The notes below the pieces were generated by a model. That model was not told where the DNA came from and made no database searches. It worked only from the letters and a program-made list of their open reading frames with translations. The position numbers and the translations under genes are program-made. From Muribaculaceae bacterium Isolate-037 (Harlan) (lineage in GTDB: Bacteria; Bacteroidota; Bacteroidia; Bacteroidales; Muribaculaceae): a DNA stretch of 64,000 bases. The stretch lies in the NCBI GenBank assembly GCA_003762615.1, contig RIAZ01000003.1, positions 62,001 through 126,000 on the forward strand, given 5' to 3'. Positions 1 through 64,000 of the stretch are shown one piece after another (within the stretch, counting starts at the first letter, position 1; every line of letters begins with the position of its first letter).

Positions 1-1543
<1,543 letters not shown>

Positions 1544-1649
1544 TCAAGGTTAGTTTATTTTATAACTGAAGTTTCCCGACTTCATTATATCTTCCGGGAA
1601 ATATCTCCCCGGAATCAGATTTAATGACTCCGGGAAAATATCTGTAATG

Positions 1650-3464
1650 TCATTCCACCACGATCATCGACCAATATTTGAGAGATGGGAGCGTGAATGT
1701 CAGCTTATCTCCGGATTGAGTGAACGGCAATTCCACCACCGCACCGCCATGATAATCGGGAGAGGCAGTCCATACCCTTGTCACCTTACCGGAATGTGTC
1801 AACTCAAGCGGAGTATTGAGAGTGAGACGCGGGGCAGGACGCTCGCCGTTGAGATCACGCCAGCTCAGATTATCAATGTTGCGGAAATTCAGAAGATGAA
1901 CCACCTTTTTCCCATCCACATTCTTCGCGTATGTGGTCAGACCATTCTCCTTAGGAGGCCATGCATTGATATTCACCCGTTTTGAGGCATCCGTGCATTT
2001 CATCTCCGCCTTAAACTCTGTCTCTGTCGATGTGTCGCGGAGAAGATTCTGATAAGCCGTCATGAAATCATAGTAATGCACAATCGCATCACGCAATTCC
2101 TCCGACATTGACAATGGTGAAGCGGGGAAATACTCACGCGAAAGCATGTGGTCGCCAAGTTCAAGATGAGAACCGCCGAGAGCCATCATCACGGCATCCG
2201 CCATAAGGATACCGGGAGTATTGAACTCACCTGTAGTCTTGTCAGCCTTGTCATAATTCATGTATGCAGCGAAGACAGTGCGCAGGGAGTTACCGCTGTA
2301 TGAATCATTCGCCTTTATCACCGTATGGAGATCATTGAAATTCGCCTCATCATTCCACAACTCATTATAGCAGAAATCCACCTTACCCGATCCGGCTATC
2401 TGTGACGCGCCGTAGCTGCTCACAGCATTCATAATCAGACGTTTTGCAGGATGCTTCTGCTTCATCGCCCCGATAAATGAGGCATAACCTTTAGGAAGAT
2501 TCACCTTGTTACCATTGTAGTCATAAAGGTCGCCACGGTTGCCAAGCTGGTCGATCTGATACCCGTCGAAATCAAAATTGGCATATACCTCATCATTTCG
2601 CTCGACAAGATAAGCCTGCCATTCCTCATTTGCCGGGTCTACAAGATAGATATTGCTCTTCCAGTTTGACGGGAGGGTGTGCATATCCTTATCGCCACGG
2701 TTGGGATTCTTGAAAAGATACCATTCATCCTTCACTCCGTCAGCCTTCGCATCATCAAGCACTCCGAAACAAAGATTGTAGAATATCGATTTCATGCCGA
2801 GAGAATGTTGCACTGAGATATACTTCTTCACAGCCTCGGCAGAAAGAGTACGGTTGGCAATGTCAGTATATGATTCCAGCACGTTGTCACGTGTGCCGGG
2901 CATAGGCCAATGGTGCTTGTAATGCCAATCCTGAAATTGCACACCATTGATATGACACCTGTTAAGGAAAGCCATCTCATTCTCTATCACTCCATCGGCA
3001 AGTTTGGAATCATCAAACGTTGCGACAAAGCCATAACGGGGATATTTCGTCCAGTCGCTTGAAACGTCCACCGCGATTGTCCCGAGAATCACCTCCTCAT
3101 TATCCTTATCGCCGGGCGCCCATATCTCCACCATATACCCTTTAAAATCAGTGTTGGATGGAGTCCAATACCACTTCAACGAGGTCATAGGTTCCTCCTT
3201 TACTATGGAAGATCCGTGGCGGTAGCGTATTTTAGCTCTTCCCGGCAGTTCGGAAGCCGTGAACTCCACCCTCTCCCCCGGAGCATAACAAGCCCTATCA
3301 GTGGAAAGCCCGACGCTCAGATTAGACTTGACAGTGGCGACATCAGTCACCTTGTTATCCTCCCCCGGAGTTGGATTAGGCTTATTCGGCTCATCATTAC
3401 CGGATGAACCACATGCGGCAGCCATCATCAGCAGCCCTATAGATAACATATTCATTTTCACCAT
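1650..3464 (-). CDS. GH66 endo-dextranase lipoprotein
   Basis: 604 residues with a lipoprotein signal (AAAC, lipid Cys18), an Asp/Pro-rich tether, an N-terminal beta domain (about 45-135) and a GH66 barrel (about 140-520) with a C-terminal beta domain. The two family catalytic sites are present: the nucleophile Asp305 in GYQIDQLGNRG and the acid/base Glu368 in CYNELWND. GH66 enzymes cut alpha-1,6 glucan (dextran) internally or make cyclic isomaltooligosaccharides. A surface lipoprotein next to SusC/D/E-type genes argues for an endo-dextranase that feeds SusC. It lies 37 bases after the SusE/F-like gene in the same operon. The set SusR-like, SusC, SusD, SusE-like, GH66 resembles the dextran PUL known from Bacteroides thetaiotaomicron. 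Confidence 0.92.
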   Translation of the reverse strand: MVKMNMLSIGLLMMAAACGSSGNDEPNKPNPTPGEDNKVTDVATVKSNLSVGLSTDRACYAPGERVEFTASELPGRAKIRYRHGSSIVKEEPMTSLKWYWTPSNTDFKGYMVEIWAPGDKDNEEVILGTIAVDVSSDWTKYPRYGFVATFDDSKLADGVIENEMAFLNRCHINGVQFQDWHYKHHWPMPGTRDNVLESYTDIANRTLSAEAVKKYISVQHSLGMKSIFYNLCFGVLDDAKADGVKDEWYLFKNPNRGDKDMHTLPSNWKSNIYLVDPANEEWQAYLVERNDEVYANFDFDGYQIDQLGNRGDLYDYNGNKVNLPKGYASFIGAMKQKHPAKRLIMNAVSSYGASQIAGSGKVDFCYNELWNDEANFNDLHTVIKANDSYSGNSLRTVFAAYMNYDKADKTTGEFNTPGILMADAVMMALGGSHLELGDHMLSREYFPASPLSMSEELRDAIVHYYDFMTAYQNLLRDTSTETEFKAEMKCTDASKRVNINAWPPKENGLTTYAKNVDGKKVVHLLNFRNIDNLSWRDLNGERPAPRLTLNTPLELTHSGKVTRVWTASPDYHGGAVVELPFTQSGDKLTFTLPSLKYWSMIVVE

Positions 3465-3501
3465 TTGTTAGAGAGATTAGAAAATTTAGTTAAGACAAAG
3501 A

Positions 3502-4995
3502 TCAATTTTTCTTTATTATCACCTCATCCAGCAATTGGTTGAGGGTTATCGTATAGCTTCCGGCTTCCGTTATTTTCCATTTAAGATCGACTCCTCCCGT
3601 GGAAAGATCCTTATATTCCTCCTGACAGGCATTATCGCTCTTATTGATGAAAATCATTCTCTGCACAGATCCGGTAGCTGCGGCATTCTCTGTGTCAGGC
3701 ATAAACCATGCCCCGTTCCAATCATCCTGCTTATCGGCAGAGAATTTCATCTCACCGACATTGAGATTCCCGGTCCATGTGAAGATATTCGGATCAGCCG
3801 CATCCTGTGTCATAGGGGTGGCATTACCGAGATCCCATCCGTTTGGGGTGGCGTCTCCGACAAGAAACATCTCCGGATAAGGGGTGAACAGACGCATAAT
3901 CATTCTCTCCTCGCCTGTGCGGATATCAAGACATATCTTATAAGCCTTGTTGGTCTCATCCTGCGTGAGAAACCATTTGTTGTCCGGATCAAAACCCTTC
4001 ACAAACTCTACTGAGGAATTGGTGTATGACGCATTCTCTTCGGTAGCCTTATACATATTCTCCCATGAGCCTTCGGATGTGCCGAACTTAAATTCACCAC
4101 CCTTCTCAAAGAAGACGCCGATACGGAAAAGGAACGGATCAAGAGGATCCTGCCACATCTGACGGAAGCCCCAGTCTGTCTCGTTACCCACTAAGAAGAG
4201 CGTGTCGTATGCCGGGGTGATACCCTCCACCTGAGTCATCTTGACAGTGAGATCAAGGAGATTCACATCCACCTTATATGTGTGAGCCTCATCTATATGG
4301 AACTTCTCATCAGGCTGGTCATCGCTTGTACGATAAACGAGGCTGCCGTTTCCATTATTGTTATACGACGGGAGGAAATTTCCGGATGTGGTTATGAATT
4401 TGAAATCACCGACGGAAAGATTTCCGGTCCAAGAGAAGACTCCATTCTCAATCCGTGTCATTGCCGTAGCATCATCAGCACTCCAGCCGTTGGGGGTGGC
4501 GTCTCCGATCATATAGAGCGTTGTGCTCACCGGAGTATAAGTGACAACTGTGAACGTAGTCACAGAAGTCTGCACCCGTTCCTCGCCAGCCACGCTTGCA
4601 GTCACCTTGGCATCGAGCGAGATACCATCGCCCCCTTTCACCCCGAATTGATTACGGATGATCTCATTAAGCTGCTCCACATTGGGAGTCCAGGAGTAGA
4701 CCTGCTTCTGATTATCCACCACGATATATGAATCGGCAAAATCAGTGCCTGTCTCGGCAAGTTCCAACGTATAGCTGATTGCATTTCCGGTGCCGTAGTT
4801 ATTGCCTGTAGACCATTTCAGTGAGATTGCCTCAAGGCTATGGTTTGTCTCGTCAAGCACGAGATCTGAAGATCCGGCAGTGATCACAAGCTCATCCGAA
4901 CCCTTGTCAAGCACGGTATAGTCGTTGTCGCCACACGCGCCTGCCGTCATCAGCAAAGCTGACGCCATCGCGATTTGAATATATTTAAGTTTCAT
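3502..4995 (-). CDS. SusE/SusF-like outer-membrane glycan-binding lipoprotein
   Basis: 497 residues, lipobox TAGAC with Cys21, then an N-terminal SusE-type domain (about 22-150) and three repeated starch-binding-like modules. Two modules share the motif IGDATPNGW / VGDATPNGW followed by FSWTGNLSVGDFKF or FTWTGNLNVGEMKF; the middle one (FLVGNETDWGFRQMW ... GGEFKFG) is more divergent and may bind differently. Such proteins sit on the cell surface and hold the glycan near SusCD; they have no enzyme activity. It is 21 bases after susD and 37 before the GH66 gene. Binding preference for dextran is inferred from the context only. Confidence 0.88.
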   Translation of the reverse strand: MKLKYIQIAMASALLMTAGACGDNDYTVLDKGSDELVITAGSSDLVLDETNHSLEAISLKWSTGNNYGTGNAISYTLELAETGTDFADSYIVVDNQKQVYSWTPNVEQLNEIIRNQFGVKGGDGISLDAKVTASVAGEERVQTSVTTFTVVTYTPVSTTLYMIGDATPNGWSADDATAMTRIENGVFSWTGNLSVGDFKFITTSGNFLPSYNNNGNGSLVYRTSDDQPDEKFHIDEAHTYKVDVNLLDLTVKMTQVEGITPAYDTLFLVGNETDWGFRQMWQDPLDPFLFRIGVFFEKGGEFKFGTSEGSWENMYKATEENASYTNSSVEFVKGFDPDNKWFLTQDETNKAYKICLDIRTGEERMIMRLFTPYPEMFLVGDATPNGWDLGNATPMTQDAADPNIFTWTGNLNVGEMKFSADKQDDWNGAWFMPDTENAAATGSVQRMIFINKSDNACQEEYKDLSTGGVDLKWKITEAGSYTITLNQLLDEVIIKKN

Positions 4996-5016
4996 GTCTT
5001 TGGTCGTTGAAATAGA

Positions 5017-6525
5017 TTAATAACCGGGATTCTGTGTCATCAGAGGATTGGCATCCATCTCTGTCTGAGGTATCGGAAAAAGAAGACGCTCCTTCGTTGC
5101 ATTTGTCTTGCCGATTGAGTGCAGGAACTTGACTGCATAGTCGCCATTGTCAAGGCGGATCATGTCAAACCAACGATGACCCTCAAAGGCAAGTTCCATA
5201 CGGCGTTCGTGGATTATCGCCTCACGCATCGCATCCTTGGAAAGAGATGAGGAGAGTGCCGGAAGACCTGCCCTCTTGCGCACCTCATTGACGGGAGCAG
5301 CAGCACTCGACGTCATGCCAAGTTCATTAAGAGCCTCTGCCTGCATGAGAAGCACTCCGGCATAGCGGTAGACCACGAAGTTTGCCGGCGATGTGTTGGT
5401 CTCCGGAGAGATTGTCTTCGACACAAGGAATTTTCTCACGTTGTAGCCTGTGTTGGAATAAGAGGGGCGGTAAGGCATACCCTCCCAATCGGGACATCCC
5501 TCATAGAACACTGTGATAGGCTTGCGGAGGTCGCCATCCTCATACTGGTCGATAAACTCCTGGGTAGGCTGATTCCAACCCCAGCCGCCGGCTACCATGT
5601 TGGAACCACGCGGTCCCATAAATGTTGAGAGCCATGATGCGTAGGGTGTGTTTCCCCAGAAATCAGACTCCGTACTGCCGGAATACTGCACCTCGAATAT
5701 CGACTCCGTACCATTACGCACCGGGCAGTTGAAATTGTCGGCATACGGGCATGAAGCGAGATTATAGCCAAGCGAAGTAATCTCATTACAGATATCCACC
5801 ACATCCTGATAATACTCCGGATTCGAGGGTGCCAATGTCAGATAAATGTCGGCAAGCATATATAGGGCGGCATCCTTGCACGCACGTCCAAGCTCATGTT
5901 CGGAATAGTCAGCCTTTGCCGGGAGAAGCTCTGCGGCACGTGAGCAATCCGCGATTATCTGAGTATAAGTGTCGGCAAGCGAAGCGCGTGCTATCGCACT
6001 CGACGTGTCGGGGTCATACGGTTCAAGACGGAGGGGCACACCGCCGAAAAGACGCGCAAGGATATAGTAGTAGTGCGCACGAAGGAACAGTGCCTCACCC
6101 TCTGAGCGCGTCGCAATCATCTCGCTCACCTCATTCTCACTCTTCAGAGCCTTCAGCAGATTGTTACACTGAGCGATACCGATCCACGGCGAACGCCACA
6201 TATATAGAGCCATAGCGTTATCGCTCAACGTATTAAAATTAGCACACTGGATGGTCTCTATACCGTCGTCGCCACCACCGGCACCAACATTGGAGTTGCC
6301 CGCCACAATGTCAAGACCCCATATACGCTGATTGTAAAGGTTTGACGAACGCAAAGGCACATAGCAGGCATTCGCAAGAGCCTCAGCCACCTCATCGGTG
6401 ACATTCGTCTGTGGATCCACCCTATCGAATGGAGTCTTATCAAGAAAATCCTCACATGATGTGGCGGTCATACCGAAAAGAAGCACTGCCACACTGTATA
6501 TAAATTTTTTCATAGATTTTTTCAT
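5017..6525 (-). CDS. SusD/RagB-family surface glycan-binding lipoprotein
   Basis: 502 residues. Signal peptide with lipobox TATSC (Cys24) then the typical EDFLDKTP start of SusD/RagB proteins, a TPR-rich helical N-terminal half and the conserved C-terminal segment with IIHERRMELAFEGHRWFDM and LLFPIPQTEMDANPLM. It forms the lid of the SusC pore and captures glycan outside the outer membrane. Two in-frame starts lie four codons apart (MKKSMKKF) because the sequence ATGAAAAAAT is nearly duplicated; the second is equally likely. It follows susC by 36 bases. Confidence 0.93.
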   Translation of the reverse strand: MKKSMKKFIYSVAVLLFGMTATSCEDFLDKTPFDRVDPQTNVTDEVAEALANACYVPLRSSNLYNQRIWGLDIVAGNSNVGAGGGDDGIETIQCANFNTLSDNAMALYMWRSPWIGIAQCNNLLKALKSENEVSEMIATRSEGEALFLRAHYYYILARLFGGVPLRLEPYDPDTSSAIARASLADTYTQIIADCSRAAELLPAKADYSEHELGRACKDAALYMLADIYLTLAPSNPEYYQDVVDICNEITSLGYNLASCPYADNFNCPVRNGTESIFEVQYSGSTESDFWGNTPYASWLSTFMGPRGSNMVAGGWGWNQPTQEFIDQYEDGDLRKPITVFYEGCPDWEGMPYRPSYSNTGYNVRKFLVSKTISPETNTSPANFVVYRYAGVLLMQAEALNELGMTSSAAAPVNEVRKRAGLPALSSSLSKDAMREAIIHERRMELAFEGHRWFDMIRLDNGDYAVKFLHSIGKTNATKERLLFPIPQTEMDANPLMTQNPGY

Positions 6526-6561
6526 AGATTTTTAATAGACCCTGGTCTGATTTTGTTGTGA

Positions 6562-9312
6562 TTAGAAATTGACGGAAAGTCCGATGTTGAATACTCTTGA
6601 CGGTGGGAAACTTGAATAGTCAATACCGTCGATACCAACCTCCGGGTCAAGACCCTTATAACCCGTGATTGTAGCCACATTCTCACATGAAACAAGAATC
6701 CTCGCATTCTCAAAATTGATACGCTTCAACCATTTGTCGGGGAAATTATAGGCAAGAGTCACGTTCTTCAGACGCAGATAGCTTCCATTCTCCACCCATC
6801 TGTCGCTTATGCGGTTATTACCGTTAGGATCAGCCCATACTGCACGCGGCATACTGTTGGATGTGCCTTCGCCATACCATCTGTCGGCTGTGGATGCCGC
6901 CTGATTGTAGGCTGCCGACATGCTCTCCATCACCGAACGTGTCTGATTGTATATCTTGTTGCCTGACACTCCCTGAAGATATATGGAGAGTTCAAAACCT
7001 TTGTAGGTAAGGCGGTTATTCATAGAGAAGAGCCATGTCGGGTTGGGGTTTCCGATGACCGTGCGGTCATTCTCATTGATTATGCCGTCGTTGTTGAGAT
7101 CGCGGAAACGTATGTCGCCGGCTTCCGCTCCCGGTTGCACTGCGTGCGCCTTAACCTCATCCATATTCTGGAATATTCCGTCAGTCACGTATCCGTAGAA
7201 CACGTTGATTGGATAGTCAGCCGCAAGCATCGTGGCATACGCACCGCCAAACTGATTGCGCCATAGCGGGGTGTCGCTGTTGAGATCGATGATCTTGTTC
7301 TTGTTGTAGGTGACGTTAAGATCTGTCTCCCAACCGAGTTCTCCGGTAAGATTCACAGAACTTGCAGAAAGTTCCCATCCTATGTTGCGCACCTTTCCGG
7401 CGTTGGTATAAGTGTCAAACGTATCTTCAAATCCGGTGGTGATCGGGAAAGCCGCCTTCACGAGCATCTGCTTCGTATTCTTGATATATCCGTCAAGGCT
7501 GACGTTGATACGCGAATTAAAGAAAGAGAGGTCAACACCTGCATTGAATTGCTCAATCTCCTCCCAATGTATGCCGGAGTTGGCAAGCACCTGAGAATAG
7601 AGGGCTGACTGCTCGGCATTGTCGAGAGTGGTGCCGAAGGGATAGAGAAGTGTTACGAGGGTCTGGATGTAATCGTAGTTGCCAACCGATGCCTGGCTAC
7701 CGGTCTTACCCCATCCGAGACGCAATTTAAGATCATTGAGTGCGATATCCTGCGGGAAGAAACTCTCTGATGAAATCTTCCATGCTGCCGACATTGAGGG
7801 GAATGTGCCCCAGCGGTTTGACGGACCGAAACGGCTTGAACCGTCACGGCGCACCGTAGCCGTCAGGAAATATCTGTTGTCAAAATCATAATTCGCACGT
7901 GCCATATAGGAGAGCAATGCCCACTCACTTTGTGATCCGTCGAGATTATATATCTTCTCACCATTTGTAAGCTGATGCACAGTGTCAAAGAGGAAGCCGT
8001 TCATCTGTCCGTTCATCCAATAGGCATGATTCCACTGAGCCGACATACCTGCCATCACGTTAAGTGAATTTTTGCCGAACTTATGGTCAAACGTAAAATA
8101 GTTATCCCAAAGATATGTGAAGTTTCTGTTGGAGCTATTATATTGTGTGCTCTCCTCCACAGGGGTGGGTTTCCAATTGTACTTGGGAGAGAAACTGTCT
8201 GAGCCCTGTTTCTTTATATCGGCACTGAAAAGCAGATTATTTGAAAGTTTCAGCCAGCTCTTCAGTTTCACGTCATTGTTAGCCTGAAATGTGAAACGAC
8301 GGTAGTTAACGTGATCCACCACACCTGACTGGTTGAGGAAACCTGCCGAGAAATAATAATGAGCCTTGTCGTTACCTCCGGAGTAGCTGACGTTGTAGTT
8401 CTGCATCACACCCGTGCGCAGCAACTCGTCAACCCAGTTTGTAGAGGCGGTAAGTGATGAAGGATCCGCCCATGCGGGATTCGTATTATGTCCGGCTTCA
8501 GAAAGCATGTCATTGCTGAGTGAGGCATATCCTGCGGCATCCAGCAGACTCATCTTCTTGGATACATTAGAGAATGCCACATTTGCCGATACGGATAAGC
8601 GGGAAGTGCCTGCCACACCTTTACGCGTAGTGATCATCACTACGCCATTCGCACCGCGTGAACCGTAGATTGCAGTGGCGGAAGCATCCTTCAGCACGTC
8701 AAGACGCTCTATATCCTGTGGGTTTATTGCATTCAACCCAAGATCGGTAGGCACACCGTCGATCACCACAAGTGGATCGGAATTGTTGATTGATCCGAGA
8801 CCGCGCACCTTTATGGTAACGTTATCACCCGGTTTCTCACCACCCACGATATTGACACCGGCAATCTTTCCTTGCAGTGCCTGACCGACGTTATTCACCG
8901 GCACATCCTTTATATCCTTGCCGCCGATTGAACCGACAGCACCTGTAAGGTCGCTCTTCTTCATGGTGCCATATCCCACCACGACAAGCTCGTCAAGAAG
9001 TTCTGCACTCTCGGTCATGGTCACGTTTATCACCGACCGACCCTCAATCGCTATGCTCTGTGTGGTGTAGCCCACATACGAGAATTTAAGCATTCCGAGA
9101 GCATCCGCCGTGATTGAATAGTTACCGTCAAGATCGGTGGAGGTGCCGTTGGCAGTACCCTCCGCCATGACTGTTGCACCGATAATCGGTTCTCCTGAGG
9201 CATCGGTCACTGTGCCCGACACACTGATCTGCTGAGCATGCGCAAGACCGCCGCATATAAATGCCAAGGTCAGCAGAAAGGAAATTTTCCATGATTGTTT
9301 CTGGGGTTTCAT
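6562..9312 (-). CDS. SusC/RagA-family TonB-dependent transporter (alpha-glucan PUL)
   Basis: 916 residues, a little short for SusC proteins. Order: signal peptide ending LAHAQQ, carboxypeptidase-regulatory-like beta domain (VSGTVTDASGEPIIGATV to about 105), the SusC-type TonB box region ELLDELVVVGYGT, plug (about 120-240, including VIDGVP and ASATAIYGSRGANGV) and a 22-strand-type barrel ending GLSVNF. It imports oligosaccharides across the outer membrane using TonB energy. First gene of the operon; a good Bacteroidetes promoter lies 45 bases upstream. The regulator pseudogene lies upstream on the same strand. Confidence 0.94.
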   Translation of the reverse strand: MKPQKQSWKISFLLTLAFICGGLAHAQQISVSGTVTDASGEPIIGATVMAEGTANGTSTDLDGNYSITADALGMLKFSYVGYTTQSIAIEGRSVINVTMTESAELLDELVVVGYGTMKKSDLTGAVGSIGGKDIKDVPVNNVGQALQGKIAGVNIVGGEKPGDNVTIKVRGLGSINNSDPLVVIDGVPTDLGLNAINPQDIERLDVLKDASATAIYGSRGANGVVMITTRKGVAGTSRLSVSANVAFSNVSKKMSLLDAAGYASLSNDMLSEAGHNTNPAWADPSSLTASTNWVDELLRTGVMQNYNVSYSGGNDKAHYYFSAGFLNQSGVVDHVNYRRFTFQANNDVKLKSWLKLSNNLLFSADIKKQGSDSFSPKYNWKPTPVEESTQYNSSNRNFTYLWDNYFTFDHKFGKNSLNVMAGMSAQWNHAYWMNGQMNGFLFDTVHQLTNGEKIYNLDGSQSEWALLSYMARANYDFDNRYFLTATVRRDGSSRFGPSNRWGTFPSMSAAWKISSESFFPQDIALNDLKLRLGWGKTGSQASVGNYDYIQTLVTLLYPFGTTLDNAEQSALYSQVLANSGIHWEEIEQFNAGVDLSFFNSRINVSLDGYIKNTKQMLVKAAFPITTGFEDTFDTYTNAGKVRNIGWELSASSVNLTGELGWETDLNVTYNKNKIIDLNSDTPLWRNQFGGAYATMLAADYPINVFYGYVTDGIFQNMDEVKAHAVQPGAEAGDIRFRDLNNDGIINENDRTVIGNPNPTWLFSMNNRLTYKGFELSIYLQGVSGNKIYNQTRSVMESMSAAYNQAASTADRWYGEGTSNSMPRAVWADPNGNNRISDRWVENGSYLRLKNVTLAYNFPDKWLKRINFENARILVSCENVATITGYKGLDPEVGIDGIDYSSFPPSRVFNIGLSVNF

Positions 9313-9356
9313 AATATTAATTTGTTAAGTATCTCATGATCGATTTTGAGTTACCG

Positions 9357-9387
9357 CAAAATTATATAATGAACCATCCCCCGTCAA
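9357..9387 (-). promoter_or_regulatory. Bacteroidetes-type promoter of the alpha-glucan susC operon
   Basis: On the minus strand TTG (9385-9387) is followed after 20 bases by TAATTTTG (9357-9364), matching the TTTG/TAnnTTTG consensus. The predicted transcript starts near 9350, about 40 bases before the susC ATG. Confidence 0.65.
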
Positions 9388-9510
9388 CGCCAGTGATTTA
9401 AAAAGTAGTGACAGAAGCCGATTTTATAAAATCAAAATACTGATTAACAATCCAATAATAATAAACAATGCCTTTAAATATATAGTGTTTGGAGAGTGAT
9501 TAATGAGCTT

Positions 9511-11286
9511 TCAGAGGGTATTTTTTGCATCCTTTGCAAGACCGATTTTCATAACTTCAGCCTCAAGTGCAGCCCTTTCGTTCCTTGCCTTGTTGCGCAC
9601 CCGCGTACGATAGTTATAGATGGTGGTAAGCGAGTAATGGAGGAACTTCGCAATCTTGTCGCTATCTGTTATGCCCAGACGGATAAGAGCGAATATCCTC
9701 AACTCTGTAGAGAGTGCCCCCTCCCTCTTCGGCACAATCCTCTCCTCATCAAGAAGCAACTTGTTGAAATCCTCCACAAAGGTAGGGAACAGTTTGAGGA
9801 ATGTGGAATCAAAATCAGCATAGAAATTTTTAAGACACACATCAAGGATCTCAGTTGATTTCAGCTTATCCTTTACATCGGCAAGCTTACCGGTTCCGGC
9901 AAGTTTCAGCAGTGACTTTCGATATGAATCAAGATTGTCGATATACGACATGCACTCCTCCATATATCTGCCGATATAGAATTCCTTCAGACTGGAGTTC
10001 TCTGCAATCTCCTTATACGCGCAGCTGAGTTTCCTGTTCGCCTCACTCAATCCGGCAATCGCCTCGTTGAGACGGCTGTTGCTCTCGCTCAATTTGACAT
10101 TCGCCACACTCAGATTCTCATTTGAAGTCATCAACTCCTCATTCAGACTATTGAGCTTATCATTTGCAACCGCTAAATCTGATCGCGATTTGGAGATAAC
10201 CTTCATCTGTTTCCACACGTAGACCAGCGTCACGACCACGACAAGCGACAGAAACGTTATTATCCATAACGCCACCATCAATGAATGTTGCTGCTTCTTG
10301 ATCTTATCGACGTAGATTCCCGAAATCTCCGGATAAGCCCCGTTGAGTTCCACGATTCTCTGGCGGGCATTGCATTTTGTGGCATCATCCATCGCGATAT
10401 TCATGAATCTGTATGCCCTTTCCAGATCCCCCTCCTTATACAGCAACAATGCAAGATGGCGCAATGACACATATTCCCTGACGGCAGCCTTCAGATCACC
10501 GATAGAGGATATGATCAGTTGCTCCTTCTGGTTCTCCGCATCATTAAGATACCTGTAAGATTCTGCCAATGTCCACGCGCATATAGCCTTCTCATGTTCG
10601 GAAAGATCATTCTTCGACATGAAGTCATTCATGGTCTCCACTGCCTTATCATACTGCCCGAAAGAATTATATTTATCAGCTTTCGTGATTATATATGCCA
10701 ACGAAGCCGGGTCATTGACCGACATCACGGAATCACGGTAGGAATTTGTAAGGGCGTTATACTCTGCCCTTATTGTTGAGAATGCCGCGAAATCACCAAG
10801 ATTACCGGCAAGTGTACGCCTCGTATAGAAATAATGTGGCAGCAGATAATCGGGAAGGATAGCCGCATCAATAGAGTTTACAATCTACATAGCCTCATGA
10901 TACATCCCCACTGCCGACAATACATTCGCCTGATTCATTCTGGCATTTGCCACAAACACTGGATTACCGATCTTTCGTGCCACATTCTCCCTTTGAAGAG
11001 AATAATAATAAGCGGAATCCGTATTATACGGTTTATAAGTGTCAAACAGATTTCCAAGCAATTCATATCTGACGGAATCATCAGTAGCAGCTTTCAGATC
11101 CCTCTTCAATGTGGCGATATGGCTTTCCCTAAGACGCGAGAAATTCTCCCGGTCAGCGACCACACTGTCAAGTTTATTCATAAGAGAGTCAATTCTAAGG
11201 CTACTGACAGCGTATGCTTCCTGACAAAGAAATGAAAGCATCACCATCACATATATATACACTTTCTTAGGCACAGGCTGAATCAT
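9511..11286 (-). pseudogene. SusR-like PUL regulator interrupted by an in-frame amber stop
   Basis: Two minus-strand frames, 10885-11286 (133 residues) and 9511-10728 (405 residues), lie in exactly the same frame. They are separated only by one TAG codon at 10885-10887 (context GMYHEAM-stop-IVNSIDAAILPDYLL) and open coding sequence to 10728. Read through, the product is 591 residues: N-terminal hydrophobic segment (about 9-26), TPR-like helices, a membrane helix (LMVALWIITFLSLVVVVTLV), a heptad coiled coil rich in LSESN/LSEAN units and a C-terminal helix-turn-helix (ELRIFALIRLGITDSDKIAKFL, then TIYNYRTRVRNKA). This is the SusR/DUF6377 architecture: a membrane-bound activator of the neighbouring PUL. 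CAG or AAG to TAG is a one-base change. There is no second mutation, so the break is recent, or the stop is suppressed, or it is a sequencing error. Confidence 0.85.
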
Positions 11287-11432
11287 TTAAGATGATGACA
11301 AATACAATGAAGTCACATAAACTCCATTGCAAATTTAGCAAACAAAATCAAATCCACAAAAAACAATCACACCAATCCGACGAAGACACTCACCACTCAC
11401 CACTCCTCACCATCCCCCGTCCCATCTTCCCG

Positions 11433-11529
11433 TTTCGCTTGTTTCGCTTGTTTCACCTGTATCGCCCGTTTCACTTGTTTCGCCCCGAAACGACCGAAAC
11501 GACCGAAACACCGAAACAAGCGATACGGG
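11433..11529. repeat. 9-base-period array (TTTCGCTTG type) after a terminator
   Basis: Tandem units of about nine bases, TTTCGCTTG with variants, whose second half is the reverse complement (GAAACGACC, GAAACAAGC), so one strand can fold into a long hairpin. It follows the hairpin at 11537-11577 when read on the minus strand. Related arrays occur elsewhere in the window. Confidence 0.8.
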
Positions 11530-11536
11530 TATTGAC

Positions 11537-11577
11537 AAAAAGCCGGCTCATCTATCAAATATGATGAGCCAACTTTT
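11537..11577 (-). terminator. CGGCTCAT-type terminator hairpin
   Basis: AAAAGCCGGCTCATC pairs with GATGAGCC-ACTTTT around a ten-base loop. The same stem family (CGGCTCA / TGAGCCG) recurs at 15743, 27495 and 41318. Confidence 0.6.
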
Positions 11578-11587
11578 CAGAGTAAGA

Positions 11588-11716
11588 TCACCAATCTTCA
11601 GATGGACCCCATTCCCATGGAAGTTTACCGAATGTGACCTGAACTCCATTGTCCCATCGGAAGCTATACACCTTTCTGACATCCGGTCTTGGGGTCACAC
11701 CCTTCTCCTTAATCAT
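11588..11716 (-). CDS. 42-residue ORF, probable remnant or small gene
   Basis: ATG at 11714-11716 opens MIKEKGVTPRPDVRKV ... WEWGPSEDW with its stop at 11588-11590. I recognise no family. It deserves mention because its stop is directly followed by a terminator hairpin and a short-period array, the arrangement seen after real genes here, and because its 5' end abuts a MITE-like repeat that could have displaced the original start. It could be a real small protein, the tail of a truncated gene, or chance. Confidence 0.3.
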   Translation of the reverse strand: MIKEKGVTPRPDVRKVYSFRWDNGVQVTFGKLPWEWGPSEDW

Positions 11717-11718
11717 TC

Positions 11719-11842
11719 CACATGATATTTGCACTAAGAAATAAAAGAATCAAAAGAAATTTATTAATTGAAGTTGTCTAAACTCCATTTTCAGATATCT
11801 AAAACAAAAATAATTTCTTTCATTTCCTTTTTTTCTTAGTGC
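11719..11842. repeat. MITE-like palindromic element, copy A
   Basis: Begins CACATGATATTTGCACTAAG and ends CTTAGTGC. The ends are inverted repeats (GCACTAAGAAA / TTTCTTAGTGC), the arms stay largely complementary (AAGAAATT / AATTTCTT) and the centre has AGATATCT. Near-identical copies lie at 13367-13476 and 15542-15635. It has no coding capacity. Confidence 0.8.
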
Positions 11843-11851
11843 AATCTTCTG

Positions 11852-11925
11852 TATCGCTTGTATCGGTTTGTATTGGTTTGTATCGGTACCGATACACCGA
11901 TACAAGCGAAACAAGCGAAACAAGC
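11852..11925. repeat. 9-10-base-period array (TATCGGTTTG type), copy A
   Basis: TATCGCTTG, TATCGGTTTG, TATTGGTTTG, TATCGG, then the reverse complement (CCGATACA, AAGCGAAAC). It sits directly beside MITE copy A, as at copies B and C. Confidence 0.75.
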
Positions 11926-11930
11926 AGGAG

Positions 11931-12114
11931 CTGACAGAATCGGGGAATGGGTATAGTCAGTTTCAAAATAACATATCCATAAGATTCCCCGGATTTAACT
12001 TTGCAGCATCAAACAGTGCGCTGCGCTTTGCGCAAGGTTACAAGTAATAGGTGACAGGAAACACGTTACAGACAGAAAGTCTTCATTCCCATAAAAAGGG
12101 ATGAAGAGACCCGT
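11931..12114. repeat. 184-base conserved block, copy A
   Basis: Runs from CTGACAGAATCGGGG to GAGACCCGT and is present again, same length and with only scattered differences, at 13566-13749. It contains a small G/C hairpin (GCGCTGCGCTTTGCGC). Both copies lie at the 3' end of a minus-strand gene. I see no ORF in it. Confidence 0.85.
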
Positions 12115-12141
12115 CGTATATAAAAGTAAACTTTTATATTT
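12115..12141 (-). terminator. Hairpin after the RhuM-like gene
   Basis: TATAAAAGT and ACTTTTATA form a nine-base stem with a two-base loop just after the 184-base block. The equivalent position in copy B has an unrelated stem, so the fold rather than the sequence is kept. Confidence 0.5.
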
Positions 12142-12220
12142 CAGCAATATCAGTCGCTATAACTCACTATTAAGCCACTCTGTTTCCGTTTCCGACGTGA
12201 TGGAGGAAATGAAAATAGAA

Positions 12221-13132
12221 TCAAAGATTATTGAGGATAATATCCGGTTTCATTTCCATTTTTGAAAAGGCAAAGAGCTTTCTGCCGAGGTCTTTGATTG
12301 AGGCTCCGATATGATACAGTTCATCGTCCACTATCAGGAAGCGGTCGTGAATATTTGCAGCGGTCTTCACATCAATCGCCGGATACTGCCGATTGTGACG
12401 CTCTATGTCTAATCGGAACTGTCTGGAAATACTGTGGGTATAAATCATGGCATTCACTCCATCCGTTCTCTTGTCAAGCAATATCAAGACGGATTCATCA
12501 ACATAGTTGTCAATCAGCACAAGCCGCTTTCGCGCTGATTTAACAAGACCGCTGGCAAATACATGGGCATCAAAAATCTGCCCGTTGAAGAATATGCCCT
12601 CTACGGGTGGGACAGATGTACGCACAAAGAAATCTACCTTATCTGAAAGTTGGTTAAGTCGCTTATCATATTCCATAAATCTATTATCCATTCGACTTCC
12701 CATATAAAAAAGCCGTTGGTTAACGCTATAACCACGTAACAAATATTCTTTCAGCACCTTGTTTGCCCATTGCCTGAACACCGTGGCATTTTTGCTATTG
12801 ACACGGTATCCAACAGAAAGAATGGCATCCAGATTATAAAACTTTGTCTTGTATGTTTTTCCATCTGACGCAGTATATTCCAAAATGGAATGAACTGAAT
12901 TTTCATCCAGCTCTCCACTCTCAAATATATTCTTCAAGTGTTTGGATATTGCAGGTTGCTTTACTCCAAACAAATCGGCAATCTGTTGTTGGGTCAACCA
13001 CACCGTTTCATTCTCCAATCTGACCTCCAGTTTCACTGTAGAATCGGGCTGATATATTATGATCTCATTGTCGGCATTTGAAACTTTATTTGGGACTGTT
13101 TCAAGAGCATTGGGCTTATAGTTCTCCTGCAT
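12221..13132 (-). CDS. RhuM-family protein (winged-helix-like N-terminus)
   Basis: About 303 residues. The core is the RhuM signature: TVWLTQQQIADLFGV (DNA-binding-like helix-turn-helix), AISKHLKNIFESGEL, FYNLDAILSVGYRVNS, ATVFRQWANKVLKEYL. The C-terminal half has a phospholipase-D-like segment, HDRFLIVDDELYHIGAS. RhuM proteins are common in mobile and pathogenicity islands; their role is unknown. An upstream ATG at 13183 would add 17 residues, but a promoter-like TAACTTTG lies at 13159-13166 inside that stretch, so I take the ATG at 13132. The gene sits between two repeat modules, which points to acquisition. Confidence 0.82.
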   Translation of the reverse strand: MQENYKPNALETVPNKVSNADNEIIIYQPDSTVKLEVRLENETVWLTQQQIADLFGVKQPAISKHLKNIFESGELDENSVHSILEYTASDGKTYKTKFYNLDAILSVGYRVNSKNATVFRQWANKVLKEYLLRGYSVNQRLFYMGSRMDNRFMEYDKRLNQLSDKVDFFVRTSVPPVEGIFFNGQIFDAHVFASGLVKSARKRLVLIDNYVDESVLILLDKRTDGVNAMIYTHSISRQFRLDIERHNRQYPAIDVKTAANIHDRFLIVDDELYHIGASIKDLGRKLFAFSKMEMKPDIILNNL

Positions 13133-13158
13133 TACTATATTGCTTGGTTTAGATAATG

Positions 13159-13166
13159 CAAAGTTA
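13159..13166 (-). promoter_or_regulatory. Possible -7 element of the RhuM-like gene
   Basis: TAACTTTG on the minus strand matches TAnnTTTG. No well-spaced -33 TTTG is visible, so it is weak evidence. Confidence 0.35.
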
Positions 13167-13183
13167 GCTAAAATATCCGACAA

Positions 13184-13366
13184 TTCAGTTATTTACGCTG
13201 ATTTATCGGATATTATACTCGCCATGATACCTCTCTTAATTCTTTAGACCCTACCTTTCAAAAATGGACATATCCAATTAGAGGTTCCCTACGCACCATA
13301 CACCCGGCATCATCGTCCGGGATAGACCCTGAATTTTCAAGTCATTAGGCTTATTTTTTTGAATTC
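13184..13366. other. Gene-free spacer in the accessory region
   Basis: I see no ORF of note, no clear hairpin and no repeat in this stretch between the RhuM-like gene and MITE copy B. Confidence 0.5.
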
Positions 13367-13476
13367 CACGAAGAAATAAAAGAATCAAAAGAAATTTATT
13401 AATTGAAGTTGTCTAAACTTCATTTTTAGATATCTAAAACAAAAATAATTTCTTTCATTTCCTTTTTTTCTTAGTG
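13367..13476. repeat. MITE-like palindromic element, copy B
   Basis: Almost the same sequence as copy A, but the left end has decayed (CACGAAG in place of CACTAAG). The right end TTAGTG is intact. Confidence 0.8.
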
Positions 13477-13485
13477 AGATATTCC

Positions 13486-13552
13486 GTTTCGGTTTGTATC
13501 GGTTTGTATCGGTGTATCAGTACCGATACAAGCGATACAAACCGATACAAGT
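13486..13552. repeat. 10-base-period array (TATCGGTTTG type), copy B
   Basis: TTTCGGTTTG, TATCGGTTTG, TATCGGTG, then ACCGATACAAGCGATACAAA as the reverse complement. Same place relative to the MITE and the 184-base block as in copy A. Confidence 0.75.
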
Positions 13553-13565
13553 GAATCAGTAGGAC

Positions 13566-13749
13566 CTGACAGAATCGGGGTATGGGTATAGTCAGTTTCA
13601 AAATAACATATCCATAAGATTCCCTGGACTTAACTTTGCAGCATCAAACAGTGCACTGCGCTTCGCGCAAGGTTACAAGTAATAGGTGACAGGTAACACG
13701 TTACAGGCAGAAAGTCTTCATTCCCATAAGAAGGGATGAAGAGACCCGT
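13566..13749. repeat. 184-base conserved block, copy B
   Basis: Second copy of the block at 11931-12114, equal length, with few substitutions (for example GTGCACTGCGCTTCGCGC for GTGCGCTGCGCTTTGCGC). Confidence 0.85.
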
Positions 13750-13778
13750 AGGATATAAGACTTCATCTTATATCCTAC
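13750..13778 (-). terminator. Hairpin after the truncated AAA-ATPase
   Basis: AGGATATAAGA pairs with TCTTATATCCT around a short loop, directly after the 184-base block and ten bases from the ATPase stop. Confidence 0.5.
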
Positions 13779-13788
13779 TTGTTATATT

Positions 13789-14931
13789 CTACTTGCTGAC
13801 TTTCCAATCAGAAATCAACATCAGGAAACCCTCCTCTACTTCCTTGTTGGGGATGCCTAATGTGTATAGGCTGTCTGACGGATTGTATGATTTGATTGTA
13901 AGATAACCAGTCTGGTAGAGTAATGCTATGGGACGAGGATTGTCAAGGTCGAGTCCTTTCAATGCCTCTATGCTGCAACATGGGTGCAACAATGATTCCA
14001 AATCTACGTTAAAACGGGTCAGTTGCTCTTTCAAAATGGTCGGTTGTCCGGATTCAATCCAGTAATTTCCATATTGCTCAGAATCTATCACGTTTAATAA
14101 GGAATAAGGATTGTATATATCCTTCCCCTTGTTGGCGAAACGATAGCCGTCATAACGATGCTTCAATTCATTGCACGCCTTTTCAAAAGATTGTCCGTTG
14201 GCTTCCGCCAAGTTCTTGATTCCGGGAGTGAACACGTCTAACAATTCCTCTCCGGAGATTCCACAAATATCGCTGAATCTGTTGTCGAATGATATATCTT
14301 TGATATTGTTGAGACCGGAAAATACGCTCAGTTTTCCAAACCGACTGACACCGGTGATAAAAACCAGTTCAATGAAATCTGCACAACTTTTAAAGTTGGC
14401 ATAGAATGCTGCAAGGTCTGACCGGAATCGCTCAAATCCATCCTTATCCGAGAGATGTCCTACCAACGGTTTGTCATATTCATCCACCAATATCACTACA
14501 CGTTTACCGGTAGTATTATACGCTGAGTGTATTACATTTGTAAATCTGCTGGCAATGCTTCCGGCAATACGCTTAACTCCATATTTCTCCTCCCATCGTT
14601 CAAGGTGATTTTCCAACAATATACTCAATGATTCCGGGGAATCATAGTTGACAACATTTAGGTCAATGTATAAAACCGGATACGGTTCCCATTCCCAATC
14701 AATAGAATCGATATATAGACCTTCAAAAAGATGCCGTTTACCTTCATAGAAGCACTTCAGAGTTGACAGAAAGAGACTTTTACCGAATCTACGTGGGCGA
14801 GCAAGGAAGTAATATTGGCTACCCTCCAATATCTCCTCAATGAAACGGGTTTTGTCAACATAGACGTAACCCTTATCACGAAGCACCTCAAAAGATTGCT
14901 GTCCTATCGGGTATTTCTCTCTTCTTGTCAT
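13789..14931 (-). pseudogene. AAA-ATPase-like protein, nuclease domain lost
   Basis: 380 residues of the AAA-ATPase-like/PD-(D/E)XK family common in Bacteroidetes. Visible: YVDKTRFIEEIL, the P-loop-like ARPRRFGKSLFLS, the Walker-B-like VVILVDEYDKPLV, the sensor-like FITGVSRFGKLSVFSGLNN and HRYDGYRFA. Known relatives run to about 510-530 residues and end in a PD-(D/E)XK nuclease domain; this one stops after NKEVEEGFLMLISDWKVSK, about where the nuclease part should start, and the repeat module begins ten bases later. I infer loss of the 3' part when the module arrived or recombined. The ATPase half may still be made. Confidence 0.75.
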
Positions 14932-14983
14932 ATCATATTCATTTAGGGAATTTTTATCACATATTCATGTTAAGTAATCTTCC

Positions 14984-15066
14984 ACAAAGATAATTAATTC
15001 TACTGAATTATCTGCAATGAATACGTGAGTTTCAATTTTTCACCACATAGAAGTGCCCAATACCTC
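14984..15066. repeat. 83-base perfect direct repeat, copy 1
   Basis: Identical base for base to 15427-15509. On the minus strand it carries TATCTTTG (14985-14992), a TAnnTTTG match, with TTG about 22 bases upstream, so it probably holds the promoter of the truncated ATPase. Confidence 0.9.
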
Positions 15067-15129
15067 TCTATCTCTAACCACACCCTTGAATCGCCTGAAT
15101 CCAACAGAACCGGAGGATAATAATATCTT

Positions 15130-15279
15130 CTATAGTGAATCCGTTAGCAAGAATCTCCGGAGGGATATATGCGTGATGCCCTCATAGTCTTTGGGAGTGG
15201 ATATGGGATCCATGGAAACCACATACTTGGGATAATTGTCTTGTATCTTCACCAAGTTCCCAAATTCTCGTTCAATATA
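15130..15279 (-). pseudogene. Remnant of a DUF4143-type ATPase C-terminus
   Basis: A 50-codon minus-strand frame contains KIQDNYPKYVVSMDP and DYEGITHISLRRFLLTDSL then a stop. The pattern of NYPKYV-SMD followed by YEGI-H ending the chain is typical of the C-terminus of AAA_14/DUF4143 ATPases. Nothing of the ATPase domain is left upstream; instead there is a short direct repeat (15285-15350, TTATTAATCATACCAAATAA twice) and the second 83-base repeat. This is decayed DNA. Confidence 0.6.
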
Positions 15280-15426
15280 AGAATTTTTATTAATCATACC
15301 AAATAAAATCGCTTCGCAACATAATTTTATTAATCATACCAAATAAAATCCGCTTCCTCAAGTTCTTATTCCATGTCGGGTTTTCAATTCGCGTAGGTGC
15401 CTTCAATCTTATCACAGACTTATGTT

Positions 15427-15509
15427 ACAAAGATAATTAATTCTACTGAATTATCTGCAATGAATACGTGAGTTTCAATTTTTCACCACATAGAAGTGCC
15501 CAATACCTC
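15427..15509. repeat. 83-base perfect direct repeat, copy 2
   Basis: Same as 14984-15066. On the minus strand it precedes the DUF4143-type remnant, so both ATPase genes once had the same upstream region. Confidence 0.9.
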
Positions 15510-15541
15510 CCTCACCCACACTTGAATCACACATGATATTT

Positions 15542-15635
15542 GCACTAAGAAATAAAAGAATCAAAAGAAATTTATTAATTTTCAAATATTTAAAACAAAA
15601 AAAATAATTTCTTTCATTTCTTTTTTTTCTTAGTG
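15542..15635. repeat. MITE-like palindromic element, copy C
   Basis: Shares with copy A the preceding CACATGATATTT, both termini (GCACTAAGAAA ... TTTCTTAGTG) and the arms, but lacks about 18 central bases. Confidence 0.8.
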
Positions 15636-15642
15636 AGATCTT

Positions 15643-15732
15643 CCGTTTCGCTTGTTTCGCTGTTTCGCTTGTATCGGTTTGTTTCGCTTGTATCGGGGTG
15701 AAACAAGCGATACAGACCGATACAAACGATAC
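15643..15732. repeat. 9-10-base-period array, copy C
   Basis: TTTCGCTTG and TATCGGTTTG units then the reverse complement (GAAACAAGCGATACA). Lies between MITE copy C and the terminator of the GH43 operon. Confidence 0.75.
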
Positions 15733-15742
15733 GTATTTACAG

Positions 15743-15780
15743 AAAGCCGGCTCATCTTTTCTGATAGATGAACCGGCTTT
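15743..15780 (-). terminator. Terminator of the xylan-type PUL
   Basis: AAAGCCGGCTCATC and GATGAACCGGCTTT form a long stem with a ten-base loop, 57 bases after the GH43 stop on the minus strand. Confidence 0.65.
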
Positions 15781-15836
15781 TCAGGGTAAGGCTACCTTTT
15801 CTGGGGTGTGCCTTATTATGAGGGTGTAGGGAGGGG

Positions 15837-16874
15837 TTACTTGCCGGAGGTCTGGCGAACGGGTAGCATCAGTCCGTCGGCGTCGTAGCGAAGGGTGTCG
15901 ACGCATACCGAACGACGTCCGATTGCTCCTTTGTGTCCGTCTATCTCCTGCGACGCGTTATGGTAGAAGAGATACCATTCTCCGTTAAACTCTATGATTC
16001 CCGGATGAATCGTGAAACTGTTTTCTGCCGGTCCGGTCAATTCTCCACGAGGTGTCCACGGACCTTTCATAGAGGGTGCGGTAGCGTAGGATATTGTCTC
16101 CTGTCCTTTTCCAATGGAGGCATACGTCAGATAGTAGATGTCGCCTTTCTTATGAAGCCAAGGTCCCTCCACATAACGGGGAAGGTCGATCACCTCTATC
16201 TCCCCGTCTATCTCTGTCATGTTGGGTTTGAGTTTTGCAAGGAAACATGTGCCGTTGCCCCAGCAGAGCCATGCGTCGTCGCCGTCAATCAGCACTGTCG
16301 GGTCAATGTCGTTCCACCATCCACGTGCACCATTGTCTGTCATATCGTCGCTTACAAGAGGCTTACCAATCGCATCCTTAAACGGACCTGTGGGGGAATC
16401 ACTGACTGCCACACCGACACATTTGCCTACATACGGCTCACCACCCTGTGCTGTGGTGTAGTAGTAAAACTTGCCATCCTTCTCAACCACCTGTGAAGCC
16501 CAAGCCTCACCTACAGCCCATTTGAAGTCGGTAGGTTTCAACACACTGCCGTGGTCTGTCCATGTCTTCATATCATCGGTGGAATAGCATAGCCACTCCG
16601 TGATATTAAACTCCTTGCCACCGGAAGCCGTGTCCTGACCCTCATAATACTCGTCATGCCCTACATAGAGATACAAACGACCATCATGCACCATCGGGGC
16701 AGGGTCTGCCGTAAATTTATCACGAACCAGAGGATTACCGGCAAATACAAATGTCTTTACCGAATCCGTAGTCTCCTCCACCTGTTGTTCCTTCTGAGAG
16801 CCTTTACCTCCGCATGCAGCCGACGAAATCATCAGCAATATCGAGAACGCTCCCAACACTTTATAATGTTTCAT
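15837..16874 (-). CDS. GH43 lipoprotein (xylosidase/arabinofuranosidase type)
   Basis: 345 residues, lipobox SSAAC with Cys21, then one five-bladed GH43 propeller. The family's three acids are visible: base Asp57 in TADPAP, pKa modulator Asp191 in NDIDPTV, and acid Glu236 in RYVEGPW. GH43 members remove xylose or arabinose from xylan or arabinan; the exact substrate cannot be read from sequence. Last gene of the operon, 28 bases after the GH43-GH8 gene and followed by a hairpin. Confidence 0.9.
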   Translation of the reverse strand: MKHYKVLGAFSILLMISSAACGGKGSQKEQQVEETTDSVKTFVFAGNPLVRDKFTADPAPMVHDGRLYLYVGHDEYYEGQDTASGGKEFNITEWLCYSTDDMKTWTDHGSVLKPTDFKWAVGEAWASQVVEKDGKFYYYTTAQGGEPYVGKCVGVAVSDSPTGPFKDAIGKPLVSDDMTDNGARGWWNDIDPTVLIDGDDAWLCWGNGTCFLAKLKPNMTEIDGEIEVIDLPRYVEGPWLHKKGDIYYLTYASIGKGQETISYATAPSMKGPWTPRGELTGPAENSFTIHPGIIEFNGEWYLFYHNASQEIDGHKGAIGRRSVCVDTLRYDADGLMLPVRQTSGK

Positions 16875-16902
16875 ATATTAATATAATTTAGTTAGATCTG
16901 TG

Positions 16903-19443
16903 TCATTTATTTGATTCCGGGAAAATAATCCTGTAATTACCGCTCAGGTGCATAAATGAGAAAAGGCGCAGCAAACCATCATAGTATGCATCGAAATAAC
17001 CGTCGTCATACGGCTCATGGCGTGCATTCCACAATTTCTGAGCAAACTCATAACCTTTCATGTCGGTCGATACCAGAGAGGCTGCGGCAGCTGTCGACAC
17101 AAGTCCGAGCGAATGACGCAACTTCTTATACTCCCCTGCTCCGAGAATCTCCTTCACGTCTGTGCCATCCACGTTATATTGGTCGACATACTCATCTATC
17201 CCTTTGGAGTAAAGGAAATCATGCAACCGCTCCACATATCCGCGTTGCCAGTCGCGGTCGGCACATGACCATGAATAATCCAACGCCACATTCATCGGCA
17301 CACGCCATGAGTCAAACCGGAAAGCATCCCCTATCGGCATATTCCTTCCCAACAGAGAGCCGTCGTAATTGCTGTAGTCGGGGGTAAGACCCGTAGAGGG
17401 ATGCGTGCAGTCATGAAGATACCGGCGACTCTTATCTGCACATTCCTTCCAGAACTTTGACCGTCCGTCGCCAAGCCATTCCGCCCACACCTCATAGAAT
17501 GCCGGGACGTGGTAGGAGGGATCGGTGAACCTACCTCCCCAACGGTCAGGTGTAAACGTTATCAACTTGTGCTCAAGATTAATCAACGGCACGGCATTAT
17601 CCTTACCAGCCTTCAGCATTGAATTATCCACTATATCGCGTGCGGCAGCAAGATAGTCAATCCCGGTGTCATTACCCCATCGGTTTGAGGCAAACACCAA
17701 TGCCGTCACGAAATAAAGTTCGCCGTCTGAGGCAGAACCATGGGCATTACGTGTGCCGTCGGGTTTACAGCTCCATGCAAAATACCCCTTGTTGTCGCCA
17801 TCATCATGACGCATGTAGCGACGCGTCCATCTCCACAGACGGTCGAATATATCCTTCCGGTCGAGCTGAACAGCCGCCATCATGCCGTAAGACATACCTT
17901 CGGTGCGCACATCCTTATTCTTCAGGTCGCTGACATAGCCCATGCTGTCGCCTACCTCAAAATATATTCGGTTCTTGCCAAAGAATAGCTCATTGAAAAT
18001 ATCGTCAAGACGTCTATCTATCTCCTTAGGGTCATAACCCATCTCGGCAAACAGATTACGATATGCCCCGGTTTGAAATGCACCCTCCGTCAACGGCATT
18101 GCATCGAAACCTATCCAATCCACCTCAACGTCATTTCCATCGGCGAGCTCCACGTATAGATCGTGGATTCCACCAGAAGGGGCACCGTTGACCGACTCAG
18201 AAATCTCCATCCAACCGCCACCCGCCGGCACCTTGATATCGCCGATAACGTTTTCGGTGGAAAGACCGTCAGCCAATATCCTGAGCACTCCCCCTTTAGC
18301 CGAGCGCACATTCGCCATGACACGTTGGGCAGGACGCTCACCGAAATCAACTGAATTATATCTCACCCATGAGCCTTTTTTTCCGATCCTTACCTTCCAT
18401 CCGTCGAAAGGATTACTCTTGTCAAGGAAATCAACCGACACGCCTTTCTTCGACACGTCGGAATAACGGTCTACCTGAATCCTGCTGCGGGCATCGCTCA
18501 CGCCAACTCCACGCAGTGTAGGCGTCACCTTGCGTATCGTGCCGTCTGGATTGAAACTGAGAGTGTCAATACGTGTTGAGCGGCGCTTATCGAAGTCAGG
18601 GGAATAATCATTGTGATGATAGAAGAGATACCATTCTCCATCATACTCCACTATGGAGTGATGATTAGTCCAGCAGCCGGAAGGGGATTCATCCATGATT
18701 ATACCCTTGAACTCAAACGGACCGAGGGGTGAATCGCTCATAGCGTAGGCAAGAGTCTCCGTCTTCTTTCTCACCCAAGGGAAAGTGAAGTAATATTTCC
18801 CCTCACGCTTGAATACGAATGGTCCCTCCTTGAATCCTTCTGGCAAGCCCTCTATCATGACGGGCTCGGAAGAGAGCTGCATCATATTGTCGGCAAGCTG
18901 AGCCCCCTTCATCCCCATTCCCGACCAATATATATAGCTTTTACCATCATCATCAACAAGCACACAGGGATCAATGCCCATTATCCCCTCTATCGGACGG
19001 GGCATCGCCATGAAGGGACCCTCCGGCTTATCACCGACAGCCACACCGACTTTGAATCCCCTCTCCTCACCGGCAGGAGCCGCCGGGAAATAGAAATAGT
19101 AACGACCGTCTTTCTCAACACAGTCAGGTGCCCACATGGCATACGAATCCGGCTTGATCCAAGGCACACGGTTTTGTGACACTATTACCCCATGGTCAGT
19201 CCAATCCGTCAGGTTATCAGAGGAGAACACGTGATAATCCTCCATGCAGAACCATTCCTTCAGCTCATCTATCGGACTCTCTATGTCGTGCGACGGATAC
19301 AGGTACATCCTCCCGTTAAACACGCGTGCGGTAGGGTCGGCAGTGAACTGCCCCTTTATAATCGGGTTCTGTCCAACTGCCGTACCCATCGACACAACAA
19401 CCATAAAAACCGAGGATAATATCCTCTTAAACAATCCTTTCAT
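16903..19443 (-). CDS. GH43-CBM6-GH8 fusion, secreted xylan-degrading enzyme
   Basis: 846 residues: signal peptide (about 1-24), GH43 propeller (about 28-310; Asp36 in TADPTA, Asp158 in GIDPCV, Glu206 in KEGPFV), a CBM6-like beta-sandwich (about 318-448, ending VDWIGFD), and a GH8 domain (about 455-846). The GH8 part has VRTEGMSYGMM with the likely general acid Glu515 and GSASDGE around 570-574, closest in motif to reducing-end xylose-releasing exo-oligoxylanases. The chain could trim xylo-oligosaccharides from both ends: GH43 on side chains or the non-reducing end and GH8 on the reducing end (inference). It lacks a lipobox, so it is probably periplasmic. The start follows the previous gene by 26 bases. 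Confidence 0.9.
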   Translation of the reverse strand: MKGLFKRILSSVFMVVVSMGTAVGQNPIIKGQFTADPTARVFNGRMYLYPSHDIESPIDELKEWFCMEDYHVFSSDNLTDWTDHGVIVSQNRVPWIKPDSYAMWAPDCVEKDGRYYFYFPAAPAGEERGFKVGVAVGDKPEGPFMAMPRPIEGIMGIDPCVLVDDDGKSYIYWSGMGMKGAQLADNMMQLSSEPVMIEGLPEGFKEGPFVFKREGKYYFTFPWVRKKTETLAYAMSDSPLGPFEFKGIIMDESPSGCWTNHHSIVEYDGEWYLFYHHNDYSPDFDKRRSTRIDTLSFNPDGTIRKVTPTLRGVGVSDARSRIQVDRYSDVSKKGVSVDFLDKSNPFDGWKVRIGKKGSWVRYNSVDFGERPAQRVMANVRSAKGGVLRILADGLSTENVIGDIKVPAGGGWMEISESVNGAPSGGIHDLYVELADGNDVEVDWIGFDAMPLTEGAFQTGAYRNLFAEMGYDPKEIDRRLDDIFNELFFGKNRIYFEVGDSMGYVSDLKNKDVRTEGMSYGMMAAVQLDRKDIFDRLWRWTRRYMRHDDGDNKGYFAWSCKPDGTRNAHGSASDGELYFVTALVFASNRWGNDTGIDYLAAARDIVDNSMLKAGKDNAVPLINLEHKLITFTPDRWGGRFTDPSYHVPAFYEVWAEWLGDGRSKFWKECADKSRRYLHDCTHPSTGLTPDYSNYDGSLLGRNMPIGDAFRFDSWRVPMNVALDYSWSCADRDWQRGYVERLHDFLYSKGIDEYVDQYNVDGTDVKEILGAGEYKKLRHSLGLVSTAAAASLVSTDMKGYEFAQKLWNARHEPYDDGYFDAYYDGLLRLFSFMHLSGNYRIIFPESNK

Positions 19444-19469
19444 TATTTGATTTCAGGTTAGAGTATTTC

Positions 19470-20912
19470 TTATCTAACGTGGAAACTCCACTTGGAATTA
19501 TCACTATCCATATCAAAATGTCCGAGAGTGGGTGTGCTGTCGGCAGTAGCCACAAGAGCAAGCTGCTCATCAGTGCCCGGCACCACCTTCGGCATTATGC
19601 GGTAAGTGCCGTCGGTCAGCTGCTCTATGCGCCACAACTGTTCGGGGGCACCGGTAAACTCCGGTACAGCCACAACTTCGGCATCGGCAGTAGCTGCAAG
19701 AGCCCTGTGCGTACCCTCGATCTCAATCTTATAATATTGTCCGCCAAGATACCCACCAGCCTCCGGCACGGCAGTGATTGTCCATTTCTGGTGTGGGCGG
19801 AACATGTAGTCGCCTGTTCTCACGGCAATCTCACCTTCGGGCCATGTGGAGATCACCTCCTCGAGAGTCTGTGATTTCAACGGCTCCAACGGTTCCTTAG
19901 GCTCCTCCCAAAACGGCACACGCGGAGCATCCATCCTGACAAAATCCACAGCCAGCTCAAGGGCATACCCACGTCGTTCCGACTCAATCTCGTATGTGCC
20001 CTCCTTCAAAAGCTCACCTGCCACGGGCCAATCATTCTTCCAGAGCAGAGGACGTATGGCAAGGACGCTTCTGCCGCCACGGTCAAAGTCAGCCTCATAA
20101 TGGAACGACATCTTCTCCACTCCGTCATCCTCTATGTAGCGACCGAAATGACCCGGACCGGTATTGCGGTCGCCGGCAGCTATCACCATCTTTCCTCCAC
20201 CTTTCAGCATGTCGCGCCCAATATTATCGAGATACGGACCCGTAACGTTGCGCGAACGCCCCACCACGATATTATACGTAGAATTGGGACCGTCACAGCA
20301 GGTGCCATGAGTGCCGAGAAGGTAATACCATCCGTCGCGATATATGAGATCGGTAGCCTCGCAATCTATCGCCACATCTACCGGCTCATTACCCTCCACG
20401 CGCTTACCCGTGGCAGGGTCGAGCTCCACGATACGGATAAAACCGAAATACGTGCCGTAAGAGAGCCACAGACGTCCGGTAGTCGGGTCGAGCAGCAATC
20501 CGGCATCAATAGCATCGCAATCCTCATCATCGAGCGAACGCGCCACCTCGACAGGCTCCGTAAACTTGAAGTCGGGCGAGTCAGGGTCAAGAGTCTTGTT
20601 CCACATCGTCAGCACCTGACCGGCATGACCGCCGCCCAGACCGCCACCGGTGGCACTGTATGCCACAAGATAACGGTCGCCAATCTTTATCGCATCGGGT
20701 GCGGCACCCCCACCGGGACGCACCGCGCCGCTTCTCCACGTCCAGCCGTCGTCAGATATCAGACCACCTCTCCCGGTGCCAAACGTATAGTATTTCCCGT
20801 CGCACTTCACGATCGTCGATGGGTCGTGGATATATGGTGCGCCATCCAGGGCAAATGTAGGGATAGCGGATGCCATTGCCAGAAATCCGCCCAATAATAT
20901 TCTTCTATTCAT
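19470..20912 (-). CDS. GH43 (endo-arabinanase-like) with C-terminal lectin-like domain
   Basis: 480 residues, signal peptide ending near TFALDG, GH43 propeller (about 24-310) with Asp30 in YIHDPST, Asp136 in DAIDAGLL and Glu185 in CEATDLI. The opening HDPS and the length of the propeller fit the arabinan endo-1,5-alpha-arabinosidase branch. The last 120 residues contain two repeats (HRALAATADAEVV, QLALVATADSTPT, each followed by a W-containing strand), like a ricin-type beta-trefoil that could bind sugar. It is co-transcribed: the upstream gene's stop is seven bases away. Confidence 0.85.
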   Translation of the reverse strand: MNRRILLGGFLAMASAIPTFALDGAPYIHDPSTIVKCDGKYYTFGTGRGGLISDDGWTWRSGAVRPGGGAAPDAIKIGDRYLVAYSATGGGLGGGHAGQVLTMWNKTLDPDSPDFKFTEPVEVARSLDDEDCDAIDAGLLLDPTTGRLWLSYGTYFGFIRIVELDPATGKRVEGNEPVDVAIDCEATDLIYRDGWYYLLGTHGTCCDGPNSTYNIVVGRSRNVTGPYLDNIGRDMLKGGGKMVIAAGDRNTGPGHFGRYIEDDGVEKMSFHYEADFDRGGRSVLAIRPLLWKNDWPVAGELLKEGTYEIESERRGYALELAVDFVRMDAPRVPFWEEPKEPLEPLKSQTLEEVISTWPEGEIAVRTGDYMFRPHQKWTITAVPEAGGYLGGQYYKIEIEGTHRALAATADAEVVAVPEFTGAPEQLWRIEQLTDGTYRIMPKVVPGTDEQLALVATADSTPTLGHFDMDSDNSKWSFHVR

Positions 20913-20919
20913 CTTCGCT

Positions 20920-21669
20920 TTACTGATAACTGATTGTGAAATTGTCTACCGGTCTGCCTGACTCATCCATAAACCTGGCACAGAAATCGCTCATGCCCGG
21001 ACCATTGATGACCGCACACCATATCGTGTTTTTCCCCTTTTTCAAAGTAAGACGCTTTGAAGCACCGTCATCCGCCACCATACGCCGGTCGCCGGAAAGG
21101 GTAAGCACCTCTTCCCCGTTTATCCACCATCTTGAAGCGGAATTAGAACCGGCGGAGAGACGCACATTCTCAATATCCTCATCACAATTTATTGTAGTGA
21201 CGGCGAAGAAGATTATGCCATACACAGGCTTCTTCAGTGCAGCCGAGAAACGATACAGCTTGTAGTTATCCAGCTTGCTGTCGAGAGCATGCCATTTCAG
21301 TTTCTTACCGTTGACCTTGACGGATGCCCCGTTTTTAGGGGGCAACTGAAGCTGCCCCTTGAAATACTCCGTCGAGAATACATCGTCAAGATAACTGTCG
21401 GTAAACACTGCGTTCGAACGGTTGGGTTTCTCGATAGGCTCCAGCACACTCCATCGGCGGATAAATCCTGTGCTATCGGGAGAAATAAGAGGCGTCGTGC
21501 CCTCTTCAAAATAATCGGAGAGATATGTGGGCGTCTGTATCACGTAGTCCTGTCTCACGGGAGGGAACTCCGGTGGAGTCGGCGTAGAGCTCTCCTGCGC
21601 ATCTGCCAGCGCCACCCCGGAAATCAACAGCGATACTGCCGTGATATTCTTAAAAATTTGAGATTTCAT
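20920..21669 (-). CDS. Secreted protein of unknown function in the xylan-type PUL
   Basis: 249 residues from the ATG at 21669; a GTG at 21690 would add seven residues before the signal peptide and is less likely. After a signal peptide (ending ADAQES) and a Pro-rich stretch (TPTPPEFPPV) it is a mostly beta protein with features of the jelly-roll domains that precede sugar esterases or bind glycans: SRWWINGEEVLTLSGD and LKKGKNTIWCAVINGPG. No catalytic Ser/His set is visible. Its place between susD and the GH43 genes suggests an accessory glycan-binding or surface role; I do not recognise a family. Confidence 0.7.
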   Translation of the reverse strand: MKSQIFKNITAVSLLISGVALADAQESSTPTPPEFPPVRQDYVIQTPTYLSDYFEEGTTPLISPDSTGFIRRWSVLEPIEKPNRSNAVFTDSYLDDVFSTEYFKGQLQLPPKNGASVKVNGKKLKWHALDSKLDNYKLYRFSAALKKPVYGIIFFAVTTINCDEDIENVRLSAGSNSASRWWINGEEVLTLSGDRRMVADDGASKRLTLKKGKNTIWCAVINGPGMSDFCARFMDESGRPVDNFTISYQ

Positions 21670-21770
21670 AAAAATCAGTTGTATTATCACAAATAAGAAG
21701 TTCCCCTCAGGAGCACGTGGCTCAAGAAGGGAACCTCCCTTATATTAAATTACCTACTTCCCTATTGTTT

Positions 21771-23441
21771 TTATTCACCGCTGGGATTTTGCTTCAGATT
21801 CGGGTTGATCGAAGTGGCATCATACGGGAAGGGGAAATATTCATGTTTCCCTTTGATGAATCCGGAGCGTCCCTGGTTAGGATTAGAGTATTCCACGTAT
21901 ATCCTGTGTTTCGGCTCCCCTTTTGTGAAGAACGCGTCGTAGGTAGACGGGATATTCTTACCGTTGTTGACAACGCCATCGGTGTCGCCCCATCTTACCA
22001 TATCGGGGAAACGCACACCCTCGATCCACATCTCATAACCCTTCTCGTTCTTCACCTCATCAAGAGTGAGCTGAGATGAGATATGAGCTGATCCGGCACG
22101 TTTCTGAATAGCCTGCAGATATTGCAGACCATCGTTATCGCCAGTCACGGCACAAGCCTCGGCATACATCAGAAGCACCTCTGCATAACGGAAGATCGTC
22201 AGGTTCTTGAAACCATACCAACCCTTCTCATTATCCTCCGGCCAAGCCACAATCTTGTTTGCAAAATATCCACCGAAGCCATACAGACCTGTAGCATCCT
22301 TGATGCCGATCTGATCACTTGTCTCACGCTGTTCGCGGGTAAGACCCTGAGCACCGTTCCAATCCATCTCATAGAGGAACTCATCGGGAGTGAGGAAAGT
22401 AGCCTTACGACGCGGAGAATCGCCATCGTTAGCAAGCATCCTTTCAGCAAAGTCCTCACGGATTGAGTGTCCGCCCCAGCCATCTGTGCCTATAAATGAG
22501 GGTCGGGAAGCCAGCTTGTCGGTACGCCAGTTCCAGAACTGTATCCACATCCACGACGTGCGCTGAATCTTGTTTGACCAGTCCCCGATATTCGGATTCT
22601 CCAGACAGTTCGCCTGGAATATCATCTCCTCACAGAGATCGCCTGAAGCATGGAACAGGTTCGCCCAACGATCAGTAGGCACGAGTTCATATTTATTGGA
22701 AGAGATCACCTGCTTTAGATCCTTCTTGGCATTCTCATAATCCTCCATAAAGAGACGCGCCTTTCCGGCAAGAGTCAATGCAAGACCTTTAGTCACCTTG
22801 GAAGCACCCACCTTATCGGATGGATCAGTACGCTCATCAAGATCCGCAACAGATTCCTCAGCCTCTTTTGCACACCATTCAAGAAGAGCCTTGTGACCGC
22901 CTTCAAAGTTTGTCGGCTTGGTATCCGGGGGGAGGATATGATCCACGAGCGGCGGACAATCCCAACCTATGGCAAGCGTGAAGTGTGCCCACGCACGTAA
23001 TACACGCGCCTCAGCTCTCACGCGACGTTTCACATCTGTGTCGTCAGCCACATGGTCAAGGATGAGGTTGGCATCGTAGATCACGGCATACAATCCCCAG
23101 TAAGAGTGCTTTATCACCTCGTTCTGCGAATCATAGCGGAATTCATTTATCTGAGCGGCAAAGTCATTGTCGCCATACATGTTGCCTGCGGCAAGCATGT
23201 CGTCGCCCGCCTCGTTGAAGAGTACCGGAAGCGCGACATATATACCATGTGTTCCTACTCCCGCAATGTTAAGACAGAACGACTGATAGAGGTTGTTGCA
23301 GGCATTCTGTGCATCATCATCGGTATTATAGAAATCCTTGACGGCAATGACGCCCTTCTGATCTATGTCGAGACGATCCTCACATCCTCCCATGAAGAGA
23401 GTCGCGCCTAATCCTATAAGGGAAAACAATATCTTTTTCAT
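21771..23441 (-). CDS. SusD/RagB-family lipoprotein (xylan-type PUL)
   Basis: 556 residues from MKKILFSLIG; the frame runs 17 codons further upstream but only this ATG gives a proper lipobox (MGGC, Cys20). SusD hallmarks: CEDRLDIDQKG after the lipid Cys, TPR helices, and near the end MWIEGVRFPDMVRWGD, then YFPFPYDATSINPNLKQNP. It is the surface partner of the SusC encoded 31 bases upstream. Specificity for xylan is inferred from the GH43/GH8 genes. Confidence 0.92.
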   Translation of the reverse strand: MKKILFSLIGLGATLFMGGCEDRLDIDQKGVIAVKDFYNTDDDAQNACNNLYQSFCLNIAGVGTHGIYVALPVLFNEAGDDMLAAGNMYGDNDFAAQINEFRYDSQNEVIKHSYWGLYAVIYDANLILDHVADDTDVKRRVRAEARVLRAWAHFTLAIGWDCPPLVDHILPPDTKPTNFEGGHKALLEWCAKEAEESVADLDERTDPSDKVGASKVTKGLALTLAGKARLFMEDYENAKKDLKQVISSNKYELVPTDRWANLFHASGDLCEEMIFQANCLENPNIGDWSNKIQRTSWMWIQFWNWRTDKLASRPSFIGTDGWGGHSIREDFAERMLANDGDSPRRKATFLTPDEFLYEMDWNGAQGLTREQRETSDQIGIKDATGLYGFGGYFANKIVAWPEDNEKGWYGFKNLTIFRYAEVLLMYAEACAVTGDNDGLQYLQAIQKRAGSAHISSQLTLDEVKNEKGYEMWIEGVRFPDMVRWGDTDGVVNNGKNIPSTYDAFFTKGEPKHRIYVEYSNPNQGRSGFIKGKHEYFPFPYDATSINPNLKQNPSGE

Positions 23442-23472
23442 GTTGTCTTTTTTTCTTTTTAATATTACTTGA

Positions 23473-26400
23473 TCAGAATCCGATAGTGGCACCGAAAGTC
23501 ACCTTCTTCATTGTCGGATAAGAACCTATGTCATATCCGGCAGCGCCATTGTTGGACGTTGTGGCAGTCTCGGGATCCATACCGGGATATTTAGAGAATG
23601 TGAAGAAATCATCCAGAGATACGAAGAACCTCAGATCCTTGATAAAGGCTTTTCTTGTAAGCTCTTTAGGCACGGTGTAGCCGAGCTGTATCTGCTTGAT
23701 CTTGAAGTATGAGCCATTGAACATGGATGCGCTTGAACTCCAGAAATTGCGGTCGTGAGCCACCTGACCCACCTCCGGCATCTTGGCATTATGATTGTCG
23801 GCAGTCCATGCATTATCCATATAGTATTTCAAAGAGTTTCGCATCGGGGTGTCGGCACGGTAAAGCACGTTGTAGATCTTGTTGCCGGCAACGCCTGTAC
23901 CGAACACTGTCAGGTCTAAGCCTTTCCAAGCAAGATTAAGAGTAACGCCGTATGTGACCTTCGGAATTGCCGAGCCTATGTCGGTCATATCCTCCTCTGT
24001 CAGCTCTGATGAAGATACGATATTACCTGCACCATTACGGAACATTGGGGCACCTGTCTCCTTATTTACGCCGGCGTAGTCATACGCACGGAAATACCAT
24101 ATCGAGTGACCTCTCTCCATAGCACTGCTGACCATGTTGTTGGTGCCGTCTACACCACCCTTTGCAGTGATTATGCGAGCAATGTCATCATAAAGATAAG
24201 TGACCCTGTTGCGGAGAGTTGACATATTGGCTGACACACTGTAGCTGAAATCACCGATATTGTCACGCCAGCCGAGTTCAAGCTCGAAACCACGGTTGTT
24301 GATCTTACCGGCATTGATGGTGGTGGTATTGGAGTAAACCTCCGGAACCGGATTGATCTGGATAAGAAGGTCGTTAGTGTTCTTGTTGTAGTAGTCAAGA
24401 CCGGCAGTGAGTCGACCGTCAAGGAATCTCATGTCGATACCCAAGTCGAACTGCTCGGAAGTTTCCCATCTCAGGTCGGGGTTAGCAAGACCTGTAGGAT
24501 ACGATCCATAATACTGGTTGGGATTATCTCCATACTGATACCATGCGCTGTTGTAGCTGATCGGCGATACGTAGGGATAATTGTTCAACACATTGATATT
24601 ACCATTCTTACCCCAAGAACCACGTATTTTCAGGAAGGACATCACGGATGGATTCACATTGTCGCGGAAGAATGCCTCGTTAGATGTGGTCCAACCCACA
24701 GACACAGAAGGGAATTTACCCCAACGTTTGTTAGCGGGAAGTTTGGAAGTGTCGAATGCATCGGCACGGAAGTTAAATTGTACGTTGTAGCGGTTGTCGT
24801 AGGCATACATGACACGTCCGAAGTATGAGAGACTTGTTGCAAGTCCGATGATATTGCCAATGCTCTTCGTCGTGGTCTCTGCGGAATTCACGAAATCAAG
24901 ATACTGGAAGAGAGGACCGTCGCCGTTCAGAATCTTGCTGCCACCGGTGCCTTTTGCAGAAGCCGATACGTTGTCGGTCTTTGTCTGTGTAAATGACATA
25001 CCGATCATGGCACCAATATCATGCTTCCCGAAAGAATTGTTATAGTTGATGAAGTTTTCCCACTGATAGTAGTATCCATTGTTTGCAGCAGCCGAGATCT
25101 CATAGTCAGTTGCCTTTGCCTGACCGTTCATATAATATGGTTCCGCATAATTGTGGCTGTTGTGCTGCGAGATACGATAAGAGAAACGGGAAGTCAGCAC
25201 AAGACCTTTCAACGGCATCAAGTCAAGGAAACCTGTGCCTCTGACAGTGAATCCGGAGTTCTTCTGATTGTTGCGGTCAAGTTGGAGGATAGGGTTGCCG
25301 TTGTCGTCATTCTGGAATTTTGAAGTGGCATAATATTTACCATTGGGAGCAATCTTAATCATGGAGGGATCAGCCTCATACTGAGTCATCATGTCGGCAG
25401 TGAAATCTTTCGTGCTCTCCCAGTATACCGGTGTCAGAGGGTCAAGAAGCAGAGCCGGGGCAAGCATTGAGCCGTATGCACTCTGCTGGGTGATGCTGCG
25501 GGTGTGCCATCTCTCGATAGAGGTGTTGGTGCCCACCTTGATCCAATCATAAAGTTTATATTCCGCATTGAGCTGTGCGGTCAGTCGGGAATAGGTATCC
25601 TTCTTCCCCTTCACGATACCGTCATTGTCAATATAATTGATTGAGGTGAAGAAATTACCCTTCTCGTTTCCACCTTGGAAAATCACAGAATGTTGTGTAG
25701 CCCAGCTGGGTTCGAACACTTCTTTAATCCAGTCGGTCTCAGCCGGATTATCATAATTCACGCCATTGTCAGAGCAGAGTTTCTTCATGTCGTAGCCGGA
25801 TAGTTCCTTATAACGGATCCAATCCTTCGCGCCGAAGATTTCGGGAGTCTTACCAAGACGCTGGTTGATAGCCTTGAAAGAATATATCACTCTCGGCTGT
25901 CCGTCGCGCACGTTACCATTCTTTGTAGTGATGAGAATCACACCGTTACCCGCCTCGGCACCATATATGGCAGCGGAAGCGGCATCCTTCAGCACCTCCA
26001 TAGATTCGATCATAGAGGGGTCGAGATACTGAATATTGTCTACCTTAAGACCGTCTACAATCAACAACGGACCGAGCTGTCCGGAGTTGGATGAGTAACC
26101 ACGTATACGGATTTTTGCACCCTCACCCGGAGCACCGGATGAATTGAGCACCTGCACGCCTGAAGCCTTTCCCTGAAGAGCAGCACCGGCATCAGTAGTG
26201 GCAAGACCTTTTATATCATTTGCAGATACGGAGGAGATGGATCCGGTCACATCACTCTTCTTCTGCACGCCGTAACCCACGACCACGAGTTCTTCAAGCT
26301 CCTTGTTGTCTTCTCTCATCACAACATTAATATGATCCTGCGAGCCAACAACAATCGTCTGCGGGGCATATCCCACATAAGAGAATACAAGCGAAGATTT

Positions 26401-26601
26401 AGGGTTAACTTTGATAGAGAAGTTGCCGTCAAGATCGGTAATCGTGCCGTTTGATGTGCCTTTCTCTACAATACTTACGCCAATCAACGGTTCCTGATTG
26501 GCATCTTTCACTGTTCCGGTCAGTGTTTTAGTTTGAGCCGAAACACCTATGAATACAAACAGCATACATAGGAAAATCGTTACATGTTTTATCATGCGCA
26601 T
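23473..26601 (-). CDS. SusC/RagA-family TonB-dependent transporter (xylan-type PUL)
   Basis: 1042 residues from the ATG at 26601. Signal peptide (ending GVSAQ), carboxypeptidase-regulatory-like domain (LTGTVKDANQEPLIGVSI), TonB-box region ELEELVVVGYGV, plug with LLIVDGLKV and ASAAIYGAEAGNGVILI, and a barrel ending VTFGATIGF. Full length for the family. First gene of an operon with SusD, a secreted protein and three GH43-type enzymes; its promoter faces a divergent AraC-type gene across 470 bases. Confidence 0.94.
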   Translation of the reverse strand: MRMIKHVTIFLCMLFVFIGVSAQTKTLTGTVKDANQEPLIGVSIVEKGTSNGTITDLDGNFSIKVNPKSSLVFSYVGYAPQTIVVGSQDHINVVMREDNKELEELVVVGYGVQKKSDVTGSISSVSANDIKGLATTDAGAALQGKASGVQVLNSSGAPGEGAKIRIRGYSSNSGQLGPLLIVDGLKVDNIQYLDPSMIESMEVLKDAASAAIYGAEAGNGVILITTKNGNVRDGQPRVIYSFKAINQRLGKTPEIFGAKDWIRYKELSGYDMKKLCSDNGVNYDNPAETDWIKEVFEPSWATQHSVIFQGGNEKGNFFTSINYIDNDGIVKGKKDTYSRLTAQLNAEYKLYDWIKVGTNTSIERWHTRSITQQSAYGSMLAPALLLDPLTPVYWESTKDFTADMMTQYEADPSMIKIAPNGKYYATSKFQNDDNGNPILQLDRNNQKNSGFTVRGTGFLDLMPLKGLVLTSRFSYRISQHNSHNYAEPYYMNGQAKATDYEISAAANNGYYYQWENFINYNNSFGKHDIGAMIGMSFTQTKTDNVSASAKGTGGSKILNGDGPLFQYLDFVNSAETTTKSIGNIIGLATSLSYFGRVMYAYDNRYNVQFNFRADAFDTSKLPANKRWGKFPSVSVGWTTSNEAFFRDNVNPSVMSFLKIRGSWGKNGNINVLNNYPYVSPISYNSAWYQYGDNPNQYYGSYPTGLANPDLRWETSEQFDLGIDMRFLDGRLTAGLDYYNKNTNDLLIQINPVPEVYSNTTTINAGKINNRGFELELGWRDNIGDFSYSVSANMSTLRNRVTYLYDDIARIITAKGGVDGTNNMVSSAMERGHSIWYFRAYDYAGVNKETGAPMFRNGAGNIVSSSELTEEDMTDIGSAIPKVTYGVTLNLAWKGLDLTVFGTGVAGNKIYNVLYRADTPMRNSLKYYMDNAWTADNHNAKMPEVGQVAHDRNFWSSSASMFNGSYFKIKQIQLGYTVPKELTRKAFIKDLRFFVSLDDFFTFSKYPGMDPETATTSNNGAAGYDIGSYPTMKKVTFGATIGF

Positions 26602-26640
26602 CAATTTTGTTAGGTTAAATTATGTGTTGGTTTTTTGGCA

Positions 26641-26667
26641 CAAAAGTATGCCACACGAATCCGAGCA
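26641..26667 (-). promoter_or_regulatory. Promoter of the xylan-type susC operon
   Basis: TACTTTTG on the minus strand (26641-26648) matches TAnnTTTG; TTG (26665-26667) lies 16-17 bases upstream, slightly close. The leader would be about 35 bases. Confidence 0.55.
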
Positions 26668-27076
26668 ATGTTTAATTTTAGATATTTTTTAATTTATTTT
26701 ACAATTTGAAATGCTTTTGATACATATTTGAAAGCCAAAATGGGGATAATATAATATATGTAACCTCCTTTTATTGATTTTTAAACCTGCAATTTATGAT
26801 TATATATAATGGTCACATTTCAGGATTTCACTAAATTTAGCAATATACCAAGTTTTGATATAAAAATTTCAAATTATTATATCCGTCGCCATTCTTTATT
26901 ATTAATTTTGTATGCGATTTTTATCCAAAAGATTGAAATTATCCATAAGAGACATCTGAATCATCATTGACAATAGGCAGACGCCTATCAGCTCAATTCA
27001 ATATATATCATCCCTCCCTATCATTCATCAACATTCTTCATTCTTCACGATTTTATAGTCTAAAATCAATTATATC
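26668..27076. other. AT-rich divergent regulatory region
   Basis: About 400 bases, strongly AT-rich, between the divergent susC and AraC-type genes. I see no ORF. It is where operator sites for the PUL should be, but I cannot point to a clear repeat. Confidence 0.45.
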
Positions 27077-27481
27077 ATGAGTAATTATTCGTTTGATACG
27101 AACCATTCCGATGAAAATGAGAAATCGGAGAACCCGTATGTACCGGATTCAAAAGAGACGCCTGAATTTGTCGCACAATTCATAGAGGTGCTTGACCGGC
27201 ATCTTTGCGACACCTGTTTTAAAAAGGAGGATTTCGCGGCAGAGATGGGCGTCAGCATATCTCTTCTCTACAAAAGGATAAAATTGCTGACAGGTCTTTC
27301 TGTAGCCGACTTCATACGCAACTACAAGATGCAACTTGCAACTACACTACTAAACGACAAATCAATATCAATAGGAGAAATCTCTTTTAAATGCGGCTAT
27401 TCCTCAATCGGATATTTCAGCACCGTCTTCAGAAAGCATTTCGGATATACACCTACAGAATACCGCAACCGCCTCCCGTAA
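27077..27481 (+). CDS. Stand-alone AraC-type helix-turn-helix regulator
   Basis: 134 residues: a polar N-terminal 25-30 residues, then a complete AraC/XylS DNA-binding domain (about 35-132) with MGVSISLLYKRIKLLTGLS, GEISFKCGYSSIGYFSTVF and the closing FGYTPTEYRNR. The preceding segment FVAQFIEVLDRHLCDTCFKKEDFAAE is just like the start of the output domain of Bacteroides hybrid two-component systems, yet the sensor, kinase and receiver parts are absent and the upstream DNA is non-coding. Either a free-standing regulator or the surviving tail of such a system. Divergent from the xylan-type susC, so probably its regulator. Confidence 0.85.
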   Translation: MSNYSFDTNHSDENEKSENPYVPDSKETPEFVAQFIEVLDRHLCDTCFKKEDFAAEMGVSISLLYKRIKLLTGLSVADFIRNYKMQLATTLLNDKSISIGEISFKCGYSSIGYFSTVFRKHFGYTPTEYRNRLP

Positions 27482-27494
27482 GAATAAGAATGGA

Positions 27495-27533
27495 ATAATC
27501 GGCTCAAATCTGATTGATCTGAGCCGATTATTA
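27495..27533. terminator. Bidirectional terminator hairpin
   Basis: AATAATCGGCTCA and TGAGCCGATTATT form a perfect 13-base stem, 14 bases after the AraC-type stop. It belongs to the CGGCTCA stem family. Confidence 0.75.
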
Positions 27534-27678
27534 TTGGACCTCTTGGACTTCTTGGACCTCTTGGACTTATTGGACCTATTAGACTTATTGGACCTATTAG
27601 ACCTCTTGGAATTATTGGACCTCTTTTACCTCTTTTACTTTTTTTACTTCTTGGAGCTCTTTTACTTCTTGGACTTCT
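27534..27678. repeat. 9-base-period array (TTGGACCTC type)
   Basis: About 16 tandem nine-base units: TTGGACCTC, TTGGACTTC, TTGGACTTA, TTAGACTTA, TTTTACCTC and so on. It fills the whole space from the terminator to the stop of the convergent dehydrogenase gene. Read in frame it encodes only Leu-Asp-Leu repeats, which I do not take as protein. Confidence 0.85.
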
Positions 27679-28632
27679 TTATGAGACTACGTTGCGGGGA
27701 GTGCCTGATAGGAAGGCTGACAGATTGTCTTCGCAGATATGCATCAGGCGGCGGCGTGCCTCTACGGATGCCCATGCTATATGGGGGGTGATGTATGCGT
27801 TCGGAGCGGTAAGCAAGGGATTGTCGGGGGAAGGTGGTTCTGTGCTTAGAACGTCGGCACAGAATGCCGCTACCCTACCCTCTTTAAGTGCGTCTGCCAT
27901 TGCATCCTCATCTACGAGCGGTCCGCGACCTGTGTTTATCACTATTGCGGAGGGTTTCATCCCTCTCAACCGGTCGGCATTGACAAGATGCTTGGTAGAT
28001 GGAGTGAGCGGACAATGAAGCGACAGCACATCGCTATCGGCAAAGAGCCGGTCCATATCCACTTTCGCAACACCCTCCGGCAACTCGTCCTGCGGCTTCG
28101 ATGTGTAGGCTATCACGTTCATTCCGAAAGCACGTGCAATGCGGGCAACCGTCATTCCGATGTGTCCGAGTCCCACAATGCCGAAATTCTTTCCGGCAAG
28201 TTCTGTCAGCGGATAGTCCCAATAGCAGAAGTCGGGGTTACGGCTCCATCTTCCGTTGCGGTTCTCCTCTGCATAGTGTTCCACTCTGTTCGTCACGTTC
28301 AAGAGATGGGCAAACACCATCTGTGCCACTGAATCCGTGCTGTAGGCAGGGATATTCGTCACTGTTATTCCGGCTTGGCGGGCTGCATCGATGTCTACCA
28401 CGTTATATCCGGTGGCAAGCACTCCGACGTATTTAAGATGGGGCAATGACTGAAGCATCTCTTTGTCAAGCACCACCTTATTGGTAAACAATACGTCGGC
28501 ATCCTTTGCACGGTCGGCAATCCGGTCGGGGGATGTGCGGTCGTAGACTGTTACCTCGCCGTATTTGTCGAGCCATTCCCAGCTGAGATCGCCGGGATTC
28601 AGTCCGTATCCGTCAAGAACTACTATTTTCAT
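27679..28632 (-). CDS. D-isomer-specific 2-hydroxyacid dehydrogenase
   Basis: 317 residues, the normal length. NAD-binding Rossmann motif FGIVGLGHIGMTVARIA (about 148-165), substrate/catalytic Arg in VINTGRGPLVDE, Glu in the following LSTEPPSPDNPL region and catalytic His in YITPHIAWAS. The family reduces 2-oxo acids such as hydroxypyruvate, glyoxylate or pyruvate with NADH; the closest general pattern is glycerate/hydroxypyruvate reductase, but the substrate cannot be fixed from sequence. It is a single gene, convergent with the AraC-type regulator. Confidence 0.9.
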   Translation of the reverse strand: MKIVVLDGYGLNPGDLSWEWLDKYGEVTVYDRTSPDRIADRAKDADVLFTNKVVLDKEMLQSLPHLKYVGVLATGYNVVDIDAARQAGITVTNIPAYSTDSVAQMVFAHLLNVTNRVEHYAEENRNGRWSRNPDFCYWDYPLTELAGKNFGIVGLGHIGMTVARIARAFGMNVIAYTSKPQDELPEGVAKVDMDRLFADSDVLSLHCPLTPSTKHLVNADRLRGMKPSAIVINTGRGPLVDEDAMADALKEGRVAAFCADVLSTEPPSPDNPLLTAPNAYITPHIAWASVEARRRLMHICEDNLSAFLSGTPRNVVS

Positions 28633-28697
28633 GGAAGCGTTGAAAATTTAGAATTTAGAATTTAAAATTTGATATTGGTTTTATTTGAAGGGGACGC

Positions 28698-28717
28698 ACC
28701 CCTCGCCCATGGGCGAG
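28698..28717. repeat. 20-base perfect palindrome
   Basis: CCCTCGCCCATGGGCGAGGG between the dehydrogenase and rsmA, followed by CCCCCTTTAGGGGGGG near 28763. These are REP-like or mRNA-end hairpins; function not known. Confidence 0.6.
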
Positions 28718-28786
28718 GGCACTGAACTCCAGCAAACACATATATGCCGACTTTTTTACTCCCCCTTTAGGGGGGGTGGGGGCTAT

Positions 28787-29578
28787 TCAGTTTTTTGCAG
28801 CTAATGTCAGGCGGATGAAATCCTCTACGCTGAGGCGTTCGGGGCGCAAGCCCATGATGGGATCCTGCATTATGGGTGAATCCGACGGTATCAGTCCACC
28901 CAATGAATTGCGTAGGGTCTTACGGCGTTGTCCGAAGGCTGTCTTGACAATGGTCTTGAACAGTCGTTCGTCGCATCCGAGCGATGTGCGTTTGTTGCGT
29001 GTCAGGCGTATCACTCCGCTCATCACTTTTGGCGGTGGTGCGAATACTCCGGGTGGGACATTGAATAGGTATTCGCAATCATACCATGCCTGAAGCAGGA
29101 CGGACAGAATGCCGTATACCTTTGTTCCCGGTTTGCAGCATATCCTCTCCGCCACCTCCTTCTGAAGCATACCCGCCACAACGGGAATCTTCTCCTTATA
29201 GTCAAGCACCTTGAAGAATATCTGTGATGATATATTATATGGATAGTTGCCTATAAGGGCAAACTCTCCGCCATATAATTCAGAAAGATCCATCTTCAGA
29301 AAATCACCTTCGACCACTTCCAATCCGGGATATACCTTAGAGAGGTATTCAACACTTTCCGTATCTATCTCGACCGCCTTTATGCGTCTACCTGCCGACA
29401 TAAGGAATTGTGACAGCACACCCATGCCGGGACCGACCTCCAACACGGGGATGTCAGCCCATATCTTGGCATTGTCGGGCAACTCGTCACGATTGATAGT
29501 CTCGGCTATCCTCTTCGCCACATTCAAGTCTTTCAGGAAATGCTGTCCGAGAGCCTTTTTAGCTTTTACTTGTGTCAT
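28787..29578 (-). CDS. rsmA: 16S rRNA dimethyladenosine transferase RsmA (KsgA)
   Basis: 263 residues. N-terminal [21 protein letters not shown]-binding [15 protein letters not shown], acidic [11 protein letters not shown] and the target-base motif [11 protein letters not shown]-terminal basic domain with RLTRNKR and [12 protein letters not shown]. It dimethylates two adjacent adenosines in helix 45 of 16S rRNA late in small-subunit assembly. All family motifs are in place. It appears to be its own unit, 125 bases after the peptidase gene on the same strand. Confidence 0.96.
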
Positions 29579-29653
29579 ATTAAGAGTGTAATGAGATTAT
29601 GTTGAGGAGGATTGCGTCAGCATTAATGTTTCATCATTAATGCTTCATTATAA

Positions 29654-29690
29654 ACAACGGGCGCACAGACATAGTTTGTGCGCCCGTTGT
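29654..29690 (-). terminator. Terminator after the C1B peptidase gene
   Basis: ACAACGGGCGCACA and TGTGCGCCCGTTGT pair perfectly over 13-14 bases, 14 bases after the peptidase stop. Confidence 0.75.
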
Positions 29691-29703
29691 AATATGGAGC
29701 GGA

Positions 29704-30933
29704 TCAAAGTCCGATTTTCTTAGCCACGTCAGCGGGAACGGCTTTCTTGTTGACAACCACGTCGATTGTCTTGTCAAGGAAATATGGTTCCGATACGTAG
29801 AAATATCCGCCATACTTCTGGTCAGTGTCCCAAGAGTTCTTAACCTTGTAGAAACGGTTGCCCTTCTGATCCTGAGCGATACCAACGATTACCATTCCAT
29901 GGTCGTCAGTGGTCTCGAAATTGTCGAAACTTTTCTGACGGGATTCCTGAGTCACGTTCACCTCTTTTACAGGACCCTTGATGTCATATCTGTCTTTCTC
30001 CTTATCGGCAGCAGATAGGCTCACCCAACGAGAAAGCTCAGTGCCTTCGAGATCTTTCTCATCCTTTGGAGCGGGAAGCACAGCAAAACCATCTTTCCAT
30101 TTGAAACCTTTCTCGGAAACGTCGGCAGCCCATGCCACGGTATATCCATTCTCGAGAGCATTGTCGACGATAGCCTTCATCTCATCCAAAGGCACGTTCA
30201 TGCTCTCAGCCCATAGCCAGTTATCGGGGATCTCAATTGCAAACGGTTTGTAGAAGGGATGATGATTGTAGCTTGTGATTGAGATATAATCATCAGAGCT
30301 GTAACCCAATTCCTTTGCAAACGTCTGAGGAGTGTAGGTCTTGCCGTTATAAGTGAACGATTCAGGTTCCGGACCGAGATAAGCGTCAAGGATACCGATG
30401 AAACCGTCGAGCCATGCGGTAGACAATTTTCTGTTGGGATTCTTTACAATCACATCCAGATAGGCCTTCAGAGCCTCACTAAGCTCTCCATGCACGTGCT
30501 TGTCCTCGCCATAGTTCAGACCCTTGTATGCCTCTTCCGGCACAAGACCATAGTTTTCTGCTACATATAATACATCGGGGAAACCTCCACCCTGTGCAAA
30601 ATTGATATTCCCATGAGTGCGTATATATTTCTTAGCCTTGTCGATATAGCATTTACGCACGGCGTACATTTCAGAAAGGTCAAGTTCAGGACCACCCTTC
30701 TTCATGATATCCTCCTCAAGGAAAGAAGTGCCGGAGAAGCTCCAGCAAGTTCCCGACTTGTTCTGGTTCTTTACAGATGTGGTTGGATTCACCTTTATGT
30801 CGGTGAATTTGAAACCGACAGTGTCGGTTTTCGCAGTTTTTTTCTTCGCCTCAGAAGCATTACCGATTTCGGTTGCCGATATGCCGAAAGGGATTGCCAT
30901 TGCGATAGCAGATAGTAGAATCAGTTTCTTCAT
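29704..30933 (-). CDS. Secreted C1B cysteine peptidase (PepC/bleomycin hydrolase-like)
   Basis: 409 residues from MKKLILLSAI; the frame extends 64 codons upstream but lacks protein-like features there, whereas this ATG gives a clean signal peptide (ending GISA). Papain-type catalytic set: Cys63 in NKSGTCWSFSG, His in TTDDHGMVIVG and Asn in YKVKNSWDTD. The C1B layout (long insert between Cys and His, and CYIDKAKKYI after the Cys helix) fits bleomycin hydrolase/aminopeptidase C. The usual enzyme is cytosolic; a signal peptide makes this a periplasmic or exported Bacteroidetes form, which probably trims peptides. Confidence 0.9.
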   Translation of the reverse strand: MKKLILLSAIAMAIPFGISATEIGNASEAKKKTAKTDTVGFKFTDIKVNPTTSVKNQNKSGTCWSFSGTSFLEEDIMKKGGPELDLSEMYAVRKCYIDKAKKYIRTHGNINFAQGGGFPDVLYVAENYGLVPEEAYKGLNYGEDKHVHGELSEALKAYLDVIVKNPNRKLSTAWLDGFIGILDAYLGPEPESFTYNGKTYTPQTFAKELGYSSDDYISITSYNHHPFYKPFAIEIPDNWLWAESMNVPLDEMKAIVDNALENGYTVAWAADVSEKGFKWKDGFAVLPAPKDEKDLEGTELSRWVSLSAADKEKDRYDIKGPVKEVNVTQESRQKSFDNFETTDDHGMVIVGIAQDQKGNRFYKVKNSWDTDQKYGGYFYVSEPYFLDKTIDVVVNKKAVPADVAKKIGL

Positions 30934-31196
30934 GCTGTGTGCCGGTATTTCGAAATAAGTTATCATTACGGGAAAACATCTCCCTCTGTTAATTAGGTGC
31001 AAACTTAGCAAAAAACTTTCTTTCCTACAAATATTTCCCCAACTGATGTCGATAAACATCCAAAAATGAGATATAGAATTGTGCTTTTGAGAAAATTTGG
31101 CTATATTTGCAAAGTAAAAATGCAAGTCCCGTCAAATATTCGGTGAAGCATGTTTTTTTATAATAAAAGAGTGTTTTACAATTAAAAAGTGTCTAT

Positions 31197-32081
31197 ATGT
31201 GCAAGGAAAGATTCATAAACCCCTTTACCGATTTCGGATTCAAAAGACTTTTTGGCACACCGGGCAACGAGAAGTCGCTCATCAGCATCCTGAATGCCAT
31301 AATCAATGATGACGATAAGATAACAGAGATAACATATCTCCCCACCGAAAAATTAGGTATGGGACAGGAAAGCCGTGTCGCAATCTTCGACCTTTACTGC
31401 ATCACACAAAGCGGATCTCACATGATCGTGGAAATGCAGAACAACTATCAGGAATTCTTCGTCGACAGAAGCGTATACTATTCAACATTCCCCATACAGG
31501 AAGCGGCCGTGAAAGGGAAATGGGACTATCATCTACCAAAGGTCTATACAATAGCCTTCCTAAACTTTGAGATAAGGCAGCTCATGTCTTCTCCCAACTT
31601 CAGAAGCGTAGTGAAACTTGCGGATGTGGAGACCGGACAGGTGTTCTACGACCGTCTGACATACATATATATCGAGCTTCCAAAGTTCCGCAAAGATATC
31701 AGTGAGTTTGAGACAAAGATGGATTGGTGGCTATACATCCTAAAATATCTGGATCAGTTTGATGAGATTCCAAAAGAGATTGAGGATGAGGTGATGCAGT
31801 ATTTCTTTGAGTCAGCCGACACAAAGAATTTCTCAAAGGAGCAAATACGCGCATACGAGGATAGCCTAAAAGCCCTTAGGGACTATCAGAACGTTATAGA
31901 CTCAGCCGCACGCAAAAGCCTTGCAGAAGGACGGGCAGAAGGACGGGCAGAAGGACGGGCAGAAGGACGGGCAGAAGGACTGACAGAAGGATGCCGATTA
32001 GTGGCAAAACGTCTAAAGGAGCTTGGCATGCCACTTTCTGAGATTGCAAAGGTCACCGGATTGCCCGAAAACGAAATATAA
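31197..32081 (+). CDS. Rpn/PD-(D/E)XK-family transposase-like nuclease
   Basis: 294 residues. Opening NPFTDFGFKRLFGTPGNEKSLISILNAII is the signature of PDDEXK_2/Rpn proteins; the nuclease core is ESRVAIFDLYC with Asp and MIVEMQNN with the E-x-Q motif (about 60-82). Relatives promote RecA-independent recombination and are often called putative transposases, though they do not sit in insertion sequences. The tail carries an AEGR repeat coded by a 12-base tandem repeat (31923-31982), then an amphipathic KELGMPLSEIAKVTGLP helix-turn-helix-like end. Single gene with a hairpin after it. Confidence 0.88.
   Translation: MCKERFINPFTDFGFKRLFGTPGNEKSLISILNAIINDDDKITEITYLPTEKLGMGQESRVAIFDLYCITQSGSHMIVEMQNNYQEFFVDRSVYYSTFPIQEAAVKGKWDYHLPKVYTIAFLNFEIRQLMSSPNFRSVVKLADVETGQVFYDRLTYIYIELPKFRKDISEFETKMDWWLYILKYLDQFDEIPKEIEDEVMQYFFESADTKNFSKEQIRAYEDSLKALRDYQNVIDSAARKSLAEGRAEGRAEGRAEGRAEGLTEGCRLVAKRLKELGMPLSEIAKVTGLPENEI
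31923..31994 (+). repeat. 12-base coding tandem repeat
   Basis: GCAGAAGGACGG four times without change, then two degenerate units; it codes AEGR repeats. In-frame units allow length change without frameshift. Confidence 0.9.
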
Positions 32082-32094
32082 TACTTCTATAATG

Positions 32095-32126
32095 CAAATC
32101 TTCAGACTCTTTTGTCTGGAGATTTG
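32095..32126 (+). terminator. Hairpin after the Rpn-type gene
   Basis: CAAATCTTCAGAC and GTCTGGAGATTTG pair with one G-T. It lacks a clear T run; its 3' arm overlaps the -33 TTTG of the next promoter. Confidence 0.55.
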
Positions 32127-32154
32127 TGTGTTAAAGAAATATCAGTTATTTTTG
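32123..32154 (+). promoter_or_regulatory. Promoter of the NfnA/NfnB-like operon
   Basis: TTTG (32123-32126), 20 bases, TATTTTTG (32147-32154): an ideal Bacteroidetes promoter. The leader would be about 60 bases. Confidence 0.65.
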
Positions 32155-32220
32155 CGGTGTCTATTCTAATTGCAGGATATGACAAGATAATCTAACTTTT
32201 CACTCAACATACCGATTTTT

Positions 32221-33078
32221 ATGTTTGAAATCGTCAGCAAGCGCGAACTTGCCCCTAATATCGTGGAGATGAAAGTCAAGGCACCCCGCGTGGCCTCATC
32301 CGCCCAACCCGGTCAGTTCGTAATCGTCCGTACTGATCATACAGGCGAACGCATCCCGCTCACAGTATGCGACTACGACACCACTGCGGGCACAGTAACT
32401 ATCGTGACCCAAGCCATCGGATATTCCTCCAATAAGATCATCCACATGAATGAAGGCGACTTTTTCGCTGATTTCGCAGGTCCGCTCGGATGTCCGTCCG
32501 ACCTTCTCGAACTGCCGGAGGATGAACTCAAGAAAATGAGGATTCTTTTTGTAGCCGGTGGCGTAGGCACCGCCCCGGTATATCCTCAGGTGAAATGGCT
32601 TAAGGAGAACGGAGTGACTGCTGATGTCGTAATCGGAGCAAAGACAAAGGATATATTCACATACGTTGACGAGATGCGCACGGTAGGCAACGTCTACCTT
32701 TGTACAGACGACGGCTCCGAGGGATTCCACGGAATGGTCACAGGGCTTATGAAAGACCTTATTGAGAATCAAGGGAAGCAATATGACCGCTGCATCATAA
32801 TCGGACCCATGATCATGATGAAGTTTGCCGCGCTCACCACAAAGGAATACGGCATACCTACAGTCGTATCACTCAACGCACTGATGGTAGACGGCACCGG
32901 CATGTGCGGTGCCTGCCGTGTGACAGTCGACGGACAGACCCGCTTCACATGCGTGGAGGGTCCGGAGTTTGACGGTCATAAGGTTGATTTTGATGAAGCT
33001 ATGCGCCGTCAGAACATGTATCGCGACACCAACAAAAATCATAACGAAGAATCTCATAACTGCAAGTGCAATGGCTAA
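32221..33078 (+). CDS. FAD/NAD-binding reductase, NfnA/SudB-like small subunit
   Basis: 285 residues: an FAD-binding beta-barrel (about 1-95; RIPLTVCDYD), an NAD-binding part with FVAGGVGTAPVYPQ and CIIIGPMIMMKFAA, and a C-terminal 2Fe-2S cluster site in DGTGMCGACRV and TRFTCVEGPEFDGH. It is the partner of the next gene, overlapping it by eight bases. Relatives are NfnA (electron-bifurcating transhydrogenase NADH/ferredoxin to NADPH), SudB, or the electron-transfer subunit of dihydroorotate dehydrogenase. Next to a GltA-like flavoprotein the Nfn or Sud pair is the best reading. Confidence 0.88.
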   Translation: MFEIVSKRELAPNIVEMKVKAPRVASSAQPGQFVIVRTDHTGERIPLTVCDYDTTAGTVTIVTQAIGYSSNKIIHMNEGDFFADFAGPLGCPSDLLELPEDELKKMRILFVAGGVGTAPVYPQVKWLKENGVTADVVIGAKTKDIFTYVDEMRTVGNVYLCTDDGSEGFHGMVTGLMKDLIENQGKQYDRCIIIGPMIMMKFAALTTKEYGIPTVVSLNALMVDGTGMCGACRVTVDGQTRFTCVEGPEFDGHKVDFDEAMRRQNMYRDTNKNHNEESHNCKCNG

Positions 33079-34459
33079 CAGAATACCACGCGTTCCCGTC
33101 AGGGAACAAGATCCCGTGAAGAGGGCAGAGAATTTTGAAGAGGTTTGCTATGGCTACAACGCAGAGGAGGCTACGCTGGAAGCCTCACGCTGCCTCAACT
33201 GCAAGAATCCGCGTTGTGTCAACAGTTGCCCGGTGCACATCAATATACCGGAATTTATCCGCCATATCGCCGAGGGCGACCTCCGTGGTGCCGCCGCAAC
33301 AATTGCCGCCGACAGTTCGCTTCCAAGCGTATGCGGACGCGTCTGCCCGCAGGAGAGCCAATGCGAGGGTTCATGCGTGCTCGGCATAAAGTCAGAACCC
33401 GTAGCCATCGGTAAGCTCGAACGCTTCGTCGGCGACTGGGCGATAGAGAATGCCGACTCCCTACCGCAGCCGGAGATAGTGCGCAATGGGAAACGTGTGG
33501 CAATCGTAGGCTCCGGACCTGCCGGGCTCGCCTGTGCCTCCGATCTTGCCAGGATGGGATATGAGGTGAAGATATTCGAGGCCCTGCATGAAGTGGGTGG
33601 CGTGCTCGTCTACGGCATACCGGAATTCCGTCTGCCCAAAGACCGCATCGTGGCAAAGGAGGTAGAGGCTGTGAAACGCCTCGGTGTGGAGATAGAGACC
33701 GACGTGATCGTAGGTCGCACAATGACCATCGACAACCTTCTCGACAATGAGGGTTATGACGCAGTATTCGTAGGAAGCGGAGCCGGACTCCCCCGCTTTA
33801 TGGGTATTGAGGGTGAGAATCTCAACGGGGTCTTCTCCGCCAACGAATTCCTCACCCGTGCCAACCTCATGCATGCCTACGACCAGAACTTCGACACCCC
33901 TATATGTGCAGGGAAGAAAGCCGTAATTGTCGGAGGTGGCAACGTCGCTATGGATGCGGTGCGCACTGCACGCCGTCTGGGCGCGGAGGCAGTCATAGTC
34001 TACCGCCGCAGCGAGGCAGAGCTTCCGGCACGTGTGGAGGAGGTGCACCACGCTAAGCAGGAGGGGATTGAGTTCCGTATGCTGACCAACCCTATCCGCG
34101 TGCTCGGCGACGACAAAGGCTGGGTGAAAGGTATTGAATGTGTGGAGATGGAGCTTGGTGAGCCCGACGAGAGCGGACGACGCAGCCCTGTAGTGAAGGA
34201 AGGTAGCAACTTCGAGATTGACTGCGACGTGGTCATAATGGCACTCGGCACAAGCCCCAACCCTCTGATAAAGGCTACGACAAAGGGTCTGGATACCAAC
34301 CGCAGAGGGTGTATCGTCGCAGACGAAGAGGGACGCACAAGCCGCGAAGGTGTATTCGCCGGCGGGGATGCCGTCACAGGAGCCGCCACCGTGATCCTCG
34401 CGATGGGAGCAGGACGCAAGGCAGCCAAAGCCATCGACGATTACCTGAAGACTAAATAA
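33071..34459 (+). CDS. gltA: GltA-type NADPH flavoprotein, NfnB/SudA-like large subunit
   Basis: 462 residues from MANRIPRVPV; a start further upstream would lie well inside the previous gene and adds no known sequence. N-terminal 4Fe-4S domain with CLNCKNPRC-CP and CGRVCPQESQCEGSC, then two dinucleotide folds: VAIVGSGPAGLACASDLA (FAD) and AVIVGGGNVAMDAVRTA (NADPH), closing with the FAD motif GVFAGGDAVTG. It is annotated in many genomes as homotetrameric glutamate synthase, but paired with the NfnA-like gene it more likely moves electrons between NADPH, NADH and ferredoxin. There is no GltB glutaminase/synthase gene nearby. Confidence 0.9.
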   Translation: MANRIPRVPVREQDPVKRAENFEEVCYGYNAEEATLEASRCLNCKNPRCVNSCPVHINIPEFIRHIAEGDLRGAAATIAADSSLPSVCGRVCPQESQCEGSCVLGIKSEPVAIGKLERFVGDWAIENADSLPQPEIVRNGKRVAIVGSGPAGLACASDLARMGYEVKIFEALHEVGGVLVYGIPEFRLPKDRIVAKEVEAVKRLGVEIETDVIVGRTMTIDNLLDNEGYDAVFVGSGAGLPRFMGIEGENLNGVFSANEFLTRANLMHAYDQNFDTPICAGKKAVIVGGGNVAMDAVRTARRLGAEAVIVYRRSEAELPARVEEVHHAKQEGIEFRMLTNPIRVLGDDKGWVKGIECVEMELGEPDESGRRSPVVKEGSNFEIDCDVVIMALGTSPNPLIKATTKGLDTNRRGCIVADEEGRTSREGVFAGGDAVTGAATVILAMGAGRKAAKAIDDYLKTK

Positions 34460-34491
34460 GGGATTCTTTCGTGATTCTCATGATTTTTTGT

Positions 34492-34499
34492 TAATTTTG
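34492..34499 (+). promoter_or_regulatory. Probable -7 element of lysS
   Basis: TAATTTTG ahead of a leader of about 125 bases. The -33 element is weak. Confidence 0.45.
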
Positions 34500-34503
34500 C
34501 ACA

Positions 34504-34573
34504 TTATAGGTCACTTGCAAAGTATTTGCCGGCGACCTATAAGTGCGCAAGAGAAATCTATAGCCCACTTATA
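34504..34573 (+). promoter_or_regulatory. lysS leader with two mutually exclusive hairpins
   Basis: TTATAGGTC (34504-34512) is perfectly complementary to GACCTATAA (34534-34542). TATAAGTG (34538-34545) is perfectly complementary to CACTTATA (34566-34573). The two stems share 34538-34542 so only one can form at a time, as in an attenuator or riboswitch. No ligand-binding core of a known riboswitch is recognised. Confidence 0.4.
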
Positions 34574-34630
34574 AAAGCAAAATACAGGGAAATAATATCC
34601 AAGGAAATAACAAACAGACTCCATAAATAT

Positions 34631-36178
34631 ATGGCAAATCAAGAACTTTCCGAACAAGAACAGGTGCGCCGCAACAGTATGCAGGCACTACGCGACCGTG
34701 GAATTGAACCTTATCCCGCACCGGAATACAAGGTGACAGGTCATTCAGTCGAAATAAAAGAGAACTTTGTAGACGGCGAAGAGAAACCACGCGAAGTGGC
34801 AGTCGCCGGAAGAATAATGAGCCGTCGCATCATGGGCAAGGCTTCCTTCATGGAGCTTCAGGATGCCGACGGAAGAATACAGGTGTACGTAAGCCGCGAC
34901 GACCTCTGTCCGGGTGAAGACAAGGATATGTATAACGTTGTCTTCAAGAAACTTCTTGACATAGGCGACTTCATCGGAGTCAAAGGCTACGTGTTCCGCA
35001 CCCAGATGGGCGAGATCTCGATCCACGCACAGGAGATCACCGTGCTCTCCAAGAGCCTTCGTCCGCTCCCCGTAGTGAAGATGAAGGATGGCAAGGCGTA
35101 TGATGCATTCACCGACCCTGAGCAGCGTTATCGCCAGCGTTACGTAGACCTCGTAGTCAATAAAGGTATAAAGGACATATTCATCAAGCGCACCAAGATG
35201 TTCAACTCTATGCGTGAATACTTCAACTCGCATGGATATCTTGAGGTGGAGACCCCGATTCTCCAGGCAATCCCCGGAGGCGCATCGGCACGTCCGTTCA
35301 TCACACATCATAATGCACTCGACATTCCTCTCTATCTCCGTATCGCTGATGAGCTTTATCTCAAACGCCTTATCGTAGGCGGGTTCGAGGGCGTATATGA
35401 GTTCTCCAAGAACTTCCGCAACGAAGGCATGGACCGCACCCACAATCCTGAGTTCACCTGCATGGAGATCTACGTATCTTATAAAGACTACAACTGGATG
35501 ATGGACTTCACCGAGAAGATGCTTGAGAAAATCTGCATGGACGTCAACGGCACGACAGAGGTGAAAGTCGGCGACAACACAATCTCGTTCAAGGCACCCT
35601 ATCCCCGCGTCACCATGACCCAGGCAATCCTCGACAAGACCGGCTTCGACATTACCGGCAAGAGCGAAGAGGAGCTTCGTGCATTCTGTAAGGCAAACGG
35701 TATCGAGGTGGACGAATCATTCGGCAAAGGTAAACTTATCGACGAGATTTTCGGCGAGAAATGCGAGGGTAGCTTCATCCAGCCCACCTTCATCATCGAC
35801 TACCCCATCGAGATGTCGCCACTCACCAAACGCCACCGCAACGATCCGCGTCTGACGGAGCGTTTCGAGCTTATGGTCAACGGCAAGGAGCTTGCGAATG
35901 CCTATTCAGAGCTTAACGACCCCATCGACCAGTATGAACGTTTCGTGGAGCAGATGCGTCTTGCCGACAAAGGGGACGACGAGGCAATGATTATCGACGG
36001 CGACTTCATCCGCGCGCTGGAATATGGAATGCCCCCCACATCAGGCATGGGCATCGGCATGGATCGTCTCGCCATGCTTATGACCGGACAATCCACTATT
36101 CAGGAAGTTCTCCTCTTCCCGCAGATGCGTCCTGAGAAGAAACAATCTAAAGAGAACCAGGAGGAAGAGGGAGAGTGA
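34631..36178 (+). CDS. lysS: Lysyl-tRNA synthetase (class II)
   Basis: 515 residues from [10 protein letters not shown]; the frame is open 35 codons upstream but begins at TTG in the hairpin leader. Anticodon-binding OB fold at about 55-175 ([27 protein letters not shown]), then the class II catalytic core: motif 2 in [14 protein letters not shown] and motif 3 in [15 protein letters not shown]. It charges tRNA-Lys with lysine. The usual length fits. Its TGA overlaps the ATG of gpsA by one base, so the two are translationally linked. Confidence 0.96.
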
Positions 36179-37176
36179 TGGCAACGTTGGGAAAGATAGC
36201 AGTGATCGGTGCAGGCAGTTGGGCTACCGCGCTCGCAAAGTTGCTATTGGGCAACAACGAGCGCATCAACTGGTATGTGCGCCGGCAGGAACGCATTGAT
36301 GATTTCATACGCTACCACCGCAATACCGTCTATCTCAGCGACGTCACATTCGAAACAGACCGCATCGACTTCCATTCCGACATAAACGATGCCGTCGCCG
36401 ATGCCGACACCCTTGTCGTGGCGATCCCCTCCCCCTACTTCAAGAACGAGGCGGAGAAGATCACCGTCGACATCTCCGGCAAGAACATCGTCTCGGCTGT
36501 CAAGGGTCTTGTCCCGGGCGACAACATGATCATCACCGAATGGTTCTGCCGCAACTTCGGATGCAACGACAGGAATATGCTCGTCATCGGCGGACCGTGC
36601 CATGCCGAGGAGGTGGCTCTCGATCATCTGAGCTACCTCACCATCGGCTGTCACGACATTGCGAAAAGCCATGAGTTCGGACGAGCCATAGCCGGACAGC
36701 GTCTAAAGACCATCTATTCGGAAGACGTGAAGGGGATAGAATATGCGGCTGTCCTGAAAAACGTGTATGCCATAGCCTCAGGAATGGTCAACGGTATGAA
36801 AGCAGGCGACAATTTCAAGGCAATGCTCGTATGTAATGCCGCCCGGGAGATGCGTCGTTTCATCGATGCTATCGCACCACGCAAACGCGATATCTGCCGC
36901 TCGGCATATCTCGGCGACCTCCTCGTCACATCTTACAGCCTATTCTCGCGCAACCATAACTTCGGAGCAATGATCGGTAAAGGGCATAGCGTGAAGGCAG
37001 CTAAGATGGAAATGGAAATGGTAGCGGAAGGCTACTACGGCACACAATGCATGCATCAGATCAACGGAACGACGGTCAAGGTCGATATGCCAATCCTTGA
37101 CTGCGTCTACGACATACTATATTCCGGAATATCGCCGAAGAAAGCCTTTGAGGCGTTATCAGAGAAATTCAGCTAA
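36178..37176 (+). CDS. gpsA: Glycerol-3-phosphate dehydrogenase [NAD(P)+]
   Basis: 332 residues from the ATG at 36178, whose A is the last base of the lysS stop (a GTG one codon earlier is also possible). NAD motif IAVIGAGSWATALAKLL, phosphate/NAD loop VVAIPSPYF, GGPCHAEEV, and the catalytic Lys region YAAVLKNVYAIASGM. It reduces dihydroxyacetone phosphate to sn-glycerol 3-phosphate for phospholipid synthesis. Complete. Confidence 0.95.
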   Translation: MATLGKIAVIGAGSWATALAKLLLGNNERINWYVRRQERIDDFIRYHRNTVYLSDVTFETDRIDFHSDINDAVADADTLVVAIPSPYFKNEAEKITVDISGKNIVSAVKGLVPGDNMIITEWFCRNFGCNDRNMLVIGGPCHAEEVALDHLSYLTIGCHDIAKSHEFGRAIAGQRLKTIYSEDVKGIEYAAVLKNVYAIASGMVNGMKAGDNFKAMLVCNAAREMRRFIDAIAPRKRDICRSAYLGDLLVTSYSLFSRNHNFGAMIGKGHSVKAAKMEMEMVAEGYYGTQCMHQINGTTVKVDMPILDCVYDILYSGISPKKAFEALSEKFS

Positions 37177-37319
37177 GTTTACTCCCGTTAATTTATATTA
37201 TTTCATCCAAAAAGATGAAACAATCCTACAAGCCCCTTTATTATTACTTGTGGAAGGAAATGGGAGATAAAATATAAAACTCAAAATTTTTGACACGAAT
37301 TTTTATATAAACAGACACA

Positions 37320-38657
37320 ATGAAATCTATTGAAATCAACATTCAGGATGCAGTGTCATTCGCAGAGAAGCAGTATAAGGCAAACCGCACGTCTGCTGTA
37401 GAGGCAATGACCACACTGCACGAAGGTAATGGAGAAGGCTCCGATTTTCTGGGCTGGCTCCACCTCCCGTCATCAATTTCGCAAGAGCTTATTGACAGAA
37501 TCAACAAGACTGCTGCCCGTCTGCGCGAGAACTGCGACTATGTAGTGTGCATAGGCATAGGCGGCAGCTATCTTGGTGCCAAGGCAGTTATATCTGCACT
37601 TTCCGACTCTTTCGCTGACTTATATGCACCGGCACCCCACAATCCCAAGGTGCTGTATGCAGGTCAGAACATCGGTGAGGAATACACAGCCGAGCTTGAG
37701 AAACTTCTCACAGGCAAGAAATTCGGTATCATCGTGATATCCAAGTCAGGCACAACTACCGAACCCGCCATAGCATTCCGTATCTTCAAGGAGATGCTTG
37801 AGAATCAGGCAGGGAAAGAGGCTGCCAAAGATCTTATCGTGGCTGTCACCGACGAGAAGAAGGGTGCGCTCCGCACGCTTGCCACTCAGGAGGGGTATGA
37901 GACTTACGTTATTCCCGATAACGTGGGGGGACGTTTCTCCGTGCTCACTCCCGTAGGTCTTCTCCCCATCGCTTGCGCAGGTTTCGACATCCAGAAACTC
38001 GTGGCAGGTGCCGTAGAGATGGAGAATACCGCAGCTCATGAGAGCGAAGAGAATCCCGTGGAGGTATATGCACGTCTTCGCAACGCACTCTATCAGAGCG
38101 GTAAGAAGATCGAGATTCTCGTTAACTTCAATCCTAAGCTCCACTATTTCGCAGAATGGTGGAAACAGCTTTATGGCGAGAGCGAGGGTAAGGACGGCAA
38201 GGGTATCTTCCCGGCAGCTGTAGACTTCACAACTGACCTCCACTCAATGGGACAGTGGATACAGGAGGGCGAGCGCACTATCTTCGAGACTGTGCTTTCA
38301 GTGAAGAAGCCTGCAATCACGCGCCGTATTCCGGAGGATGCAGCCAATCTTGACGGAATTAACTATCTTTCCGGCAAACGTATTGACGAGGTTAACAAGA
38401 TGGCAGAACTCGGCACAAAGATCGCTCACGTCGATGGTGGTGTGCCCAACATCAAGATCGAGCTTGCCAAACTTGACGAGCACACTCTCGGTCAGCTCAT
38501 CTATTTCTTTGAGAAGGCTTGTGGCGTCAGCGGCTATATGCTCGGAATCAACCCGTTCAACCAGCCCGGTGTAGAGGCATACAAGAAAAATATGTTTGCC
38601 CTTCTTGAGAAACCCGGCTACGAGAAAGAGACAGAGGCTATCAAAGCAAAACTCTGA
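37320..38657 (+). CDS. pgi: Glucose-6-phosphate isomerase
   Basis: 445 residues, the short Pgi form common in Bacteroidetes and Firmicutes. Motifs: [15 protein letters not shown] (phosphate loop), [16 protein letters not shown], the sugar-binding [15 protein letters not shown] and the C-terminal [12 protein letters not shown] with catalytic Lys. It interconverts glucose-6-P and fructose-6-P, the entry point for glucose released by the first PUL. It has its own unit, 143 bases after gpsA. Confidence 0.96.
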
Positions 38658-38944
38658 ATAAACAATACACCACGTTTTTTATACACCACAAAGGGCACGG
38701 AGGGCACGGAGATCTTTTATTTCTCTGTGCACTCTGTGCCCTTTGCGGTTGAATACTTCGGAAAGGGTACGGATATTTTTTATCAGAATTAAGACTTGAT
38801 ACCATGAAAATCTGAAAACTATTTTGTATTTTTGCAGCCGAATACGACGAGAGCTCCGTGGGGACTACTGACGTATCAACTAACCTTAAATCAAATCATT
38901 CTCCGGAATGATATATTCCGGAGATAGAACAACATCTTTCAATC
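38658..38944. other. Intergenic region with GGGCACGGA-type hairpin array
   Basis: After pgi, AAAGGGCACGGAGGGCACGGAGA (about 38689-38711) and its near reverse complement CTCTGTGCACTCTGTGCCCTTTG (about 38726-38748) form a hairpin of nine-base units, a terminator-like end. A promoter-like TATTTTTG at about 38829-38836 could serve the porin gene. Confidence 0.6.
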
Positions 38945-39979
38945 ATGAGACCACTCTTTTTTGCTTTGGCATTGGCGGCGTCTGCCAATATCATTCACGC
39001 TGATGATAATGCCAATATTGATGAAAAATTGCTTAATCTCCGGATAGAAACCCGCGTGGACTGGGAAGGCGCATGGCTGGATGGCGATGTGGAGAAGGAT
39101 AATACCGGATTCGCCGGGAAATTCCTCAATCTGCGACTCGATGGCAATCTGACCGACAATCTCAGCTATTCTTGGCGTCAACGTTTCAACAAGCCACATA
39201 AGGATGCCTCTTTCTTTGATGCAACCGACTGGATATACCTTAACTACAATCTTGACAACTGGTCGTTTGCCGGAGGTAAGCAGGTGGTGGCTATCGGTGG
39301 TTGGGAATATGACCGCCCCCCTATCGACCATTATGTGTATTCCGTATTCTGTTATAACGTGCGTTGCTACGGATTGGGCGCATCAATAGGTAGGAAACTC
39401 TCCACCAACGACAAACTTACGTTTCAATTCTGCCAAAGCCCGTTCTTTACAAGCGAAAACCGCAATCTGTATGGCTATAACCTAATGTGGAACGGTAGCC
39501 ACGGATTTTTCGACGCAATATATTCCGTCAATATGATGGAGTATCTTCCGGGACGATTCATCAACTATATTTCACTCGGCAATAAGTTCACGTTTGACAA
39601 AGTGGCACTTGAACTCGACGTTATGAACCGCGCCTCTTCCCATCAGACCTTTTTTCTGAAAGACATGTCGGTCATAGCCGATCTCGCCTACTCTCCCAAC
39701 GGCAATTGGAAAGTATTCGGCAAGTTCAGCTACGATGTCAATAAGTCGGGGACAGATGCCGACCTCTATGTGCTCAACGGAACAGAAATGAAAATGGCAG
39801 GAGCCGGAGTGGAATTCACGCCATTCATACATCCCCGCCACACACTACGTTTCCACGCCGCAGCCTTCTATTCATGGGGTACTAACACAAACACCTCCAA
39901 CCTTATGCAGAATAAGACTATGATGGCAACAGCAGGCGTCACTTGGTATATGAACCTACTCTCTCTAAAACGAAAATAA
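38945..39979 (+). CDS. Outer-membrane porin (OprO/OprP-like beta-barrel)
   Basis: 344 residues: signal peptide ending IIHADD, then alternating beta strands to the C-terminus, with LNLRLDGNLTDNLSYSWRQRFN and FAGGKQVVAIGGWEYDRPP, typical of the phosphate-selective porin O/P group in Bacteroidetes. The size is near 16 strands. It lies 11 bases before a GATE-domain inner-membrane protein, so the two probably act on one substrate across both membranes (inference). Substrate not readable. Confidence 0.8.
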   Translation: MRPLFFALALAASANIIHADDNANIDEKLLNLRIETRVDWEGAWLDGDVEKDNTGFAGKFLNLRLDGNLTDNLSYSWRQRFNKPHKDASFFDATDWIYLNYNLDNWSFAGGKQVVAIGGWEYDRPPIDHYVYSVFCYNVRCYGLGASIGRKLSTNDKLTFQFCQSPFFTSENRNLYGYNLMWNGSHGFFDAIYSVNMMEYLPGRFINYISLGNKFTFDKVALELDVMNRASSHQTFFLKDMSVIADLAYSPNGNWKVFGKFSYDVNKSGTDADLYVLNGTEMKMAGAGVEFTPFIHPRHTLRFHAAAFYSWGTNTNTSNLMQNKTMMATAGVTWYMNLLSLKRK

Positions 39980-39990
39980 CAATCTGACCA

Positions 39991-41178
39991 ATGGAAATGG
40001 AAAAAACAATCGCCTCTACAGATAAGGCGGAAAAAAAGAAGTCACACTATCGGTTTATCCCTACAGGAGTGCCATGTCTCGTGATTGTGATACTCCTATT
40101 CTGGTATATCGGTTCGATCATGGGTCTGCCCAACATGCTCAACACTATCATGCACACTGCCCATGACCTGCTTCTCAATACGGTCTTCTATCTTATGGGT
40201 ATATGCGTGGTGACGGGGGCAATCGGACGTCTGTTTGTGGAATTTGGCGTTGTCAAGCTATTGGAGAATCTCCTGCGTCCGCTCATGAAGCCACTGTTTA
40301 ACCTTCCCGGCGTGGCGGCATTGGGAGCGACTATGACCTTCCTCAGCGATAATCCCGCCATCATCTCTCTGTCGCAGGACAAGCGTTTCAGCAGTTATTT
40401 CAAGAAATACCAGTTTATCTCGCTGACCAACTTCGGCACAGCGTTCGGCATGGGGCTCCTCGTGATGGTCTTCATGGTCGGACAGGGTTATTTTGTCGAA
40501 CCGGTAGTAGGTCTTTTCGGGGCATTCTGCGGGTGTATCGTCTCAACACGCCTGATGCAACGTTTCATCATCAAGGCATATCCCTCATTTGCTGTGGAGG
40601 AAGCTATCTCAGAGGAAGCAGCTGCAATAGAGGCTGCAGAAGATAAGGTTGTATCAAAATCCGTATTTATCCGCACGCTCAACTCGCTTCTTGATGGCGG
40701 CAAGATGGGTGTGGACGTCGGCATAGCCATCATACCGGGCGTGCTCATCATCTCTACATTGGTGATGATACTGACATTCGGTGCATCGGCAGAGGGTTAC
40801 ACCGGAGCCGCTTACGAAGGCATAGAGTTGCTTCCCTGGCTTGCCGCAAAGGTCAACTTATTGTTTGAATGGTTGTTCGGGTTCACCGATCCTCATCTGA
40901 TAGCCTTCCCGATTACGGCACTTGGAGCCGTAGGGGCTGCCTTAGGACTCGTGCCCAACTTTGCTGCACAGGGATGGATCGATGGCAATGCGATAGCCGT
41001 ATTCACAGCTATCGGCATGTGCTGGAGCGGTTATCTGAGTACTCACACCGCAATGCTTGACTCACTCGGCTACCGCGAACTGACCCCAAAAGCTATTGCC
41101 GCACACACTGTCGGCGGTATCGTTGCAGCCATCGTCGCTCACTTTGTCTACGTCGGCGTGACAATGCTAATGGCATAG
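39991..41178 (+). CDS. GATE (nucleoside-recognition) domain membrane protein, YjiH-like
   Basis: 395 residues with about nine hydrophobic segments. Two GATE-like halves: residues 60-180 (TGAIGRLFVEFGVVKLLENLL, LSDNPAIISL) and 235-395 (GVDVGIAIIPGVLIISTLVMIL, ITALGAVGAALG). Such proteins resemble SpmA/SpmB and YjiG/YjiH; transport of nucleoside-like or other small molecules is suspected. Two starts two codons apart (MEMEK) cannot be told apart. Co-transcribed with the porin. Confidence 0.82.
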   Translation: MEMEKTIASTDKAEKKKSHYRFIPTGVPCLVIVILLFWYIGSIMGLPNMLNTIMHTAHDLLLNTVFYLMGICVVTGAIGRLFVEFGVVKLLENLLRPLMKPLFNLPGVAALGATMTFLSDNPAIISLSQDKRFSSYFKKYQFISLTNFGTAFGMGLLVMVFMVGQGYFVEPVVGLFGAFCGCIVSTRLMQRFIIKAYPSFAVEEAISEEAAAIEAAEDKVVSKSVFIRTLNSLLDGGKMGVDVGIAIIPGVLIISTLVMILTFGASAEGYTGAAYEGIELLPWLAAKVNLLFEWLFGFTDPHLIAFPITALGAVGAALGLVPNFAAQGWIDGNAIAVFTAIGMCWSGYLSTHTAMLDSLGYRELTPKAIAAHTVGGIVAAIVAHFVYVGVTMLMA

Positions 41179-41185
41179 GAAGCAA

Positions 41186-41308
41186 ACTACTTGGACTGCT
41201 AAGACTACTTGGACCACTAGGACTGCTTAGACTGCTTGGACTGCTTGGACTTCTTAGTAGTCTTAGGAGTCCAATCAATCCAAGTAGTCTTAGGAGTCCA
41301 AGTAGTCA
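41186..41308. repeat. 9-base-period array (CTTGGACTG type) with inverted half
   Basis: CTACTTGGACTGCTAAGACTACTTGGAC-like units on the left and GTCTTAGGAGTCCAA-like units on the right form an inverted array. It follows the hairpin at 41318-41347 as seen from the tRNA genes on the minus strand. Confidence 0.8.
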
Positions 41309-41317
41309 AAAAATGCA

Positions 41318-41347
41318 AATCGGCTCATTCTCACGAATGAACCGATT
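41318..41347 (-). terminator. CGGCTCAT-type hairpin after the tRNA-Val pair
   Basis: AATCGGCTCATT and AATGAACCGATT around a six-base loop, 33 bases beyond the 3' end of the tRNA-Val. Confidence 0.6.
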
Positions 41348-41379
41348 GTTTACGAAATATTCTTAAAAGTTCGGGGAAG

Positions 41380-41454
41380 TGGGCGATTACGGATTCGAAC
41401 CGCAGACCCTCTGCTTGTAAGGCAGACGCTCTAAACCAGCTGAGCTAATCGCCC
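41380..41454 (-). tRNA. tRNA-Val (UAC), second of pair
   Basis: Folds on the minus strand: acceptor GGGCGAT/ATCGCCC, D arm GCTCAGCTGGTTTAGAGC, anticodon stem TCTGC/GCAGA with loop CTTACAA (anticodon UAC), T loop TTCGAAT. CCA is not encoded. Confidence 0.95.
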
Positions 41455-41487
41455 CAATTTCGCAATTGCTTGCGAAGTTGCTTTCGG

Positions 41488-41562
41488 TGGGCGATTACGG
41501 ATTCGAACCGCAGACCCTCTGCTTGTAAGGCAGACGCTCTAAACCAGCTGAGCTAATCGCCC
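41488..41562 (-). tRNA. tRNA-Val (UAC), first of pair
   Basis: Same sequence as the copy at 41380-41454, 33 bases away in a two-gene unit. Confidence 0.95.
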
Positions 41563-41573
41563 GATTGCGAGTG

Positions 41574-41605
41574 CAAAGTTATACCAAAATTTCATAACTA
41601 CCAAA
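41574..41605 (-). promoter_or_regulatory. Promoter of the tRNA-Val pair
   Basis: On the minus strand TTTG (41602-41605), 20 bases, TAACTTTG (41574-41581). The same TAACTTTGCACTCGC string precedes tRNA-Ser. Confidence 0.75.
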
Positions 41606-41710
41606 TTTTTTTGCTAATTTTGTGAAAAAATTTTTACTTTTTTTATTCGAATTTTGATTATTTATTGATTATCAGATAAATAAATCTTTATTCAAAATGC
41701 ACTTTTTTTC

Positions 41711-44296
41711 ATGGTCAAAGATATTAAAATTGAAGATTTCGATTATAATCTCCCCGATGAAAGGATTCCGCGTCATCCGTTGCAGCAACGCGACGCATGC
41801 AAACTGATCCTTTCGCGTCCTGACGGCGGGGTGGCTCACCGCCATTTTAACGAACTACCCTCTCTTCTGCCCCCTGCGACTCTCCTTGTATGCAATGATA
41901 CACGCGTGATCAATGCACGCATATCATTCTATAAGACCACCGGGTCAAGAATCGAAATATTCCTTCTCGAACCTATTGACCCCGCCGATTATGTACTCAC
42001 GTTCCAATCTCGCGGAAAATGTATATGGAATTGCCTTGTCGGTAATCTGAAGAGATGGAAGGAGGGAGCTCTCTCCATTGAGATAAGAGCGGAAGGGACC
42101 ACCACCCCTGTCACGCTCTCCGCCCGCCGACTAAATCCCACTGCCGGGAATGCCCACGCCATTGAATTTACGTGGGACAATCCTGACGTGACATTCGCTT
42201 CCGTAGTGGATGCTGCCGGATTTATCCCTATCCCACCCTATCTGAAACGCGAATCGGAAGAGTGTGACAACGACGACTACCAGACCGTGTATGCCGATGC
42301 CAAAGGCTCGGTGGCTGCCCCCACTGCCGGATTGCATTTCACGCCCGAAGTGTTTGACGACCTTTATGCCCATAATATCGAGGTGGGAAAACTTACTCTC
42401 CACGTCGGAGCCGGCACTTTCCAACCGGTGAAATCGGAGAATATAGGCGACCATCCCATGCATACCGAAAGTTTCTCAGTGAACCGCGACCTTATCCGGC
42501 GACTCATAGCCCAAAAGCAAGCTGGTGAACCTTTGGCGGCAGTAGGCACCACCTCCGTCCGCACGCTTGAATCCCTCCCCTATCTCGGCGCGGCCATCGC
42601 TCGTGGCGATGAAAGTATGCACGTAGACCAATGGGAGGCATATTCAGCGGAATCATCTTCAATCGACACAATAGAAGCCCTCACAGCAATTGACAGATGG
42701 CTTGAAAAGAATAATAAGACAATACTCACTGCCTCCACAGCCATAATGATAGCTCCGGGGTTCAGATGGCGAATGGTAGACGTAATGGTTACAAACTTCC
42801 ATCAGCCGCAATCCACCCTCCTGCTTCTCGTATCCTCATTCCTTGGAGAGAGAAATGGGCTTCCTGTATGGCGCGACCTTTACGATGAGGCTCTACGCAA
42901 CGATTACCGCTTCCTATCCTACGGCGATGCCTGTCTGCTCTTTGCCCCGACAGTGGCTAAAAGGGTAAGTATTGATAATACAGTTGATAATACGGCAGAG
43001 GATACAACCGACAATAACGCTGATAATGCGTCAGACGCGACCGACACAATCATCCTTCCCGTATCAAAGAGTATAGGGGCACGCTATCTTGCAGCCTCAT
43101 ACTTTGCCGGCACCCTACCCACTTGCCCGGCACTAACTGACTGCGATGACCTGCGCGTGATACAACGTGCCTTGCTCGCTCTCTTTGACATGAAAGAAAC
43201 GGGAAAGATCAGCGGCGAATCAATCGACATACATGCCTCCGGCACGGCATTCCGGTTTGTGACCGCCATAGCCGCCTCCACACCCGGCACGGACTGTATC
43301 ATAACAGGCACTCCCCGACTATGCTCTCGTCCGATGGCTCCAATGCTTGACGTGCTCAGAAAAGCCGGTGCACAGATTGAATCACTCGGCGAGAACGGCA
43401 CAGGACCCTACCGCATACATGGATCCGCTCTGAAGGGTGGAGAATTTGAAATAAAAGGTGATGTCAGCTCACAGTTCATCTCCGCGCTCATGCTCTGCGC
43501 ACCTACATGGGAGAATGGTATGTCGCTACGATTCACAACTCCGCTCGTTTCCCGTCCGTATGCCGAGATGACAGCACAGGTTATGCGTCAGTTCGGCATA
43601 GAGGTCACTCTTCATGATGAGGGTGTTGAGGTAAAAGCCGGGAGGTACGTCGCACCCGCCAGGTTCAAGGTTGAGGCAGACTGGAGTGCCGCAGGGTTCT
43701 TCTACGAGGCAGCAGCCTTATCCAATGCAAAAATCCGCATTGCCGCGCTTGTCTCCCCTTCCGAATCATTGCAGGGGGATGCAGCAACTGCCGGATTCTT
43801 TGAGATGGCAGGGGTAGAGTCAACATTTGATGATAACGGAGCCACGCTTTCAGAGGGTGAGGAGAAGCCAGACCGTATTGAGGTGGACCTCACAGATAAT
43901 CCGGACCTCGCTCCGGCATTTGCCGTGGCGTGTGCACTTTCCGACTGCGAATTCCGGTTTGACGGTGTGCGTAATCTCCGTCTGAAGGAATGTGACCGTC
44001 TTGCAGCCATTCAAACGGAACTGCGCAAGTTGGGCTACGTCATAACCGTCACTGACGATTCCATAGAGTGGAATGGCAAACGCTGCGACACCACGCCGGA
44101 AGCAATCGCCACATACGATGACCACCGCATAGCAATGGCTTTCGCAATGGCAGCCCTACGACTTGGGGAGATAAAGATAGCTGACCCCGATGTGGTGAAC
44201 AAATCATTCGAGGATTTCTGGAATCAGCTACCTAAGATCGGTCTCCACTGCCAACGCAACGGCAACGTAATAATACTTAAAAGAGTGCAAAAATGA
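41711..44296 (+). CDS. QueA-AroA fusion protein
   Basis: One unbroken 861-residue frame. Residues 1 to about 416 are QueA, S-adenosylmethionine:tRNA ribosyltransferase-isomerase (queuosine synthesis): VCNDTRVINAR, VAAPTAGLHF (201-210), HVGAGTFQPV (231-240), VTNFHQPQSTLLLLVSSF (360-377), FLSYGDACLL. Residues about 417-446 are an Asp/Asn/Thr-rich linker. Residues 447-861 are AroA, EPSP synthase (shikimate pathway step 6): VSKSIGAR (451-458), ASGTAFR (509-515), SRPMAP (539-544), DVSSQF (584-589), SRPYAEMT, NPDLAPAF (730-737), RLKECDR (757-763), DDHRIAMA (803-810). Catalytic residues of both appear intact. The two jobs are unrelated. No internal start or frame break is obvious. TGA overlaps the next ATG. 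Confidence 0.92.
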   Translation: MVKDIKIEDFDYNLPDERIPRHPLQQRDACKLILSRPDGGVAHRHFNELPSLLPPATLLVCNDTRVINARISFYKTTGSRIEIFLLEPIDPADYVLTFQSRGKCIWNCLVGNLKRWKEGALSIEIRAEGTTTPVTLSARRLNPTAGNAHAIEFTWDNPDVTFASVVDAAGFIPIPPYLKRESEECDNDDYQTVYADAKGSVAAPTAGLHFTPEVFDDLYAHNIEVGKLTLHVGAGTFQPVKSENIGDHPMHTESFSVNRDLIRRLIAQKQAGEPLAAVGTTSVRTLESLPYLGAAIARGDESMHVDQWEAYSAESSSIDTIEALTAIDRWLEKNNKTILTASTAIMIAPGFRWRMVDVMVTNFHQPQSTLLLLVSSFLGERNGLPVWRDLYDEALRNDYRFLSYGDACLLFAPTVAKRVSIDNTVDNTAEDTTDNNADNASDATDTIILPVSKSIGARYLAASYFAGTLPTCPALTDCDDLRVIQRALLALFDMKETGKISGESIDIHASGTAFRFVTAIAASTPGTDCIITGTPRLCSRPMAPMLDVLRKAGAQIESLGENGTGPYRIHGSALKGGEFEIKGDVSSQFISALMLCAPTWENGMSLRFTTPLVSRPYAEMTAQVMRQFGIEVTLHDEGVEVKAGRYVAPARFKVEADWSAAGFFYEAAALSNAKIRIAALVSPSESLQGDAATAGFFEMAGVESTFDDNGATLSEGEEKPDRIEVDLTDNPDLAPAFAVACALSDCEFRFDGVRNLRLKECDRLAAIQTELRKLGYVITVTDDSIEWNGKRCDTTPEAIATYDDHRIAMAFAMAALRLGEIKIADPDVVNKSFEDFWNQLPKIGLHCQRNGNVIILKRVQK

Positions 44297-44799
44297 TTGG
44301 AGCATTGATAATATTGGCGGCAATGGTAGTCATCGGTATCATTCTTTACGTGACAGACCGACTATATTACCGCAAGAAACATCCGGAAGTGGTTGGAACA
44401 GCCTCTCCGGAAACCGACACGACAACGAAAAAGGAGCCTCAGCCACAGCCTGCCGAGGAAGAAGTGAAGGCAGACACCAAGCCGACATCCGTTCCTACCG
44501 CTAATCCGATGGATGAACCGGAAGTGTGCTGCGGTGCGCATACCGTATGTGAGAAGACGAATCTCTCCCCCCTCACGGGTGAGATTGTATATTACGATGA
44601 CGAGGAACTTGACCGTTATCGCGGAAGGGCTGCCGATGAGTACACACAGGAGGAGATAGAGGAATTTCGCGATGTGCTCATGACGTTGTTGCCACAAGAC
44701 GTGGCGGGATGGTCACGGAGCATACAGGTAAGGGAGATCAACCTTCCGACTGAGATACGCGAGGAGCTTATCATGATAGTCTCCGACCTGCGACGCTAA
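44293..44799 (+). CDS. Conserved membrane-anchored protein with CCGxHxVCEK motif
   Basis: 168 residues: one N-terminal membrane helix (about 2-22), a Pro/Glu/Thr-rich tether (about 35-75), the cysteine motif VCCGAHTVCEK (about 77-87), then an acidic helical domain (YYDDEELDRYRGRAADEYTQEEIEEFRDVL). I know similar Bacteroidetes proteins, sometimes labelled phospholipase without evidence; I cannot assign a function. The three cysteines and a histidine could bind metal. Its start overlaps the stop of queA-aroA by four bases (ATGA), so it is translationally coupled to it. Confidence 0.8.
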   Translation: MIGALIILAAMVVIGIILYVTDRLYYRKKHPEVVGTASPETDTTTKKEPQPQPAEEEVKADTKPTSVPTANPMDEPEVCCGAHTVCEKTNLSPLTGEIVYYDDEELDRYRGRAADEYTQEEIEEFRDVLMTLLPQDVAGWSRSIQVREINLPTEIREELIMIVSDLRR

Positions 44800-44829
44800 A
44801 TGCCCCCACATCACATACGATATCTGATA

Positions 44830-44868
44830 AAATCCCGGTTGCCCATCACACATCGGCAATCGGGATTT
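44830..44868. terminator. Bidirectional terminator between convergent genes
   Basis: AAATCCCGGTTGCC and GGCAATCGGGATTT form a stem with an 11-base loop, with A and T runs on either side. Confidence 0.7.
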
Positions 44869-44881
44869 CTTTTCACGAGAC

Positions 44882-46732
44882 TCAATTCACGTAAAATACG
44901 TTGTACTCCACACCGTCTATCATCTCGGTAGTGACGTCATCAATTTCAAAAGATCCTTCAGGACTTACCGACATCACCATCTCTCTATCCCCATTCTCTA
45001 TTTTATATGATATTTTAGTAAGATCTCCCCTTGTTAACTTAAAATCCATGTGCCAATATCTTCTTCTCTCATCATAAACCACCTCCCCATTCTCCACATC
45101 GTCTCCTAATACAACTCTAAATTGCTCACCTAAATCATACCAATAGATTCTATACCTACAATTGGGATCAAATGTATCAATAAAAGGATATTTCAAATAA
45201 ACTATAGAAACAGAGTTAAGCCAACAATATGTTCTGGTTATGGTTTTACCCTTCTCCTTCTCTTCCACATTCTCCAACTTTATGACATCCTCACATAATT
45301 GATGCTTATAATCATCTATAAATCTTCTACTACCTTCATTATTTGTACCCAAATTATGAAGAGCAATCGCATACCATAAATTATGATATTTCTCTCTTCT
45401 TTCCATTACCTCACCTTCTAACGAGATATCAAAATACCTACAATATATTTTTAATCCCTCCTTCAATGGATAATCAAAATCCATTTGACTCGTATTACCT
45501 TTCGTAGGCTTAACTAACGATTCTTCTTGCGAAAAAGCGTATGTAAAAAGCGTGGCAGTATTGTTGTAGAATCTTCCATTATATGTACCATACCATATCA
45601 CCCGCAGTGTGGATTGTATCTCTATCTCCGGTTCCACTGCCACATCCCCTTTCACTACAAAGCGATATATATGATTGCCTTTCAATCTTTTCCATACATC
45701 TTCTGTTGACTCTGTCGGAAGACCCGTCTCATCATGATGCGCAATGTATATATCTTTCGTCACACCTGAATCTCCACCCTCTCCGTCACACATCGTCAGC
45801 GTGATTCTCCTTCTCTCATCATCAACACTTTCTCCAAGTATCATCTCCGGCACGTAAAGATAATAGCATGTCCTATCCACCTCATCCACCGTAATCACCG
45901 ACTTATTGAAACATAGAGAATGTCTTGATTCCTCATCCTCCGGCTTTACATCTTTCCCCTCTTCCGAGAAATTACCGGATGGCATAACCGATCCCGAACC
46001 AAGATAACATGCAAGCGATGCAGAAAGGATACCGGAATCCGTATTGTCTATAATCTCTATCTTCGCCATGCGTCGTTCAAGTCCTATCTGCAACTCATCC
46101 GACACTCCCGCATCCAGCAGATTAAAGACCCTCTCCCCATACATCGGCAATGGGTAATAATCCGTAATGCCCTCTTTATCTGCCGACGCCAATTTCTCCG
46201 GACTGAACTCAAAACACATCTCAGACAGACCCTTAATATCGGTTATCGCTCCGAACGATACCCCATCAGGAAGAAATCTACTCCAGTTTGCCAAGGCAAC
46301 AACCCTTACCACTCCATCCTTATAGGATGCGGCATCAAATTCAGCTGAAATATCACGAATAGTCCCGTCGGCAGAATCATCAGCATCAGGTTCCAATAAT
46401 AGGCCTGTATCATGACTGTTGTCATATATAATATCAATCAGAACGCCATCCTTATCAAATGCACCCACCCAAAGATCGTCAGCCGATATATGATTCTCAT
46501 CCGCCGATCCGCCACGTCTGCCGTATTCCTTACCCGTCGAGCCCCTCGTAGGCATATCACAAGCAGACAGACACAGACGCATGCCTCTGACGGAATGTGG
46601 ACCATCAGTCAGATTACCCTCCGACTCGCAGCCAGAAGCAATGACTGCCAACATGACGACAATCACAACCGGCAATATCCCGGATAAAATATAATCATAA
46701 TGAGAAAAGTTTCTATAATGGGGTATATTCAT
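44882..46732 (-). CDS. Large surface lipoprotein, fimbrillin-like
   Basis: 616 residues with an unusual long N-terminus before the membrane segment and lipobox IASGC (Cys35). The first half has the form of FimA/Mfa-type fimbrillin lipoproteins: LWVGAFDKDGVLIDIIYDN, VVRVVALANWSRFL, RRMAKIEIIDN and a YYLYVPEMIL strand. The second half (about 390-616) is unrelated to anything I recognise, is rich in Tyr/Arg/Asp, and its DNA (about 44950-45600) looks more AT-rich than its surroundings, suggesting a swapped or acquired domain. Probable cell-surface adhesin or pilus-type subunit. Divergent from the ECF sigma gene across 195 bases. Confidence 0.55.
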   Translation of the reverse strand: MNIPHYRNFSHYDYILSGILPVVIVVMLAVIASGCESEGNLTDGPHSVRGMRLCLSACDMPTRGSTGKEYGRRGGSADENHISADDLWVGAFDKDGVLIDIIYDNSHDTGLLLEPDADDSADGTIRDISAEFDAASYKDGVVRVVALANWSRFLPDGVSFGAITDIKGLSEMCFEFSPEKLASADKEGITDYYPLPMYGERVFNLLDAGVSDELQIGLERRMAKIEIIDNTDSGILSASLACYLGSGSVMPSGNFSEEGKDVKPEDEESRHSLCFNKSVITVDEVDRTCYYLYVPEMILGESVDDERRRITLTMCDGEGGDSGVTKDIYIAHHDETGLPTESTEDVWKRLKGNHIYRFVVKGDVAVEPEIEIQSTLRVIWYGTYNGRFYNNTATLFTYAFSQEESLVKPTKGNTSQMDFDYPLKEGLKIYCRYFDISLEGEVMERREKYHNLWYAIALHNLGTNNEGSRRFIDDYKHQLCEDVIKLENVEEKEKGKTITRTYCWLNSVSIVYLKYPFIDTFDPNCRYRIYWYDLGEQFRVVLGDDVENGEVVYDERRRYWHMDFKLTRGDLTKISYKIENGDREMVMSVSPEGSFEIDDVTTEMIDGVEYNVFYVN

Positions 46733-46927
46733 CAGGTAAACAGATAAAAGTTAGGGAACGGGAATGATTATGCCCTATAATACGGCATGAATCGATTCAA
46801 TGACAAAAGTAATCATTAATATGGAATTATATGATGATTCATCTGAAAAAAATATGCCTATCTCCCATTGATTTGAAACTATTAGCCTAAAAACGCTACT
46901 AAAGTATTAAAATCTATAAAATCCGAC

Positions 46928-47431
46928 ATGAGCCAACACCCGACATCCCACACTCTTTCAGAAAGGGAATTTCTCGACATCATAGATAACAACAGCAGCG
47001 TCATCACCCGTATATGCTATTATTATGCACAGGATACGGATGATTTCAACGACCTGCGGCAAGACGTGATTGCCAATATATGGGCATACCGCGACTCTTT
47101 CCGAGGGGATTCCGCCATCTCAACATGGATCTACCGCCTGACGCTCAACACGTGCATCTCCGCCCTGCGCAAGAGGAAACAGAAGGGGGTCAGCGTAAGT
47201 CTTGAGACACTCACCGACCTACATTCCGACACGTCAGACACCGCCGGAATGCACCGTGAACTATACCGCATGATCTCCCGTCTCTCTCCGGCAGACAAGG
47301 CGATAATCCTGCTATGGCTCGATGATCTCTCATACGACAATATCTCCGATATAATCGGTATAGGACGCAACACGGTCGCAACCAGACTGAGACGCATAAA
47401 GGAGAAACTTGCTAAAATGGCTGAGGCATGA
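46928..47431 (+). CDS. ECF-type RNA polymerase sigma factor
   Basis: 167 residues: region 2 (about 15-85) with DDFNDLRQDVIANIWAYRDSF and STWIYRLTLNTCISALRKRK; region 4 (about 105-160) with LSPADKAIILLWLDDLSYDNISDIIGIGRNTVATRLRRIKEKL, shown in parts (DLSYDNISDIIGI, NTVATRLRRI). ECF group factors direct polymerase to a small regulon and are normally held by an anti-sigma factor, here perhaps the next gene. Complete. Confidence 0.9.
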   Translation: MSQHPTSHTLSEREFLDIIDNNSSVITRICYYYAQDTDDFNDLRQDVIANIWAYRDSFRGDSAISTWIYRLTLNTCISALRKRKQKGVSVSLETLTDLHSDTSDTAGMHRELYRMISRLSPADKAIILLWLDDLSYDNISDIIGIGRNTVATRLRRIKEKLAKMAEA

Positions 47432-47516
47432 CTCCTTGTCTTAATATACGACAGGCTTATACCTATCCGTCTAAAAAATCCAATGAATAATACTTACCCA
47501 AAAGAATAACTGAATT

Positions 47517-48125
47517 ATGGAAAATTTATCGAATATCACCGACATTGATCGCATGAAAGAGATGTGGTCGGATATGAACACCCGTCTTACAAAACTGGAG
47601 AAAGATTTATCGGAACAGTCGCGCAAGGTAAGTTCCAATAAGGTGCATACCGCCAAAGAGGATCTTATCAGAAAATACCGTCGCTTCATCGTCATAGCCG
47701 GCATTACGGGGATATTCTTCCCTCTTCTTCTTTGCTTCGGAGGAGTAGCCTACTATCCACAAATCCCTTGGCGATACGCATCAGCCGCCATGTTCTTTAT
47801 CTTCTTCATGGTAGCCGCCGGCATGGATGCCTATCTTTACATGGCGGTGCGCGACATAAACCTCGCCACGATGAGCGTGCTGGAAGTGGCATCGCGCGGG
47901 CGCTCGCTGAAACGTCATCACCACATCTTCCAGATCATCCTCATCCCGTTTGCCATCGTCACGCTGGTGGTGTTTGCCATACCGATTGCAAGCGACACCG
48001 GACTTATCATCGGTATGGTGATAGGTGGTATCGTAGGTGGTTTGATAGGACTTTCGCAGTATCTTAAGATAATGCGCGACTATCGCGAGATCATATCCCA
48101 AGAAGAGATCAAAGATGAGGAATGA
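47517..48125 (+). CDS. Four-helix membrane protein paired with the sigma factor
   Basis: 202 residues. A 55-residue cytoplasmic N-terminus with a heptad helix (MKEMWSDMNTRLTKLEKDLSE), four membrane segments (about 59-82, 86-112, 135-156, 160-184) and a charged tail (REIISQEEIKDEE). It is 85 bases after the ECF sigma gene on the same strand. The cytoplasmic helix plus membrane anchor fits a sigma-binding membrane protein, but it has no recognised anti-sigma domain or zinc motif, so this is inference. Confidence 0.65.
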   Translation: MENLSNITDIDRMKEMWSDMNTRLTKLEKDLSEQSRKVSSNKVHTAKEDLIRKYRRFIVIAGITGIFFPLLLCFGGVAYYPQIPWRYASAAMFFIFFMVAAGMDAYLYMAVRDINLATMSVLEVASRGRSLKRHHHIFQIILIPFAIVTLVVFAIPIASDTGLIIGMVIGGIVGGLIGLSQYLKIMRDYREIISQEEIKDEE

Positions 48126-48253
48126 TCAAAGAAATCATGCCAAGACCTGAAAAATATGGAGAAAAACCCGAAAAATAACGCATATTCCATATAATCTTTC
48201 AAAATATTCTATCTTATTGGGGCATAATCATTCTCTATTTACAGATTTTTAAT

Positions 48254-48261
48254 TAATTTTG
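48254..48261 (+). promoter_or_regulatory. Probable -7 element of the HU gene
   Basis: TAATTTTG about 32 bases before the HU ATG; no clear -33 TTTG. Confidence 0.4.
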
Positions 48262-48292
48262 CACTCCGAAAACCAAAACATGTAACTGAGAA

Positions 48293-48580
48293 ATGACAAA
48301 AGCAGAAATAACCAACGAGATTTCGAGAGCAACCGGTATCGACAAGGAAAATGTGCTCCAGGTGGTTGAAAAATTTATGGAAGTTGTTAAGGACAGCCTC
48401 GGAAAAGGTGAGAACGTCTATCTCCGTGGTTTCGGCAGCTTCATAGTGAAAGAAAGAGCAGAGAAGACCGGCCGCAACATTTCAAAGAACACTGCGGTTA
48501 TCATCCCCGCTCACAAGATTCCCTCTTTCAAGCCATGCAACACTTTCAAAGAGATGGTGGCTGAAAGAACTTCAAAATAA
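48293..48580 (+). CDS. HU/IHF-family DNA-binding protein
   Basis: 95 residues, the usual HU length: TKAEITNEISRATGIDKENVL helical start, then the beta arm GENVYLRGFGSFIVKERAEKTGRN shown in part (LRGFGSF, ERAEKTGRN) and the C-terminal KIPSFKPCNTFKEMV. The arm's Pro in VIIPAHKIPSFKP is the DNA-kinking residue region. It is a nucleoid protein that bends DNA. The TSCPD gene starts within its stop codon. Confidence 0.94.
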   Translation: MTKAEITNEISRATGIDKENVLQVVEKFMEVVKDSLGKGENVYLRGFGSFIVKERAEKTGRNISKNTAVIIPAHKIPSFKPCNTFKEMVAERTSK

Positions 48581-48837
48581 TGGCGACCACTTTGCAATAC
48601 TGTCCCCAAGGCACATGCTCCCGCCTTATTGAAATCAAGGTTGAAAATGGCATCGTGGAGGAGGTGAACTTCACCGGCGGATGTCATGGAAATCTTCAAG
48701 GCATTGGAGCATTGGTGAAAGGGATGAAAGCGGAAGACGTCATCAAGCGTCTTGAAGGAATAAGGTGTGGCAATAAGCCGACTTCCTGTCCTGACCAGCT
48801 TTCAAAAGCATTAAAGCAGATAAACGCCATGAATTGA
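48580..48837 (+). CDS. TSCPD-domain protein (TIGR03905 type)
   Basis: 85 residues with CPQGTCSRLIEIKVENG, FTGGCHGNLQGIGALV, GIRCGNKPTSCPDQL; the last holds the T-S-C-P-D signature. The fold also occurs at the end of some ribonucleotide reductases; the stand-alone form is of unknown role, and five cysteines suggest metal or redox function. Its ATG overlaps the HU stop by one base. Confidence 0.88.
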   Translation: MATTLQYCPQGTCSRLIEIKVENGIVEEVNFTGGCHGNLQGIGALVKGMKAEDVIKRLEGIRCGNKPTSCPDQLSKALKQINAMN

Positions 48838-48880
48838 ACATATCGAAGGGAATTTCGATGAGTTTTTTTCACTACAATGT

Positions 48881-48927
48881 AAAAAGGAAGATTCCGTAAT
48901 GCTCGCATTCGGAATTTTCCTTTTTTT
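48881..48927 (+). terminator. Rho-independent terminator after the HU-TSCPD pair
   Basis: AAAAAGGAAGATTCCG and CGGAATTTTCCTTTTT around a 13-base loop, followed by more T. Confidence 0.85.
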
Positions 48928-48932
48928 CTTAG

Positions 48933-49005
48933 AAGTCTTAGCAGTCCAAGCTGTCCTAAGACTACTAAGACTACTAAGACTTCTTGGACTACTTGGACTA
49001 CTTAA
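48933..49005. repeat. 9-base-period array (CTAAGACTA / CTTGGACTA)
   Basis: Starts in TTAGCAGTCCAAGCTGTC, then CTAAGACTA and CTTGGACTA units. It lies six bases after the terminator, just before the DUF4861 gene. Confidence 0.8.
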
Positions 49006-49029
49006 AAATAACCATTCTATAATTATCCC

Positions 49030-50196
49030 ATGAAACAGATTTCAAAACTAATGGCTTTCGCTTCCCTGGCATTGGTGTCATGCCAAAGCAATGGAGTGAA
49101 AGTGACAGTCAGCAATAATTCTGATTCCGACTGCAACAGTGCCATCGTGGAACTGTGGGCAGATTCCGTATTGTCACGTCTCGGAAGTAAGTATTGCTAC
49201 GTGACAGATTCTAATGGCAATGAAGTGGCATCCCAACATACCCATGACGGGAAAATAATATTCCGCACCTCTATCGGCAAGGGTAGTTCGGAAGAGTATC
49301 AGCTTCTCCCTTCCGACACACTCCACACATATCCTCAACTGACAGCCGGACGGCTTTATCCTGAACGTGCCGACGACATGGCATGGGAAAATGAGATGAA
49401 CGGCTATCGTGTGTACGGACCGGCTACCCAGGCAAAGGGTGAGCGAGGTTTCGGCTACGACCTGTTTTTCAAGCATAAGACCGATGACCTCATTCTTGAA
49501 AAATTATATGGTCCGGAGACAGATCCCGCCACATGGCAGAAAGTGGATTCCCTACAGAAAATTGACCCCGAATTGGCTAATAAATTCAGAGATTCCATCT
49601 CTTATCATATTGACCACGGCTTGGGGATGGATTGCTATGCTGTCGGTCCGACACTGGGAGCCGGTGTTGCGGCAATATTAAGAAACGACACTATATTCTA
49701 TCCGTGGTGCTATGAGAAAGCGGAGGTGCTCGACAATGGTCCGCTCCGTTTCACCGCCCGTCTTGACTTCGCACCGGTGAGGATTGCCGGTGACACTGCC
49801 GTGGTTGAACATCGTCTCATCTCTCTTGACGCAGGCAGCTATCTGAACAATACGGAAGTGTGGTATGACGGTCTCAGTGGCAATGCCGACGTTGTTGTAG
49901 GTTTCCCGCTGAGGGATGATTCCCCGTCCTTCATATCGGAAGGGATCATAGCATATTCCGATCCCACACAGGGACCTGACAACGGACGCGCACAACTCGG
50001 CATCATCATCGACAATGATTTCACCGCAAAATCCGACAAGAATCGCCACGTGCTCGGCATAGTCAACATCTCCCCCTCCGACACCCTCTCCTACCGCTGG
50101 GGTTTCTCCTGGGACCGCGAGGATATAAAGGATATGGAGAGCTGGATCCAATATCTTAAAGGACAGAAACGACAGAATCTGGAAGTGGAATATTGA
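49030..50196 (+). CDS. DUF4861-family lipoprotein
   Basis: 388 residues, lipobox LVSC (Cys18). Two beta-sandwich-like parts, with the family pattern PERADDMAWENEMNGYRVYGPATQ and GERGFGYDLFFKHKT, shown in part (RADDMAWEN, YRVYGPA), HGLGMDCYAVG, and the C-terminal YRWGFSWDREDIKDMESWI. DUF4861 proteins are common in gut Bacteroidetes and are often found near polysaccharide lyases or rhamnogalacturonan loci, but no such gene is here and no activity can be given. Confidence 0.82.
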   Translation: MKQISKLMAFASLALVSCQSNGVKVTVSNNSDSDCNSAIVELWADSVLSRLGSKYCYVTDSNGNEVASQHTHDGKIIFRTSIGKGSSEEYQLLPSDTLHTYPQLTAGRLYPERADDMAWENEMNGYRVYGPATQAKGERGFGYDLFFKHKTDDLILEKLYGPETDPATWQKVDSLQKIDPELANKFRDSISYHIDHGLGMDCYAVGPTLGAGVAAILRNDTIFYPWCYEKAEVLDNGPLRFTARLDFAPVRIAGDTAVVEHRLISLDAGSYLNNTEVWYDGLSGNADVVVGFPLRDDSPSFISEGIIAYSDPTQGPDNGRAQLGIIIDNDFTAKSDKNRHVLGIVNISPSDTLSYRWGFSWDREDIKDMESWIQYLKGQKRQNLEVEY

Positions 50197-50212
50197 TTCT
50201 GATTTTGATTCA

Positions 50213-50345
50213 ACATGATAGACCATGACGCAACATGATTTATCATGGATTTTGAGATATCATGGTATAACATGCTGAATCATGATATATCATAAAAATA
50301 TTGCATCATGATATACCATGGTTGATCATGTTATATCATGATGCA
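50213..50345. repeat. 10-base-period CATGA array between convergent genes
   Basis: Units such as NNNAACATGA, TAGACCATGA, CGCAACATGA, TTTATCATGG; the right half has ATCATGATATAT and GATATACCATGG. Many overlapping palindromes (ATCATGAT) allow several hairpins. Confidence 0.75.
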
Positions 50346-50355
50346 ATTTATATTG

Positions 50356-50901
50356 CTAAAGATTAATATTCAATTGGATCGGAGGTATCAGAGTCCAGGG
50401 GCTCTGCGGAGCCCAATTGACGGATATGACATTTCTGGCACCGTATCTGTCGGCATAAGGATATAGATACTGAGTGTAGTAATGATTACCTCTACGATAT
50501 TTCACGATATACGTGTCATGGCTGATCTGCCATACCCCGACATCGTGACACCCTCTTGTGGCGTATCTCACCATGTGCCCGAGACGTGGTGGTGGCGGTG
50601 GAGCGTGATGATGACGTCTTGGTGGTGGCGGCGGAGCGTGGTGATGATGCTTCGGCGGTGGTGGCGGGGTATGTCTGTGCTTATTGCCGGGAGCCGGGAA
50701 ACTATTGCCGGGACGCCCGTAATTACCATGATGCTTATCCTTCTTATACTTATGGTCACGGTCTTTTTTATAACCTTTCTTCCTGTCGTATCTTTGCTCA
50801 TGACGATCACGGTCATGCCCCTTGTGCTTGTCAGCAAAAGCCTCGACACTGCCGACCGACATGAATAAAGCTATCAGAATATATGCGAATATATGTCTCA
50901 T
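50356..50901 (-). CDS. His/Pro-rich secreted protein
   Basis: 181 residues from MRHIFAYILI (an in-frame start nine codons upstream would precede the signal peptide). Signal peptide ending VEAFA, a region dense in Lys/Asp/His/Tyr (DKHKGHDRDRHEQRYDRKKG), three tandem units of PPPPP(K/R)xHHHHA (about 90-115), then a 65-residue globular tail (HDVGVWQISHDTYIVKYRRG, WAPQSPWTL). The His clusters could bind zinc or nickel in the periplasm. Function unknown. Confidence 0.75.
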   Translation of the reverse strand: MRHIFAYILIALFMSVGSVEAFADKHKGHDRDRHEQRYDRKKGYKKDRDHKYKKDKHHGNYGRPGNSFPAPGNKHRHTPPPPPKHHHHAPPPPPRRHHHAPPPPPRLGHMVRYATRGCHDVGVWQISHDTYIVKYRRGNHYYTQYLYPYADRYGARNVISVNWAPQSPWTLIPPIQLNINL

Positions 50902-51139
50902 AAGGATTCCGTTTAAAAGGTGAAACAATCTGAGTTAAAAGGAGGAGACCGATGATCCAGTGAACCTCCTGTTTACTTATAAGACAATAATACATTATAA
51001 AGTTTAAGCAGGTCAAAAAATTAATTAGAATTGGGGAATCATATCTTTTTTGAGATATATTTCCCAAAGAATCTTGTAATGTCGCACTTTTTCCTTAAAT
51101 TTGGGGATTGTAAACATACTTGACATAAATTTTAGAGAT

Positions 51140-51844
51140 ATGAAATATAACCGTATTCTTCTCAAGCTTTCCGGAGAATCTCTCATGGGCAAACAGGGCT
51201 ACGGCATCGACACCGACCGCCTCAACTCCTATGCTCTCCAGATACAGAAAGCTGTCAACAACGGCGTGCAGGTTGGCATCGTGATCGGCGGTGGAAATAT
51301 CTTCCGTGGTCTGTCGGGCGCATCCAAAGGTTTCGACCGTGTTAAGGGCGACCAGATGGGTATGCTCGCTACAGTGATCAACTCCCTTGCCCTAAGTTCT
51401 GCACTTGAGGCAATCGGACAACCCGCCAAGGTGCTGACCGCTATCCCCATGTTCCCCATCGGCTACCCCTATTCCAAATGGGAGGCTATAAAAGCTATGA
51501 AAGAGGGCACTGTTGCTATCATGAGTTGCGGCACCGGATCCCCTTACTTCACAACCGACACAGGCTCGGCACTGCGCGCCATTGAAATCGAGGCTGACGT
51601 AATGCTGAAGGGCACCCGCGTAGATGGCGTATACACAGCCGACCCGGAGAAAGACCCCACTGCCACAAAATTTGACCATATCACCTACGAAGAAGTGATA
51701 GCACGCAATCTGAAGGTGATGGACATTACCGCTACCGCACTTTGCAAAGAGAACAGCATGCCTATCTATGTCTTCAACATGGACAAGGAGGGCAATCTCG
51801 AAAAGATGCTCAATGGCGACAATGTAGGCACGCTCGTTGACTAA
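51140..51844 (+). CDS. pyrH: Uridylate kinase (UMP kinase)
   Basis: 234 residues from MKYNRILLKLSGESL; the frame begins 13 codons upstream without support. Motifs: LLKLSGESLMG (phosphate loop), VIGGGNIFRG, DQMGMLATVINSLAL and FTTDTGSALRAIEIEADVML, the last given in part (TDTGSALRA). It phosphorylates UMP to UDP and is hexameric. It stands before frr, the usual bacterial neighbourhood. Confidence 0.96.
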   Translation: MKYNRILLKLSGESLMGKQGYGIDTDRLNSYALQIQKAVNNGVQVGIVIGGGNIFRGLSGASKGFDRVKGDQMGMLATVINSLALSSALEAIGQPAKVLTAIPMFPIGYPYSKWEAIKAMKEGTVAIMSCGTGSPYFTTDTGSALRAIEIEADVMLKGTRVDGVYTADPEKDPTATKFDHITYEEVIARNLKVMDITATALCKENSMPIYVFNMDKEGNLEKMLNGDNVGTLVD

Positions 51845-51985
51845 AGCATTTCTATTATCAACAGCAGAAATGCGCTTAACATGCGCTTTTATACATCATT
51901 TAGCAATACTATCAAAATATTGATTAAATGATAATTATTTCTTAAAACACTCCTTAACCCATCCCATTTAAACATTAAAACAAAT

Positions 51986-52543
51986 ATGGAAGTTAACGAA
52001 TATCTTGACAATGCGAAAGACAGCATGGAACTCGCTGTGGAATATCTCGACGACACACTTTCGCATATCCGCGCCGGAAAGGCATCCGCTCGTCTGCTTG
52101 ACGGAATACGTGTAGATTACTACGGTTCGCAAGCTCCAATCTCAAATGTCGCCAATATTTCGGTGCCAGACGCAAGAACCATTGCCATCACTCCATGGGA
52201 AAAGAGCATGTTCAAGGAGATTGAGAAGGCTATCATAAACTCTGAACTTGGCATCACTCCTGAAAACAATGGTGAAGTGATACGCCTGTCGATACCGCCG
52301 CTTACAGAAGACCGCCGTAAGCAGCTCGTAAAGCAGAGCAAGGCAGAGGCAGAGACTGCAAAGGTGTCGGTGCGCAATGCCCGCCGTGAGGCTATCGAGG
52401 GTCTGAAGAAAGAGATCAAGAAGGGTCTCAGCGAGGATATCGAGAAGGATGCCGAGAACGACGTGCAGAAACTCCATGACAAGTACATGAAGAAAATCGA
52501 CGAAATCTTCGCAGCAAAAGAGAAAGAGATTCTTACAGTGTAA
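51986..52543 (+). CDS. frr: Ribosome recycling factor
   Basis: 185 residues, standard length. Typical [22 protein letters not shown], shown in part ([13 protein letters not shown]), [20 protein letters not shown] and the three-helix-bundle end [15 protein letters not shown] (here [15 protein letters not shown]). With EF-G it splits the post-termination ribosome. 141 bases after pyrH. Confidence 0.97.
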
Positions 52544-52578
52544 TCGCTGCGCTTACGCGCATTGTAACATATAATAAG

Positions 52579-52616
52579 TCGGAAGTCGGAAGGGTATAGC
52601 CTTTGACTTCTGACTT
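52579..52616 (+). terminator. Terminator after frr
   Basis: GTCGGAAGTC ... GACTTCTGAC stem followed by a run of eight T. Confidence 0.75.
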
Positions 52617-52651
52617 TTTTTTATTTCTTTTGCATAAAAATAGTGAATCGC

Positions 52652-53638
52652 ATGGTTTCCATAATCATTCCTGTATATAATGCCGAGTCTTTCTTGGAGA
52701 AGGCAGTGGAGAGTGTGTTCCGACAATCATATAAGGATTGGGAGATTATCCTTATTGACGACGGCTCGACAGATTCTTCCGGCATTATCTGCGACAGTCT
52801 GGCAAATCAGCATGATAATATCAAGGTGGCGCATATAAGCAACGGTGGACAATCCCATGCAAGGAATCATGGATTGGATATGGCGGAAGGGAGCCATATA
52901 ATCTTTCTTGATGCCGATGATATCCTTCCGCCTGACACTCTGAAGATAACCTATGATTGCTTTCTGAAGTCCGGATGCGACGTAGTGTGCGGCACCATGC
53001 AGAATTTCTCAGAGGAAGATGAACTGAAATCTGTAGATAGATCCCCTTCGGAAGCCTTGACAGGGAATAATTATTTCCGCATGCTCTCTCCGGAAGATGC
53101 AATGCTCGACATCCTCTATCAGAAAAGACTCGACAATTCCGTATGCGGAAAATTATTTACAGCCCGCATCTGGAAAGAGCTGCGATTCCGTGAGGGCACC
53201 GGCTATGAGGATCTTGACGCAATCTGCCCTGCCATTATGCGAGCCAACCGAGTAGTCGTGCTGAAAGATTGCCATCTTTATTTCTATCGGCAGCATCAAG
53301 GAAGCTATATACATACGTTCAATCTGCGGCGTTGCGATGTGCTCGACGTGACACGACGCCTCACCGCCACGATGGAAAGCCATTATCCCCGTCTGGCACC
53401 TGCTGCACGCTCAAGAGAACTGAGCGCGAATTTCAATATGCTTACGCTCCTCGCCGCCAACTCCACATCTCCGGAGGCGCGTGCCTTATCCGACAGATGC
53501 TGGATAAGAATAAAGGAGCTGCGCGGCGAATCGCTGCGCAACCCCTCTGTCAGATTAAAAAACAAGATCGGAATAGTCTGCACCTATATCGGCGGCAGAC
53601 GGCTCGTGGAGATTCTCGGCAAGGCATTATGCCGATAA
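52652..53638 (+). CDS. Family 2 glycosyltransferase
   Basis: 328 residues from the ATG at 52652 (a GTG three codons upstream is possible). GT-A fold: VSIIIPVYNAESFLEKAVESV, shown in part (SIIIPVYNAE), the nucleotide motif ILIDDGSTDSS, GGQSHARNHGL and the metal motif FLDADD. Later LDNSVCGKLF and GYEDLDAICP fit the acceptor side. The C-terminal 80 residues are basic and helical. It adds sugars to a surface glycan, type unknown; it has no glycan cluster around it. Confidence 0.88.
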   Translation: MVSIIIPVYNAESFLEKAVESVFRQSYKDWEIILIDDGSTDSSGIICDSLANQHDNIKVAHISNGGQSHARNHGLDMAEGSHIIFLDADDILPPDTLKITYDCFLKSGCDVVCGTMQNFSEEDELKSVDRSPSEALTGNNYFRMLSPEDAMLDILYQKRLDNSVCGKLFTARIWKELRFREGTGYEDLDAICPAIMRANRVVVLKDCHLYFYRQHQGSYIHTFNLRRCDVLDVTRRLTATMESHYPRLAPAARSRELSANFNMLTLLAANSTSPEARALSDRCWIRIKELRGESLRNPSVRLKNKIGIVCTYIGGRRLVEILGKALCR

Positions 53639-53641
53639 ATT

Positions 53642-53680
53642 CATGATTCCATTTTTATGAGATGGGATCTCTGGGAATCA
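53642..53680. terminator. Hairpin between the convergent glycosyltransferase and TrmH genes
   Basis: ATGATTCC and GGAATCAT close a stem with inner pairing (GAGATGGGATCTC); its last bases overlap the 3' end of the methylase gene. Confidence 0.5.
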
Positions 53681-54211
53681 TATCATCCCCGACACAATCT
53701 GCCATAACGCTATCCCTGCACTCACCGAGACGTTGAGGGAATGTTTCACCCCCGACTGTGGAATCTCAAGAACGATATCAGCAACGTCAACGATACGCTG
53801 GTCGACACCCTTCACCTCATTCCCCACCACAAGGAGATAGCGTTCGCCATCAATAGGACGGAAATCTTGTAAAGCAATGCTATTATGTGTCTGCTCAAGC
53901 ACGCACACTTTCCACCCCTCCGACTGCATTCTTCTCACCTCCTCGAAGGCATCATTCACGTGTCGCCAGTCGACGCTCTCCTCTGCTCCAAGAGCCGTCT
54001 TCGTGATCTCCGGGTGAGGCGGGCAACCGGAAATTCCGGCAAGCACCACCTCCCTTATAAGGAAGGCATCGGCTGTGCGCAGCATTGCGCCGACATTATA
54101 CATCGACCTCACATTATCGGCAAGCATCACGATCGGCAGCTTCTCCATCTCCTTATATTGGCTGAGGCTGCAGTTGGTAAGTTCGATTATATTCTTCTTC
54201 TTACGATCCAT
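53678..54211 (-). CDS. TrmH/SpoU-type RNA methyltransferase
   Basis: 177 residues, the catalytic SPOUT domain alone. Motif 1 NVRSMYNVGAMLRTADAF (Asn/Arg), motif 2 LLVVGNEVKGVD, motif 3 EIPQSGVKHSLNVSVSAGIAL, shown in part (GVKHSLNVSVSAGIAL). It is expected to 2'-O-methylate tRNA or rRNA with SAM; the exact target is not readable without a substrate domain. It follows nadA by six bases, so shares its transcript. Confidence 0.9.
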   Translation of the reverse strand: MDRKKKNIIELTNCSLSQYKEMEKLPIVMLADNVRSMYNVGAMLRTADAFLIREVVLAGISGCPPHPEITKTALGAEESVDWRHVNDAFEEVRRMQSEGWKVCVLEQTHNSIALQDFRPIDGERYLLVVGNEVKGVDQRIVDVADIVLEIPQSGVKHSLNVSVSAGIALWQIVSGMI

Positions 54212-54217
54212 GACCCG

Positions 54218-55171
54218 TCACTCCGACATCTCAAGCATACGCACGATAGGTCGCAACGCCTTCTCTGCAATCTCGGCATCGACCGTCACTTCCGGTTTTC
54301 CGTCGCGCAGAGCCTCGTAAACCTTGCGGAGAGTGTTGCGCTTCATATAGTCACATTCGTTGCACATACACCCCGGTTCATCGGGAGGAGCGGGGATGAA
54401 TTTCTTCTCCGGACACTGGCGACGCATCTCGAATAATATGCCACTTTCTGTCACAACAATATATTCCGGCGCATCGTCGCTCCTGGCAAAATCGAGCAGT
54501 GCGGCAGTAGATCCCACCTTGTCGGCAATCAGCTGGAGAGGACGTCTGCACTCCGGATGCACGAGCACCTTAGCTTCAGGATGCTCCCTCTTCAGCTCGT
54601 CGATTTTTTCCAAAGAGAATCGGTCATGCACATGGCAAGCACCATCCCATAGGAGCATGGAGCGCCCGGTCACGCAATTGATATACTCACCCAGATTTCT
54701 GTCAGGACCGAAAATTATCTTCTCATCCTCGGGAAGCTTATCCACTATCTTACGTGCGTTGCCGGATGTGACCACGATGTCAGTGAGAGCCTTCACGGCA
54801 GCCGACGTGTTGACATAGCTTATGACCGTATGATCCGGATGCTCCTTTACAAACTGTTCAAACTTGACAGGGTCACAGCTGTCGGCGAGAGAGCATCCCG
54901 CCTCTGTGTCGGGGAGCAACACCGTCTTGTCGGGGCAAAGTATCTTTGCAGTCTCACCCATGAAATTCACGCCACACATCACGATTACGTCGGCATCCGT
55001 CTTTGCCGCCTGTCTCGCCAAGGCGAGAGAGTCACCGATGAAATCGGCTATCTCCTGAATTTCGTCACGCTGATAATAATGTGCCATGATGAGAGCATTC
55101 TTATCTTTCTTCAGACGCATTATCTCCTCGCGCAATGCGTCTGTTTCGGGATTTTTTTGACTAAGGTTCAT
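54218..55171 (-). CDS. nadA: Quinolinate synthase
   Basis: 317 residues. LIMAHYYQRDEIQEIADFIGDS shown in part (MAHYYQRDEIQEIADF), VMCGVNFMGETAKIL (first Cys), LLWDGACHVHDRF (second) and GCMCNECDYMKRNTL (third); the three Cys hold the 4Fe-4S cluster that helps condense iminoaspartate and dihydroxyacetone phosphate to quinolinate in NAD synthesis. Complete. Partner nadB and nadC are not in the window. Confidence 0.96.
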   Translation of the reverse strand: MNLSQKNPETDALREEIMRLKKDKNALIMAHYYQRDEIQEIADFIGDSLALARQAAKTDADVIVMCGVNFMGETAKILCPDKTVLLPDTEAGCSLADSCDPVKFEQFVKEHPDHTVISYVNTSAAVKALTDIVVTSGNARKIVDKLPEDEKIIFGPDRNLGEYINCVTGRSMLLWDGACHVHDRFSLEKIDELKREHPEAKVLVHPECRRPLQLIADKVGSTAALLDFARSDDAPEYIVVTESGILFEMRRQCPEKKFIPAPPDEPGCMCNECDYMKRNTLRKVYEALRDGKPEVTVDAEIAEKALRPIVRMLEMSE

Positions 55172-55199
55172 TATTGTTTATTATTTAATAAAAATTTAA

Positions 55200-55700
55200 A
55201 TCTATAAAAATTAATCAACAACAACAACAAAGGCTGTCAATAACTACCAATAACTTTTCCCAAAAAAAATTGGAAATATGAGTTATTGAATTTTAAGACG
55301 CACTTATTGTCATATTATTAACAATAGATATCCTTGATAATCAACAAGATGTGAAGGTTATTGACAACTTGTAAATAACTGCGATGTTTACAAATTTTTA
55401 TCTCGCAAAGTGTAGATAACTGTAGATAACCCTGCAAATAACTGTAGATATCTTTGACAATAACTATTGATAACCTTTGAAGGAATATGCAAAGATACAA
55501 TAAAAACCGCTATCTCAGACAATATTTATAAATTGCAAGTTAAATTAAAATATGTTATAAAACAATTTTCTACAGCTTCTTTACAACATATCTACCACTT
55601 TTCGACCACTTATCTACAAGTTATTGACAATTGCGGCAAGATTATTGACATCATAAAATGAAAGCGGGAACCGGATATTTCAGTCTCCGGCCCCCGCAAC
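55200..55700. other. Candidate chromosomal replication origin (oriC)
   Basis: AT-rich, gene-free DNA with eight nonamers of the type TTAT(C/T)(T/G)ACA: TTATTGACA at 55358, 55621, 55642 and (reverse) 55235; TTATCTACA at 55610 and (reverse) 55411 and 55421; TTATTTACA (reverse) 55370. Near matches (TGTAGATAT at 55443, TGACAATAA at 55455, TTATTGTCA at 55304) add to the cluster. They differ from TTATCCACA at one or two positions. My hand counts of G and C suggest the strand bias inverts here (see findings). dnaA is not in the window. Confidence 0.5.
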
Positions 55701-55920
55701 ATCAAGGTTACGAAAAGGTGATTTCCTTTTGTCAGTTCGGCCTGTCCTTGTTCGGCCATGATAGTTTTGAATAATCAGCACAGAAAAAAATGCCCCTTGC
55801 AAAATGATATTGTCTTTCGGATAAGAGGTGGTCCGATCCTATCAATTTCTCAATAGAGATCCTTAATCGGGGCTTCATCTATAATAACCGATAAAGAGAA
55901 AAAGAGGTTCACGAAATAGG
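55701..55920. other. Gene-free flank of the candidate origin
   Basis: No ORF with protein-like features, no tRNA. Minor hairpins only. Confidence 0.45.
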
Positions 55921-55923
55921 GTA

Positions 55924-55963
55924 AAAAAAGAGACGCGGCATCATAGCCACGTCTCCTCTTTTT
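55924..55963 (-). terminator. Terminator of the kor operon
   Basis: AAAAAGAGACGCGGC and GCCACGTCTCCTCTTTTT (stem with one mismatch and a bulge) around a six-base loop, 20 bases beyond the korC-type stop. Confidence 0.75.
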
Positions 55964-55981
55964 GGTTTCCGGGAAATAAAA

Positions 55982-56518
55982 TCAGATTAGTCCTCTCCCC
56001 TTCTCGATAGCCTGCTCATTGAGTGGGATTAGATTATGATGACGTTCCGGAAGAGATTTCTTAAGACCTTTCACCACATTCTCCATTGGGAGTTTGTAGG
56101 GCATCACTTCAAGGAGCGCGCCCATCACGACCATATTATATGCTTTCGGATTGCCGATTTCAAGAGTGGCTTCCATGGCATTTATCGGATATACCTTGAC
56201 ATCGTTTCTCTCGGGACGCTTGTGTATTCCGCTGGTGTCATACATCAGTATCCCGCCGGATTTCACTCTTGGGACGAACTTGTCGAGGCTCTGTTGATTC
56301 AGTGCCACAACGATGTCGTATGAGTCGAGCACTGGGGAGGAGATTTTGTCGTCGGAGAGGATGACAGTGACGTTGGCAGTGCCCCCTCTTTGCTCCGGAC
56401 CGTATGAAGGCATCCACGTCACTTCCTTGTCATCCATGAGTCCGGAATATGCCAATATTTTGCCCATAGAGAGGACACCCTGTCCTCCGAATCCGGCTAT
56501 TATGATCTCAACTTTCAT
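55982..56518 (-). CDS. 2-oxoacid:ferredoxin oxidoreductase gamma subunit
   Basis: 178 residues from the ATG at 56518. EIIIAGFGGQGVLSMGKIL (family signature), GPEQRGGTANVTVILSD shown in part (PEQRGGTANV), DIVVALNQQSLDKFV and NMVVMGALLEVM. It is the small subunit of a TPP-dependent oxidoreductase (KorC/VorC type). 15 bases after the beta-subunit gene. Substrate is probably 2-oxoglutarate or branched-chain 2-oxoacids. Confidence 0.9.
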   Translation of the reverse strand: MKVEIIIAGFGGQGVLSMGKILAYSGLMDDKEVTWMPSYGPEQRGGTANVTVILSDDKISSPVLDSYDIVVALNQQSLDKFVPRVKSGGILMYDTSGIHKRPERNDVKVYPINAMEATLEIGNPKAYNMVVMGALLEVMPYKLPMENVVKGLKKSLPERHHNLIPLNEQAIEKGRGLI

Positions 56519-56533
56519 CACACAAAAATTAGG

Positions 56534-57295
56534 TTAAAGATTTTTCAAGTCACCCAGCGGGTATTCCTTAAACATATTTTCAGCCATCCATTCATTAGCC
56601 TGGACCGGGGTCATCTTCCATCCGGAATTGCATGTGGAGATCACCTCCACCACCGAAGTCCCCTTCTTGGCAAGCGCATTCTCGAAAGCCTTCTTTATTG
56701 CGGCTTTTGTTTTCTTGACAGCGGCAGGCGTATGCACAGACTGGCGGGTCACGTAGCACGTTCCTCTCAGTGTAGCCATGATGTCGGTTATCTCGAGAGG
56801 ATAGCCGTTAAGGTCGGCGCGACGTCCGTATGGGGAGGTGGCGGTTTTCTGTCCGAGGAGAGTTGTCGGCGCCATCTGTCCGCCTGTCATTCCATAGATA
56901 GCATTGTTTACAAAAATCATAACAATGTTTTCGCCACGGTTTGCGGCATGTATGGTTTCCGCTGTACCGATAGCCGCCATATCGCCGTCGCCTTGGTAGG
57001 TGAACACCACATTTTCGGGCCAAAGTCTGCTTATGGCAGTGGCAACGGCAGGAGCTCTTCCATGGGCTGCCTCTACCCAGTCGACGTCAACATAGTTATA
57101 TGCAAATACCGCACACCCTACAGGGGATATCCCGACGGTGCGTTCCGTCAGTCCCATCTCATGGATCACTTCGGCAAGCAGCTTGTGTATGACACCGTGG
57201 CTACATCCCGGGCAGTAATGCATGTGCACATCGTCAAGGAGCTCAGGTGTGCTGTACACCTTATTCTCTTCCTTAATTATATCTTGAATTTCCAT
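56534..57295 (-). CDS. 2-oxoacid:ferredoxin oxidoreductase beta subunit (TPP-binding)
   Basis: 253 residues: HYCPGCSHGVIHKLLAEVI with the Cys pair near the cofactor, VGCAVFAYNYVDVDWVEAAHGRAPAVATAI in which the HGRAPA loop is typical, and the TPP motif GDGDMAAIGTAETIHAANRGENI, seen in part (GDGDMAAIG) with Mg-binding NNAIYGMTGGQMAPT. Forms the TPP site with the alpha subunit. Confidence 0.92.
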   Translation of the reverse strand: MEIQDIIKEENKVYSTPELLDDVHMHYCPGCSHGVIHKLLAEVIHEMGLTERTVGISPVGCAVFAYNYVDVDWVEAAHGRAPAVATAISRLWPENVVFTYQGDGDMAAIGTAETIHAANRGENIVMIFVNNAIYGMTGGQMAPTTLLGQKTATSPYGRRADLNGYPLEITDIMATLRGTCYVTRQSVHTPAAVKKTKAAIKKAFENALAKKGTSVVEVISTCNSGWKMTPVQANEWMAENMFKEYPLGDLKNL

Positions 57296-57331
57296 TGGTT
57301 TCAGTCTTATTCTTGCAGGGCAAGAGAGTGA

Positions 57332-58426
57332 TCAATCATTAATCATCTTTTTGAGCTCTTCCACGATTTCAGCAGGACTCGGGATTATACCACCCAGACG
57401 TCCGTAGTGGCAGACAGGGATTCTGTCGTGCACGGCAAGCCTGACGTCTTCGATCATCTGTCCGGCATTCAGTTCCACACACAATATCCCTTTCTTCCCT
57501 TCAGCTGCCTTCTCAATCGCCTTGTCGGGGAATGGCCATAGGGTTATAGGTCTCACGATTCCGACCTTTATCCCCTCCTCTCGTGCAAGCTCCATCGCCT
57601 TGGTGCAAATTCGTGCGATAGATCCGAAAGCCACGAACAGATAATCGGCATCGTCCGTGTTGATCTCCTCCCATCTCACCTCATTCTTCTCGATTTCCCT
57701 GTATCTTGCCTGAAGACGATGGTTGATGATCTCCATTTTTGAAGACTCGAGTTCGAGAGACGTAATCACGTTTCGCTTACGCAACCCTTTCCGTCCGGTA
57801 GTTGCCCACGGGCATTGTTCCCTTATCTGGTCGTCGGTGCGTCGCGGACGCTGTGGAGGGAGCACCACCTTCTCCATCATCTGCCCGACGATTCCGTCGG
57901 CGAGGATCATTGCGGGGGTGAGATATTTGAAAGAGAGGTCAAAACCGAGAGCCACGAAATCGACCATCTCCTGTACGGATGCCGGGGCGAGCACAATCAG
58001 ATGATAATCGCCGTGTCCCCCTCCTTTTGTGGCTTGGAAATAATCTGCCTGTGAGGGCTGTATTGTTCCGAGTCCCGGTCCGCCTCTCATGACGTTAAGG
58101 ATTAGAGCGGGGAGTTCGGCACCCGCCATATATGATATCCCTTCCTGCTTAAGGCTTATGCCCGGGGAAGATGATGAGGTCATGGCAGCTTTTCCGGAAG
58201 CAGCCGCGCCATATACCATATTGATGGCAGCCACTTCAGATTCAGCCTGAAGCACCACCATTCCGGTGGTTTCCCAAGGCATAAGAGCCTCAAGCGATTC
58301 CAGCACTTCCGACTGAGGGGTTATGGGATAGCCGAAATAGCCGTCGCAACCGTAGCGTATGGCAGCGTGAGCCACCGCCTCGTTGCCTTTCATCAGTCTT
58401 ATCTCGTCGTTCATTGTTTCTGTCAT
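57332..58426 (-). CDS. 2-oxoacid:ferredoxin oxidoreductase alpha subunit (KorA/VorB-like)
   Basis: 364 residues: MKGNEAVAHAAIRYGCDGYFGYPITPQSEVLE shown in part (GYPITPQSEVLE) is the substrate/pyrimidine-domain start; TSSSSPGISLKQEGISYM and RGGPGLGTIQPSQADYFQ follow; the C-terminal domain has GIVRPITLWPFPD. With beta, gamma and the ferredoxin subunit it decarboxylates a 2-oxoacid to acyl-CoA with reduction of ferredoxin, the common route in anaerobes. 36 bases before the beta gene. Confidence 0.92.
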   Translation of the reverse strand: MTETMNDEIRLMKGNEAVAHAAIRYGCDGYFGYPITPQSEVLESLEALMPWETTGMVVLQAESEVAAINMVYGAAASGKAAMTSSSSPGISLKQEGISYMAGAELPALILNVMRGGPGLGTIQPSQADYFQATKGGGHGDYHLIVLAPASVQEMVDFVALGFDLSFKYLTPAMILADGIVGQMMEKVVLPPQRPRRTDDQIREQCPWATTGRKGLRKRNVITSLELESSKMEIINHRLQARYREIEKNEVRWEEINTDDADYLFVAFGSIARICTKAMELAREEGIKVGIVRPITLWPFPDKAIEKAAEGKKGILCVELNAGQMIEDVRLAVHDRIPVCHYGRLGGIIPSPAEIVEELKKMIND

Positions 58427-58480
58427 AATTACTATTCTGGAGAGTGTTGCGCTAATAATCAGGTGTGTGGTATTAAATCA

Positions 58481-58708
58481 TTACACCTTAACCCTATATA
58501 CTTCAATGCATGCGTCTGGACAAACCCAAGCGCAAGAGCAGCATCCGATGCAATTGTCCGGATTTGCCATAAATGCGTAATGATATCCTCGGTCGTTGAC
58601 CTCGTTTGGCTGTAGCGCCAAGGTCTTCGTGGGGCAAGAGTTCACACAGAGATTGCAACCCTTGCAGCGTTCTACGTTGACCGTTATCGCGCCTTTTACT
58701 TTTGCCAT
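58481..58708 (-). CDS. 2x[4Fe-4S] ferredoxin-type subunit (KorD-like)
   Basis: 75 residues with two clusters: CKGCNLCVNSCP and CIGCCSCAWVCPD. First gene of the four-gene operon, 54 bases before the alpha-subunit gene. It carries electrons from the TPP centre to free ferredoxin. Confidence 0.93.
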   Translation of the reverse strand: MAKVKGAITVNVERCKGCNLCVNSCPTKTLALQPNEVNDRGYHYAFMANPDNCIGCCSCAWVCPDACIEVYRVKV

Positions 58709-58876
58709 ATCTTTTATTTTTTAGAATGAGAAAAGTTGTCGTGACGACAATTTTCATGAATTACTTCACAAAAGTAGTAAAAAACTTTCGTGAAGAGGGT
58801 ATGATTTATATGTTGAACAACATAAAATATGTTTTACAACATATTTTTAACGGATAAAGGGTAAAAAAATTTAAAA

Positions 58877-59581
58877 TCAAAGAGAAGGAATAATTAAATC
58901 CATTAATTTTTTCATACCCTCCGTTGCTGTGGCTTTTATTATGGTGACACCGGGCATACCGACAGCAGCTGATGCCGGATTCGGGTCGATATAATATATA
59001 GGAGTGCCCGGGCGCACACATTGTATAAGACCGGCTGCGGGATAAACGGCAAGAGATGTGCCGATGACGACAAAAATATCAGCTTCGTTTACCAGCTCCA
59101 TAGCCGGCTCGATGTTAGGGACCGCCTCCTGAAAGAATACGATATGCGGACGCATCAGGTCGCCACGTTTACCGCGCGTTGCCGGGGTAGTCTCAAGATG
59201 ATTTATGTCGAGAGGCTCGATATAGTCCGGGTCGCTGACGGAACGCATCTTCATGAGTTCGCCGTGTAGATGCAGCACGTGTGAGCTTCCCGCCCTTTCG
59301 TGGAGGTCGTCTACATTCTGGGTTATGACGTAGACGTCGAAATATTTCTCCAGTTCTACGAGAGTCTTGTGGGCAAAGTTCGGCTCTTTTGTTATGAGAT
59401 CCTTTCTGCGGGCATTATAGAATTCATGCACGAGAGCCGGGTTACGACGGAATCCGTCGGCAGACGCGACATCCATCACGGGATAATTCTCCCATAGACC
59501 ACCGGCATCACGGAAGGTTGATATACCGCTTTCAGCACTTATCCCGGCACCGGAAGAAATCACAAGTTTTGGTTTTGCCAT
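58877..59581 (-). CDS. Sir2-family NAD-dependent protein deacylase
   Basis: 234 residues: VISSGAGISAESGISTFRDAGG (NAD site, given in part: GAGISAESGISTFRD), TQNVDDLHERAGS and catalytic His in HLHGEL. FYNARRKDL holds the Tyr/Arg pair that in CobB/SIRT5 types recognises acidic acyl groups, so it may remove succinyl or malonyl groups. The zinc-binding Cys pairs usually found between HLHGEL and the LMRPHIVFF strand are not visible; the region reads MRSVSDPDYIEPLDINHLE. Single gene. Confidence 0.88.
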   Translation of the reverse strand: MAKPKLVISSGAGISAESGISTFRDAGGLWENYPVMDVASADGFRRNPALVHEFYNARRKDLITKEPNFAHKTLVELEKYFDVYVITQNVDDLHERAGSSHVLHLHGELMKMRSVSDPDYIEPLDINHLETTPATRGKRGDLMRPHIVFFQEAVPNIEPAMELVNEADIFVVIGTSLAVYPAAGLIQCVRPGTPIYYIDPNPASAAVGMPGVTIIKATATEGMKKLMDLIIPSL

Positions 59582-59883
59582 AATAACAGAGTCTTTATAT
59601 TCAGCTTTTTTATCGCAGGCAAGAGTGTCCGAGATTATAAAACTCCATACTCACGAAATGAACAAGCGAAATTAATAAGCGAAAAGAATAAGAGAGAGAT
59701 GTCTGCGAAATTACATTAATAAATCCGAATAGATGCTCTGGTTGCACTAAAAATGAATATATTGTGCAAAACTACTCACAATGTCATTTTCTGTGCAAAA
59801 TTGAGAATGTCAATGAAATATTGGGATGGTGATATAAATTTGGGAATGTGGATGCAAGATAAACCGGTATAATATCCCTTGCA
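59582..59883. other. AT-rich intergenic stretch
   Basis: About 300 bases with no ORF of note. GTGCAAAACTACTCACAATG-like short direct repeats (TGTGCAAAA at about 59763 and 59791) are the only feature. Confidence 0.45.
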
Positions 59884-61095
59884 TTATATAATAAGAGTGG
59901 CTACGTCTGCAATTTCCTTAGCGAAGGCATTTAATTGCAGGCATATCTTGCGTGAGATTTTGCTGTAAGCATATTGATTATCGAAAGGGCATATCTGGAG
60001 CAGCCGTCCTTCGGCACAAGCATCAAAGACAATTCCGGAGGGTTTGTAATATTTGCCGAAACCGGTGTCGCATAATTCTATAACCGAATAATTACTTAGT
60101 ATTGCCTCGTTTCTCACCGCCTTCTCACGTGGGGATATGAATGCGCCCACGAGGATGCCACCATGTTCGCCACAATTCATCCATCTTTTGAAATTCTCTT
60201 GGTAAGTCTCCTCAGAGTCTTTTCTGTGAACCACCACAAACTCCTTCTCCGGAATATTCAGTAGAAACATATTCCCGAATATCTGGCATTTGCGTCCAAG
60301 AATCTCCTTATTATATCTCTTTTTGAAAAGCTCCGGATACATACGTTTCAGCGCGAGACGACGAGGGTTGTCGGCAAGATATCTTTTCCATGTGGAGAGT
60401 TGACCATGGCGGTTTATAATGCGGTCATTATAATTTGACTCAAAGATAATTGCATCCGGATTATTCGAGATGATTCTCCAAAGGCGGTTGCATCCGATTT
60501 TAAACCCGGCAATCACATTGCCGATATGTTTCTTATCAGGCATCTTTGATCTGACTTCCATTATCAGATGTATATGATCCGGCATGATGCAGGTTTTCCA
60601 GATTGCCACGTTCGGAAATACGGTAGAGATCTTCGGTAATTCCTCGGAGAATATTCTTCGTCCTAATTCTGACTGATAGATATAGGGCTTATCCTTTATT
60701 ATCAGCTTGCCGAATAGTTTTTCTCGATTTAAAGTTACCAACGTAATGAGATATATCCCCGGCATCCTGTAATCATGGAACGGGGCACGTTTCGTCAGAC
60801 GGTTGGAGCCGGAATGATGATACGATTCCGGTGGTTCATTCGCGATGGAAGATCCGGCATCAAGATCCGGATAGTCGGCATTTGGATAATGGGTATCGGT
60901 AAGATAGCCGGGATAGAGGCAGGCATCTTCTATATCATAGGCTGCATTGTCGAAAGCGGGAATATTGTTATCCTCTATAAGAAAATTGATTGGATCAAAA
61001 GCCGGCAAATCAGTCTCATCTTCATTTGGGAGATAAGAAGGAATCTTATTTGGAGCGGGAGCCTCTTTTTTATTGGGGAGATTGGAAGGAATCAT
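59884..61095 (-). CDS. REP-associated tyrosine transposase (RAYT), Y1 HUH family
   Basis: 403 residues from the ATG at 61095 (a TTG ten codons earlier is open). The first 115 residues are low-complexity and acidic with repeated FxxxNxIPAFDN/NLPN-like motifs. The transposase starts near RAPFHDYRMPGIYLITLVT; the HUH motif reads IMPDHIHLIME and the catalytic Tyr lies in the family pattern KRYLADNPRR. RAYTs are single-copy relatives of IS200/IS605 transposases that act on REP palindromes. A large inverted repeat lies just upstream (61191-61450). The C-terminal 130 residues (IPEKEFVVVHRKDS, FISPREKAVRNEAIL) form an extra domain not seen in short RAYTs. Confidence 0.82.
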   Translation of the reverse strand: MIPSNLPNKKEAPAPNKIPSYLPNEDETDLPAFDPINFLIEDNNIPAFDNAAYDIEDACLYPGYLTDTHYPNADYPDLDAGSSIANEPPESYHHSGSNRLTKRAPFHDYRMPGIYLITLVTLNREKLFGKLIIKDKPYIYQSELGRRIFSEELPKISTVFPNVAIWKTCIMPDHIHLIMEVRSKMPDKKHIGNVIAGFKIGCNRLWRIISNNPDAIIFESNYNDRIINRHGQLSTWKRYLADNPRRLALKRMYPELFKKRYNKEILGRKCQIFGNMFLLNIPEKEFVVVHRKDSEETYQENFKRWMNCGEHGGILVGAFISPREKAVRNEAILSNYSVIELCDTGFGKYYKPSGIVFDACAEGRLLQICPFDNQYAYSKISRKICLQLNAFAKEIADVATLII

Positions 61096-61190
61096 TCTTT
61101 TGTAAATTAGAGAAAGATAATACAAAAGCTATCGTAGCCACGCAATGGGGCGGGATAGCGAAGATGGAATCGAGGGAATCGAGGGAATCG

Positions 61191-61450
61191 GCGATAAAAT
61201 CGCCTCAACACGGACTCCTGCGGAGCGAAACTGCCCCCCCCCAATCCTTTCAGCCTCGGCCTTCATTGGGCTCAGCATTTCTTCGGCCTTCATTGGGCTT
61301 CATCTTTCAGCCTCAGCTTTTATAGGGCTTCATCTTTCAGCCTCGGCCTTCATTGGGCTCAGCATTTCTTCAGCCTTTATTGGGCCTGCTCTTGTTGAAG
61401 GAGTAGCAGTTTCGCTCCGGAGGAGTCCATGTTTATAGCGATTTTATCGC
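61191..61450. repeat. Large inverted repeat enclosing 33-base-type tandem repeats
   Basis: Outer arms GCGATAAAATCGC (61191-61203) and GCGATTTTATCGC (61438-61450). Inner arms GGACTCCTGCGGAGCGAAAC (from 61211) and GTTTCGCTCCGGAGGAGTCC (to 61428) with one mismatch. The loop has repeats of CAGCCTCGGCCTTCATTGGG, about five imperfect copies. Confidence 0.85.
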
Positions 61451-61495
61451 TTCTAAATGGCTCGCTTGAGAGAGGGGTGAGAATCCGAATAAGAG

Positions 61496-61640
61496 GCGGC
61501 TGGGGCTGGAGAGCTGGCGGCTGGAGATAGGCGGCTGGGGCTGGAGAGCTGGCGGCTGGAGATAGGCGGCTGGGGGCTGGAGAGCGAGCGGCTGGAGAGT
61601 GGGGGCTGAAGCGGAGCTGGCGGCTGGAGAGTGGTTATGG
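61496..61640. repeat. 35-base minisatellite
   Basis: Unit GCGGCTGGGGCTGGAGAGCT followed by GGCGGCTGGAGATAG; two perfect and about two degenerate copies. G-rich on the plus strand (GGGGCTGG runs). Confidence 0.85.
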
Positions 61641-61682
61641 AGCGGGCGATGCAGCAGGAAAGCCAGCGGGACAGGGGAAATG

Positions 61683-61715
61683 AAAAAATCCTGTAAGGGT
61701 TTAGCTTACAGGATT
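61683..61715 (-). terminator. Terminator of tRNA-Ser
   Basis: AATCCTGTAAG and CTTACAGGATT form an 11-base perfect stem followed on the minus strand by six T. Confidence 0.85.
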
Positions 61716-61716
61716 C

Positions 61717-61806
61717 TGGCGGAGAGGACGGGATTCGAACCCGTGGTAGGATTGCTCCTACGTCAGTTTAGCAAACTGGTGGTTTCAGCCACTCACCCAC
61801 CTCTCC
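61717..61806 (-). tRNA. tRNA-Ser (GCU), CCA encoded
   Basis: Acceptor GGAGAGG/CCTCTCC, discriminator G, encoded CCA; anticodon stem CAGTTTGCTAAACTG gives anticodon GCU; a long variable arm (GTAGGAGCAATCCTAC) as in serine tRNAs; T loop TTCGAAT. Confidence 0.96.
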
Positions 61807-61856
61807 TTGGGATTGCTCCGAATGTATGCAGGAAGGTTATTCCCTTCAAGCGAGTG

Positions 61857-61887
61857 CAAAGTTAGGCATTTTTTCTGTAACTGCAAA
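61857..61887 (-). promoter_or_regulatory. Promoter of tRNA-Ser
   Basis: TTTG (61884-61887), 19 bases, TAACTTTG (61857-61864) on the minus strand, followed by GCACTCGC just as at the tRNA-Val pair. Confidence 0.75.
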
Positions 61888-62012
61888 TTTTTTTCGGTGT
61901 TTTTTGTGAAAGTTGTTATTACTAATTTAAAAATTGTGTGTTTTTAGGGATTATGGCGATAAAAGAGCATTGATTTTGTCGTGTGATAGGGGGGAGATTA
62001 TGGATTTTTTTG

Positions 62013-62020
62013 TAATTTTG
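62013..62020 (+). promoter_or_regulatory. Probable -7 element of ruvB
   Basis: TAATTTTG ends five bases before the ruvB ATG, which would make the mRNA almost leaderless. No good -33 element. Confidence 0.4.
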
Positions 62021-62024
62021 TGGT

Positions 62025-63053
62025 ATGGAAGCAGAAGATTTCGACATAAGGGAGCGTCAGAGCCGCGAATCGGATAAGGATATAGAGAAAGCCCTCCGTC
62101 CGCTGGCATTTGATGATTTCAGCGGTCAGGAGAAGATAATAGAGAATCTCCGTGTGTTTGTGAAGGCGGCCCGTCTTCGCAAGGAGGCACTTGACCATAC
62201 GTTGCTGCACGGACCTCCGGGACTTGGCAAGACCACCCTCTCCAATATCGTAGCCAATGAATTGGGTGTGGGGTTTAAGGTGACGTCGGGTCCGGTGCTT
62301 GATAAGCCCGGTGATCTTGCCGGCATCCTGATGAGTCTGGAGGAGAATGATGTTCTCTTCATTGACGAGATACATCGTCTGCATCCTATCGTGGAGGAAT
62401 ATCTCTACTCGGCAATGGAGGATTACCGTATCGATATCCTGCTGGATAAGGGACCGGGAGCTAAGAGCGTGCAGCTGTCGCTTGCCCCGTTCACGCTTAT
62501 CGGTGCGACTACGAGGAGCGGTCTGCTCACTTCGCCCCTGCGTGCGCGATTCGGTATCAACTGCCATCTGGAATATTACGACCATGAGATATTGAAAGGG
62601 ATTGTGCGTCGTTCGGCAAGTCTGCTGAGAGTGGGTATCGCCGACGAGGCAGCCATGGAGATAGCCTTGCGCAGCCGAGGCACACCGCGTATCGCCAATG
62701 CACTGCTGCGTCGCGTGCGTGACTTCGCTATGGTCAAGGGTAATGGTTTCATCGATATAGCCATCGCGCGCCATGCGCTGGAGGCACTCAATATCGACCG
62801 CTACGGTCTTGATGAGATCGACAACCGCATACTGCTGACCATAATCGATAAATTCAAAGGGGGTCCGGTAGGACTATCCACGATAGCGACGGCACTCGGA
62901 GAGGATTCCGGTACGCTGGAGGAGGTGTATGAGCCATTCCTTATAAAGGAGGGCTTCTTAAAGCGCACACCGCGCGGACGCGAGACCACCGACCTCGCCT
63001 ATACGCATCTCGGACGCAAACGCTTCGATGCACCGGGAAGTCTGTTTGAATAA
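62025..63053 (+). CDS. ruvB: Holliday junction branch-migration ATPase RuvB
   Basis: 342 residues, the normal length. [20 protein letters not shown], Walker [13 protein letters not shown], Walker [11 protein letters not shown], sensor [20 protein letters not shown] shown in part ([10 protein letters not shown]), arginine-finger and C-terminal winged helix with [12 protein letters not shown] and [13 protein letters not shown]. It forms the hexameric motor with RuvA at Holliday junctions. Lies downstream of nothing co-oriented. Confidence 0.97.
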
Positions 63054-63118
63054 ATCCCCCGCTTGGGTCTCGGCCTGCTCCCTAAAGGGGAGTTGCTATA
63101 AACTTTAAACTTTAAACC

Positions 63119-64000
63119 TTAAGTACATGACAAAAATTTGAAAACATCGAATTTTGGGGTATAAGTCGGACGCATAAGTATGGTCGAAATCTCTTCCAAT
63201 CCATATTTGACAAGCGACTTTGCCTTTCTTCCATGTTTCAGAATCCTTATCGGTTTAATATTTATATCTTTATGTTCACCAACGAGATACGCCCATACAA
63301 GAGCCATGCAGACCATCGCGACAAGTCTTGCGATGCGGTCCATATCACGCATATGGGTATCCTCGATGTTGAAGCCGGAAGATTTCATGGCTCTAAAGGC
63401 CGTTTCTATCTCCCATCGTTTTTTGTATGTCAAAATCGCCTCCTCGGGCCGATTGAAGCATATGAGAATCTGCAATTCCGGAACACCATCGGAGTTTTTG
63501 ATCCGGCTGCCGGCAAGATAGACATACTCACCTTTGTGAAGAAAGAGCGTATGGAAGAATTTCTCCTGACCGACCTTCAAATCATTGAACAGCCACCAGG
63601 CTCGGATTCTCTCACCGGTGGAAGGCTTGACAATCCAGAAGTTCTGACGTATTCGGATGTAATACCGTATGCGACGGCTGTTGAGCCATCCTGTCCATTC
63701 CTTTCCGATGAACTCGCGGTCTGCCACAAGGCAGTCGATGCATTCCGCTCCGAAAAGACGGATAAAACGTTCCATAATTTTCTTGCGTTCTTCCCAGTTG
63801 GAGTTGCCACGTTTCGGAAGAAGGCTGAATATCAAAGGGAAGGCAATCCCTTTATAGGTTATGCCCAACATAAGGATGTTTATATTGAACTCCCCGAACT
63901 TCCAGTTGGTCCGGTCCATGCTCAGCACAAGACCGGTCTTGACAGGAAGCAGCGAGAAAATCATACGGGCTATGATGTCAAGGTCAAGTACATACTTGGC
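63119..64000 (-). mobile_element. IS4-family transposase, 5' part beyond right edge
   Basis: Frame open to the edge: 293 residues seen, with AKYVLDLDIIAR before the first internal Met. DDE set: Asp in LSMDRTNWKFG, Asp in CLVADREFIGKEW, and the YREK motif YKKRWEIETAFRAMKSSG with the catalytic Glu. The C-terminus LVGEHKDINIKPIRILKHGRKAKSL is typical of Bacteroidetes IS4-group elements. It ends 65 bases after ruvB; terminal repeats are not resolved. ATACTTAAG-type AT-rich DNA (AAACTTTAAACTTTAAACC) lies in the gap. Confidence 0.85.

Follow-up and report, generated by a model that had tools for sequence, protein, structure and literature searches.

Results

The DNA analysed here, referred to as the window, is a 64,000-nucleotide stretch from Muribaculaceae bacterium Isolate-037 (Harlan) and carries, at positions 41711..44296 on the + strand, an open reading frame of 861 amino acids that begins with ATG and has no internal stop. 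Its N-terminal part (residues 8-410; 41732..42940, + strand) matches the Pfam family Queuosine_synth (PF02547; 326 bits against a cut-off of 25), and its C-terminal part (residues 446-840; 43046..44230, + strand) matches EPSP_synthase (PF00275; 257.8 bits against 22.8). Between these domains lies the linker of about 30 residues, rich in Asp, Asn and Thr, that an earlier note on this DNA had described (residues 413-445; 42947..43045, + strand), and it is predicted to be disordered. We call the first domain QueA2, a label coined in this analysis for a long paralogue of QueA, and the second AroA. The fusion protein passes two QueA equivalog models of NCBIfam (NF001140, 339 against 324; TIGR00113, 295.7 against 267.45), falls below the cut-off of a third (NF002398, 201.8 against 588), and narrowly passes the AroA equivalog TIGR01356 (288.5 for the whole chain and 290.6 for the domain, against 287.25). 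All of the AroA motifs named in the earlier note were located in the protein (KSIGAR at 453-458, SSQF at 586-589, LRLKECDR at 756-763 and DDHRIAMA at 803-810) and aligned with V. cholerae 3nvs. These are active-site motifs of EPSP synthases, and many of them are invariant across 25 aligned AroAs, a chosen subset of the host genus from which the other four fusions described below were left out. At the level of sequence, it was confirmed that two full-length enzymes are joined in one uninterrupted frame.

Just upstream of the fusion and on the opposite strand are two tRNA-Val(TAC) genes (41379..41562, - strand). For about 14 of the + strand matches in the genus, the contig starts 155-317 bases before the match, and the contig breaks near the locus are perhaps due to repeated tRNA-Val genes breaking assemblies. 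Downstream, the start of a gene for a 168-residue protein (44293..44799, + strand) overlaps the stop of the fusion (ATGA); the protein has a hydrophobic N-terminus by eye and no match in Pfam. In 42 of 77 AroA loci of the genus (42/69 when only AroA loci with enough flank are counted), the gene immediately after aroA is a homologue of it; in 5 a homologue lies elsewhere in the stretch, and in 22 none was found, the remaining 8 stretches being too short. As it also follows aroA where queA2 is not adjacent (L088, L155, L157), this arrangement suggests that aroA and the 168-residue gene form an older unit than queA2-aroA.

In a predicted structure of the whole chain (pLDDT 85.1, pTM 0.55, 28 rows), the arrangement of the two halves is not fixed by the model. 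Its pLDDT is below 50 at residues 417-443 of the linker, as it is for almost all of the 30 residues that open a separate C-terminal model, and a further weak stretch lies inside QueA2 at residues 191-205. The C-terminal (AroA) model (pLDDT 90.8, 25 rows) and the whole-chain model both match solved EPSP synthases; the latter also matches the QueA structures 1vky, 1yy3 and 1wdi, though loosely (rmsd 9.4-10.3). Since GTG 415 is the sole in-frame ATG, GTG or TTG between codon 380 and the AroA domain at 446, a separate start of a complete AroA is possible only at that codon. The linker looks loosely repetitive, with a self-identity of 0.49 at a 12-nt shift, a value reached by 55/2000 codon shuffles and for a period picked post hoc. 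As Tandem Repeats Finder also reported no tandem repeats in it, no tandem origin of the linker is claimed.

The genome of the window (G000) encodes a canonical QueA on a different contig (G000:C26; a 354-aa open frame, 417.7 bits). Its second PF00275 match (G000:C25) passes the MurA cut-off and is MurA; no second AroA was found in the assembly (97.9% complete, 102 contigs), which also contains TGT, chorismate synthase and a QueG match above cut-off. Separate copies of both genes had been raised in the earlier note as something to look for, and of these an intact queA is present but a second aroA was not found. The earlier description of an unbroken frame from a complete QueA to a complete AroA stands as to the missing stop and the two full-length domains, but the frame does not join the genome's canonical QueA to AroA: the fused domain is a paralogue.

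In 52/61 genomes, QueA2 co-occurs with the roughly 350-aa canonical QueA; two of the other nine gave no match and seven gave one type only, some of these assemblies being incomplete. In the phylum sample, the long form was found in 39 of 198 genomes, G000 included (at or below 1e-78 over most of the length), and the rest gave weaker matches, the listed ones ending near residue 299, or in one genome none, so its distribution in the phylum appears patchy. In a FastTree phylogeny of 97 rows, which carries a long-branch warning, QueA2 forms one clade of longer proteins apart from canonical QueA; we filed the window's QueA2 as a QueA-family paralogue and not an orthologue because it falls outside the canonical Bacteroidales QueA clade. 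It resembles QueA (tRNA preQ1(34) S-adenosylmethionine ribosyltransferase-isomerase; PF02547 / TIGR00113) in passing two equivalog cut-offs and in the match of its sequence to 1vky, 1yy3 and 1wdi. Unlike QueA, it is longer, belongs to a separate clade, shares its genome with a canonical QueA and has residues of its own. Of the 83 columns that are at least 95% conserved in 34 canonical QueAs, the window keeps 61, and several differ throughout QueA2 (52 are unchanged in at least 90% of 84 QueA2s), canonical G70 being F in 94% of these sequences, P100 being N in 100% and M314 being L in 100%.

The search of the host genus covered 111 genomes, 107 of them with a match; 89 loci from 89 genomes were examined and 22 genomes gave no locus. 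Two of the 89 are AroA loci without QueA2 (G017, G082), leaving 87 QueA2 loci, in which the two genes are adjacent and unfused in 66, fused in 5, and apart or without a clear placement in 16. The 66 adjacent pairs are operon neighbours on the same strand, 53 in different frames, 11 in frame with one stop between the genes and 2 in frame with more. Among the 16 others, 10 have no AroA despite at least 3 kb of downstream sequence, 3 have it on the opposite strand, 1 has it on the same strand 2.7 kb away, and 2 have less than 3 kb downstream. In the nearest relatives by QueA2 (G022, G104, G115), the pair is adjacent and unfused; G033 is a single in-frame stop short of a fusion, and in G101, which is sister to the fused G112, QueA2 ends at a stop. 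Two long frames, G123 (frame 915) and G007 (frame 995), were rejected as fusions, a stop lying between the genes. QueA2 and AroA were both not found in G070, G085, G087 and other MAGs of the genus, despite the presence of chorismate synthase. We do not read this joint absence as a sign of coupling, as assembly gaps together with physical linkage explain it equally well; the single PF00275 match in those genomes was assumed to be MurA.

The five fusions (G000, G112, G011, G119, G090) have junctions that all differ in length and sequence. On a quick QueA2 tree (88 rows; two short rows left out) they need five changes, all five forced by starred branches, and they are not clustered (500/500 shuffles as low). 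The AroA tree (77 rows) requires four changes, three of them forced (40/500 shuffles as low); on it, G011, G119 and the G112 clade share one fork without a clear branching order, which leaves room for fewer origins, and long-branch flags fall on G011 (3.16), G090 (1.84) and four unfused rows. From these quick trees, we estimate at least three separate fusions and most likely five. The G011 frame contains 27 ambiguous codons among its 892, none of them in the junction shown, and three of the four other fused genomes have no ambiguous bases across the pair. The earlier note had named intact separate genes, with the fused frame absent from relatives, as one finding that would speak against a true fusion: the genome does have a separate, intact queA and the fusion is missing from most relatives, but no second aroA was found and four other members of the genus carry fusions with other junctions.

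Both halves look constrained, AroA less so, as judged from sequence comparison. Against the nearest relative (L075), pS is 0.71 and pN 0.09 for QueA2, and pS 0.77 and pN 0.22 for AroA, values that do not isolate constraint after the fusion, as dS is saturated and spans both branches. In every one of the 74 other loci of the genus with both genes, AroA is less identical to the window than QueA2 is. Among the other fused genomes, AroA falls below the equivalog cut-off of 287.25 in G112 (237.0), G119 (235.4) and G090 (189) and is a very weak match in G011, so its function is less sure in these four. When L075 was compared with L044, the AroAs of G022 and G115 differed at a pS of 0.27 against 0.64 for the QueA2s, which suggests aroA recombination.

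Outside the genus, the picture differs. No frame longer than 601 aa was found in other genera of the family among the matches listed (149 genomes, 140 of them from other genera). In the five other-genus family genomes that have both genes, again among the matches listed, QueA2 and AroA lie on different contigs (G579, G611, G621, G652) or about 250 kb apart (G605). The earlier note had proposed the domain pair as one to be sought across Bacteroidales; beyond the window it was found in the four other fusions of the genus (G112, G011, G119, G090), but AroA was present in 0/40 of the QueA2 stretches fetched from the order, among the matches listed (247 genomes searched). Three of these 40 have less than 3 kb on one side, one of them (G249) with almost nothing downstream. 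As far as seen in these sequences, the queA2-aroA pairing appears confined to the host genus.

Seven long frames from the order (G178, 844 aa; G219, 728; G286, 1012; G290, 839; G327, 628; G345, 553; G283, 528) were considered as further fusions and rejected, as their stretches contain no AroA. The upstream extensions of G178 and G219 are antisense to an Smr-domain gene, the extra upstream parts of G345 and G283 look like a chance upstream frame, and G286 and G290 contain stops that leave frames of 404 and 409 aa. In the G327 frame (L107, 4270-6154), QueA2 continues into a MobA-like NTP transferase domain; it was not counted as a QueA2-NTP-transferase fusion because its junction codon has two ambiguous bases and may hide a stop.

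Discussion

The AroA half agrees with known AroA / EPSP synthases (PF00275 / TIGR01356) in its full length, kept motifs and predicted fold, but differs in having no free N-terminus and being linked to QueA2. Other chains that combine AroA with a second enzyme are known, namely AROM, TyrA-AroA (PRK14806) and AroA-Cmk (PRK11860), and the window shares with them the joining of AroA to another enzyme in one chain. However, its partner belongs to a tRNA-modification family (PF02547) and is not a shikimate enzyme, TyrA or Cmk; AROM chains, PRK14806 and PRK11860 match the AroA half only, with both models far below their cut-offs. The earlier note knew of no AroA fusion with a tRNA-modifying enzyme, and our search of largely open-access literature returned no report of a QueA-AroA pair and nothing that links queuosine to the shikimate pathway; PMC4921024 uses none of the terms QueA, AroA, phosphoshikimate and queuosine. 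The fusion adds an unexpected partner to the known AroA fusions.

We consider it highly probable that recurrent in-frame fusion of adjacent genes has produced a tethered bifunctional enzyme whose halves are probably not coupled in function. In such a course of events, queA2 would have come to sit directly upstream of aroA in the genus, in the same orientation and typically separated from it by some tens of bases, and in the lineage of the window the queA2 stop and the aroA start would then have been lost in frame, leaving a flexible linker of about 30 residues. Both enzymes would now be encoded, and presumably translated, as one chain and in equal amounts. Judged at the level of its family, the most likely reaction of the N-terminal half is a SAM-dependent transfer of the QueA type, with 7-deazaguanine-modified tRNA as substrate. 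The C-terminal half would use phosphoenolpyruvate and shikimate-3-phosphate to form EPSP, and the two domains are probably independent and tethered solely by the linker. Because relatives in the genus usually keep the genes as separate neighbours, the fusion seems to have arisen more than once by chance from the gene order, and not as a new pathway: it is an unusual domain pair with an ordinary mechanism. The alternative that the earlier note had put as merely a co-expression fusion fits these observations best. The loci form a natural series for the origin of a bacterial gene fusion (genes apart, adjacent, one stop short, and fused more than once) and call for caution, as not every fusion reflects a functional link.

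An unlikely alternative is that the fusion was selected, with Q-type tRNA modification (Tyr, Asp, Asn and His codons) and aromatic synthesis gaining from shared control or contact. The pair is adjacent or fused in 71/87 of the QueA2 loci of the genus, and that so odd a fusion arose more than once may be a sign of selection. Repeat fusion is, however, likely even without selection, since the genes are close neighbours and 11/66 adjacent pairs are one in-frame stop away. The pairing is also seen in one genus only, 14 of its loci do not have AroA next to QueA2 (in 10 none in the stretch, in 3 on the opposite strand, in 1 at 2.7 kb), G017 and G082 have AroA without QueA2, and the genome of the window has a separate canonical QueA and TGT. 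We know of no metabolite shared between QueA-type modification and aromatic synthesis. A further point in favour is that a table for an E. coli tgt mutant in PMC9508795 lists aroA, aroB, aroC, aroE and aroF (values of 0.34-1.17) beside his and trp genes. The suggestion in the earlier note that the fusion ties tRNA modification to aromatic amino acid synthesis was not supported: as far as seen, the genes are neighbours in this genus only, separate in the five other-genus family genomes and unpaired in all 40 order stretches among the matches listed.

Accidental fusion of two working enzymes also has to be weighed against the idea that one half is no longer active and that the fused part is a scaffold or is decaying, which is distinctly unlikely. 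In favour of it, AroA barely passes its equivalog cut-off and is less identical to the window than QueA2 in all 74 loci; but it has kept its motifs, many of them invariant in the 25 chosen AroAs, and is the sole AroA found in a genome with chorismate synthase, and QueA2 keeps 61 of the 83 near-invariant QueA columns. Very unlikely, in our view, is a more specific proposal in which QueA2 would be a distinct Bacteroidota QueA-type enzyme acting on a tRNA or deazaguanine substrate of its own, repeatedly tied to AroA by selection in this genus so as to couple modification physically to aromatic supply. That an assembly or sequencing error, through a missed stop or an indel, has merged two adjacent genes is most improbable: the genes are separate in most relatives and the draft assembly has 102 contigs, but the linker is continuous, in frame and without an ATG for AroA, and the frame is also open across the pair in four further members of the genus, each with its own junction and three of them without ambiguous bases.

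Recurrent fusion of neighbouring genes remains our preferred reading, and the QueA2 paralogue may be a more useful lead than the fusion itself, being a Bacteroidota group to which current models give no other name than QueA, though its genomes usually also carry a canonical QueA. QueF (searched with one query sequence) comes directly after QueA2 in two genomes from a single family (L104, 5968-6859; L109, 3709-4615), which hints at the queuosine pathway. Of the 40 order stretches (L104-L143), 27 contain a homologue of a DUF2027/Smr-domain gene, identified with Pfam on one copy; in 26 of them it is divergent and adjoins QueA2. Finally, the QueA2 of G101 contains an insert with a long Thr/Pro low-complexity run (L177, about 5550-5770).
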